DNA of 34,780 nucleotides from a virus: IMG/VR virus record IMGVR_UViG_3300025120_000236, positions 1-34,780 of that record; one strand, given 5' to 3'. A program made the position numbers and the translations under genes. Below, piece by piece: positions 1 to 34,780 of this stretch. How positions within the stretch are numbered: position 1 is the stretch's first letter; each line of letters opens with the position of its first letter. The notes under the pieces are model-generated. The model searched no databases. It saw only the letters and a list, made by a program, of their open reading frames with translations, and was not told the DNA's origin.

Positions 1-13
1 TTATAACGAAAAT

Positions 14-35
14 TTAATAATATGATATTTATTAA
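14..35 (+). promoter_or_regulatory. AT-rich dyad upstream of first gene (candidate late control element)
   Basis: Perfect 7-bp inverted repeat, TTAATAA (14-20) and TTATTAA (29-35), around an 8-nt spacer. It ends 23 nt before the ATG at 59. The 7-8-7 geometry matches dyads before the genes at 11615, 27629 and 29429, but the arm sequence is less similar to theirs. In DNA this AT-rich such dyads also arise by chance, so this copy is weaker than those at 27590 and 29393. Confidence 0.35.
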
Positions 36-58
36 CAAGTAAAGTAACAAGGAAAATT

Positions 59-754
59 ATGGCAAAACAAATCAAACTAAAAGATATTTTAAAAGAACAC
101 ACACTTTCAATGGTGGGTGGAGTAGTAACTACACCAGCTATTAACTCAGGATATGGTTCTTTAACACAAATCGTTAAAGAAAAATATGGTGATGTTGAAA
201 ACGAACCTAAAGTAAGTTCAGAACAAATTTTATCAAAAATACAAGAATTTGGTAAACTAGGTAACACTATTTATCAATCTGGTGATTTAAAAGAAACAGC
301 AAAAACACTTTCTGATATCGCAAGTGCAGCTAGTGTTCATACACTAAGAGAAACAGAAGATTGGTTTGACAAAGTTACGGTAAATCGTAATATGAAAGAA
401 TTAACAAACTTATCAAAACAATTCGGTAAGTTATCTGAAGAAGCAAGTTCAGTTCAACAAAGACTATCAGCATTATACGAAGATATGGGTGGTGTATTGG
501 GTCGTTACTATGACTTAAACGAAACTCATATAGACGGACACGAGTCAGATGATGATGAAACTATGGGAGTTGAAACCGGTAAGGAAAATCCTTACAGAGA
601 ACCAGTTTCTGAAGCAGATAATAAATATGCAGAATTTTTTAGAAGTGCTCTAAACAAGTTTGGAGTAAGTTCACCAGCAGAACTAGGTGATAAGAAAAAA
701 GCTTTCTACAACTATGTAGATAAAAACTATCAAGCAAAACAAGAAACAGACTAA
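59..754 (+). CDS. Conserved head-region protein of unknown function, 231 aa
   Basis: I do not recognise a named family with confidence. The ATG at 59 follows an AAGGAAAA ribosome site. The protein is soluble and helix-rich: there is no signal peptide or membrane segment, residues 60-150 look amphipathic or coiled, an acidic stretch (ESDDDE) lies near residue 163, and the C-terminal domain carries FGVSSPAEL followed by a lysine-rich run and YVDKNY. That tail resembles short C-terminal modules in structural proteins of marine T4-like phages (from memory, not searched). It lies upstream of bS21, scaffold and capsid genes, roughly where T4 has its prohead core genes 67/68/21, so an internal head or prohead-core role is a reasonable inference. 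The prohead protease is not in the window and may lie just upstream. Confidence 0.6.
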   Translation: MAKQIKLKDILKEHTLSMVGGVVTTPAINSGYGSLTQIVKEKYGDVENEPKVSSEQILSKIQEFGKLGNTIYQSGDLKETAKTLSDIASAASVHTLRETEDWFDKVTVNRNMKELTNLSKQFGKLSEEASSVQQRLSALYEDMGGVLGRYYDLNETHIDGHESDDDETMGVETGKENPYREPVSEADNKYAEFFRSALNKFGVSSPAELGDKKKAFYNYVDKNYQAKQETD

Positions 755-763
755 GAGGTTAAA

Positions 764-952
764 TTGTTCAAGGTTACAGTAAAAAACAACAACATAGAAT
801 ACGCATTAAGACTATTAAAGAAGAAAGTAAAAGACTCTGGATTACTGATTGAGTTAAGAGAAAGAGAATTTTACACAAAACCTTCACTTAAGAAGAGAGA
901 GCAAAGAAAAAGAGCTCGTGCGATGTATAAAAATTTATCAAAAAATAAATAA
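764..952 (+). CDS. rpsU: Phage-encoded ribosomal protein bS21
   Basis: A 62-residue, strongly basic protein with the bS21 layout: an N-terminal strand (FKVTVKNNN), an alanine/leucine/arginine helix, then REREFYTKPS, which matches the cellular bS21 motif REFYEKP, and a Lys/Arg-rich C-terminal helix. Cellular bS21 is about 70 aa, so length fits. The start is TTG at 764, preceded by AAGAGG; no ATG begins the domain in frame. It sits 9 nt after the previous gene. bS21 binds the 30S platform near the anti-Shine-Dalgarno end of 16S rRNA. Viral copies are known in marine phages and are thought to join host ribosomes and favour viral messages; that role is inference here. Placement inside the head operon suggests late expression. 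Confidence 0.9.
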   Translation: MFKVTVKNNNIEYALRLLKKKVKDSGLLIELREREFYTKPSLKKREQRKRARAMYKNLSKNK

Positions 953-981
953 AAAGTCAAGAAAAAAAGACGATTTTTTTC
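949..981 (+). terminator. Weak AT hairpin after the bS21 gene, with shared ATAAAAAGTCAA leader
   Basis: The stop codon is followed by ATAAAAAGTCAA (949-960) and a perfect 8-bp inverted repeat GAAAAAAA (961-968) / TTTTTTTC (974-981) with loop GACGA. The descending arm doubles as a T run, so it may act as a weak or bidirectional terminator or an RNA-end stabiliser. The same 12-mer follows the stop codon of the 703-aa fibre gene at 11531-11542, again before a small hairpin. The stem is nearly all A-T, so strong termination is not expected. Confidence 0.45.
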
Positions 982-984
982 ATA

Positions 985-997
985 CTTTTATATTTAT
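985..997 (+). promoter_or_regulatory. TTATATTTAT motif in the gap upstream of the scaffold gene
   Basis: CTTTTATATTTAT lies in the 147-nt gap between bS21 and the scaffold gene. TTATATTTAT is exactly the core seen before the genes at 4051, 11615, 27629 and 29429. Here it is about 100 nt from the next ATG, so it would give a longer leader. Candidate phage late promoter; direction and activity are inferred. Confidence 0.35.
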
Positions 998-1056
998 ATG
1001 TAAACACAATATCGGTCTATCTGACCAATTCATATATTGTATATTAATAACCTTAT

Positions 1057-1076
1057 TATAGTTCTCAATAACTATA
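1057..1076 (+). promoter_or_regulatory. Dyad 23 nt upstream of the scaffold gene
   Basis: Perfect 7-bp inverted repeat TATAGTT (1057-1063) / AACTATA (1070-1076) with a 6-nt spacer, ending 23 nt before the ATG at 1100. The context CTTATTATAG...AACTATA loosely resembles the element at 11556. A member of the proposed dyad family, but less conserved. Confidence 0.3.
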
Positions 1077-1099
1077 CTTGATTCCAATGGAGAAATAAA

Positions 1100-2236
1100 A
1101 TGGATGATATTTTAAAAGAAGCAATCGCTGATGCTAAAGCACTTCGTGCAACTGCGTTAGAGAATGCAAAAATAGCTCTTGAGGAAGCGTTTACACCGCG
1201 TTTAAAGAATATGTTATCTCAGAAAATTCAATCTGAAGTCGAAGGCGAAGATGAAGTTGAAGAGAGAATGTATGATGAAGACGAGGTTGAAGATGGACAC
1301 GAAGATGTTTCTGAAACTGAACACGAGGACGATGTTGCTGAAAGAATGCACGACGAAGACGAGGATGAAGTAGAAGAAGCGGAACATATGGAAGACGAAG
1401 CTGAACATATGGAAGACGAAGACGAACATATGGAAACCGAAACTGAAGACGAAATGTCTGATGAAGGTGAACATATGGAAGACGAAGCCGAACATATGGA
1501 AGACGAAGACGAACATATGGAAGACGAAGGTGAACATATGGAAGACGAAGACGAAGATGAATTAGATTTAGAATCAGTAATTAAAGAACTTGAGGAAGAA
1601 TTAGATACATCAGCTGTTGGAGACTCTGAAAATAAAGAACCTTCAGACTCAGCAAGTGACTCATCTGCAATCGGACAAGGCCCAGAAGCCGAAGGTTCTG
1701 ATAAAGACGGCGGAAAAGAAAATTCTGATGACGAAGATGTCAAAGAAAAAGTAATGGAAGCAGAAGAATCAGAAATGTCTGATGAAGACGAAGAAATCGA
1801 CCTTGACGAAGTCATTAAAGCTCTTTCTGAAGAAGAAGGAATGGAAGACGAAGAAGAGGAAGAAAGTGTTGACGAAATGAAAACTACACTAAAAGAATAC
1901 AAGGATACAATTGGTTTCCTTCGTGAGAAATTAAACGAAGTTAATCTATTGAATGCTAAATTACTATTTACAAACAAACTCTTTAGAGGGTTTGGTTTAA
2001 ATAATAATCAAAAACTTTCAGTTGTAGAGCAATTTGACCGCACTAAAAACTTAAGAGAAATCAAACTAGTTTACACTACATTAGCAGAATCTTTTCAAGG
2101 TAATGGTAATAAGAGAGTAAACGAGAGTAAAGGTCAAGCATCTAAACCTGTTCAATCAACTGCACCGAAGAAAGAAGTAATTTCTGAAGGCGCTGAAATG
2201 AAGAACAGATTCAAGAAGCTTGCAAACTTAGTATAA
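1100..2236 (+). CDS. Prohead scaffold / core protein, gp22-like, with acidic heptad repeats
   Basis: A 378-aa, extremely acidic protein directly upstream of the capsid gene, the position of T4 gp22, which forms the prohead core and is later degraded by the head protease. Residues 1-40 are a mixed helix. Residues about 45-160 are almost all Glu/Asp, with seven copies of EHMEDEx (x = A, D or G). Two related helical motifs, LDLESVIKELEEEL near residue 155 and IDLDEVIKALSEEE near residue 233, flank a second acidic/serine linker. The C-terminal third (from about residue 260) is an ordered coiled-coil-like domain with basic residues and the segment NNNQKLSVVEQF. The start ATG follows TGGAG. Assignment rests on position, composition and the C-terminal domain; gp22-type scaffolds diverge fast. 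Confidence 0.75.
   Translation: MDDILKEAIADAKALRATALENAKIALEEAFTPRLKNMLSQKIQSEVEGEDEVEERMYDEDEVEDGHEDVSETEHEDDVAERMHDEDEDEVEEAEHMEDEAEHMEDEDEHMETETEDEMSDEGEHMEDEAEHMEDEDEHMEDEGEHMEDEDEDELDLESVIKELEEELDTSAVGDSENKEPSDSASDSSAIGQGPEAEGSDKDGGKENSDDEDVKEKVMEAEESEMSDEDEEIDLDEVIKALSEEEGMEDEEEEESVDEMKTTLKEYKDTIGFLREKLNEVNLLNAKLLFTNKLFRGFGLNNNQKLSVVEQFDRTKNLREIKLVYTTLAESFQGNGNKRVNESKGQASKPVQSTAPKKEVISEGAEMKNRFKKLANLV
1382..1552 (+). repeat. In-frame 21-nt tandem repeats encoding EHMEDEx
   Basis: Seven 21-nt units close to GAACATATGGAAGACGAAG followed by a variable codon encode EHMEDE plus A, D or G. Units start at 1382, 1403, 1424, 1469, 1490, 1511 and 1532; the third is changed after EHME and extended to 45 nt. 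Bases as well as residues are conserved, pointing to recent expansion by slippage or unequal recombination. The 7-residue period equals a coiled-coil heptad. Confidence 0.9.
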
Positions 2237-2289
2237 CTTGAGAAATCAATTTATAAAATTTAAACAAATTAATCAAATCGGAGAATAAA

Positions 2290-3906
2290 ATGTCAGATTT
2301 AAAAAACATCAATCAATTACTTGATGGTAACAATCCACATCAACAACTCTTAGAACAAACAAGACAACTGACTTCCAAATGGGAGCCAACTGGTCTATTA
2401 GAAGGTATTGATACTGAAACACAAAGAAGTGGTATGGCAGTGTTGCTTGAAAACCAAGCAAATCAACTTGTCAACGAAGCTTCAAGCGTTGGAACAGCAT
2501 CAAACAATGAACAATGGTCAGGTGTTGCTTTACCGTTAGTTCGTAGAATTTTTGGTGAGTTAGCTGCACAAGATTTTGTATCTGTGCAACCAATGAATTT
2601 ACCATCAGGTCTAATATTTTATCTCGATTTCAGATACGGAACAAATCAATCAAACTTTGATTCCAACCAAAATGTCCACGGTGTAACATCAGCTTCTGGT
2701 GATGCAACTGAAGGACTTTATGGTGGAGGAAAGTTTGGTTATTCAATCAATGATACATCATTAACAGTAACAACAAGCTCATATTCAACAGCTTCAGTTA
2801 ACTTTGGTGATGTAGATTTTGAACCATCATTAAGTTCATCATTCACTAATCTAAGACAGATTATAATCGCTAAATCAGCGTTTACAAATCCTGACTTAGA
2901 TGGTGTGAGAGCTTTTGAAATTAGTGGTAGTGGAGACACGCATTTAGATGCAAGTTACCCAACTTTCACAAAAACAACTGGTTCAAACATCTCATTTGTC
3001 GTTGACCCAACATTAGTAATTACACCATCATCTATTTTTGGTAGTGGTTCAAGTCTTGTATTTAAATATCACAAGGCTCCAACCGATACTACTAGAGGTG
3101 ATTTTGAAGCGACAGCAGACGGAACAGCTGCGGAGTCGGATGCAGGAATTCCTGAAATCGATATCGCACTAAGAAGTATTGCAATAGTTGCAAAAACAAG
3201 AAAACTAAAAGCTGTATGGACTCCTGAGTTAGCTCAAGACCTAAACGCTTATCATTCAGTTGACGCTGAAGCAGAACTAACATCACTATTAAGTGAGTAT
3301 ATTTCAATGGAAATTGATTTAGAAATACTTGATATGTTGATGAGTGGTGCTTCCGCTAAAACAGAAAGATGGTCAGCTTTTGTTGGACGCGAGTATGAAA
3401 GCTCAACCAACTCTTTCAAGAATACTGCAACTAACGCTAGTGCTTACACTAAGGGAGAATGGTTCCAGACATTAGGTAACAAGATACAATCAGTATCTAA
3501 TGCAATTCACCAAAAAACTCTAAGAGGAGGAGCTAACTTTATAGTAATCTCACCTGAAACTGCAACAATCCTAGAATCTATTCCTGGATATGCAACAACT
3601 TCAGATGGTGCTGTAGATAGTTCTTACGCAATGGGTGTTCAAAAAGTTGGTCTATTAAACAATAGATTCAATGTATACAAGAACCCTTATATGCAAGAAA
3701 ATCAAATCCTTTGTGGATTTAGAGGTTCAAACTTCTTAGAAACTGGTGCTGTGTATTCACCTTATGTACCGTTAATTATGACACCGTTAGTTTATGACCC
3801 AACTAACTTTACACCGCGTAAGGGAGTTATGACTCGTTACGCTAAGAAGATGGTTCGTCCAGAATTCTATGGTAAAGTTATTGTTGCAGATGTAGACAAA
3901 GTGTAA
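2290..3906 (+). CDS. 23: Major capsid protein, gp23-like
   Basis: A 538-aa T4-type major capsid protein (T4 gp23 is 521 aa). The N-terminal part contains KWEPTGLLEG and AVLLENQ, matching the T4 propeptide pattern of KW.P.LE and FENQ. It is followed by LPLVRRIFGELAAQDFVSVQ, PMNLPSG and an FRYG element, aligning with the T4 gp23 block around VRRAIPNL, GVQPMNSPTG and VYG. The family's prohead protease cuts after Glu in a hydrophobic-x-Glu context. LVNE-AS at residues 60-65 is the best candidate, placing cleavage after Glu63 against Glu65 in T4. The C-terminal part carries the conserved FTPRKGVMTRYAKKMVRPEF region near residue 507. The ATG follows CGGAG, and a strong terminator follows the stop. 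Confidence 0.95.
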   Translation: MSDLKNINQLLDGNNPHQQLLEQTRQLTSKWEPTGLLEGIDTETQRSGMAVLLENQANQLVNEASSVGTASNNEQWSGVALPLVRRIFGELAAQDFVSVQPMNLPSGLIFYLDFRYGTNQSNFDSNQNVHGVTSASGDATEGLYGGGKFGYSINDTSLTVTTSSYSTASVNFGDVDFEPSLSSSFTNLRQIIIAKSAFTNPDLDGVRAFEISGSGDTHLDASYPTFTKTTGSNISFVVDPTLVITPSSIFGSGSSLVFKYHKAPTDTTRGDFEATADGTAAESDAGIPEIDIALRSIAIVAKTRKLKAVWTPELAQDLNAYHSVDAEAELTSLLSEYISMEIDLEILDMLMSGASAKTERWSAFVGREYESSTNSFKNTATNASAYTKGEWFQTLGNKIQSVSNAIHQKTLRGGANFIVISPETATILESIPGYATTSDGAVDSSYAMGVQKVGLLNNRFNVYKNPYMQENQILCGFRGSNFLETGAVYSPYVPLIMTPLVYDPTNFTPRKGVMTRYAKKMVRPEFYGKVIVADVDKV

Positions 3907-3953
3907 TAAATGACAATCAGAAGTCGAGTAGTTAATTTTTAATTAACAACTAA

Positions 3954-3983
3954 AAAAAACCCCCAGTTCGCTGGGGGTTTTTT
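3954..3983 (+). terminator. Strong intrinsic terminator after the capsid gene
   Basis: The perfect 13-bp stem is AAAAAACCCCCAG (3954-3966) paired with CTGGGGGTTTTTT (3971-3983). It closes on a TTCG tetraloop (3967-3970) and runs into a T tract. It lies 47 nt after the capsid stop and ends the head transcription unit; the A-tract side could also work on the opposite strand. Confidence 0.93.
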
Positions 3984-4013
3984 GTTTCGTATATTAGTGG
4001 TTTTTATAACTTT

Positions 4014-4037
4014 CTTATATTTATTTATAGAATATTT
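4014..4037 (+). promoter_or_regulatory. CTTATATTTATT element upstream of the neck operon
   Basis: CTTATATTTATT (4014-4025) is followed by an imperfect right arm AATATTT (4031-4037; 5 of 7 pair with TTATATT). It lies between the capsid terminator and the ATG at 4051, where a new promoter is needed. The identical 12-mer occurs at 11556 and 29392, and with one change at 27589. TATTTATA at 4022-4029 is the reverse complement of the T4 late -10 TATAAATA, but no leftward gene exists to use it. Best read as a late promoter. Confidence 0.55.
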
Positions 4038-4050
4038 AACGGAGAAAAAT

Positions 4051-5205
4051 ATGGCTCAAGAACCAATATGGCCTGGTTCAGGTTCAGCAGTTAGTGGTAA
4101 TACACCATTTGGAACTTATGATGATGATTCAACTTATCAATCAGAAGCTCCAAAGTTTGCTGACTGGTGTTCAAAACGATTAGGTTATCCACTAATGAAT
4201 GTGGAATTACAAGATAAACAATTTTATGCTTGCTTAGAGGAAGCTGTGACTGAATATTCAGCACAAGTAAATCAATATAATATTAAAGACAATTTACTTT
4301 CCTTGCAAGGACAACCAACATCATCAAACTTAACTCATAAGAGAGTAACCCCGAATTTGGGAAGAAGTGTATTCTTATCACAAGCTTACGGAACTGAAGC
4401 TGGAGTCGGTGGTTTAGTAGATATCAAATCTGGTTCACTTGATGTAGTTAGTGGTTCACAAGACTATGATGTAGACGCTTTATTCGCACAAGTGAGTGAA
4501 AGTGGTAACGCTATAGAATTAAAGAAAGTGTTTTACCAAGAATCACCAGCAGTTCAAAGATATTTTGACCCGTATGCTGGAACAGGAGCTGGGACAATGA
4601 ATATGATGGACCAGTTTGGATTTGGTGATTATTCACCAGCAGTATCATTTTTAATGATGCCGGTATACGCAGATATGTTGAGAATACAAGCTATTGAGTT
4701 GAATGACCAAATCAGAAAATCAGCATATACATTTCAATTAAGAAATAATAAATTAAGAATTTTCCCTAAACCAACTAATGATTATAAATTACATTTTAAT
4801 TATGTAGTTCGTTCTGATAGGGATAATGTAATGGTTACAGAGTATTCAGGAAGTTCAGATGTAATTTCCGACTTTTCCAACGCACCATATGATAATATGA
4901 ATTATGGAAGTATTAATGATGTGGGAAGACAATGGATTAGAAAATATGGTTTAGCTCTAACAAAAGAACTGCTTGGAATAGTAAGAAGTAAGTATGGAGC
5001 AATACCAATCCCAGGCGCTGAAACAAGTTTAGATGGAGACACTTTACGAACTGAAGCATCAACGGAGAAAGAAGTTCTTGTTACACAACTTAGAGAAATG
5101 CTTGACCAAACTTCTCGTAGAGCACTACTAGAAGCGGACAAAGATGAATCGGAGTTCCTACAAGAAAAACTTAAACGAGTCCCATATCCAATCTACATAG
5201 GTTAG
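4051..5205 (+). CDS. Neck / head-tail connector protein candidate, gp13-like, 384 aa
   Basis: The ATG at 4051 has a clear CGGAG site at 4040-4044. The same frame is open upstream to 3982, but that would start inside the capsid terminator, so 4051 is chosen. Residues about 30-65 have FADWCSKRLGYPLMNVEL followed by a Gln/Glu helix and EEAVTEYSA. This is the N-terminal pattern of T4-like and other adaptor/neck proteins: a helix ending LG.P....EL, then a second helix ending in Tyr. The C-terminal part has WIRKYGLALTKELLG, AIPIPGAETSLDG, a coiled helix and a final PIYIG. Position directly after the capsid gene and before gp14/gp15-like genes fits a portal-to-tail connector. No catalytic motif is seen. 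The gp13 name comes from remembered family resemblance and synteny. Confidence 0.6.
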   Translation: MAQEPIWPGSGSAVSGNTPFGTYDDDSTYQSEAPKFADWCSKRLGYPLMNVELQDKQFYACLEEAVTEYSAQVNQYNIKDNLLSLQGQPTSSNLTHKRVTPNLGRSVFLSQAYGTEAGVGGLVDIKSGSLDVVSGSQDYDVDALFAQVSESGNAIELKKVFYQESPAVQRYFDPYAGTGAGTMNMMDQFGFGDYSPAVSFLMMPVYADMLRIQAIELNDQIRKSAYTFQLRNNKLRIFPKPTNDYKLHFNYVVRSDRDNVMVTEYSGSSDVISDFSNAPYDNMNYGSINDVGRQWIRKYGLALTKELLGIVRSKYGAIPIPGAETSLDGDTLRTEASTEKEVLVTQLREMLDQTSRRALLEADKDESEFLQEKLKRVPYPIYIG

Positions 5206-5214
5206 GAGTGAGAG

Positions 5215-5718
5215 ATGGCCAATCCACGATTTTTCGGAAAAAATGATTTAGATTTATTTGATAGAGTTAATAAAGAACTCATCGGTGATTTAAGTAATGC
5301 AAATAGTGGAATAATTGACCAAACTGTTATTGTTTACAAAATATCAGCAAGCAATACAGAAATAAATATGTATGGTGAATCATCAAGTGGAAAGGTTTTT
5401 AAACCTGGTATTGAATTAGCTTGTTTGGTTGCATCAGATGATATGACATATAATACAGATGAATTTGGTCCTGATTTAAGACAAAATGGAACATTCTCTT
5501 TTGTGAGACAATCCTTGAGGGATTTAAGTTTAGTATTGGAAATAGGAGATGTTATCGAGTGGTTTACAGCTTATTGGGAAATAACAAATATTAATGAAAA
5601 TCAATTAGTAGGTGGACAATATAAGCAACTTGACGGACAACACATTCATTCAGTCGTATGTAGTGCTAACTTGTTAAGACGAAGTAATCTTAACATTGAA
5701 GAGGTGAGAAGTATTTAA
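5215..5718 (+). CDS. Neck protein candidate, gp14-like, 167 aa
   Basis: The ATG at 5215 follows TAGGAGTGAG; the gene starts 9 nt after the previous stop and its stop overlaps the next ATG by one base. The protein is compact and beta-rich. After the N-terminal helix with NKELIGDL come VIVYKISASNTEINMYGES and KVFKPGIELACLV. The combination of YK, an N.YGES turn and a Pro-containing strand is typical of neck or head-closure proteins of marine T4-like phages (recognised from memory). Its place between the connector candidate and tail terminator genes agrees. It presumably sits in the neck ring between portal and tail; no enzymatic residues are apparent. Confidence 0.6.
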   Translation: MANPRFFGKNDLDLFDRVNKELIGDLSNANSGIIDQTVIVYKISASNTEINMYGESSSGKVFKPGIELACLVASDDMTYNTDEFGPDLRQNGTFSFVRQSLRDLSLVLEIGDVIEWFTAYWEITNINENQLVGGQYKQLDGQHIHSVVCSANLLRRSNLNIEEVRSI

Positions 5719-6494
5719 TGGAAAGAAGTAAGACTTTACCAAGAAAAGAAGACATATTATCAACGAGAGAAAATTTTAACAGAGGATACGATACAACTCG
5801 TAGAGATGATAAAGATAAACTAGTATCAATTGGTTTAATGGATATTGACGCAGCTGTAATGTATTACTTTAATGAGGTAATTAAACCAGAAGTAATAGAT
5901 AATAATGAAAAAATACAAGTTCCTGTTTATTATGCAAATCCTGAAAGATGGAAAATTATTCAAAGAAATGGATATCTTAGAGATGTCAAAGGACAAATGG
6001 TTACACCATTAATTATATTTAAAAGAACATCAGTTAACAAGGATACAAATAATACTTTTATAGCTCGTTCAATTAGTCCAGCATCATCAAATTATACATT
6101 TAAAAAAAAATATACAAAAGAAAATAGATTTACACAAACTTCTACATTATACAGTAATGATGAACCATTGGAAGAAGCACACAATGTTGTGATGCCAAGT
6201 TTTGTAACAATTAATTATAATTGTATTATATTTACACCTTATATAGACCAAATGAATCAAATTGTAGAAAAAATTAGTTGGTCAAAAAATTCATATTGGG
6301 GTGAACCCGATAAATTTAAATTTAAAGCTGGTATAACAACCTTCACAGATGCATCTGAATTTGAAGGAGAAAGAATTATTAAAACTACATTTGATTTGAG
6401 TATGAAAGGGTATCTGATTCCATATTCATTTGACAACATAGTCAACACACAAAAAGAATATTCAGATAGAATTGGGTTAGAGATAGGAGTTTAA
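5718..6494 (+). CDS. Tail terminator / sheath stabiliser, gp15-like, copy 1
   Basis: A 258-aa protein whose landmarks run in the same order as T4 gp15. There is QVPVYYANPERW (T4 has RVPITYASKEHF) and MVTPLIIFKR (T4 ILPRINLHLVDF). NYNCIIFTPYIDQMNQIVEKI follows (T4 YELSIFTRYEDDMFQIVEQI). Last are WGEP and ITTFTDASEF, and then TTFDLSMKGYLIPYSF (T4 WSLTFEVNGWMYPP). T4 gp15 is 272 aa. In T4 it forms the hexameric ring that caps the sheath and tube and docks to the neck. The translational start overlaps the previous stop (TAATG). The next gene is a clear paralogue, so the two may form a mixed ring or stacked rings. Confidence 0.75.
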   Translation: MERSKTLPRKEDILSTRENFNRGYDTTRRDDKDKLVSIGLMDIDAAVMYYFNEVIKPEVIDNNEKIQVPVYYANPERWKIIQRNGYLRDVKGQMVTPLIIFKRTSVNKDTNNTFIARSISPASSNYTFKKKYTKENRFTQTSTLYSNDEPLEEAHNVVMPSFVTINYNCIIFTPYIDQMNQIVEKISWSKNSYWGEPDKFKFKAGITTFTDASEFEGERIIKTTFDLSMKGYLIPYSFDNIVNTQKEYSDRIGLEIGV

Positions 6495-6496
6495 TA

Positions 6497-7867
6497 GTGG
6501 CCAAAAGAACAAAACCATTACCAAGAAAAGAACGAATACTAAAAGGTAGAGAACTTAATAGGGGATTACAAAGAGGTAGAGGTTCTGAAACAAACCAACG
6601 AAACGATAATGTAAAAAATATTTCAGTTGGATTAATGGATGTTGATGCGGCAATTATGTATTACTTTAACGAAGTAATAAAACCAAGAGTAGTTATAAAT
6701 AAACAAGAAGTAAAAGTTCCTGTATTTTATGCTAACGCAGAAAGGTGGAAGTCTATACAAAAAGATGGATATGTTCGTGATGTAAAACAACAATTGATTA
6801 CACCATTGATTGTATTTAAAAGAGTATCTATCGAATCAAATGAAGCTTTACCAATTGATAAATTGGATGCTAACGACCCAAAACAATTTTATACATTTGA
6901 GAAAAAATATTCTAAAAGTCAAAGGTATGATAGATTTTCAGTCCAACAAGGTATATTACCACAAAAGGAATATTATACAACAGCTGTCCCTGACTATATG
7001 AATCTAAACTATGAATGTATTGTATGGACACCTTACATTGAAGATATGAATAAAATTATTGAACAAATCAATTTTTCTGAAGGAGCTTATTGGGGAGAAC
7101 CAAATAGATTTAAATTTTTATCATCAATAGATTCGTTTGAAGACGCAACAGAGATGTCTGACAACGAAAGAATTATCAAGACAACCTTTAATATGAGTTT
7201 CAAAGGTTATCTCGTTCCCGAGTCATTTAACGAGTTTATGACTACACAGAGATACTTCACACCAAAACAAGTGGTGGTTGAAGATGAATCTGGATTGACA
7301 ATATCATCATTATTTTCACCCGATAGTAGAAGTGAAAAAGTTAGTATTTTTTCAATGGGTAAATCGTCTTTACCGAGTGGATTAGGAAGTGCAACAGATT
7401 TTATAAGAGGAGCATCAGTTGGGACTGGTAATCAAGCACAAGATTTAGAATTTACAAATACTTTTGGTGGCAGAACTTATTATATAATGAGGGGGAGTGG
7501 AGAACCTACTTCTTCAAGAGATGATAAAGCATTAATATCAGTTTCAAATGCAAATTCTACTTATAATTTAAAATCATTCAGAGTCTCTGGTAGTCAATCA
7601 TCATCCTTATCTGCAAGTCAAGGACAAGTTTATCAACCAACATTAGAAAGTGATAGAAGAATAATGAGTTCATCAGTTCAAGTAAAATTAAATGGATTAG
7701 AGATTACATCAGCTAATGAACAAGTTGGATATACAAGTGGATTTGATTATTATGTATCAAGTTCATATAAAGATGTGGTAATAAGAAAAAGACAATCAGA
7801 TAATTCAGGATTTACTATAACAAATAGTGATTATGTAACAATCATATTTCAAAGTGAGATGACATAA
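6497..7867 (+). CDS. Tail terminator / sheath stabiliser, gp15-like, copy 2 with C-terminal extension
   Basis: A 456-aa paralogue of the preceding protein. Residues 1-260 repeat its landmarks almost one for one: LPRKERIL, ISVGLMDVDAAIMYYFNEVI, VPVFYANAERWK, LITPLIVFKR, CIVWTPYIEDMN, WGEPNRFKF and FKGYLVPESFNEF. The remaining ~190 residues are absent from copy 1: a Ser-rich linker and a beta module with QVKLNGLEITSANEQVGY, FDYYVSSS and a closing DYVTIIFQS, of the NG...DY...V.I.F type common in tail fibres. The start is GTG at 6497 with ATAGGAGT upstream; its G overlaps an in-frame TAG right after the previous stop. The extension may display a decoration domain at the top of the tail. Confidence 0.75.
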   Translation: MAKRTKPLPRKERILKGRELNRGLQRGRGSETNQRNDNVKNISVGLMDVDAAIMYYFNEVIKPRVVINKQEVKVPVFYANAERWKSIQKDGYVRDVKQQLITPLIVFKRVSIESNEALPIDKLDANDPKQFYTFEKKYSKSQRYDRFSVQQGILPQKEYYTTAVPDYMNLNYECIVWTPYIEDMNKIIEQINFSEGAYWGEPNRFKFLSSIDSFEDATEMSDNERIIKTTFNMSFKGYLVPESFNEFMTTQRYFTPKQVVVEDESGLTISSLFSPDSRSEKVSIFSMGKSSLPSGLGSATDFIRGASVGTGNQAQDLEFTNTFGGRTYYIMRGSGEPTSSRDDKALISVSNANSTYNLKSFRVSGSQSSSLSASQGQVYQPTLESDRRIMSSSVQVKLNGLEITSANEQVGYTSGFDYYVSSSYKDVVIRKRQSDNSGFTITNSDYVTIIFQSEMT

Positions 7868-8430
7868 TGGCAAGAAAAGAATTAGTAGGATTAAAAACAA
7901 AGACAAGACCATTTATGTTACCAGTAAGTGAATCATCATTTTCTGCAGATAGAATACAATTTAAAGATACTGGTAGTATTAATTTAAATTATAGTATAGA
8001 CAACAAAAATGGTTTCCCAGTAGTAGATACAGATATAATACATTTATCGAGTGGGAATGAAAGATATTATCAACAAAGAGAACATTTCACATTTTCAGAT
8101 ATAGATAGTTCAACTTCAGTATATAATGAATTTACACCAATAATAGCTGACAATTATCGTATCAGAAATGGTTCATTACGAATATTTATTAATGGTATTG
8201 AACAATTGTCAAATGTTGACCAAACTGAATCAGCATCAGCAGATTTTTTTATTGATACAACACAAACAAAGTTTAGGGTTCACAAATTAACATTTGATAA
8301 TTTTGGAATGGAATTAAAAAGTGGGTCAGTAGTAACAGAAGGTGATAGTAATTTTTTACCACCAACAACAACAGGAGATGGAAGTGAATCTTCCATACAA
8401 ATTAGTTTTCAAAGAGAGGCGTCAGTATGA
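7867..8430 (+). CDS. Structural protein of unknown role, 187 aa, with NG-type beta module
   Basis: Not assigned to a named family. It begins by overlapping the previous stop by one base and ends by overlapping the next ATG by four (ATGA). The middle has NLNYSIDNKNGFPVVDTD. From about residue 95 a beta module reads SLRIFINGIEQLSN, ADFFIDTTQTKFRVHKLTF and a final IQISFQ. That module resembles the C-termini of the 456-aa protein upstream and the 330-aa protein downstream, so a shared fold spans three neighbouring genes. Context, between tail terminator and fibre genes, suggests a collar, whisker or fibre-attachment component; that is inference. Confidence 0.6.
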   Translation: MARKELVGLKTKTRPFMLPVSESSFSADRIQFKDTGSINLNYSIDNKNGFPVVDTDIIHLSSGNERYYQQREHFTFSDIDSSTSVYNEFTPIIADNYRIRNGSLRIFINGIEQLSNVDQTESASADFFIDTTQTKFRVHKLTFDNFGMELKSGSVVTEGDSNFLPPTTTGDGSESSIQISFQREASV

Positions 8431-9419
8431 CATTAATTGATTTAACAACACAAGCACAAGCCCCACAATCTGGTGGTTTGACTTTACAAAGTTCAGAAAC
8501 TACAAGTTCTTTAACTGGATTATATACATTAGAGTTTGATAATATTAATGTAGATAATATCGGAACAGGTAGTTTGAATATTGGAACAGTCAATACATTA
8601 ACAGCAGGTAAATTAAAATTAGCTCACCCAACAGACCCAGTTATTATGGATGCTAATGATAATAAAGTAATACAAATTTTAACATCGGGTGTTCCAAGTG
8701 GTAGTATAAAAGTGTTCGGTGATTTAACAGTTGAGGGTTCATCATCATTTAATAATGTTGAAAGATTTACGGTAGAAGACCCAATTTTAGATTTAAATTT
8801 TGTAGGAGATACTGCAGGTTCATCAACAGATTCTGGATTAAGAGTTGGTAGAGCGGGGTTAACAAATGCACAATTATTATTTGACCATAGTGAAACCAGA
8901 TGGGCAATAGACAATACAAGTGGTTCGTTAATAAACCTTGTTGGTATTTCAACAGAAGATATATTAACTAATAAAACAATTACTGGACTAAAAACTTCAA
9001 CAATGGCTAATCAAGCCGACTTAACATTTAGTGGAGACGGAGAAGTATTAGGATTACCAGCTAATCCAAGTGAACAAGGTTCTGGTGTTTCAAAAGCGTA
9101 TGTAAACGCACAATTAACTAGTAGTGTAAGTTCATCAGGAACAGATTATTTAAGAAAGAATTTTGTAAAAGTAGCCGCAGGAATAAGTGGTTCAAATACA
9201 GCAAGTTTTGAAGCAGTAACAGCGTCAGCTCCAACCGGTATGACAGCAACAAGTGAAAATGATTTTATATTCTTTATGAATGGTGGATATATGGAACATA
9301 ACGCTTTAGAAGTAGAACAAAACGGAACATCATTTTTATTAAAAGTTGATGTAAGTAATATGGGATACAATTTAGAATCAGATGATGAAATCATCGCACA
9401 CGGAAAGTTTGATTCATAA
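8427..9419 (+). CDS. Fibre-like structural protein, 330 aa
   Basis: The ATG overlaps the previous stop by four bases. The N-terminal part is Thr/Ser/Gln-rich. Residues about 50-100 are short beta repeats (IGTGSLNIGTVNTL, SIKVFGDLTVEGSS). Residues about 110-170 contain VEDPILDLNFVGD, DSGLRVGRAG and a W-containing strand, a block I associate with T4-like phage fibre proteins from memory. The C-terminal part has another NG module (FIFFMNGGYMEHNALEVEQN ending DEIIAHGKF). No enzymatic motif is seen. It probably links the neck or baseplate to the large fibres encoded next. Confidence 0.65.
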   Translation: MTLIDLTTQAQAPQSGGLTLQSSETTSSLTGLYTLEFDNINVDNIGTGSLNIGTVNTLTAGKLKLAHPTDPVIMDANDNKVIQILTSGVPSGSIKVFGDLTVEGSSSFNNVERFTVEDPILDLNFVGDTAGSSTDSGLRVGRAGLTNAQLLFDHSETRWAIDNTSGSLINLVGISTEDILTNKTITGLKTSTMANQADLTFSGDGEVLGLPANPSEQGSGVSKAYVNAQLTSSVSSSGTDYLRKNFVKVAAGISGSNTASFEAVTASAPTGMTATSENDFIFFMNGGYMEHNALEVEQNGTSFLLKVDVSNMGYNLESDDEIIAHGKFDS

Positions 9420-11530
9420 TGGCCGATTTAAAGAGAAAGCAGTTAAGACAATTTTTATCAGGTTCGTTTAATATAACGGGGTCACTAAATGTAACCGGTT
9501 CAGTTGAGTTTGATAAAAACATTAGTGGTTCAATTACTTCTACTGGTTCGTTTAGTAGATTACAAAGTGATACAATATCAGTAACACATTCACCATATGC
9601 AAGTGGTTCTGGTGTTCAAGCACTTATGGACGCAACTGGTTCTTATGCATCAGCTTCAACAAAATATGTAAAAGAATCTCAAACGGGTTCATTTGGTAGT
9701 GGTTCTGATGTTCAAGGACTTTTAGATACTTATGTAAGACAATCAGAATCAAGTTCTTTTGCAAGTGGTTCAGATTTACAAATTATACTTGCAGAAAGTT
9801 CATCTTATGTGACACAAGACGAAACTAGTAGTTTCGCAAGTGGTTCAGACTTACAAATAATTCAAGCAGAAAGTGCATCATATGTAGTTTCTACAAACAC
9901 AAGTTCTTTCTTACAAAATTCAGATACCGCTTCTTTTTCAACATTAGTTGTTCAAGGTAATATTACAACATCAGGTTCCATTACAGCACAATCGTTTAAT
10001 ACAGAAATTGTTTCATCATCAGTAATATTTGAAAGTGGGTCTACTAGATTTGGTGATACAATTGATGATAAACACGATATAACAGGTTCATTATTTGTAA
10101 GTGGTAATGTTACATTTGATACAAATTTAACTGGTTCTATTACATCAACTGGTTCATTTGGTAATTTGGTTGTTGGTGGTGGAGGTATTTCATCAGAAGG
10201 AGATATTACATTAGAAGCTGACGGAGCAGATGTTATTCTTACAGATGGTGGAACTGAGTTTGGTAGATTAAGTAATGTTTTGGGAGGTTTAACTCTTAAA
10301 TCTGGTGCAAACAATAACGCAATAGTTTTTTCAACAGACTCTAATCCAAAAGCAATTATGGGTGGGGTTATTAGTTCAGCTCATAATATTCAAACAACCG
10401 CAAATGTTAGTGGTGGATTATCATCTACTGGTTCTTTTCATAGATTAGAAAGTGATACGATATCAGTAACGAACTCACCATTTGCTAGTGGTTCAGATTT
10501 ACAAGTTATACTTACAGAGAGTGCTTCATATTTAAATAATGATACTACTTCATCATTTGGTTCAACAACAATCTCATCAAATTTAACAATTGGTGGTGAT
10601 ATAACTAGTTCAATCACTTCAACAGGTTCTTTTGGTAGAGTTGATGTAGCAGAAAATACATTTATACTTGGTAATTTGGGAATTGGAACAAGCACACAAG
10701 GAAATAGACTTCAAGTTGCTGGTGATGCAACTATCGTTGGAGCTCTTGATGTTCTCAATTCAGTAAGTGGTGGGATAAGTTCAACTGGTTCATTTGGATA
10801 TGTGGAAGCACTAGGAGTTAAACTTGTAAATTCAAACCAAACTGCTTCTTTCGCAAGTGGTTCAGACTTACACACAATATTAGCCGAAAGTTCTTCATAT
10901 ATGATGTCAGACCAAACTGGTTCTATGGGAGCAACTTCAATATCTTCAACATTATCAGTAGTTGGAGACATTGCAACATCAGGTTCGGTTATTGCAAAAG
11001 AATTTAAAACAGAATTTGTATCATCGTCTATTATATTCGCATCAGGTTCTCAAATATTTGGTAATTCCGAAGATGACACACACGCATTTAGTGGGTCGGT
11101 AAATATCGGTGATATGGTCTTATCTGGTAGCCGAGTCGGAGTATCTAGTGACTTAGACTTATTAACTCTTTCTACAGACAACCTAACGATAAACGGGGGT
11201 ATTGTTGTAGATGACGGAGCGAATATTGGTGTAGATTCCGATACGAATTTACTAACTTTAAATGACCAAAGTCTTGTTATTAATGGAACATTAGATTCAA
11301 CTGGTAGAATTGATGCACAATCAGGACTTCAAGTATCAGGTTCATCATTACAAGTAGGAAATGATTTAACACTAAACTACACTTCCCCAGTTAGTCATAG
11401 TTTAATGTTTGTAAATTATACAGACAAAACTGTGGATTTACTTCCCGCAGCTTCATCAAGTGGCCAGTTAGCTCAATTCAATGGAACTAGTTGGGTAATT
11501 ACTGATGAAATTGACGGTGGAAGTTTCTAA
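9419..11530 (+). CDS. Repeat-built tail fibre protein, 703 aa
   Basis: Its ATG overlaps the previous stop by one base. The protein is made mostly of two Gly/Ser-rich modules. One is GSITSTGSFGR and its variants (for example residues about 38-48 and 240-250). The other is FASGSDLQIILAESSSYV, found about six times with changes such as DVQGLLDTY. Both also occur in the 2164-aa protein. The C-terminal ~170 residues lose the second module and end in SLMFVNYTDKTVDLLPAAS and GQLAQFNGTSWVITDEIDGG, a tail-fibre-like beta end. No chaperone domain is present. Likely a trimeric beta-structured fibre segment. After its stop come ATAAAAAGTCAA and a small hairpin. Confidence 0.75.
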   Translation: MADLKRKQLRQFLSGSFNITGSLNVTGSVEFDKNISGSITSTGSFSRLQSDTISVTHSPYASGSGVQALMDATGSYASASTKYVKESQTGSFGSGSDVQGLLDTYVRQSESSSFASGSDLQIILAESSSYVTQDETSSFASGSDLQIIQAESASYVVSTNTSSFLQNSDTASFSTLVVQGNITTSGSITAQSFNTEIVSSSVIFESGSTRFGDTIDDKHDITGSLFVSGNVTFDTNLTGSITSTGSFGNLVVGGGGISSEGDITLEADGADVILTDGGTEFGRLSNVLGGLTLKSGANNNAIVFSTDSNPKAIMGGVISSAHNIQTTANVSGGLSSTGSFHRLESDTISVTNSPFASGSDLQVILTESASYLNNDTTSSFGSTTISSNLTIGGDITSSITSTGSFGRVDVAENTFILGNLGIGTSTQGNRLQVAGDATIVGALDVLNSVSGGISSTGSFGYVEALGVKLVNSNQTASFASGSDLHTILAESSSYMMSDQTGSMGATSISSTLSVVGDIATSGSVIAKEFKTEFVSSSIIFASGSQIFGNSEDDTHAFSGSVNIGDMVLSGSRVGVSSDLDLLTLSTDNLTINGGIVVDDGANIGVDSDTNLLTLNDQSLVINGTLDSTGRIDAQSGLQVSGSSLQVGNDLTLNYTSPVSHSLMFVNYTDKTVDLLPAASSSGQLAQFNGTSWVITDEIDGGSF

Positions 11531-11548
11531 ATAAAAAGTCAAACTTTT
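11531..11548 (+). terminator. Small hairpin after the 703-aa fibre gene
   Basis: ATAAAAAGTCAA (11531-11542) directly follows the stop and contains the left arm AAAAGT (11534-11539) of a 6-bp hairpin with ACTTTT (11543-11548). The same 12-mer follows the bS21 gene at 949-960. This weak structure could attenuate read-through or mark an mRNA 3' end before the promoter-like element 8 nt later. Confidence 0.4.
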
Positions 11549-11555
11549 CAACTTT

Positions 11556-11581
11556 CTTATATTTATTAATGACTATAAATA
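11556..11581 (+). promoter_or_regulatory. CTTATATTTATT dyad with T4-type TATAAATA upstream of the giant fibre gene
   Basis: CTTATATTTATT (11556-11567) is part of a 7-8-7 dyad TTATATT (11557-11563) / ACTATAA (11572-11578, one mismatch). The right half also contains TATAAATA (11574-11581), identical to the T4 late promoter -10 sequence. Either half could be the promoter. The ATG is at 11615 and its ribosome site is weak (TAAGTA), so this gene's expression may lean on the leader. Confidence 0.55.
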
Positions 11582-11614
11582 TAGTTAAATTTTATATAAA
11601 ATAAGTAAAACCAT

Positions 11615-14600
11615 ATGGCTCAATCAATTAAATTAAAACGAAGTGCCGTTGTTGGTAAAACACCACAAACATCATCTTTAGAATTAGGTGAGTTAGGGAT
11701 AAATACTACCGATGGTAAAATCTATTTTCATCGCTCAAGTTCGAGTGATGATTCCATTCAAAGCGTCCTAACAACAGACGCAACTATAACTGGTTCACTA
11801 AAATTATCTGGTTCACAACACCTTTCAGGTTCATTAAATGTAATGGACGATTTAACTTATGGTGGTAATTTAACCGCATCATTAGGTTCAACATCATCTT
11901 TTAGTAGATTAATATCAGTAGCTACAGCTTCCATAGGATACTTGGAAGTAACAGGTAGTAATTTCGCAGTATTTGATGCCGAAACTGGTTCATTTGCATC
12001 AGGTTCTGATTTACATCAAATATTGGGTGAAAGTGGTTCTTATTTAGTAGATACCGATACCGGTTCATTAGGATTACTTACACTTGGAAACGATATAACT
12101 GGTTCAATAACTTCAACGGGTTCATTTGGTAAATTGTTTGGTGATGGTGGAAGCTTAACAAATGTTGCAGACCCAGACGCAATTAGTGGTTCTTTTCAAG
12201 GTGGTGGTTCAAATCTAATTAGTGGTTCTATTATTTCAACTGGTTCATTTGGTAAATTGTTTGGTGATGGTGGAAGCTTAACAAATGTTGCAGACCCAAC
12301 AGCAATTAGTGGTTCTTTTCAAGGTGGTGGTTCAAATACTATTAGTGGTTCTTTAATATCAACCGCATCATTTGGAAAATTAGAACTTATAGACACAGTT
12401 CATATTTCACCATTTGCAAGTGGTAGTGATGTTCAGACAATTTCAGACACTTATGCGAGTGGTTCAGATTTACACCAATTCCTTGCAGAAAGTTCAAGTT
12501 ATGTAGTAGAAAGTGAAACTGGTAGTTTCGCAAGTGGAAGTGATGTCCAAACAATTTCAGACACTTATGCAAGTGGAAGTGATGTTCAAGGAATTTTAGA
12601 CACTTATGCGAGTGGTTCAGATTTACATCAAATATTAGCAGAAAGTTCAAGTTATGTATTAGAACAAGAAACTGGTTCTTTTGCAAGTGGTTCAGATTTA
12701 CAACTAATTAAAATAGAAAGTGCATCTTATTTAAACAACGATACTACTTCATCATTTGGTGCAGTAAGTATGGACTCAACATTATTTGTTCAAGGTGATA
12801 TTACTACATCTGGTTCAGTTATTGCACAACAATTCCGAACTGAGTTTGTTTCGGAGTCAATTATATTTGCATCTGGTTCAACAAAATTTGGTGATGATGC
12901 AACTGATAAACATAGATTTAGTGGTTCGATAGAAATAACCGGAAATGTGAGTGGTTCAATTACTTCAACTGGTTCATTTGGAAACTTAAAACTAGCAGAC
13001 TATGGTGGATTACCTTTCGCAAGTGGAAGTGATTTACAACAATTCCTTGCAGAAAGTGCATCATATGTAACTTCAATCTCAACAGGTTCTTTAAATGTAG
13101 TTCTTGGTGAAAGTGCATCTTATTTAGTTAAAGCCGAAACAGCGTCATTAGGAAAAGTAACATTACTAAGTGATATAACAGGTTCAATAGGTTCAACTGG
13201 TTCATTTGGTAAATTATTTGGTGATGGAAGTGATTTAAGTAATTTACCAGAGTCATTTACATCAGACTTAATTAGTGGTTCATTTCAAGGTGGTGGTTCT
13301 ACAAATATTAGTGGTTCAATCACTTCGACAGGTTCATTTGGTAAAATTGATGCAGTTAATAATATTGATTTACCTGACAATGGTAATATTAGATTCGGAA
13401 CTTCTCAAGATATGAATATCGTTCACGATGGAACAGACACATTCATAGATAATTACACTGGTGATTTAACAATAAGACAAAATACAGATGACAAAGATAT
13501 ATTATTTCAATCAGATGATGACTCTGGTGGAGTAAAAACTTATTTACAATTAGACGGAAGTGAAGGAAATGTAAGAATTCCAGATTCAGTAGAACTTAAT
13601 CTTGGAAATGGTCAAGATTTTAGAATAGTGCACGATGGAAGTAATAGTCAAATAAAAAATTATACAGGAACTTTATTTATTTCAAGTTTAGGAACAAATG
13701 GTGATATAATATTTCAAGTAGACCAAGGCGGACAAGACCAACGACTTATGGTTCTTGACGGAAGTAGAGATGCTGTTTCAATAGGAAGAAGAACTGATGC
13801 TGGAAGTCTCGACCCAGGTGATGATAAATTATTAGTAGCAGGTGATGTAGGTGTTACTGGTTCTTTATTTGTATCGAGTTCAATCACCACACAAGGAGAC
13901 ATATTAGGAAACATCAGTAGTTCAGCATCATCAACAAGTTCACTCGGAGCATTAAATCTTCATAATACACTTTCAGTTAGTTCACAAAGCGGTCATCTAA
14001 ATGGAGGCCCAAACAATATACCTTTATTGGTTTCAAGAAATAATTCAAAAACATCAACACTCGCATTAGTTTCGACTGGTTCTGCTGGATATGCAAATTA
14101 TATGCAATTCTTAACATCAGAATTAAATCAAATGGGTTCAATTGGATTCACATTAGGAACAAATAATAAGTTTACTATAACGAGTAATATGCAAAATCAA
14201 GATATGATTTTCCAAGTTCAAGATGCCGCTAACAATCTTAGAGAAGCACTTAGAATTGATTCATCAGCAAACAGAGTTGGTATTTATAATTCATCACCTA
14301 CAAAAGAGTTGGTGGTGTCAGGTGCTATTAGTGCAAGTGGAGATTTATTTATTGATGATATAAACACCACAGGAACTTTTACTAACACTAGTGGAACTTT
14401 AAAAGTATCACAAAGTGTATCAGACGGAGATATAGAAATCTCAGTTAATGATGGTGGAACAACTAAGAAAGCCCTAACCATAGACGGAAGTGATGCCGGT
14501 TCAGTCATACTTGGTAATAATCTTCGTATGGCAGATAATCAAAAAATTAGATTAGGAACTGCTAATGATTTTAATTTATATCACGACGGAACTCATACTT

Positions 14601-17600
14601 ATGTAGAAAATACCACTGGTCACATATTAATGAGAAATCAATCTCACGGAAACAAAATACATTTTGGAACAGAAAATAGTAGTGGTGTTTTGGAATATGT
14701 TTTAAATGTAACAGGAACTCATAGTGTTGGAATTGGAACTAGTATTACAGGTGACGAAAAATTATTAGTAATGGGAGATGTCGGAGTTACTGGTTCACTA
14801 AGTGTATCAAGTTCAATTAAATCAATTACAGGTAATTATACTGGTAATGTTAGTGGAGCATTAGGAAATACTGGTTCTTTCGATAGATTAGAAGGAATCA
14901 CATTAAACGCAACTATCTCACCATTTGCAAGTGGAAGTGATGTTTCACAAATTCAAGCTCAAACTGGTTCATACGCAACTGGTTCTGATTTACATCAATT
15001 CCTTGCAGAAAGTGCATCATACTTGGTAGATGCAGTAACATCTTCAATGGGTGCTACAACAATGAATTCAACATTGTTTGTTCAAGGTAACATTGCAACA
15101 TCTGGTTCAATAACAGCACAAGAATACATTGTTAATTCATCAGTAACAAATACAACACAAAGTTTTTCAAGTGGTTCAACAATATTTGGTGATACACTTG
15201 ACGATACACACAAATTTACTGGTTCAATTGATGTAACCGGTTCAATAACAATACCAACCGGTAGTATTACTGTAGAAGGTGGTGTTGGTGGAACAAACAT
15301 TGCAAGATTTTCAAGAAATGTAGGAACTGCAAGAACCGATATAGATATTCACGCTGGAGGTGGAGACCCACAAATTACATTTACATCACCAACCGCAAGA
15401 AATTATTCAATTGGACAAGACATAAGCACAAATGGTTTTAAAATTTCAGAACACACTGCAGTAGGAACTGATGATAGGTTAACTATTGCCGACAATGGTG
15501 ATATTTCAGTTTCTCAATCATTATTTGTTACATCTGGTGATTTTGAAGTAAAAACAGGAAACATTAGTGGTTCAATCACTTCAACTGGTTCATTTGCTGA
15601 ATTGAGATTACCTACTAATACCAGACTTTACTTTGATGGTGGTAGTCATACTTATATTTCAGAAACTTCTGCAGATATATTAGACTTTTATGCCGGTGGG
15701 TCTCATATGTTAAGACTTGATGAAGGGAATAATATAGTTTCGATACCACAAGATGCCGATGCCGCAACATTTAATATTGGTGCTGGTAATGACTTAGAAA
15801 TGTATGTTGACTCGGGTGGTAGTAATGAAGCAATAATCAGAAGTAAGAATGGTGATTTCAAAATTATGGCACAAGCAACTGATGCTGATATGAGATTTTT
15901 TTGTGATGATGGTTCTGGTGGAGATGACGAATATTTAAGATTAGATGGTGGTGCAACTTCTCTTGATTTCTTTGTAGATGCAAGATTAGCTGCTACAAAG
16001 AAACTTTACTTAGATGGTGGTGGAGATACTTATATACACGAGGGTGGAGCTGATACAGCAGAATGGTATGTTGGTGGAACAAGACTACTTCAATTAGCAG
16101 AAGGTGGAACTAATTATGTCGCTGTTGGAGATGGAACTTACTTAGGTGCTGGTAATGACATTGATTTAAATATGAGGCACGATGGAACTAATACAACTAT
16201 AAGTAATGCTACTGGTAATTTAACAATCACAAATAATGCAAACGACAAAGATATTGCATTACAATCAGATGATGGTAGTGGTGGAGTAACTAATTACATA
16301 TTATTAGATGGTTCAACTACCAAAGTAGAAGTTGCAAAAGACACAAACTTTGCTGGTAATGTTAGTGGTTCAATCACTTCAACTGGTTCATTTGGTAGAG
16401 TTAACTTTGACGGAGTGGATGGACATACCTTTATACAAGAAACAGCAGATGATACATTAAAGATATTTGTTGGTGGTGAAGCCAAAATGGAGTTTGCTGA
16501 AGGTAGTGAAAACATCTTTATGCAAGCTAACAATTATAATTTTAGAGATGCATCTTTTAATAGTTCTTTCAAGATAGAAGCAAATAATCATCTTTTAAGT
16601 GGTTCATTAACTTCAACTGGTTCGTTTGGTAGAATAGTTGTCCCAACAGGCGGAAATATAGGCCCTTCATTTGATTTTTCATCAGGTGGGACATTAACTG
16701 TTCAATCACACGGTGTAGTGAATTGGGATGCTGGAGATTTTAGGGTTTACGGAAAAGCCGGTAAAAAATTACAATTAGGTTCAATGAATACTCCCGGAGT
16801 ATTGACAATATCTTCAAGTCATGCGGACACAATGGTGATATCCGGAAGTAATGTTGGGATAGGAACAGCAACGCCCACACAAGACTTAACAATTTTTGAA
16901 GATTCAGGAGATAGTAATGTATTAATATCTTCTGCAAATGGTGCTTCACAAATATTCTTTGGAGATGATGAAGATGATAATATAGGTATTATTAGATACG
17001 ACCACGGTAGTAACTTTATGAGATTTACTACTAACACTGGTACAGCAATGGTAATAGATAGTTCTCAAAATATCGGAATAGGAACTTCAAACCCGAGTGC
17101 ATCATTACACATATTTGACTCTGATGGATTATTAGGAAGAGCACCTGAGACTCAAGCTCAAGATTTAATAATAGAGTCAGATGGTAATGCCGGTATATCT
17201 ATTATTTCAGGTAAAGGTAGTATAGAAAAAGGAAGTTTAGTGTTTGGACACGACGACGATTCATTCGCCGCTGGATTAATTTATAATGCACACGGAGACC
17301 AATTATCATTACAAACTCAACAAGCCTCCAACACAATAAGAATAGCAACTGGTAATAATGATGAAAGTTTTATATTTTCTGGATATAATATTAGTGGTTC
17401 AATAACTTCAACCGGTTCATTTGGTAGAGTTCATACACCTGGAACAATTAAATCAGACACAAGATTAGAAATAGGAAGTAATTCAAACTTCTTAACAGAC
17501 CAATTAAAAGTTTCAGACGGAACAAGAGATATTAGATTAAATGCAAATCACGGGTCACAAGCAGTTGTCGGTACGGTAGGAGCACACGATTTCAGTATAA

Positions 17601-18109
17601 TTACTGGTAATGCAATTAGAGCAACTATTGATGGTTCTGACGGAGGAGTTCAAATATCTGGTTCAATACTTCCATTTGCTGATAATGTAGTTGATTTAGG
17701 TTCTGCAAGTAAAAGGTGGAATGATGTATTTGCAGTTCAAACAACGATTGGAGCTTTATTTGAAACAGGATTAAGAAGTAAAGGAATCGGTAAAGAAGAA
17801 ACAGGAACAATAGTAGTATGGAGAAATGGTGGATTAGTTCCTTGTGATAAGTCAGAAGATGTAATGGTAATGGGTGTTATTAAGGAAGGAAAAGACGAAC
17901 CTATTGTAATGGGAGCGGAACCAGTATTAGTAACGGGTGATGTAAAAGAGGGTGACTTTATTACTACATCAACTAAACAAGGCCACGGTAAAAAATTAGA
18001 AAATGGATATTTATTAAAGAAAGAAATGTTTGGTAAAGTTATAGCACAAGCGTTAGAAGACTCATCAGGTGAGTCAAGTTTAATTAAATGTATGATTAGG
18101 AAAATGTAA
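11615..18109 (+). CDS. Giant repeat-built tail fibre protein, 2164 aa
   Basis: The N-terminal 45 residues (SIKLKRSAVVGKTPQ, SLELGELGINTTDGKIYF) are the attachment motif found at the start of many tail fibre proteins. Residues about 50-600 mix GSITSTGSFGK and ASGSDLHQFLAESSSYV modules. From about 600 on there are longer units: a receptor-like core such as DFNLYHDGTHTYVENTTG, then DKDI, SDDGSGG and a closing DGS. The last ~140 residues form a distinct domain with VDLGSASKRWNDVFA, TIVVWRNGGLVPCD, PVLVTGDVKEGDFITTS and a final SLIKCMIRKM. This resembles the GD-LLTTS-PG-AMK C-terminal domain of large adhesins and Peptidase_G2-type fibre ends (from memory). No S74 dyad is seen. The stop is 2 nt before the next ATG. 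Confidence 0.85.
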   Translation: MAQSIKLKRSAVVGKTPQTSSLELGELGINTTDGKIYFHRSSSSDDSIQSVLTTDATITGSLKLSGSQHLSGSLNVMDDLTYGGNLTASLGSTSSFSRLISVATASIGYLEVTGSNFAVFDAETGSFASGSDLHQILGESGSYLVDTDTGSLGLLTLGNDITGSITSTGSFGKLFGDGGSLTNVADPDAISGSFQGGGSNLISGSIISTGSFGKLFGDGGSLTNVADPTAISGSFQGGGSNTISGSLISTASFGKLELIDTVHISPFASGSDVQTISDTYASGSDLHQFLAESSSYVVESETGSFASGSDVQTISDTYASGSDVQGILDTYASGSDLHQILAESSSYVLEQETGSFASGSDLQLIKIESASYLNNDTTSSFGAVSMDSTLFVQGDITTSGSVIAQQFRTEFVSESIIFASGSTKFGDDATDKHRFSGSIEITGNVSGSITSTGSFGNLKLADYGGLPFASGSDLQQFLAESASYVTSISTGSLNVVLGESASYLVKAETASLGKVTLLSDITGSIGSTGSFGKLFGDGSDLSNLPESFTSDLISGSFQGGGSTNISGSITSTGSFGKIDAVNNIDLPDNGNIRFGTSQDMNIVHDGTDTFIDNYTGDLTIRQNTDDKDILFQSDDDSGGVKTYLQLDGSEGNVRIPDSVELNLGNGQDFRIVHDGSNSQIKNYTGTLFISSLGTNGDIIFQVDQGGQDQRLMVLDGSRDAVSIGRRTDAGSLDPGDDKLLVAGDVGVTGSLFVSSSITTQGDILGNISSSASSTSSLGALNLHNTLSVSSQSGHLNGGPNNIPLLVSRNNSKTSTLALVSTGSAGYANYMQFLTSELNQMGSIGFTLGTNNKFTITSNMQNQDMIFQVQDAANNLREALRIDSSANRVGIYNSSPTKELVVSGAISASGDLFIDDINTTGTFTNTSGTLKVSQSVSDGDIEISVNDGGTTKKALTIDGSDAGSVILGNNLRMADNQKIRLGTANDFNLYHDGTHTYVENTTGHILMRNQSHGNKIHFGTENSSGVLEYVLNVTGTHSVGIGTSITGDEKLLVMGDVGVTGSLSVSSSIKSITGNYTGNVSGALGNTGSFDRLEGITLNATISPFASGSDVSQIQAQTGSYATGSDLHQFLAESASYLVDAVTSSMGATTMNSTLFVQGNIATSGSITAQEYIVNSSVTNTTQSFSSGSTIFGDTLDDTHKFTGSIDVTGSITIPTGSITVEGGVGGTNIARFSRNVGTARTDIDIHAGGGDPQITFTSPTARNYSIGQDISTNGFKISEHTAVGTDDRLTIADNGDISVSQSLFVTSGDFEVKTGNISGSITSTGSFAELRLPTNTRLYFDGGSHTYISETSADILDFYAGGSHMLRLDEGNNIVSIPQDADAATFNIGAGNDLEMYVDSGGSNEAIIRSKNGDFKIMAQATDADMRFFCDDGSGGDDEYLRLDGGATSLDFFVDARLAATKKLYLDGGGDTYIHEGGADTAEWYVGGTRLLQLAEGGTNYVAVGDGTYLGAGNDIDLNMRHDGTNTTISNATGNLTITNNANDKDIALQSDDGSGGVTNYILLDGSTTKVEVAKDTNFAGNVSGSITSTGSFGRVNFDGVDGHTFIQETADDTLKIFVGGEAKMEFAEGSENIFMQANNYNFRDASFNSSFKIEANNHLLSGSLTSTGSFGRIVVPTGGNIGPSFDFSSGGTLTVQSHGVVNWDAGDFRVYGKAGKKLQLGSMNTPGVLTISSSHADTMVISGSNVGIGTATPTQDLTIFEDSGDSNVLISSANGASQIFFGDDEDDNIGIIRYDHGSNFMRFTTNTGTAMVIDSSQNIGIGTSNPSASLHIFDSDGLLGRAPETQAQDLIIESDGNAGISIISGKGSIEKGSLVFGHDDDSFAAGLIYNAHGDQLSLQTQQASNTIRIATGNNDESFIFSGYNISGSITSTGSFGRVHTPGTIKSDTRLEIGSNSNFLTDQLKVSDGTRDIRLNANHGSQAVVGTVGAHDFSIITGNAIRATIDGSDGGVQISGSILPFADNVVDLGSASKRWNDVFAVQTTIGALFETGLRSKGIGKEETGTIVVWRNGGLVPCDKSEDVMVMGVIKEGKDEPIVMGAEPVLVTGDVKEGDFITTSTKQGHGKKLENGYLLKKEMFGKVIAQALEDSSGESSLIKCMIRKM
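12119..12214 (+). repeat. 96-nt direct repeat, copy 1
   Basis: Matches 12242-12337 at 93 of 96 positions. The three differences are adjacent and turn one GAC (Asp) codon into ACA (Thr). It encodes GSFGKLFGDGGSLTNVADP followed by AISGSFQGGGSN. Confidence 0.9.
12242..12337 (+). repeat. 96-nt direct repeat, copy 2
   Basis: Second copy of the unit at 12119-12214, with a 123-nt period. Near-identity at synonymous positions indicates recent duplication or gene conversion inside the fibre gene. Confidence 0.9.
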
Positions 18110-18111
18110 AA

Positions 18112-21100
18112 ATGTCTAAAATTAAATTAACAGGAACAGCAGTAAGTAGTTCGTTAACTTCAACTGGTTCATTCGGTAGAGTCGATATTGGTAATGCAGA
18201 TTTTAGTGGTGATATAAATATGACTGGAACTGGTGTTCACACAATAAGCACTTCTAATGATGTTCCATTTAGAGTTAAATCTACTGACGGAACAGCTGCA
18301 ATTTCAATAGCAGATAATTCTTCAGGTGCAGAAACCCACAATAGAATCCAAGTGGTTGGTGATGTAATGCAACTTATTGCTGCTAACAAATCACTGGCAA
18401 ATTTGTATACAAATTCTTTTACCATTAACGAAGATAGTAATGACATTGATTTTAGAGTAGAAGCTAATGATGATGCAAACGCATTTAAAATAGATGCCGC
18501 TACAAATAAAATAATGATTGGAACAAATGTAGTTGGAGACGAAAAATTTAAAGTAGCAGGAAATGTTGGAATAACAGGTTCACTGCATGTATCAGGAAAT
18601 ATTACCACATCTGGTTCAATTATAGCAAAAGAATTTAGAACTGAATTTGTAAATCAAATTATTGCAACTTCATCTGGTTCTACACAATTTGGTGATTCCA
18701 TTGATGATGTTCACCACTTTACAGGTTCATTATTAGTAAGTGGTAATATTAATTTGCCTGATAGTGTTCAAGCAAATTTTGGAAATAGAAGTGGTGGTGA
18801 TATGCAAATATACCACGATGGCAGTAATAATTATATCAATGCAAGTGAAGGACATTTAATATTAGAACAAAATGAAAATGACCACGATATAATTCTAAAA
18901 TCAGATAATGGTTCAGGTGGAACAACTGCTTACCTAACATTAGATGGTAGCACCAAAAATATTAACATAGATGTAACTACAAGAATTACAAAAGATGTTG
19001 GAGATGGTGGAATCTTTTATATGGGAGCAGATAGTGATTTAGCATTATATGTAACTGGTGACCACGCAGTCTTTAGAAATTATACATCAGATGGAGATAT
19101 TTATCTTTCAGTTAATGATAGTGGGTCAGCAGTCAATGCTGTTCAAATAGATGCAAGTGATGCTGGAACTGCAATCTTTAATCACGATGTTCACATAAAG
19201 GACAATGGTAAACTAAAAGTTGGAACTGGTAATGATTTAGAAATGTATCACGATGGAAGTAATAGTTATTTTTATAATGAAACAGGTAATTTCCAAATCT
19301 TTAACAAAGCCAATGACAAAGATATTATATTATCTTCAGATGATGGTAGTGGTGGTACTACTGCATACTTAACAATAGATGGTAGTTCAAGAAATATTAA
19401 TGTAGATATAGCAAGTTATATGGATATAAAATCAGCAGATGATGGTGAAGGTGGAATTACACTTAGTAAATCTGCAACTGATGGCACTCATACTAAATAT
19501 TCTATATCACATAGAGATGATAACCAAAGTTTAATTATTTATTCTCACGATGGCACAACATTTAGAAACTGGTTTACTGCAGATGAACCAAATGCTTTAT
19601 TAAAATTAGGTAGTAATAGTTCAGCATTATCTCAATTTGATAATGATGGAGATTTCTTTCCTTTTAGACATATTGATATGGGAGATGGAGATAGAATCAA
19701 ACTTGGAGATTCTGATGATTTACAAATAGTTCACGATAGTAATATTAATTTTATACACTCTACTATTAGTGATAGAGATATTTATTTTAGAGTCAATGAT
19801 GGTGGTTCAAGTGTTGATGCTATAATTATAGATGCAAGTGATGTAGGAGCTGTCAAACTTCCTAACGATAATCAATATTTATACATTGGTGCTGGTAACG
19901 ATATTTATTTTGGACACGGCGGTACTAATTCAGTTTGGGGAAATAATACTGGAACTTTACAAATAAGAAATCACACTGCTGATGCAGATATGTTTTTATC
20001 GGTTAATGATGGTGGAAGTCATATTAATGCTATTCAAATAGATGCAAGTGATGTAGGTAGTGTTATTTTACCTTCCGATAATCAAAAATTAAAGATTGGA
20101 GCAAGTAATGATTTACAAATATATCACGATGGTAGTAACAACTATATAAACAATGTAACATCAGACCAAGACTTCTATATTAAAGTGAATGATGGTGGTT
20201 CAAGTATTAATGCTCTTCAAATAGATGCAAGTGCAGTAGGTAAAGTTAAATTACCAAATGATAATCAAAGATTAACGATTGGTGCTAGTGATGATTTACA
20301 TTTATTTCACGACGGAAGTGATACTGGAATTGAAAACTATGTCGGTGATTTATACATAACAAATAATGCAGATGATAAAGATATTGTTTTAAGAAGTGAT
20401 AATGGTAGTGGTGGAGTAACACCTTACATAACATTAGACGGAAGCTCAGGAATGACTTTAATTACAGGTGGTGGAGCATTAAAAATTGATGTAACTGCAG
20501 ACCAATCGGTATTATTTAACAGAGATGGTGGTAGTCCAGTTAGTATAGAACACGATACTTCTCAATTATATTTTTATAACAGAACACAAAATAAATCTAC
20601 TCTTATGTTCAAACACGCAGGACCTGTTGTTATTAATGAAGATTCAAGTCCTTTAGTAGATTTTAGAATAGAAACTGATGCACAAAGTCACGCTTTATTT
20701 ACAAATTCTAGTGATAATACAGTTGGAATATTCGCAGCTTCCTCCGGTTTATCTGGTTCATTAGTGGTGGGTGGTGGAACTGGAACACCTGGTGGAATTA
20801 TGATATCACACCAAAACAAAGTAGGAACATCACAACCTTCTACGGTTGAACAACATCCAGTAGGACACTATACAACTGGTGAAGAAATATTTTCAATAGA
20901 CCAAACTTGGTCAGATTCAAATTTAGCTAAATGGTTTGGAGATAATGCTAAAGATGATGTATACTTTACAGCATCAGCTGATGCTCCTGGTGGATACGCA
21001 ATTAGAATTGATGGACAAGTGAGTGTTGGTGGTGAATATAATTCAGGATTTCCTTATATTCCAATAAGAGACGGTGATGTTTATTATATGGAATGTTGGA

Positions 21101-23346
21101 TACAGAATGTAGGTGATAATCAAACACACTATATGGGTTCAAATGAGTATGACCAAAACTTTGCTTCTACTGGTGGTAATCCAGGTTCTTATGGTTATTG
21201 GGTAATGTCAAACACAAATACAGGAACTGGTCAATGGATAAAACAAACTGGATACATTTCAGGTTCTTCCATTTCAACAACGGGAACTTTTGAAACAAGT
21301 TCTAGGTATTTTACACCAATGGCCTTATTTAATTATGGTGCAGGTAGTGGAACAAGGTCTTGCGTAATCTCTGGGTGGAAAGTTGTAAAAATGAACAATA
21401 GTGGAAATCAAATATTTGATAATATGTTGGTTAGTGGTTCTATTGCACTTGGTAATAAATCAAACACAAATGTAACTGGTGGTCTTGGATTAGATGCATC
21501 CGGTTCAGCCAAAGACGCAAATCACCCGTGGCACGGAAGAACAAGAATTGGAAGTCCAGAAACTTTGCAGCTAGCTCCAGCACACGGTATGGGAATAAAA
21601 ACACCACACGGATATGTATTACACGGCCCAAGAAATTCAAGTTGGAATCACATTATAACAGATAGAAATGGTAATTATTTCAATACAAAATTAACGGTAG
21701 ATGGTGGTATTGTTGAATCGTATGATGAAGCTTTACAACTACGAAGATATCAAAGTAATAATAATAGAATTACAATTGATGACGGAAGACAAGTATTTGA
21801 AATGGAAGGTAGAGCTGTTTTAAATATGAACGCTTCAACCACAACTGGTTGGGTAGGAATTAGTGGTTCAGTAGATATCTCTGGTTCAATAACATCAAAC
21901 GGTAGTGCACCAATGTTAAATGTTGGAGAAACTGGAGCTGGTGCAATCGCAGGTTCAGCTCATCAACTGATGGTTGGAGGCCCAAGTGTTTCGGGATATA
22001 CAGGAATACAAATCGTTTCAGATGCAACAGATGGAAAAGGAGTTCTTTCTTTCGCAGATGGTAGAGGAGCAAATGATAATTGGAGAGGATTCATAGAATA
22101 CGACCACGGTTCAGATATACTTAACTTTGCAACTAATGCTGTAACAAGATATACAATGAACAATGCTGGATGTTTATATGTTTCTGATAAAGTTCAAGCT
22201 GGTGGTAATGGTATAGAAATTTGGGATGGAACTCACGGATTTAAACAAGTATTAGGAAAAGATAGCACTTATACATTTTTAAAAAATAATGATGGTGTTA
22301 GTAATATCTATCTTGGAGATAGTGGAGATGCACAAAACTATTACGACAATGGTGTGCATATATTTAGAAGTTCAGGTGGAGGAGCAGAATATGCAAGAAT
22401 TGGTTCAGGATATATTCGTTCAGCAGGTTTAGGTTCAGATGGAGCTCCAGCATTTAGTTTTACAGGAGATACCGATACTGGTATACTTAGTCCAGGAGCT
22501 AACAATATAGCACTTTCAACAGCAGGAACAAGAAGATATTTAATAGATGCTTCAGGTAATCATAGTATTTATGGTAATACTTCATTTAGTTCCCCAATGT
22601 CAGTTAATTATGGAGCAATATTTAATGAAGGTAGTCACGATTCAGATTTTAGAGTAGAGTCTAATGCTAATACTCATATGTTTCTTGTTGATGCTGGAAA
22701 TAATAGAATTGGTATAAATGTTAGTGCGCCTGCAAAAGATTTACATATATTTCAAACTGAAGGTGCAGTTGGTGCAAAACACTCTACACTTAGATTAGGT
22801 GGATATTCTACAACTGGTTGTGATATATCATCTTTCAGAGATACAGGTAATAGTAACGACCAAGGTTTATTCATTTCAGTTTATAATGCTACAAATGCTC
22901 AATTAGATGCCATAAGAATAGATAGTTTAGCAAATATCCAAGTAACTGGTAGTGATGGAACTAAATTTATGCTATCACAAAGTGGAGATTTCCACGCAGA
23001 CGGAGATGTTATAGCCGCTTCAACACAAGTTGGTTCTGATATAAGATTAAAAGACGAAGTTGAAGATTTGAATTATGGGTTAGATGAAGTATTAAAATTA
23101 AGACCAGTAGAATTTGATTGGAAAACACGAAGAGGTGGAAGACACGATATTGGTGTGATTGCACAAGAAATAGAATCAATAATTCCAGAAGTTGTTACTG
23201 ATTCAAAAGACATAAGAGATGATTTACCTTATAAATCAGTAGATTATTCAAAATTAACAGCGGTATTGATTAAAGCTGTTCAAGAACAACAAGAACAAAT
23301 AGAAGAATTAAAAGAAGATATCAATGAATTACGGGGAGATGACTAA
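18112..23346 (+). CDS. Tail fibre protein with peptidase S74 self-cleaving chaperone, 1744 aa
   Basis: It begins with one SSLTSTGSFGR module. About eight beta units follow, containing DLQIYHDGSNNYINN, DKDI, DDGSGG or VNDGGS and QIDASDVG. Residues about 915-1105 interrupt the repeats with an aromatic-rich insert (APGGYAIRIDGQ, DGDVYYMECWIQN, YFTPMALFNYG, ISGWKVVK) that looks like a jelly-roll carbohydrate-binding module. The C-terminus is an S74 intramolecular chaperone: GSDIRLKDEV, HDIGVIAQEIESIIPEVV, VDYSKLTAVLIKAVQEQQEQ and a coiled-coil end. Ser1642 and Lys1647 have the Ser+5 Lys spacing of the endosialidase catalytic dyad. Cleavage before Ser1642 would release a 103-residue chaperone after trimer folding. 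Probably the host-contacting fibre. Confidence 0.87.
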   Translation: MSKIKLTGTAVSSSLTSTGSFGRVDIGNADFSGDINMTGTGVHTISTSNDVPFRVKSTDGTAAISIADNSSGAETHNRIQVVGDVMQLIAANKSLANLYTNSFTINEDSNDIDFRVEANDDANAFKIDAATNKIMIGTNVVGDEKFKVAGNVGITGSLHVSGNITTSGSIIAKEFRTEFVNQIIATSSGSTQFGDSIDDVHHFTGSLLVSGNINLPDSVQANFGNRSGGDMQIYHDGSNNYINASEGHLILEQNENDHDIILKSDNGSGGTTAYLTLDGSTKNINIDVTTRITKDVGDGGIFYMGADSDLALYVTGDHAVFRNYTSDGDIYLSVNDSGSAVNAVQIDASDAGTAIFNHDVHIKDNGKLKVGTGNDLEMYHDGSNSYFYNETGNFQIFNKANDKDIILSSDDGSGGTTAYLTIDGSSRNINVDIASYMDIKSADDGEGGITLSKSATDGTHTKYSISHRDDNQSLIIYSHDGTTFRNWFTADEPNALLKLGSNSSALSQFDNDGDFFPFRHIDMGDGDRIKLGDSDDLQIVHDSNINFIHSTISDRDIYFRVNDGGSSVDAIIIDASDVGAVKLPNDNQYLYIGAGNDIYFGHGGTNSVWGNNTGTLQIRNHTADADMFLSVNDGGSHINAIQIDASDVGSVILPSDNQKLKIGASNDLQIYHDGSNNYINNVTSDQDFYIKVNDGGSSINALQIDASAVGKVKLPNDNQRLTIGASDDLHLFHDGSDTGIENYVGDLYITNNADDKDIVLRSDNGSGGVTPYITLDGSSGMTLITGGGALKIDVTADQSVLFNRDGGSPVSIEHDTSQLYFYNRTQNKSTLMFKHAGPVVINEDSSPLVDFRIETDAQSHALFTNSSDNTVGIFAASSGLSGSLVVGGGTGTPGGIMISHQNKVGTSQPSTVEQHPVGHYTTGEEIFSIDQTWSDSNLAKWFGDNAKDDVYFTASADAPGGYAIRIDGQVSVGGEYNSGFPYIPIRDGDVYYMECWIQNVGDNQTHYMGSNEYDQNFASTGGNPGSYGYWVMSNTNTGTGQWIKQTGYISGSSISTTGTFETSSRYFTPMALFNYGAGSGTRSCVISGWKVVKMNNSGNQIFDNMLVSGSIALGNKSNTNVTGGLGLDASGSAKDANHPWHGRTRIGSPETLQLAPAHGMGIKTPHGYVLHGPRNSSWNHIITDRNGNYFNTKLTVDGGIVESYDEALQLRRYQSNNNRITIDDGRQVFEMEGRAVLNMNASTTTGWVGISGSVDISGSITSNGSAPMLNVGETGAGAIAGSAHQLMVGGPSVSGYTGIQIVSDATDGKGVLSFADGRGANDNWRGFIEYDHGSDILNFATNAVTRYTMNNAGCLYVSDKVQAGGNGIEIWDGTHGFKQVLGKDSTYTFLKNNDGVSNIYLGDSGDAQNYYDNGVHIFRSSGGGAEYARIGSGYIRSAGLGSDGAPAFSFTGDTDTGILSPGANNIALSTAGTRRYLIDASGNHSIYGNTSFSSPMSVNYGAIFNEGSHDSDFRVESNANTHMFLVDAGNNRIGINVSAPAKDLHIFQTEGAVGAKHSTLRLGGYSTTGCDISSFRDTGNSNDQGLFISVYNATNAQLDAIRIDSLANIQVTGSDGTKFMLSQSGDFHADGDVIAASTQVGSDIRLKDEVEDLNYGLDEVLKLRPVEFDWKTRRGGRHDIGVIAQEIESIIPEVVTDSKDIRDDLPYKSVDYSKLTAVLIKAVQEQQEQIEELKEDINELRGDD

Positions 23347-23648
23347 TGCCTATTAATGGAGCAGCATTAAATAATTCAGGTGAACTCAGAATGAGTGGTT
23401 CGTTAGAATCCAATGGTTCAACTGCAACAACAGGTATGATAAATTGTGCTTTTGGTGGAGCCGCTCACGCAAACTCTAATCTTACAGCAGGTAATAAAAT
23501 TAACATAAGTTTAACAACTTTAAATACAACAATAGGTGGATTCACAAATGATGGTAGTTGTGACGGAAATGCTCCACACGGAATGGTAGAATGTAGAGGT
23601 GCGTTCGTAACTGATGAAGAACTCGGTGGTGGAGGAGGAGGAAGATAA
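23346..23648 (+). CDS. Small glycine-rich fibre-associated protein, 100 aa
   Basis: Not a family I can name. The ATG overlaps the fibre stop by one base (TAATG), so translation is coupled. The N-terminus (PINGAALNNSGELRMSGSLE) shares the GSL-type wording of the fibres. The middle is Asn/Thr/Gly-rich with three cysteines, and the C-terminus is a run of six glycines ending in Arg just before TAA TAG. The glycine codons at 23629-23643 read GGTGGAGGAGGAGGA, which also places a strong Shine-Dalgarno sequence 10-15 nt before the next ATG. Location directly after the S74 fibre suggests a fibre tip or adaptor part; this is inference. Confidence 0.55.
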   Translation: MPINGAALNNSGELRMSGSLESNGSTATTGMINCAFGGAAHANSNLTAGNKINISLTTLNTTIGGFTNDGSCDGNAPHGMVECRGAFVTDEELGGGGGGR

Positions 23649-23654
23649 TAGGTT

Positions 23655-24329
23655 ATGAAAGGTAGAGCGTCTATAGCTAAATATACATTTACAGATACTC
23701 AAATATTAGATACAGAAATTGGTTGGGAAGTAATGTCTGATTGGGAAGACCCGATAATGGTCAAACACGCAGAAGTAGTTACAAAAAATGGTGGTGACAT
23801 CTTAGAGTCTGGATTTGGTATGGGTATTAGTGCAACACATATACAATCACACGATATTAATTCACATACAATTATAGAAATAAATGATGAGGTGTATGAA
23901 CGACTATTAATATGGGCAGAAGATAAACCAAATGTAATTCCTGTTAAAGGTGATTGGGCAGAAAGTATACCAACAGATAAAAAGTATGATGCGGTATTTT
24001 ATGACCCATATGGTGATATGAAAAATAAACCATTATTTCCCTGGTTGATTGCACCATATTGTAAAGAAGGAGCTATTGTTAGTTGGTATAACAATATACT
24101 AAGACCAAGTTCAGTTTATTCAGAGGGATACGAACATCATCATCATTATTGGGATAACGATAGAATTAGTTATCACGAAGTAGAATTAGAAGTCCCAGAC
24201 GAAGCAAGAATAAAGTGGTATTTAGAGGGAGAAGGGAATATTTATTATGCACCAGAGATAATTATGGGTGAACAAGATAATAGAGATGAATTTAAAAGAA
24301 TTTGGATGGGAAAAAGAGGTCCCGTTTAA
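23655..24329 (+). CDS. SAM-dependent methyltransferase of the guanidinoacetate / RMT2 type
   Basis: A 224-aa class I methyltransferase. Motif I is GGDILESGFGMGISATHI (residues 46-63), followed by TIIEIND (72-78), VKGDWAESIP (97-106) and a YDAVFYDPYGD strand (111-121). The combined pattern LE.GFGMG...I, IIE.N..V, G.W and D....YD.Y is that of guanidinoacetate N-methyltransferase and yeast RMT2 protein arginine methyltransferase, rather than DNA methyltransferases. The acidic residue at 75 would bind the SAM ribose. C-terminal oddities are an HHHH run (161-164) and a Trp/Tyr-rich end. The Shine-Dalgarno site is supplied by the Gly codons of the upstream gene. The target is unknown; a virion protein Arg or a small guanidino compound are both possible. 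Confidence 0.75.
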   Translation: MKGRASIAKYTFTDTQILDTEIGWEVMSDWEDPIMVKHAEVVTKNGGDILESGFGMGISATHIQSHDINSHTIIEINDEVYERLLIWAEDKPNVIPVKGDWAESIPTDKKYDAVFYDPYGDMKNKPLFPWLIAPYCKEGAIVSWYNNILRPSSVYSEGYEHHHHYWDNDRISYHEVELEVPDEARIKWYLEGEGNIYYAPEIIMGEQDNRDEFKRIWMGKRGPV

Positions 24330-24372
24330 AATAAAATGTAATAATAACAAACAAGATGATATTTATATACAT

Positions 24373-24579
24373 ATGAGTTGGATAGTAGTAAAACAATATT
24401 TTTTAACAGGGTCATCAGACCCCAATTGGGCAACAAAACAACAATTTTGGAGTCAACTTAGTGGTTCTGGTGATACTCAAACTTTTTCGTTTGATGACGA
24501 ACAAGAAGCCTGGGAAAAAGCAATTGAACTACAAAACGAAGATAGTTCAGGTCGTAGATATAAAGCAGTAAAACAATAA
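24373..24579 (+). CDS. Small protein of unknown function, 68 aa
   Basis: The frame is open from a GTG at 24268 and has another ATG at 24286, but both lie inside the methyltransferase gene. The protein-like region begins MSWIVVKQYFLTG, so the ATG at 24373 is preferred, though no good ribosome site precedes it. It contains WATKQQFW, LSGSGDTQTFSFDDEQEAW and DSSGRRYKAVKQ. It looks like a compact alpha/beta domain without membrane segment. Function is not recognised. It sits between the methyltransferase and a coiled-coil protein, upstream of the sheath gene. Confidence 0.55.
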   Translation: MSWIVVKQYFLTGSSDPNWATKQQFWSQLSGSGDTQTFSFDDEQEAWEKAIELQNEDSSGRRYKAVKQ

Positions 24580-24590
24580 GGAGTTACAAA

Positions 24591-24923
24591 ATGGCTGAAG
24601 AAACAAAATTAAAAAGTCAAATGGGTTCAGATGAACCAGTAAAATTCACAGATGAAGAACTTAGTTCGTTACAAGAGTTACAAAATACTTATGCAAGTAT
24701 TTCAACTCAATTTGGACAAACTAAAGTTAGTCGTATTAATTTAGAAAGACAGATGTATAGTCTTGATGAAATGGAAGATAATCTTACGAAAGATTGGGAA
24801 ACAAATCGTCAAACTGAATCTGACTTAGTTAAATCTCTAAATGAAAAATATGGTGCTGGAAGTTTAAATCCAACAACAGGTGAATTCATACCAAGACCTA
24901 CTGAAGAAGTAGAAAATAACTAA
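24591..24923 (+). CDS. Acidic coiled-coil protein, 110 aa, upstream of the tail sheath gene
   Basis: The ATG at 24591 follows AAGGAG. After a disordered N-terminus, residues about 18-85 form a helix-turn-helix-like coiled coil (FTDEELSSLQELQNTYAS ... SRINLERQMYSLDEMEDNL). A conserved-looking turn, YGAGSLNPTTGEFIP, and an acidic tail follow. The antiparallel coiled coil recalls prefoldin-like or assembly-chaperone proteins, but that is only shape. Its place just before the sheath gene would suit a sheath-assembly helper. Confidence 0.6.
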   Translation: MAEETKLKSQMGSDEPVKFTDEELSSLQELQNTYASISTQFGQTKVSRINLERQMYSLDEMEDNLTKDWETNRQTESDLVKSLNEKYGAGSLNPTTGEFIPRPTEEVENN

Positions 24924-24958
24924 AAAAAATAGTCCCATATATATCGTTTGGGATTACT

Positions 24959-24979
24959 ATATACTATTTATTAGTATAT
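24959..24979 (+). promoter_or_regulatory. Perfect AT dyad upstream of the sheath gene
   Basis: Perfect 8-bp inverted repeat ATATACTA (24959-24966) / TAGTATAT (24972-24979) around TTTAT, containing the TATTTATTA core shared with the other upstream elements. It ends 28 nt before the sheath ATG. A weaker hairpin (TCCCA 24933-24937 / TGGGA 24949-24953) lies just upstream. Confidence 0.45.
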
Positions 24980-25007
24980 TAAAAATTTCATTAATTGGAG
25001 AAAACAA

Positions 25008-27476
25008 ATGGCAGAAAGAATAGTTAGCCCTGGTGTATTTACACGAGAAAAAGACTTATCATTCTTACCACAAGGAATTTCTGAAATTGGTGCGGCAATA
25101 ATTGGGCCAACACAAAAAGGCCCAGCGTTCACACCAACACAAATCAGTAATTTTAGTGAGTTTGAAGAGATATTTGGAAGTCTTGACTCTCGTTTTTATG
25201 TCCCTTACACGGCTAAACAATATTTAAAATCTGCTGGTACAGTAACAATTGTTCGCGTTCTTGGAATTGGTGGTTATCAAGCTAATGTATTAGCTATAAA
25301 AACCACTGGTTCATTAGCAACTGTCGGTGGAGCTGACGCAGCAGAAGGATATCCAGAACTATTTGGAAAAACTATTGCAATATTAGCACCTACTAGACTA
25401 GGTGGTGTCACCGGAGCAAACATAAGTGATGGATTGATAGACCAAAGAGTAGCACCCTTATCATCTTCCTTGTTGGAGATTACAGGTTCTACAGCTTTGA
25501 GTAAAACAATTTCATTCGATACGGGTAGTGAGTCTTATATAGACAAACTATTACCATATGACCCACAGAACAACACAGTACCAGTATATTTATACAAAAA
25601 CTTTAAATCTCTTCACGGAGATATGAGTGGAAAAATAACAGGTAGTTTCATAACAGCAACATTTGATGCAACTGGTTCACAACTTTCAGTTGGAGCAACT
25701 GGATTTAATGCAGACGGAACAGCAACTACTTGGACAGGTAATTCTGATTATCAATATGCAAGAACACCTTACATACAATCGCAAAATGTAGGTGGTTCAA
25801 GGTATAGTCTATTCAGAGTTTACACTCGTGCACACGGAAGTAATATTAACCAAGAATTAAAAGTTAATATTATGAACATAAAAGACGCTGGTAGTGTAGC
25901 AGGTTCTGATTACGGAACTTTCTCATTACAAGTTCGTTCAGTAAACTTTAAAAACGATTCAAGAAGACCTAGTAATGATAGTGTCATAGAACAATTTGAT
26001 AACTTATCACTTGATGTAAACGAATCTAATTACTTCGCAAGAGTAATTGGTGATAGACACACATCTATCGATTCAAATGGTAAATTAACTTACTATGGTG
26101 ACTATCCTAATAAAAGTAAACATATAAGAGTTGGAGATTTTCCTGATTTAGAAACATTTCCAACTACAGTTGTTCCTTTTGGACACAACAAAGTATATGT
26201 TCCATATTACTCAGAAAATACAACAGCAACAAGTATACCAACAGCATCATTTAAATCAAACCAAAGCTCATCAGTAGCCGACTTTGACCAAAATGTATTC
26301 TATGGTTTAAACTACTCTAACCTAGATAATAGAGAATATTTATCACCTATATCTTATGGAACAAGTGGAGCAAATCAAGGTAGTAATGTTACTATGTCAT
26401 TGGAAAATATGTTTGGTTCAGACGGAGCTACAGCAGTAGCAACTAACTATGCAGGACAAACAGAATTACTAACACTTTCAGGTTCAGCAGTTGAACAAAG
26501 AAAGTTTGTAGTTCCTTTCCAATGGGGATTTGATGGTTCAAATCCAGCAACACATTATGCAACAGGTGCTGATATTAGTGCAACAAACACTCAAGGATTT
26601 AATTTGGATGGGGGAGCTAAAACCGGTTCAGTAGTTTATAAAAGAGCTATTAACGCAGTAAGTAATCCAGACGAATTTGATATCAATATGATGGTATTAC
26701 CTGGTGTTATTCACGGAACTCACACAAATGTTACTAATCACGCAATAGATAAATCAGAAGAGAGAGCAGATACTTTCCTTATTCTTGATGCAGCTTTGTA
26801 TAGTGATTCAGTAGATACTGTGAGAGATAATGTGAAATCATTAGATTCAAACTATACAGCAACTTATTACCCGTGGGTAAAAGTTCTTGACGATAATACA
26901 AACAGACCAACTTGGGTTCCGCCATCAGTTGTTCTACCTGGTGTCATTTCATTTAATGACTCAGTAGCACACGAATGGTTCGCTCCCGCAGGTCTAAACC
27001 GTGGTGGTTTATCAGATGTGTTAGAAGCAAAAACTAGACTAACTCATAGTGAAAGAGATAAGTTGTATGAAGATAGAGTCAATCCTATCGCAACATTCCC
27101 TGGACAGGGTGTAGTTGTGTTTGGACAGAAAACATTACAAGGAAAACCTTCAGCATTAGATAGAGTAAATGTAAGACGATTATTGATAGCTTTAAAGAAA
27201 TTTATCGCATCAACTTCTCGTTTCTTAGTATTTGAACAGAATACTAACGCAACAAGAGCTCGTTTCTTAAATGTTGTTAATCCTTTCTTGGAAGATGTTC
27301 AATCAAATAGTGGATTGAGTGCATTTAGAGTGGTTATGGATGATACAAATAATACTCCCGAAGAAGTCGATAGAAATCGTCTAATCGGACAGATATTTAT
27401 TCAACCTACACGAACAGCAGAGTTTATAGTATTAGACTTTGTAGTTCAACCAACAGGTGCTACATTCCCTGAATAA
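25008..27476 (+). CDS. 18: Tail sheath protein, gp18-like
   Basis: An 822-aa contractile tail sheath protein (T4 gp18 is 659 aa). The N-terminus has the diagnostic SPGVFTREKDLS, then IGAAIIGPTQKGPAFTPTQI, a FEEIFG element and KQYLKSAGTVTIVRVLG, the gp18 family opening. Residues about 130-520 form the expanded, variable outer domains. The conserved C-terminal domain follows: PWVKVLDDNT, PPSVVLPGVI, EWFAPAGLNRG, ERDKLYEDRVNPIATFPGQG, VFGQKTLQGKPSALDRVNVR and a final IQPTRTAEFIVLDF. The ATG follows TTGGAG. The extra length lies in the surface-exposed middle. A strong terminator follows the gene. Confidence 0.96.
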   Translation: MAERIVSPGVFTREKDLSFLPQGISEIGAAIIGPTQKGPAFTPTQISNFSEFEEIFGSLDSRFYVPYTAKQYLKSAGTVTIVRVLGIGGYQANVLAIKTTGSLATVGGADAAEGYPELFGKTIAILAPTRLGGVTGANISDGLIDQRVAPLSSSLLEITGSTALSKTISFDTGSESYIDKLLPYDPQNNTVPVYLYKNFKSLHGDMSGKITGSFITATFDATGSQLSVGATGFNADGTATTWTGNSDYQYARTPYIQSQNVGGSRYSLFRVYTRAHGSNINQELKVNIMNIKDAGSVAGSDYGTFSLQVRSVNFKNDSRRPSNDSVIEQFDNLSLDVNESNYFARVIGDRHTSIDSNGKLTYYGDYPNKSKHIRVGDFPDLETFPTTVVPFGHNKVYVPYYSENTTATSIPTASFKSNQSSSVADFDQNVFYGLNYSNLDNREYLSPISYGTSGANQGSNVTMSLENMFGSDGATAVATNYAGQTELLTLSGSAVEQRKFVVPFQWGFDGSNPATHYATGADISATNTQGFNLDGGAKTGSVVYKRAINAVSNPDEFDINMMVLPGVIHGTHTNVTNHAIDKSEERADTFLILDAALYSDSVDTVRDNVKSLDSNYTATYYPWVKVLDDNTNRPTWVPPSVVLPGVISFNDSVAHEWFAPAGLNRGGLSDVLEAKTRLTHSERDKLYEDRVNPIATFPGQGVVVFGQKTLQGKPSALDRVNVRRLLIALKKFIASTSRFLVFEQNTNATRARFLNVVNPFLEDVQSNSGLSAFRVVMDDTNNTPEEVDRNRLIGQIFIQPTRTAEFIVLDFVVQPTGATFPE

Positions 27477-27493
27477 TAGTTAATAAACTGAAG

Positions 27494-27522
27494 AAAACCC
27501 CACTTTTTGTGGGGTTTTTTTT
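27494..27522 (+). terminator. Intrinsic terminator after the sheath gene
   Basis: Stem AAAACCCCAC (27494-27503), loop TTTTT, GTGGGG (27509-27514) and a run of eight T. It lies 18 nt after the sheath stop and separates sheath and tube transcription; a promoter-like dyad follows before the tube gene. Confidence 0.92.
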
Positions 27523-27588
27523 AGCATATAAAACTTTCAAAAAACTTCCAAAGTATAATGAAATATATTTAACGATTTTTTTCGTTTT

Positions 27589-27611
27589 GTTATATTTATT
27601 ACTGAATATAA
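27589..27611 (+). promoter_or_regulatory. TTATATTTATTACTGAATATAA dyad upstream of the tube gene
   Basis: Perfect inverted repeat TTATATT (27590-27596) / AATATAA (27605-27611), 8-nt spacer, ending 17 nt before the tube ATG, with CGGAG at 27616-27620. Twenty-one of the 22 dyad bases match the element at 29393. It lies just after a terminator, so it probably starts the tube transcript. A small hairpin AACGA/TCGTT precedes it at 27571. Confidence 0.6.
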
Positions 27612-27628
27612 AACACGGAGATTTTTAA

Positions 27629-28117
27629 ATGGCTAAAGTATTAGACCCAAGTGAAATAATGTTTACACCCTTTGAACCTAAAACTAAAAATAGGTTTATT
27701 ATGTATATTGAAGGTATACCAGCCTTTACTATCAAAGCAATGAATAGACCAACTATTCAATTTGATGAAGTGGTGTTAGAACATATAAATGTTAAAAGGT
27801 ATGTAAAAGGTAAAGGTGCATGGCAACCATTAGAAATTACATTGTATGACCCAATCGTTCCTTCCGCTTCACAAGCAGTTATGGAATGGGTGAGAGAACA
27901 TCACGAGTCAGTTACAGGTCGTCAAGGTTATTCAGACTTTTACAAAAAAGATATCACATTTAACCTATTAGGTCCTGTTGGGGACATTGTTGAAGAATGG
28001 ACTCTTAAAGGAACATTTATTCAAAGTGCTAATTTTGGAGATATGGACTACGGAACATCAGACCCAGTTGAAATAGCATTAACACTTCAATACGACTACG
28101 CAATATTACAATTTTAA
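27629..28117 (+). CDS. 19: Tail tube protein, gp19-like
   Basis: A 162-aa protein, the same size as T4 gp19 (163 aa). The T4_gp19/tube family pattern is clear: NRFIMYIEGIPAFTIKAMNR, a VVLEHINVKRYVKGKGAWQP strand pair, ITLYDPIVPSASQAVMEWV, YKKDITFNLLGPVGDIVEEW, and the C-terminal GDMDYGTSDPVEIALTLQYD with an aromatic end. It stacks as hexamers to form the inner tube. It directly follows the sheath gene, as in T4, but under its own terminator and promoter-like dyad, which would let tube and sheath levels differ. Confidence 0.95.
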   Translation: MAKVLDPSEIMFTPFEPKTKNRFIMYIEGIPAFTIKAMNRPTIQFDEVVLEHINVKRYVKGKGAWQPLEITLYDPIVPSASQAVMEWVREHHESVTGRQGYSDFYKKDITFNLLGPVGDIVEEWTLKGTFIQSANFGDMDYGTSDPVEIALTLQYDYAILQF

Positions 28118-28138
28118 AACTTCATAAGGAGAATAATA

Positions 28139-28366
28139 ATGGGATTTAGTGAAATATTTAAAGATAAAAATGAATACAACGAAAAATCAATAATTGGTTT
28201 TATGTCTTTCGCAGTAATGACAATAACAAGTATCGTTGATATGGTTACTGGTGCGTTTGGAAACGAATTAGTAATACAAGAATTCATTTACAATTCATTC
28301 GTTGTTATCACATTAGGTTGTTTCGGTATCGCAGGTGCTGAAAAAATCTTTGGTGGTAAAAAATAA
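28139..28366 (+). CDS. Small two-helix membrane protein, 75 aa (holin-like candidate)
   Basis: Two hydrophobic segments, about residues 18-40 (IIGFMSFAVMTITSIVDMV) and 48-68 (FIYNSFVVITLGCFGIAG). A charged N-terminus (KDKNEYNEK) precedes them and a basic tail (GGKK) follows. The ATG at 28139 has AAGGAG upstream. The layout and length fit a small class II holin or another phage inner-membrane protein, but no endolysin lies in the window and its position is between the tube gene and tail assembly genes. A tail-tip or membrane-contact role cannot be excluded. The call rests only on topology. Confidence 0.55.
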   Translation: MGFSEIFKDKNEYNEKSIIGFMSFAVMTITSIVDMVTGAFGNELVIQEFIYNSFVVITLGCFGIAGAEKIFGGKK

Positions 28367-28406
28367 TATAGTTATTTAAAAGGTTTTAACAAAAGGAGTT
28401 AATCAA

Positions 28407-29180
28407 ATGACAGAAACAAAGTTTCCTACGGAAATCGTAGATTTGCCGTCAACAGGACACTTTTACCCAGAAGATAATCCATTATCATCTGGTAAAATAG
28501 AACTAAGATATATGACTGCTCGTGATGAAGACATTCTCACATCAGTTAATTTAATTGAACAAGGAAAAGCGTTAGACAAACTTTTACAAGAATTAATAAT
28601 CAACAAAGATATTGATTATAATGATTTATTAGTTGGTGATAAGAACGCTATATTTGTTGCAGCAAGAATACTAGCATATGGTAAAGAATTTGGTTTTTCA
28701 TATTTAGATTCGTATGGTGAGAGAGTAGACGGAAAAGTAGACTTGACAGAAATAGAATCAAAAGAATTAGATTTTTCAGAATATAAAAAAGGTGTAAATT
28801 TATTTTCTTATACTTTACCAAAATCAGAAAGAATAGTAACATTTTCTATCCCTACACACAAATCAGAAATGGATGTAGAAGGTGAATTAGAAGCTATAAA
28901 GAAAGTATTTAAAGATGATATAAATGCAGTCAACAGAGAAAATTCAACAAGACTAAAACATCTTATAAAGTCAGTAGATGGAAAACAAGAAAAAGCATAT
29001 ATTAATAACTTTGTTGATACTGAATTCTTTTCAGTCGATTCAAATGCGTTCAGAAAATATGTTTCAGAAAAAAATCCCAACCTAGACTTCACAGCAACCT
29101 CAGAGAATAGTAGAGGTGAAAAGGAGAAGGTGGCAGTCCCTATGACTGCTAAGTTTTTTTGGCCTGACTCCACAATATAA
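28407..29180 (+). CDS. Tail assembly chaperone / gp26-type baseplate protein, zero-frame product
   Basis: A 257-aa protein starting at an ATG after AAGGAG. The N-terminal domain has VDLPSTGHFYPED, a GKIELRYMTARDEDILTS strand-helix and LDKLLQELII, the pattern LPS.G..Y...L..G.v.lr.mt..dE..L seen in T4-like gp26/tail-assembly-chaperone proteins. Residues about 75-150 continue the alpha/beta domain (FVAARILAYG, SYGERVDGKVDL), and residues 160-210 are a charged helix. It ends FWPDSTI straight after a T7 run. Position between tube and tape-measure genes is where many contractile and siphophage tails encode a frameshifted chaperone pair; see the extension 29161-29376. The chaperone reading is context plus shape; gp26 homology is from memory. 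Confidence 0.7.
   Translation: MTETKFPTEIVDLPSTGHFYPEDNPLSSGKIELRYMTARDEDILTSVNLIEQGKALDKLLQELIINKDIDYNDLLVGDKNAIFVAARILAYGKEFGFSYLDSYGERVDGKVDLTEIESKELDFSEYKKGVNLFSYTLPKSERIVTFSIPTHKSEMDVEGELEAIKKVFKDDINAVNRENSTRLKHLIKSVDGKQEKAYINNFVDTEFFSVDSNAFRKYVSEKNPNLDFTATSENSRGEKEKVAVPMTAKFFWPDSTI
29154..29160 (+). other. T7 slippery run, candidate programmed +1 frameshift site
   Basis: AAG TTT TTT TGG in the zero frame (29151-29162). Skipping one T after the second Phe codon continues as GGC CTG ACT CCA CAA TAT into a 71-codon open frame with no usable start of its own. A +1 shift (or -2) gives a 322-aa product. Zero-frame stop is TAA at 29178-29180. Confidence 0.6.
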
Positions 29181-29376
29181 AACGGACTTACACGAACAAA
29201 TATTCCAAATTATCTTTTATTCTAAAGGTGGTTTCACATTTACAGAAGTTTATGACTTACCTGTATATCTTCGTAGATTTTATTATAAACGACTTGTTAC
29301 TCAATATGAAAAAGAAAAACAAGAACACGATAAAGTTGTGAACCAACCAAACCAATCTAATCAACGATTTAAGTAG
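29161..29376 (+). CDS. Frameshift-dependent C-terminal extension of the tail assembly chaperone
   Basis: Seventy-one codons, open from GGC at 29161 to TAG at 29374-29376, reading GLTPQYKTDLHEQIFQIIFY, SKGGFTFTEVYDLPVYLRRF, YYKRLVTQYEKEKQEHDK and a Gln/Asn tail. Codon use matches the neighbours and the helix pattern is protein-like. The frame has no ATG, GTG or TTG before its final residues, and it opens only at 29146 (CTG), inside the previous gene. It is therefore best read as an extension made by +1 shifting on the T7 run. The FGLTPQY ... VYDLPVYLRRFYY motif resembles the C-terminal part of equivalent single-frame proteins in related phages (from memory). A sequencing indel is the main alternative. 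Confidence 0.65.
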   Translation, partial: GLTPQYKTDLHEQIFQIIFYSKGGFTFTEVYDLPVYLRRFYYKRLVTQYEKEKQEHDKVVNQPNQSNQRFK

Positions 29377-29391
29377 TAAAAATATTAAAAT

Positions 29392-29414
29392 CTTATATTT
29401 ATTATTGAATATAA
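29392..29414 (+). promoter_or_regulatory. CTTATATTTATTATTGAATATAA dyad upstream of the 65-aa gene
   Basis: Perfect inverted repeat TTATATT (29393-29399) / AATATAA (29408-29414) with an 8-nt spacer, in a 52-nt gap. It ends 14 nt before the ATG at 29429, with AAGGAT between. Nearly identical to the element at 27589. Confidence 0.6.
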
Positions 29415-29428
29415 ATTAAGGATTATAA

Positions 29429-29626
29429 ATGGCTAAATATAAAAAAATAACGGAACAATCCAAACAAGGTCTTTTAGACAAATTGTTTTACTATCTTGGT
29501 AGAGGTATGAGACCTACTATGGTTAAAAAACTAGCTAAGAAAGACCCAGAGTTTGCTAAAACTTGGAGTGAACTCGAAAAACATCAGAAATATATGGATA
29601 GTATTTTTACGAATAGAAAAAAATAG
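29429..29626 (+). CDS. Small basic protein of unknown function, 65 aa
   Basis: A lysine-rich helical protein (KYKKITEQSKQGLLDKLFYY, GRGMRPTMVKKLAKKDPEF, WSELEKHQKY, ending NRKK). The start ATG has AAGGAT upstream and a dyad element just before it. No membrane segment and no recognised family. Its place between the assembly chaperone and the tape measure suggests a helper in tail initiation, or a small structural protein; that is inference. Confidence 0.6.
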   Translation: MAKYKKITEQSKQGLLDKLFYYLGRGMRPTMVKKLAKKDPEFAKTWSELEKHQKYMDSIFTNRKK

Positions 29627-29685
29627 CATTAATTCATTATTTAGAACACCCCAATAAATCAAAAACAAATAGGAATATATAATTT

Positions 29686-31068
29686 ATGGCTAAAGCAAAA
29701 CCAATTATAGACAGAAGACTCAAGGAGTTTAAAGACCTTCCTTCCACTATTGAAAAAGTAAACAAAGCAGTAGAATCTGGTTTGGTGACTGCAAAAGAAG
29801 CTATAAAAGATATTCCAGAAGCTTATCAAGGTCTAATAAGTAAACAAATGGAGATGAATAAGTTACTTGAAAGTGAAGACGAAAAACGAAAAGGTCTTGA
29901 GGGTTCATTTAGACGAGGATTAGGTTTATCATACGAACAAGCTGATGTTACAGAAATACAAGAGAATTTAACTCAAGCCGTTTTAGCAGGTGATAAAGAA
30001 GCCGCGGAAGCTGCAGAAGACAAAATAGCAGCATTACAAAAACAAGCAAAATTAAATGAAGAAGCATATGGTGCCATACAAGACTTCTTTCCTGGTATAT
30101 TTAGTGCTATTAAAATGGTTCAAAAAGCTCAACTAGTATGGAATCAAATAGCTAATATGAATCCATATGTTGCAATAGCTTCAATATTAATAGCAATGGT
30201 AACTACATTGATAATGATAGTTAAACGAGTTAATGCAATGAGAGAACAATTTGGTCTTGCAGGAACGGAAGCCGCTAAAGTAGCTGGTCAACTAACATTA
30301 ATAAACATCAAGATGAAGTTCTTCGGTATATCTGCAGAACAAGTTGCATCTTCAATGGAAGCCTTAGCAAATACCTTTGGTGAAGTAAGTCCAGCTATGG
30401 TTCGTTTTGCTGGAGATATGGCCCTTACCGCAAGAAATGCTGGTATAACATCTGAACAAGCCGCTTCAATGGTATCATTATTTCAAGCCACACACGGAGC
30501 TACTAAACAAGTCGCATTAGATATGATTGAAAGCACTGCTGCTATGGCAAGACTAACTGGATTATCACCGAGTGTAATAATTGGAGAGATGGCAGAAAAT
30601 GCAGACTTATTCGCAAGTCATCTCGGACAGAGTGAACAAAATTTAATGGCCGCTGTAGCACAAGCTAAAAAACTTGGTATGGAATTTGGACAATTAACTG
30701 AATTTGGTGATGGACTATTAGATATTACAGAAAGAATTAATAAAGAACAGATGTTATCTGCAATGCTTGGTAAACAAGTTAATTTACAAAGAGCTGCAAT
30801 GTTACAAGCACAAGGTGATGAAGTAGGGTTTATGCAAGAACTATCTAATCAATTACAAGGTGTGGGAGAACTAACAGCTCAACAAAGAAGATTATTTTCA
30901 TCAGAACTTGGTATAGCAACAGCAGATGTTATGAAGTTAGCAGGATTACAATCAGGTATGGCACAACGAGGAGCACAAATTCCTGGACAAAATCCATATG
31001 AACAAGCAAGATTTAAACAAGGTGAGAAAATGTTAAAAGCAATAAATAACCCACAATATGCATCATAG
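29686..31068 (+). CDS. Tape measure protein candidate, 460 aa
   Basis: The ATG at 29686 lies 59 nt after the previous stop, with AGGAA (29671-29675) as a modest ribosome site. It is almost wholly helical. Residues 1-150 are charged coiled coil (KEAIKDIPEAYQGLI, EAAEAAEDKIAALQKQ). One strong hydrophobic segment at about 159-181 (YVAIASILIAMVTTLIMIV) is flanked by a basic KRVNAM. A Gly/Ala/Met-rich helical repeat region follows (SMEALANTFGEVSPAMVRFA, DMALTARNAGITSEQAASM, STAAMARLTGLSP). This is the style of phage tape measures. By the usual 1.5 Angstrom per residue rule it would set a tail near 70 nm. T4's equivalent, gp29, is 590 aa. Location after tube and chaperone genes fits. Confidence 0.75.
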   Translation: MAKAKPIIDRRLKEFKDLPSTIEKVNKAVESGLVTAKEAIKDIPEAYQGLISKQMEMNKLLESEDEKRKGLEGSFRRGLGLSYEQADVTEIQENLTQAVLAGDKEAAEAAEDKIAALQKQAKLNEEAYGAIQDFFPGIFSAIKMVQKAQLVWNQIANMNPYVAIASILIAMVTTLIMIVKRVNAMREQFGLAGTEAAKVAGQLTLINIKMKFFGISAEQVASSMEALANTFGEVSPAMVRFAGDMALTARNAGITSEQAASMVSLFQATHGATKQVALDMIESTAAMARLTGLSPSVIIGEMAENADLFASHLGQSEQNLMAAVAQAKKLGMEFGQLTEFGDGLLDITERINKEQMLSAMLGKQVNLQRAAMLQAQGDEVGFMQELSNQLQGVGELTAQQRRLFSSELGIATADVMKLAGLQSGMAQRGAQIPGQNPYEQARFKQGEKMLKAINNPQYAS

Positions 31069-31077
31069 AGATAAATA

Positions 31078-32376
31078 ATGGCATTAAAAGATACAGAAAC
31101 AGCAAGAATACTAAAACGAGGAATACCAACAAAGGATAAAAGCTTTCTTAGTAATAAATCAAAACTAAATGAATTTGGTGGTCAACGATTTAATCCAGAT
31201 GAAACTTATAGTGATTCTGGTAAACCAACTCAATTAGTTGATAGTGTTAATCCATCTGGTCGTAGTGGTGGAGTTAGACCAAGTATAAGAACATTTACAA
31301 AAGGACTTGAAATGTTTGGTGTAAGTATTCCAGTTGGAGATAGATACGAAGATACTATCAAGAGAGATTCAATATTTAACGATAGTGTTATTGGTGAACT
31401 CAATAAAAATATTCAAGGATTTAAATCATTTAAAAAGTCAATCAAATCTTTTTCAGATAATCCTTTAAAATCTATAAGTGATTTAGCAAATATAGACCAA
31501 GAAGCTAAATTAATAGAGTATAGAGCAAAAGCCTATGGGAAACAAAAGAAACTTGGTAATCCAGCTGCGAAAGTATTACTTACTGATAGAAAAATAGCAA
31601 AAGCATTTGAAGGGCCAATTAAGGGTGGTAAAACTACAAGAAATGTAAATCGTGCTAATATGACACCTTATGGTAGTGAAGGTAAAAATACAGATTTAGT
31701 TGATTTTAGATTTAAAGATATACATAACGAAAAGTTTATCAACTTTAGTGCTTTACTTTCAGGAATAACAGACACGATAACTCCTGAGTATGCAACAGAA
31801 AGATATATGGGAAGACCAGAAAGTGTTTATATTTATCAAGGTGTTTCAAGGACAGTAGGTTTTAGTTTTCAAGTTTACCCAACAACAAGACAAGAATTAC
31901 CAGTCTTATGGGAAAAGTTAAATTACTTAGTTGGTATGTGTTATCCTAATTGGGTAGATGCACCAAAACCAGATTCTGGTTTTAAACCAGTAACTATGTT
32001 AAGTCCTATGATGGAATTAACTATCGGTGATATGTATAGAAATACACCTGGATATTTATCAGGAGTAACACTTACGGTTCAAGATGGTTCAACTTGGGAA
32101 TTTGAGGAAAATTTACAATTACCACATAATATCCAAGTAGATGTTGAATTCCAATATATTGGAAAATACTTACCAAACGCAAAAGGAAAACATTTTGAAT
32201 TAAATTGGATTAAAGATGTATCAAAAGACCCGACTGGTATTGAGGAAAAAAGACAAACACAAGAAATAGTAGATAGGATGTTTCCTAAATCGAAACCGTC
32301 CGGACTTAGTTTGAAAACCAAGAAAGTAGATTTAGCTAATTTTAATACAAGTATTGGACTTAAAGCAACTGGATAA
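31078..32376 (+). CDS. Baseplate-tail tube junction protein candidate, gp48/gp54-like, 432 aa
   Basis: The start ATG lies 9 nt after the previous stop (weak GAGA site). Residues 1-210 are basic, Gly/Ser-rich and probably extended. The C-terminal half has an ordered tube-like domain: LLSGITDTITPEYATERYMG, SVYIYQGVSRTVGFSFQVYP, TTRQELPVLWEKLNYLVGM, YPNWV, TMLSPMMELTIGDMYRNTPG, YLSGVTLTVQDGSTWEF and IQVDVEFQYIGKYLP. This strand-helix order resembles tail tube and baseplate tube-initiator proteins such as T4 gp48 and gp54. It follows the tape measure and precedes a gp53-like gene, a consistent baseplate context. Which of gp48 or gp54 it equals cannot be decided by eye. Confidence 0.65.
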   Translation: MALKDTETARILKRGIPTKDKSFLSNKSKLNEFGGQRFNPDETYSDSGKPTQLVDSVNPSGRSGGVRPSIRTFTKGLEMFGVSIPVGDRYEDTIKRDSIFNDSVIGELNKNIQGFKSFKKSIKSFSDNPLKSISDLANIDQEAKLIEYRAKAYGKQKKLGNPAAKVLLTDRKIAKAFEGPIKGGKTTRNVNRANMTPYGSEGKNTDLVDFRFKDIHNEKFINFSALLSGITDTITPEYATERYMGRPESVYIYQGVSRTVGFSFQVYPTTRQELPVLWEKLNYLVGMCYPNWVDAPKPDSGFKPVTMLSPMMELTIGDMYRNTPGYLSGVTLTVQDGSTWEFEENLQLPHNIQVDVEFQYIGKYLPNAKGKHFELNWIKDVSKDPTGIEEKRQTQEIVDRMFPKSKPSGLSLKTKKVDLANFNTSIGLKATG

Positions 32377-32380
32377 GGTA

Positions 32381-32683
32381 ATGGGTAGATATAGTAACAC
32401 AAGAGTAAAAATAAACAATAATTCTAAAAGAGTATATTCATATACACTCTATCCAAAAATAAAGCTAAAAAATTCTGATATTTTTATAACACCAAAGTAT
32501 AGTGAAAGATTAGATATTTTAGCAAATAAATATTATGATGACCCTTCATTATGGTGGATTATAGCACAAGCTAATGGAATAAAAGGTTTTACTTCACTTT
32601 ATTCAAAAAATTTTAAGGGAGAACTTCGTATCCCAACGGAGATATCAGATATATTAAGTGAATTTAATTCAATGAATAGGTAA
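32381..32683 (+). CDS. 53: Baseplate wedge protein, gp53-like, LysM-type
   Basis: The ATG at 32381 follows TAAGG and gives a 100-aa protein. A TTG at 32354 in the same frame lies inside the previous gene and is not preferred. The key region is YSERLDILANKYYDDPSLWW followed by IIAQANGI, a LysM-like hairpin typical of gp53 and related baseplate wedge proteins (D.LA..YYGDP.LWW.I...N.I). A strand with LRIPTEISDIL closes the domain. T4 gp53 is about 196 aa, so this is a shorter core version. It should sit at the wedge-hub contact of the baseplate. It is 4 nt upstream of the next gene. Confidence 0.8.
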   Translation: MGRYSNTRVKINNNSKRVYSYTLYPKIKLKNSDIFITPKYSERLDILANKYYDDPSLWWIIAQANGIKGFTSLYSKNFKGELRIPTEISDILSEFNSMNR

Positions 32684-32687
32684 AAAA

Positions 32688-34780
32688 ATGCCTTCAGCAT
32701 CTCCAATAAATCCAAAAATACAAGAAGCTCTCAATGAAAAGAGAAAAGTTTATAGTAGAAGTGGGGAAGACAATCCTTACACATCAAGGTCAAAGAAAGC
32801 CAAAGAACAATACCTAACAACAATTCAAAAAACACCATATCTTTATATGTTATCTACTGAAAGTATTCAAGAAAAAAGAAGAAATACTGAAGAGACACAA
32901 AAGAAATTTAACAAAAGAGAATCAGAAGCCAAAACTGGAAGATTACAAGAGGATGACATAGCAGAAGATAAATCATATTTAGGGGGTAATTTTACAAAAG
33001 GCCCAATACTTCTATCAAACACAGAGTATTCTAAATCGGTTGGTAAAAATATAAGATTTGGTTTAGATGCATATCAAGCAAGGGGTGATAGACCATATAG
33101 ACCAAACGCTGGTATAAAAGGACTAACATCAGAATATCTATCAAGTGGACAACAAGCCTTTGTAAGAAAAATCACTGTAAATTGGACTTGTTTTACATTA
33201 GAAGATTTAGATTTTTTACAAGAAAGATTTATGACATTGGGTAGAAAAGTTTATGTTGAATGGGGTTGGGCTTCAACAAAAATGAATAAAGCTCCTGTAT
33301 TTTTAAAAGACAAAGGCGGAACTTATGTTGTAGAACCCGGACTTGTAAATGACACAAAACCATCTCAAGAGAATCCAAAAGGAGAGTCAGCAGCTTTTAA
33401 ACTAAAAAAAGAAGTTCTTGAGAGTGGTGGTTCTTTTGATGCAATAATAGGTTATGTTGATGGATTTGAATTTAGTCAGAGAGATGATGGTGGATTTGAT
33501 TGCACAACAAACTTAACGGTAAATGGTGGTAATATATTTCAAACCAAAAAAGAACCAAAAAAAGAAGTTAAACCTGGTAAACTTAATGAAATTGGTATCA
33601 AGAAAGCTCAAGATGGATTTATTGACTCTATAAATAAGTTACCAAGAATTTTAAATGAGTATATTGATAAGTCTTCAAACAAACCAACATCAGCGGAAAT
33701 TTATAAAGATTATACTACAGCAGATTCTTTCGAAAGTGAAATTATCAATAAAGACAAGTTTTGGAAAGTAGAGAAAAGAAAAACTACCGTAAAAAATTTA
33801 ACAAACAAATCATCCGAATATAAATACAATAATAATTGTATATTAAAAGTAGATACGATTAGACAATTAGATGAATCAGTTAAAACAGGTTTTGCAGAAA
33901 AAGGTCTAAAAGGTTGGTGGGATGGTATGGATGAGGAAGATGGAATAAATAGACAACTTATTAAAGAACAAAGACAACAATCAGGTGAAGGGGTTTTTCA
34001 CATCGCAGACCGAAATGTCAAAGAAGAAATTGTTCCAAATGAATGTTGGGTTCGTTGGGGTTGGTTTGAAGATAATATTCTAAATAAATATTTTGCATTA
34101 TTGGATACCGAAGGTGAGGTTGTAAATGTTAAAAAAACAATTAGAAGTATAAAACCAGTAAAAATTGGTGAAGAAGACGCTCCTAAGATTAATATAGGAA
34201 CAGAAAGGAAACAAATACCAGATTATGACCTAGACAATTACCGAAGTTCTGGTAAATACAAAAAGATAAGAACAAACAAAGACGGAAAACAAACTTATGA
34301 GGCAATTGTAATGGGGACAGATTACGAATCAACTACTTGTGGTAATCACCCAAAATTTAAAACACCAAACATAAACAATTTTATATTTCCAGGACAATTT
34401 AGTTTAGAAGATGATGGGTATGATAAAGCCTTAGTAGATGATACAGGTGAGACAATATTTGAAAAACAAAAACAAGCGATTGATAAGTATAATAAAAAAT
34501 ATGGTAAAGACACAGATAATTTTATAGAGTATAATTTTCAAAAGGACTTTGAAAAATATTTAAAAAAATATCCCACAACTAAAGAAACTGGGACAACTAC
34601 ATCAGGTGCATACTCTGGAACTGGTGTAGATGGGAATGATGTAGATGAGACAAGACAAGTTCTAGGAATTGAGGAACTACAACAAAAATTAGAAGACTTT
34701 AACATCTCAACAAAAGATTTAGATATGAACGAAACTGCTATTGTTCCTTATCTTGAGTTAAAAGTATTAGAAAATGTTGT
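32688..34780 (+). CDS. Large baseplate-region protein, partial (runs off window end)
   Basis: Open from ATG at 32688 to the last base, at least 697 codons, with no stop. The N-terminal ~90 residues are charged and Lys/Glu-rich (QEALNEKRKVYSRSGEDNPY, EKRRNTEETQKKFNKRES). Residues about 155-205 contain RKITVNWTCFTLEDLDFLQE, RFMTLGRKVYVEWGW, a hydrophobic-aromatic block that recurs later as NECWVRWGWFEDNILNKYF (about residue 450). Between them is FDAIIGYVDGFEFSQRDDGG. The family name is not clear to me. The position after the gp53-like gene suggests a baseplate hub or wedge component; this is inference. No lysozyme motif is visible in the part present. Confidence 0.6.
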   Translation, partial: MPSASPINPKIQEALNEKRKVYSRSGEDNPYTSRSKKAKEQYLTTIQKTPYLYMLSTESIQEKRRNTEETQKKFNKRESEAKTGRLQEDDIAEDKSYLGGNFTKGPILLSNTEYSKSVGKNIRFGLDAYQARGDRPYRPNAGIKGLTSEYLSSGQQAFVRKITVNWTCFTLEDLDFLQERFMTLGRKVYVEWGWASTKMNKAPVFLKDKGGTYVVEPGLVNDTKPSQENPKGESAAFKLKKEVLESGGSFDAIIGYVDGFEFSQRDDGGFDCTTNLTVNGGNIFQTKKEPKKEVKPGKLNEIGIKKAQDGFIDSINKLPRILNEYIDKSSNKPTSAEIYKDYTTADSFESEIINKDKFWKVEKRKTTVKNLTNKSSEYKYNNNCILKVDTIRQLDESVKTGFAEKGLKGWWDGMDEEDGINRQLIKEQRQQSGEGVFHIADRNVKEEIVPNECWVRWGWFEDNILNKYFALLDTEGEVVNVKKTIRSIKPVKIGEEDAPKINIGTERKQIPDYDLDNYRSSGKYKKIRTNKDGKQTYEAIVMGTDYESTTCGNHPKFKTPNINNFIFPGQFSLEDDGYDKALVDDTGETIFEKQKQAIDKYNKKYGKDTDNFIEYNFQKDFEKYLKKYPTTKETGTTTSGAYSGTGVDGNDVDETRQVLGIEELQQKLEDFNISTKDLDMNETAIVPYLELKVLENV

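Follow-up and report, generated by a model that had tools for sequence, protein, structure and literature searches.

Probable +1 ribosomal frameshifting in the tail assembly chaperone gene of a T4-like aquatic phage lineage, with -1-frame extensions in related groups

Vladimirov and coworkers are said to have described in 2022 that frameshifting is kept in the tail assembly chaperone (TAC) genes of several T4-like groups, and that T4 has two genes. The assignment of gp26 and gp51 as the tail assembly chaperones of T4-like phages is a proposal of Vladimirov, Gautam, and Davidson (2022), as cited in PMC10885494 and PMC12846349. T4 gp26 has long been discussed as a hub protein (PMC3004832), and the signal of T4-like phages has been described as a poly-T -1 site (PMC12846349). 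Shine-Dalgarno (SD) stimulators of +1 shifts are known to have a spacing of 3 nt, those of -1 shifts one of 9-14 nt (PMC5009743); in a 70S system, +1 frameshifting is enhanced and -1 frameshifting dampened by a hairpin placed directly upstream of the slip site (PMC6321510). It is already known that tail chaperones may be frameshifted, also in T4-like phages, and that some tail chaperones use +1 shifts, and as the TAC role has been published for T4-like phages, the kind of gene described here is known as well. The limited literature searched yielded no +1 shift in a large T4-like lineage, no opposite shift direction at a homologous site, and no natural arrangement of SD plus 5' hairpin.

The DNA analysed here, called the window, is the whole of virus record IMGVR_UViG_3300025120_000236 (34,780 bases) and belongs to a T4-like aquatic virus of bacteria. 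As judged from its sequence and that of its relatives, a tail assembly chaperone gene of this virus is very probably decoded by programmed +1 ribosomal frameshifting, with possible stimulation by a hairpin and an SD-like tract. The gene is situated between a tail tube gene and a presumed tape-measure gene (Table 1). This order had been claimed in an earlier note on the sequence and is correct; the direct adjacency that it implied is not, because a 75-aa hydrophobic ORF (28139-28366) separates the tube gene from the TAC gene, and a 65-aa ORF (29429-29626) lies between the latter and the presumed tape-measure gene. Neither ORF belongs to a known family. Pfam and PHROG gave no meaningful match for the presumed tape-measure gene of the window; in Flavobacterium phage immuto, the annotated tail tape measure gene comes after the TAC gene.

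Table 1. Features in and around the chaperone gene of the window.
Feature	Position	Strand	Remarks
Tail tube protein, presumed TAC-C target	27629..28117	+	E 2e-28 to phrog_4542 (tail tube)
TAC-N (257 aa, 0-frame), short form of the gp26-like chaperone	28407..29180	+	PF12322, phrog_150; stop TAA 29178-29180
Shine-Dalgarno-like AAGGAG	29121..29126	+	27 nt upstream of slip run
5' RNA hairpin, 8 bp	29131..29151	+	Loop 29139-29143; ends 2 nt before slip run
T7 slip run	29154..29160	+	Site variants TTTTTTT, TTTCTTT, TTCTTTT, then GG/AC
TAC-C, +1-frame extension	29161..29376	+	GGC..AAG (71 codons), then stop TAG
Presumed tape-measure gene and putative chaperone client, 460 aa	29686..31068	+	Assigned by position only

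The 257-aa ORF ends in AAG TTT TTT TGG CCT GAC TCC ACA ATA TAA, just after the T7 run. The +1 frame is open from 29146 to 29373, with its stop at 29374-29376, and contains no ATG, GTG, or TTG between its preceding stop and the end of codon 15 past the site. Skipping one base joins both frames into a protein of exactly 322 aa (TAC-NC) with the junction ...KFFGLTPQY..., and after a -1 slip, TGA would be reached in a few codons. The window contains TTTTTTTGGCC once, vs 0.05 occurrences expected. The earlier note had read the end of the short protein, the start-less +1 frame with its 71 codons, and the 322-aa fusion in the same way. Elsewhere in the window, three very long Ser/Gly-rich tail-fibre-like ORFs (703, 2164, and 1744 aa; 9419-23346) carry repeated motifs, and the end of the last one resembles, by eye, a self-cleaving chaperone domain. 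A 378-aa ORF (1100-2236) has acidic repeats of the EDEAEHMED type, and the adjoining 538-aa ORF probably encodes, again by eye, the major capsid protein.

The short ORF matches PF12322 (E 2e-10) and phrog_150 (baseplate hub, E 5e-10), so that the gp26-type N-terminus ascribed to it earlier is borne out; the relation between gp26/gp51 and chaperones had already been proposed by Vladimirov et al. (2022), as cited above. Both T4 gp26 and T4 gp51 match PF12322, and gp51 has an additional C-terminal part fused in frame. The two products of the window seem to correspond to a short and a long tail assembly chaperone, with gp26 and gp51 as T4 equivalents. TAC-Ns of the lineage with a +1-frame extension and of groups with a -1-frame extension (see below) align with an E value of 1.7e-10, and their TAC-Cs with an E value of 2e-6 in hhalign. 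The -1-frame TAC-C in turn matches phrog_634, the family of the C-terminal part of T4 gp51, with an E value of 5e-30; in direct comparison of the +1 TAC-C with phrog_634, only 4 of 46 members match (best E 0.03), and hhalign runs directly against single T4 sequences gave no useful signal. By the alignments between the two lineages, TAC-N and TAC-C are each homologous to their counterparts in -1 T4-like phages. An AF2 model of TAC-N (pLDDT 93.5) has the HK97 tail assembly chaperone 2OB9 as top structural neighbour (VIA-align Z 4.5, 4.0 A, 97/104 residues), a match below the level proving a shared fold (Foldseek E 2). A sequence search of the PDB found no match. The chaperone function is one that we infer from homology and gene position.

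Relatives were sampled from viral contigs and named phages; a first IMG/VR scan gave 33 relatives, and two profile scans, in each of which 80 loci were kept, were drawn from the best 600 matches listed. At least 187 loci, the window included, have the same site class and the same +1 relation, and nine phage records, named or uncultured, match. In this set of at least 187 loci, 178 extensions are complete, all of them 62-107 codons long, the third frame stays open for a median of 3 codons, and the 0-frame stop follows 15-24 nt after the first T. The +1 relation is also found in Flavobacterium phage immuto, Microcystis phage Mel-JY01, Streptococcus phage vB_SagM-GXN1, Listeria phage LIS04, and the huge phage LR756508, some of the named phages having diverged sites. 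Such a dual-frame layout is far from chance. The extension has a median dN/dS of 0.16, and 61% of its differences fall on codon position 3, a pattern that indicates purifying selection on the extension. One locus (L018:3145) has an internal frame break early in TAC-N, probably an assembly error, and its slip site is intact.

Sites of the window lineage read TTTTTTT, TTTCTTT, or TTCTTTT, followed by GG or AC, and their variation bears on how the frames are joined. The combination of a U_UUU_UUC heptamer with a -1-frame extension, by which T4-like -1 TACs are recognized, is absent from the window, whose extension lies in the +1 frame, and a -1 reading of the lineage was rejected, the third frame closing at once. 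A -2 ribosomal frameshift as established in phage Mu (PMC5009743) would reach the same frame with one extra residue (KFFFGLT), and at the window's own T7 site its pairing is as good as that of a +1 shift. Re-pairing of the Mu type is perfect at T7 sites (UUU onto UUU) and tolerable at TTTCTTT (CUU onto UUC), but it would need UUU onto UCU at TTCTTTT sites (L137, L141, and L212) and at L037, and CUA onto UUC at L036, and all of these loci retain the frame relation. Only a +1 slip re-pairs acceptably across all window-lineage variants, with UUU or CUU moving onto UUU (YUU_U; UUU-Y or CUU-U). An upstream hairpin, moreover, is expected to push the ribosome forward, not back (PMC6321510). The pairing pattern favours +1 over -2 for the window lineage, and we regard a -2 shift as unlikely; for the "+1 (or -2)" of the earlier note, the balance lies with the first member, the second being mispaired at the sites named. 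RNA polymerase might also slip on the T7 run, yielding mixed mRNAs of which a fraction reads through, and T7 runs in an AT-rich genome can indeed be slippery. Since TTTCTTT and TTCTTTT are devoid of a long homopolymer, transcriptional slippage is not the shared mechanism: together with TTTCTATTC and TTTCGT, these sites have T runs of just 3-4 with an unchanged frame relation, and the conserved SD-like tract and hairpin suit translation. We therefore give slippage very little credence.

An equally slight probability attaches to the extension being a separate gene that starts inside the overlap, perhaps at a non-standard codon near the SD-like tract. The strength of this tract, a CTG at 29146 in the +1 frame of the window, and the separate overlapping ORF in the annotation of Mel-JY01 would fit such a gene. 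However, 90 of the 187 loci are without ATG, GTG, or TTG between the upstream +1 stop and codon 15, no start is conserved, several relatives have CCG in place of the CTG, and T4 gp51 has the equivalent C-terminal part fused in a single frame. The comparison of homologues that had been suggested in the earlier note thus shows relatives that keep the T run or a variant of it along with the +1 relation, and nowhere is the extension an independent gene with a conserved start. Finally, errors are common in homopolymer runs, and with a run shorter by one T both frames would merge, so that a sequencing or assembly error, or a decayed gene, with a true T6 run and a single-frame protein could be imagined. 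This is the least credible of all readings and is refuted for the lineage, because the site class and frame relation recur in at least 187 loci, some of them in complete named phages and some with no homopolymer at the site. Programmed +1 ribosomal frameshifting is the reading that we retain.

Two elements upstream of the slip run accompany the +1 sites; both were missed in the earlier interpretation, which was sound with regard to a programmed +1 shift. An SD-like tract is located mostly 22-29 nt, about 26 nt, upstream of the run in 78 non-redundant +1 sites, with a mean best anti-SD energy of -8.9 vs -5.35 +/- 0.20 kcal/mol for the synonymous-codon null. Between this tract and the slip run, abutting the slip site, lies a hairpin that reaches -10.7 kcal/mol (z -2.7) in the window and averages -5.52 vs -2.89 +/- 0.14 for the synonymous null in 118 non-redundant sites. 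The excess over the synonymous-codon nulls amounts to about 19 sd for the 5' hairpin and about 17 sd for the SD-like tract. Covariation in the window's register, scored over 52 sites chosen by protein motif, is above that of every shuffle (49 double-changed cells vs 14.5 after shuffling). Both elements are present in 71 of the 118 sites; the SD-like tract stands alone in 33 and the hairpin in 6. The remaining 8 +1 sites, in which neither element is strong, are L056, L072, L055, L171, L163, L161, L170, and L169. RNAalifold found no consensus on the 52 aligned sites because the hairpin uses several registers. Rfam gave no match, and downstream structure in the +1 lineage (+8..48) does not exceed shuffles (Z -0.28). 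In a longer fold of the window (29112-29175), the purine tract pairs with the U7 run around the hairpin, and a stem may therefore mask the slip site itself in free mRNA. Base-pairing between these two stretches was rejected as a selected feature, since it would favour A over G, and GAGGAG/AAGGAG is kept instead.

The extension lies in the -1 frame in T4-like phages of Synechococcus, Prochlorococcus, Aeromonas, Vibrio, Rhizobium, Agrobacterium, and Pseudomonas. As the earlier note had supposed, a +1 shift is out of the ordinary among T4-like tails: -1 is used by the other groups of this kind that were examined. Their site is mostly U_UUU_UUC or a close variant, and A_AUU_UUC in Ackermannviridae. 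A further scan of cyanophage contigs (L215-L294) assigned -1 to 79 of 79 scored loci. This cyanophage lineage has an SD-like GAGGG about 10 nt upstream of its site and a strong 3' hairpin (Z -2.1), and no 5' hairpin beyond its synonymous null. Its signals would thus be the mirror image of those of the +1 lineage, and by the known spacing rules (PMC5009743), the -1 lineage is a textbook case and the +1 lineage is not. The arrangement in the +1 lineage fits, by analogy, the reported effect of upstream hairpins (PMC6321510). In the TAC-N alignment, the Phe-Phe of the slip site is aligned between the +1 and -1 lineages, and a quick TAC-N tree, in which long branches were flagged, separates a -1/T4 group from a +1 group with 100% SH-aLRT. 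The -1 phage LR756511 falls inside the +1 side near the base, and three label changes suffice. Opposite slips at the same spot in relatives suggest that the shift direction was switched in evolution, seemingly together with the surrounding RNA signals. LR756511 itself (L039, 3640-3960) is a huge phage of the +1 clade by TAC-N with a U_UUU_UUC site, a -1-frame TAC-C, and a much longer overlap, possibly a direction reversal or an intermediate. In the annotated cyanophages L120, L125, and L132, the -1 TAC-C is entered as a "baseplate hub assembly catalyst" of its own, with a start placed after the slip site. In L130, L131, and L127 (Ackermannviridae and Vibrio phage K469), the sites are A_AUU_UUC or CUUUUUG and the overlaps TAATG, so that restart could compete with -1 shifting there.

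The sequences support dual-frame coding, selection on the extension, conservation of the slip site, and the presence of the SD-like tract and the abutting hairpin in this lineage. Most ribosomes would stop at 29178 and release the 257-aa TAC-N (gpG/gp26-like), and a minority would slip one base forward on UUU_U (29157-29160) with UGG in the A site; UUU at 29154 would be an equivalent alternative slip position. Peptidyl-tRNA-Phe would re-pair at +1, the A-site codon in the lineage presumably being UGG or UAC. Slipped ribosomes would go on to make the 322-aa TAC-NC (gpGT/gp51-like), whose C-terminal domain may recruit the tail tube protein to the chaperone-coated tape-measure protein. The hairpin might refold behind the ribosome and, together with the SD-like tract, bias it forward; the ratio of short to long product is a presumption of this scheme. 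We see about an even chance that a naturally evolved two-part 5' stimulator, consisting of an SD-like tract about 26 nt upstream and a refolding hairpin, pushes the ribosome forward on YUU_UGG, and that sister lineages use an SD at 10 nt and a 3' hairpin for a -1 shift at the same Phe-Phe codons.

Homologous chaperone genes with opposite shifts at the same codons, and with a separate set of RNA signals for either direction, would constitute a natural experiment on frameshift direction. The tail-chaperone scheme can be extended to hundreds of aquatic phages in whose annotation the second product is absent or cut short, and +1 shifting would be a third solution within it, besides -1 shifting and the two genes (26 and 51) of T4. 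With the T4-like TACs (gp26/gp51), the window shares the family (PF12322/phrog_150), the location before the presumed tape-measure gene, and the predicted scheme of a short and a long product; it differs in direction, as the window lineage combines a probable +1 shift with a 5' hairpin, whereas the cyanophages and other T4-like groups checked use -1 and T4 uses two genes. The shift of lambda gpG/gpGT is likewise -1, unlike the predicted +1 here. A probable +1 shift in a myovirus tail chaperone is known from halovirus HSTV-2 (PMC5009743), which is an archaeal virus, unlike the window. RF2 (prfB) has in common with the scheme proposed for the window lineage a +1 slip of YUU_U in the P site to UUU and an SD-like stimulator, but its A site is UGA and its SD spacing 3 nt, whereas the window lineage has a sense codon (UGG/UAC) and an SD-like tract at about 26 nt with a hairpin in between. 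In synthetic upstream-hairpin +1 stimulators (PMC6321510) and in the 5' stem-loop of T4 gene 60 (PMC5009743), an exit-side hairpin favours forward movement, as it would here; those cases are reporters or a 50-nt bypass, whereas the hairpin described here appears to occur naturally, and to be conserved, in a chaperone gene of phages.
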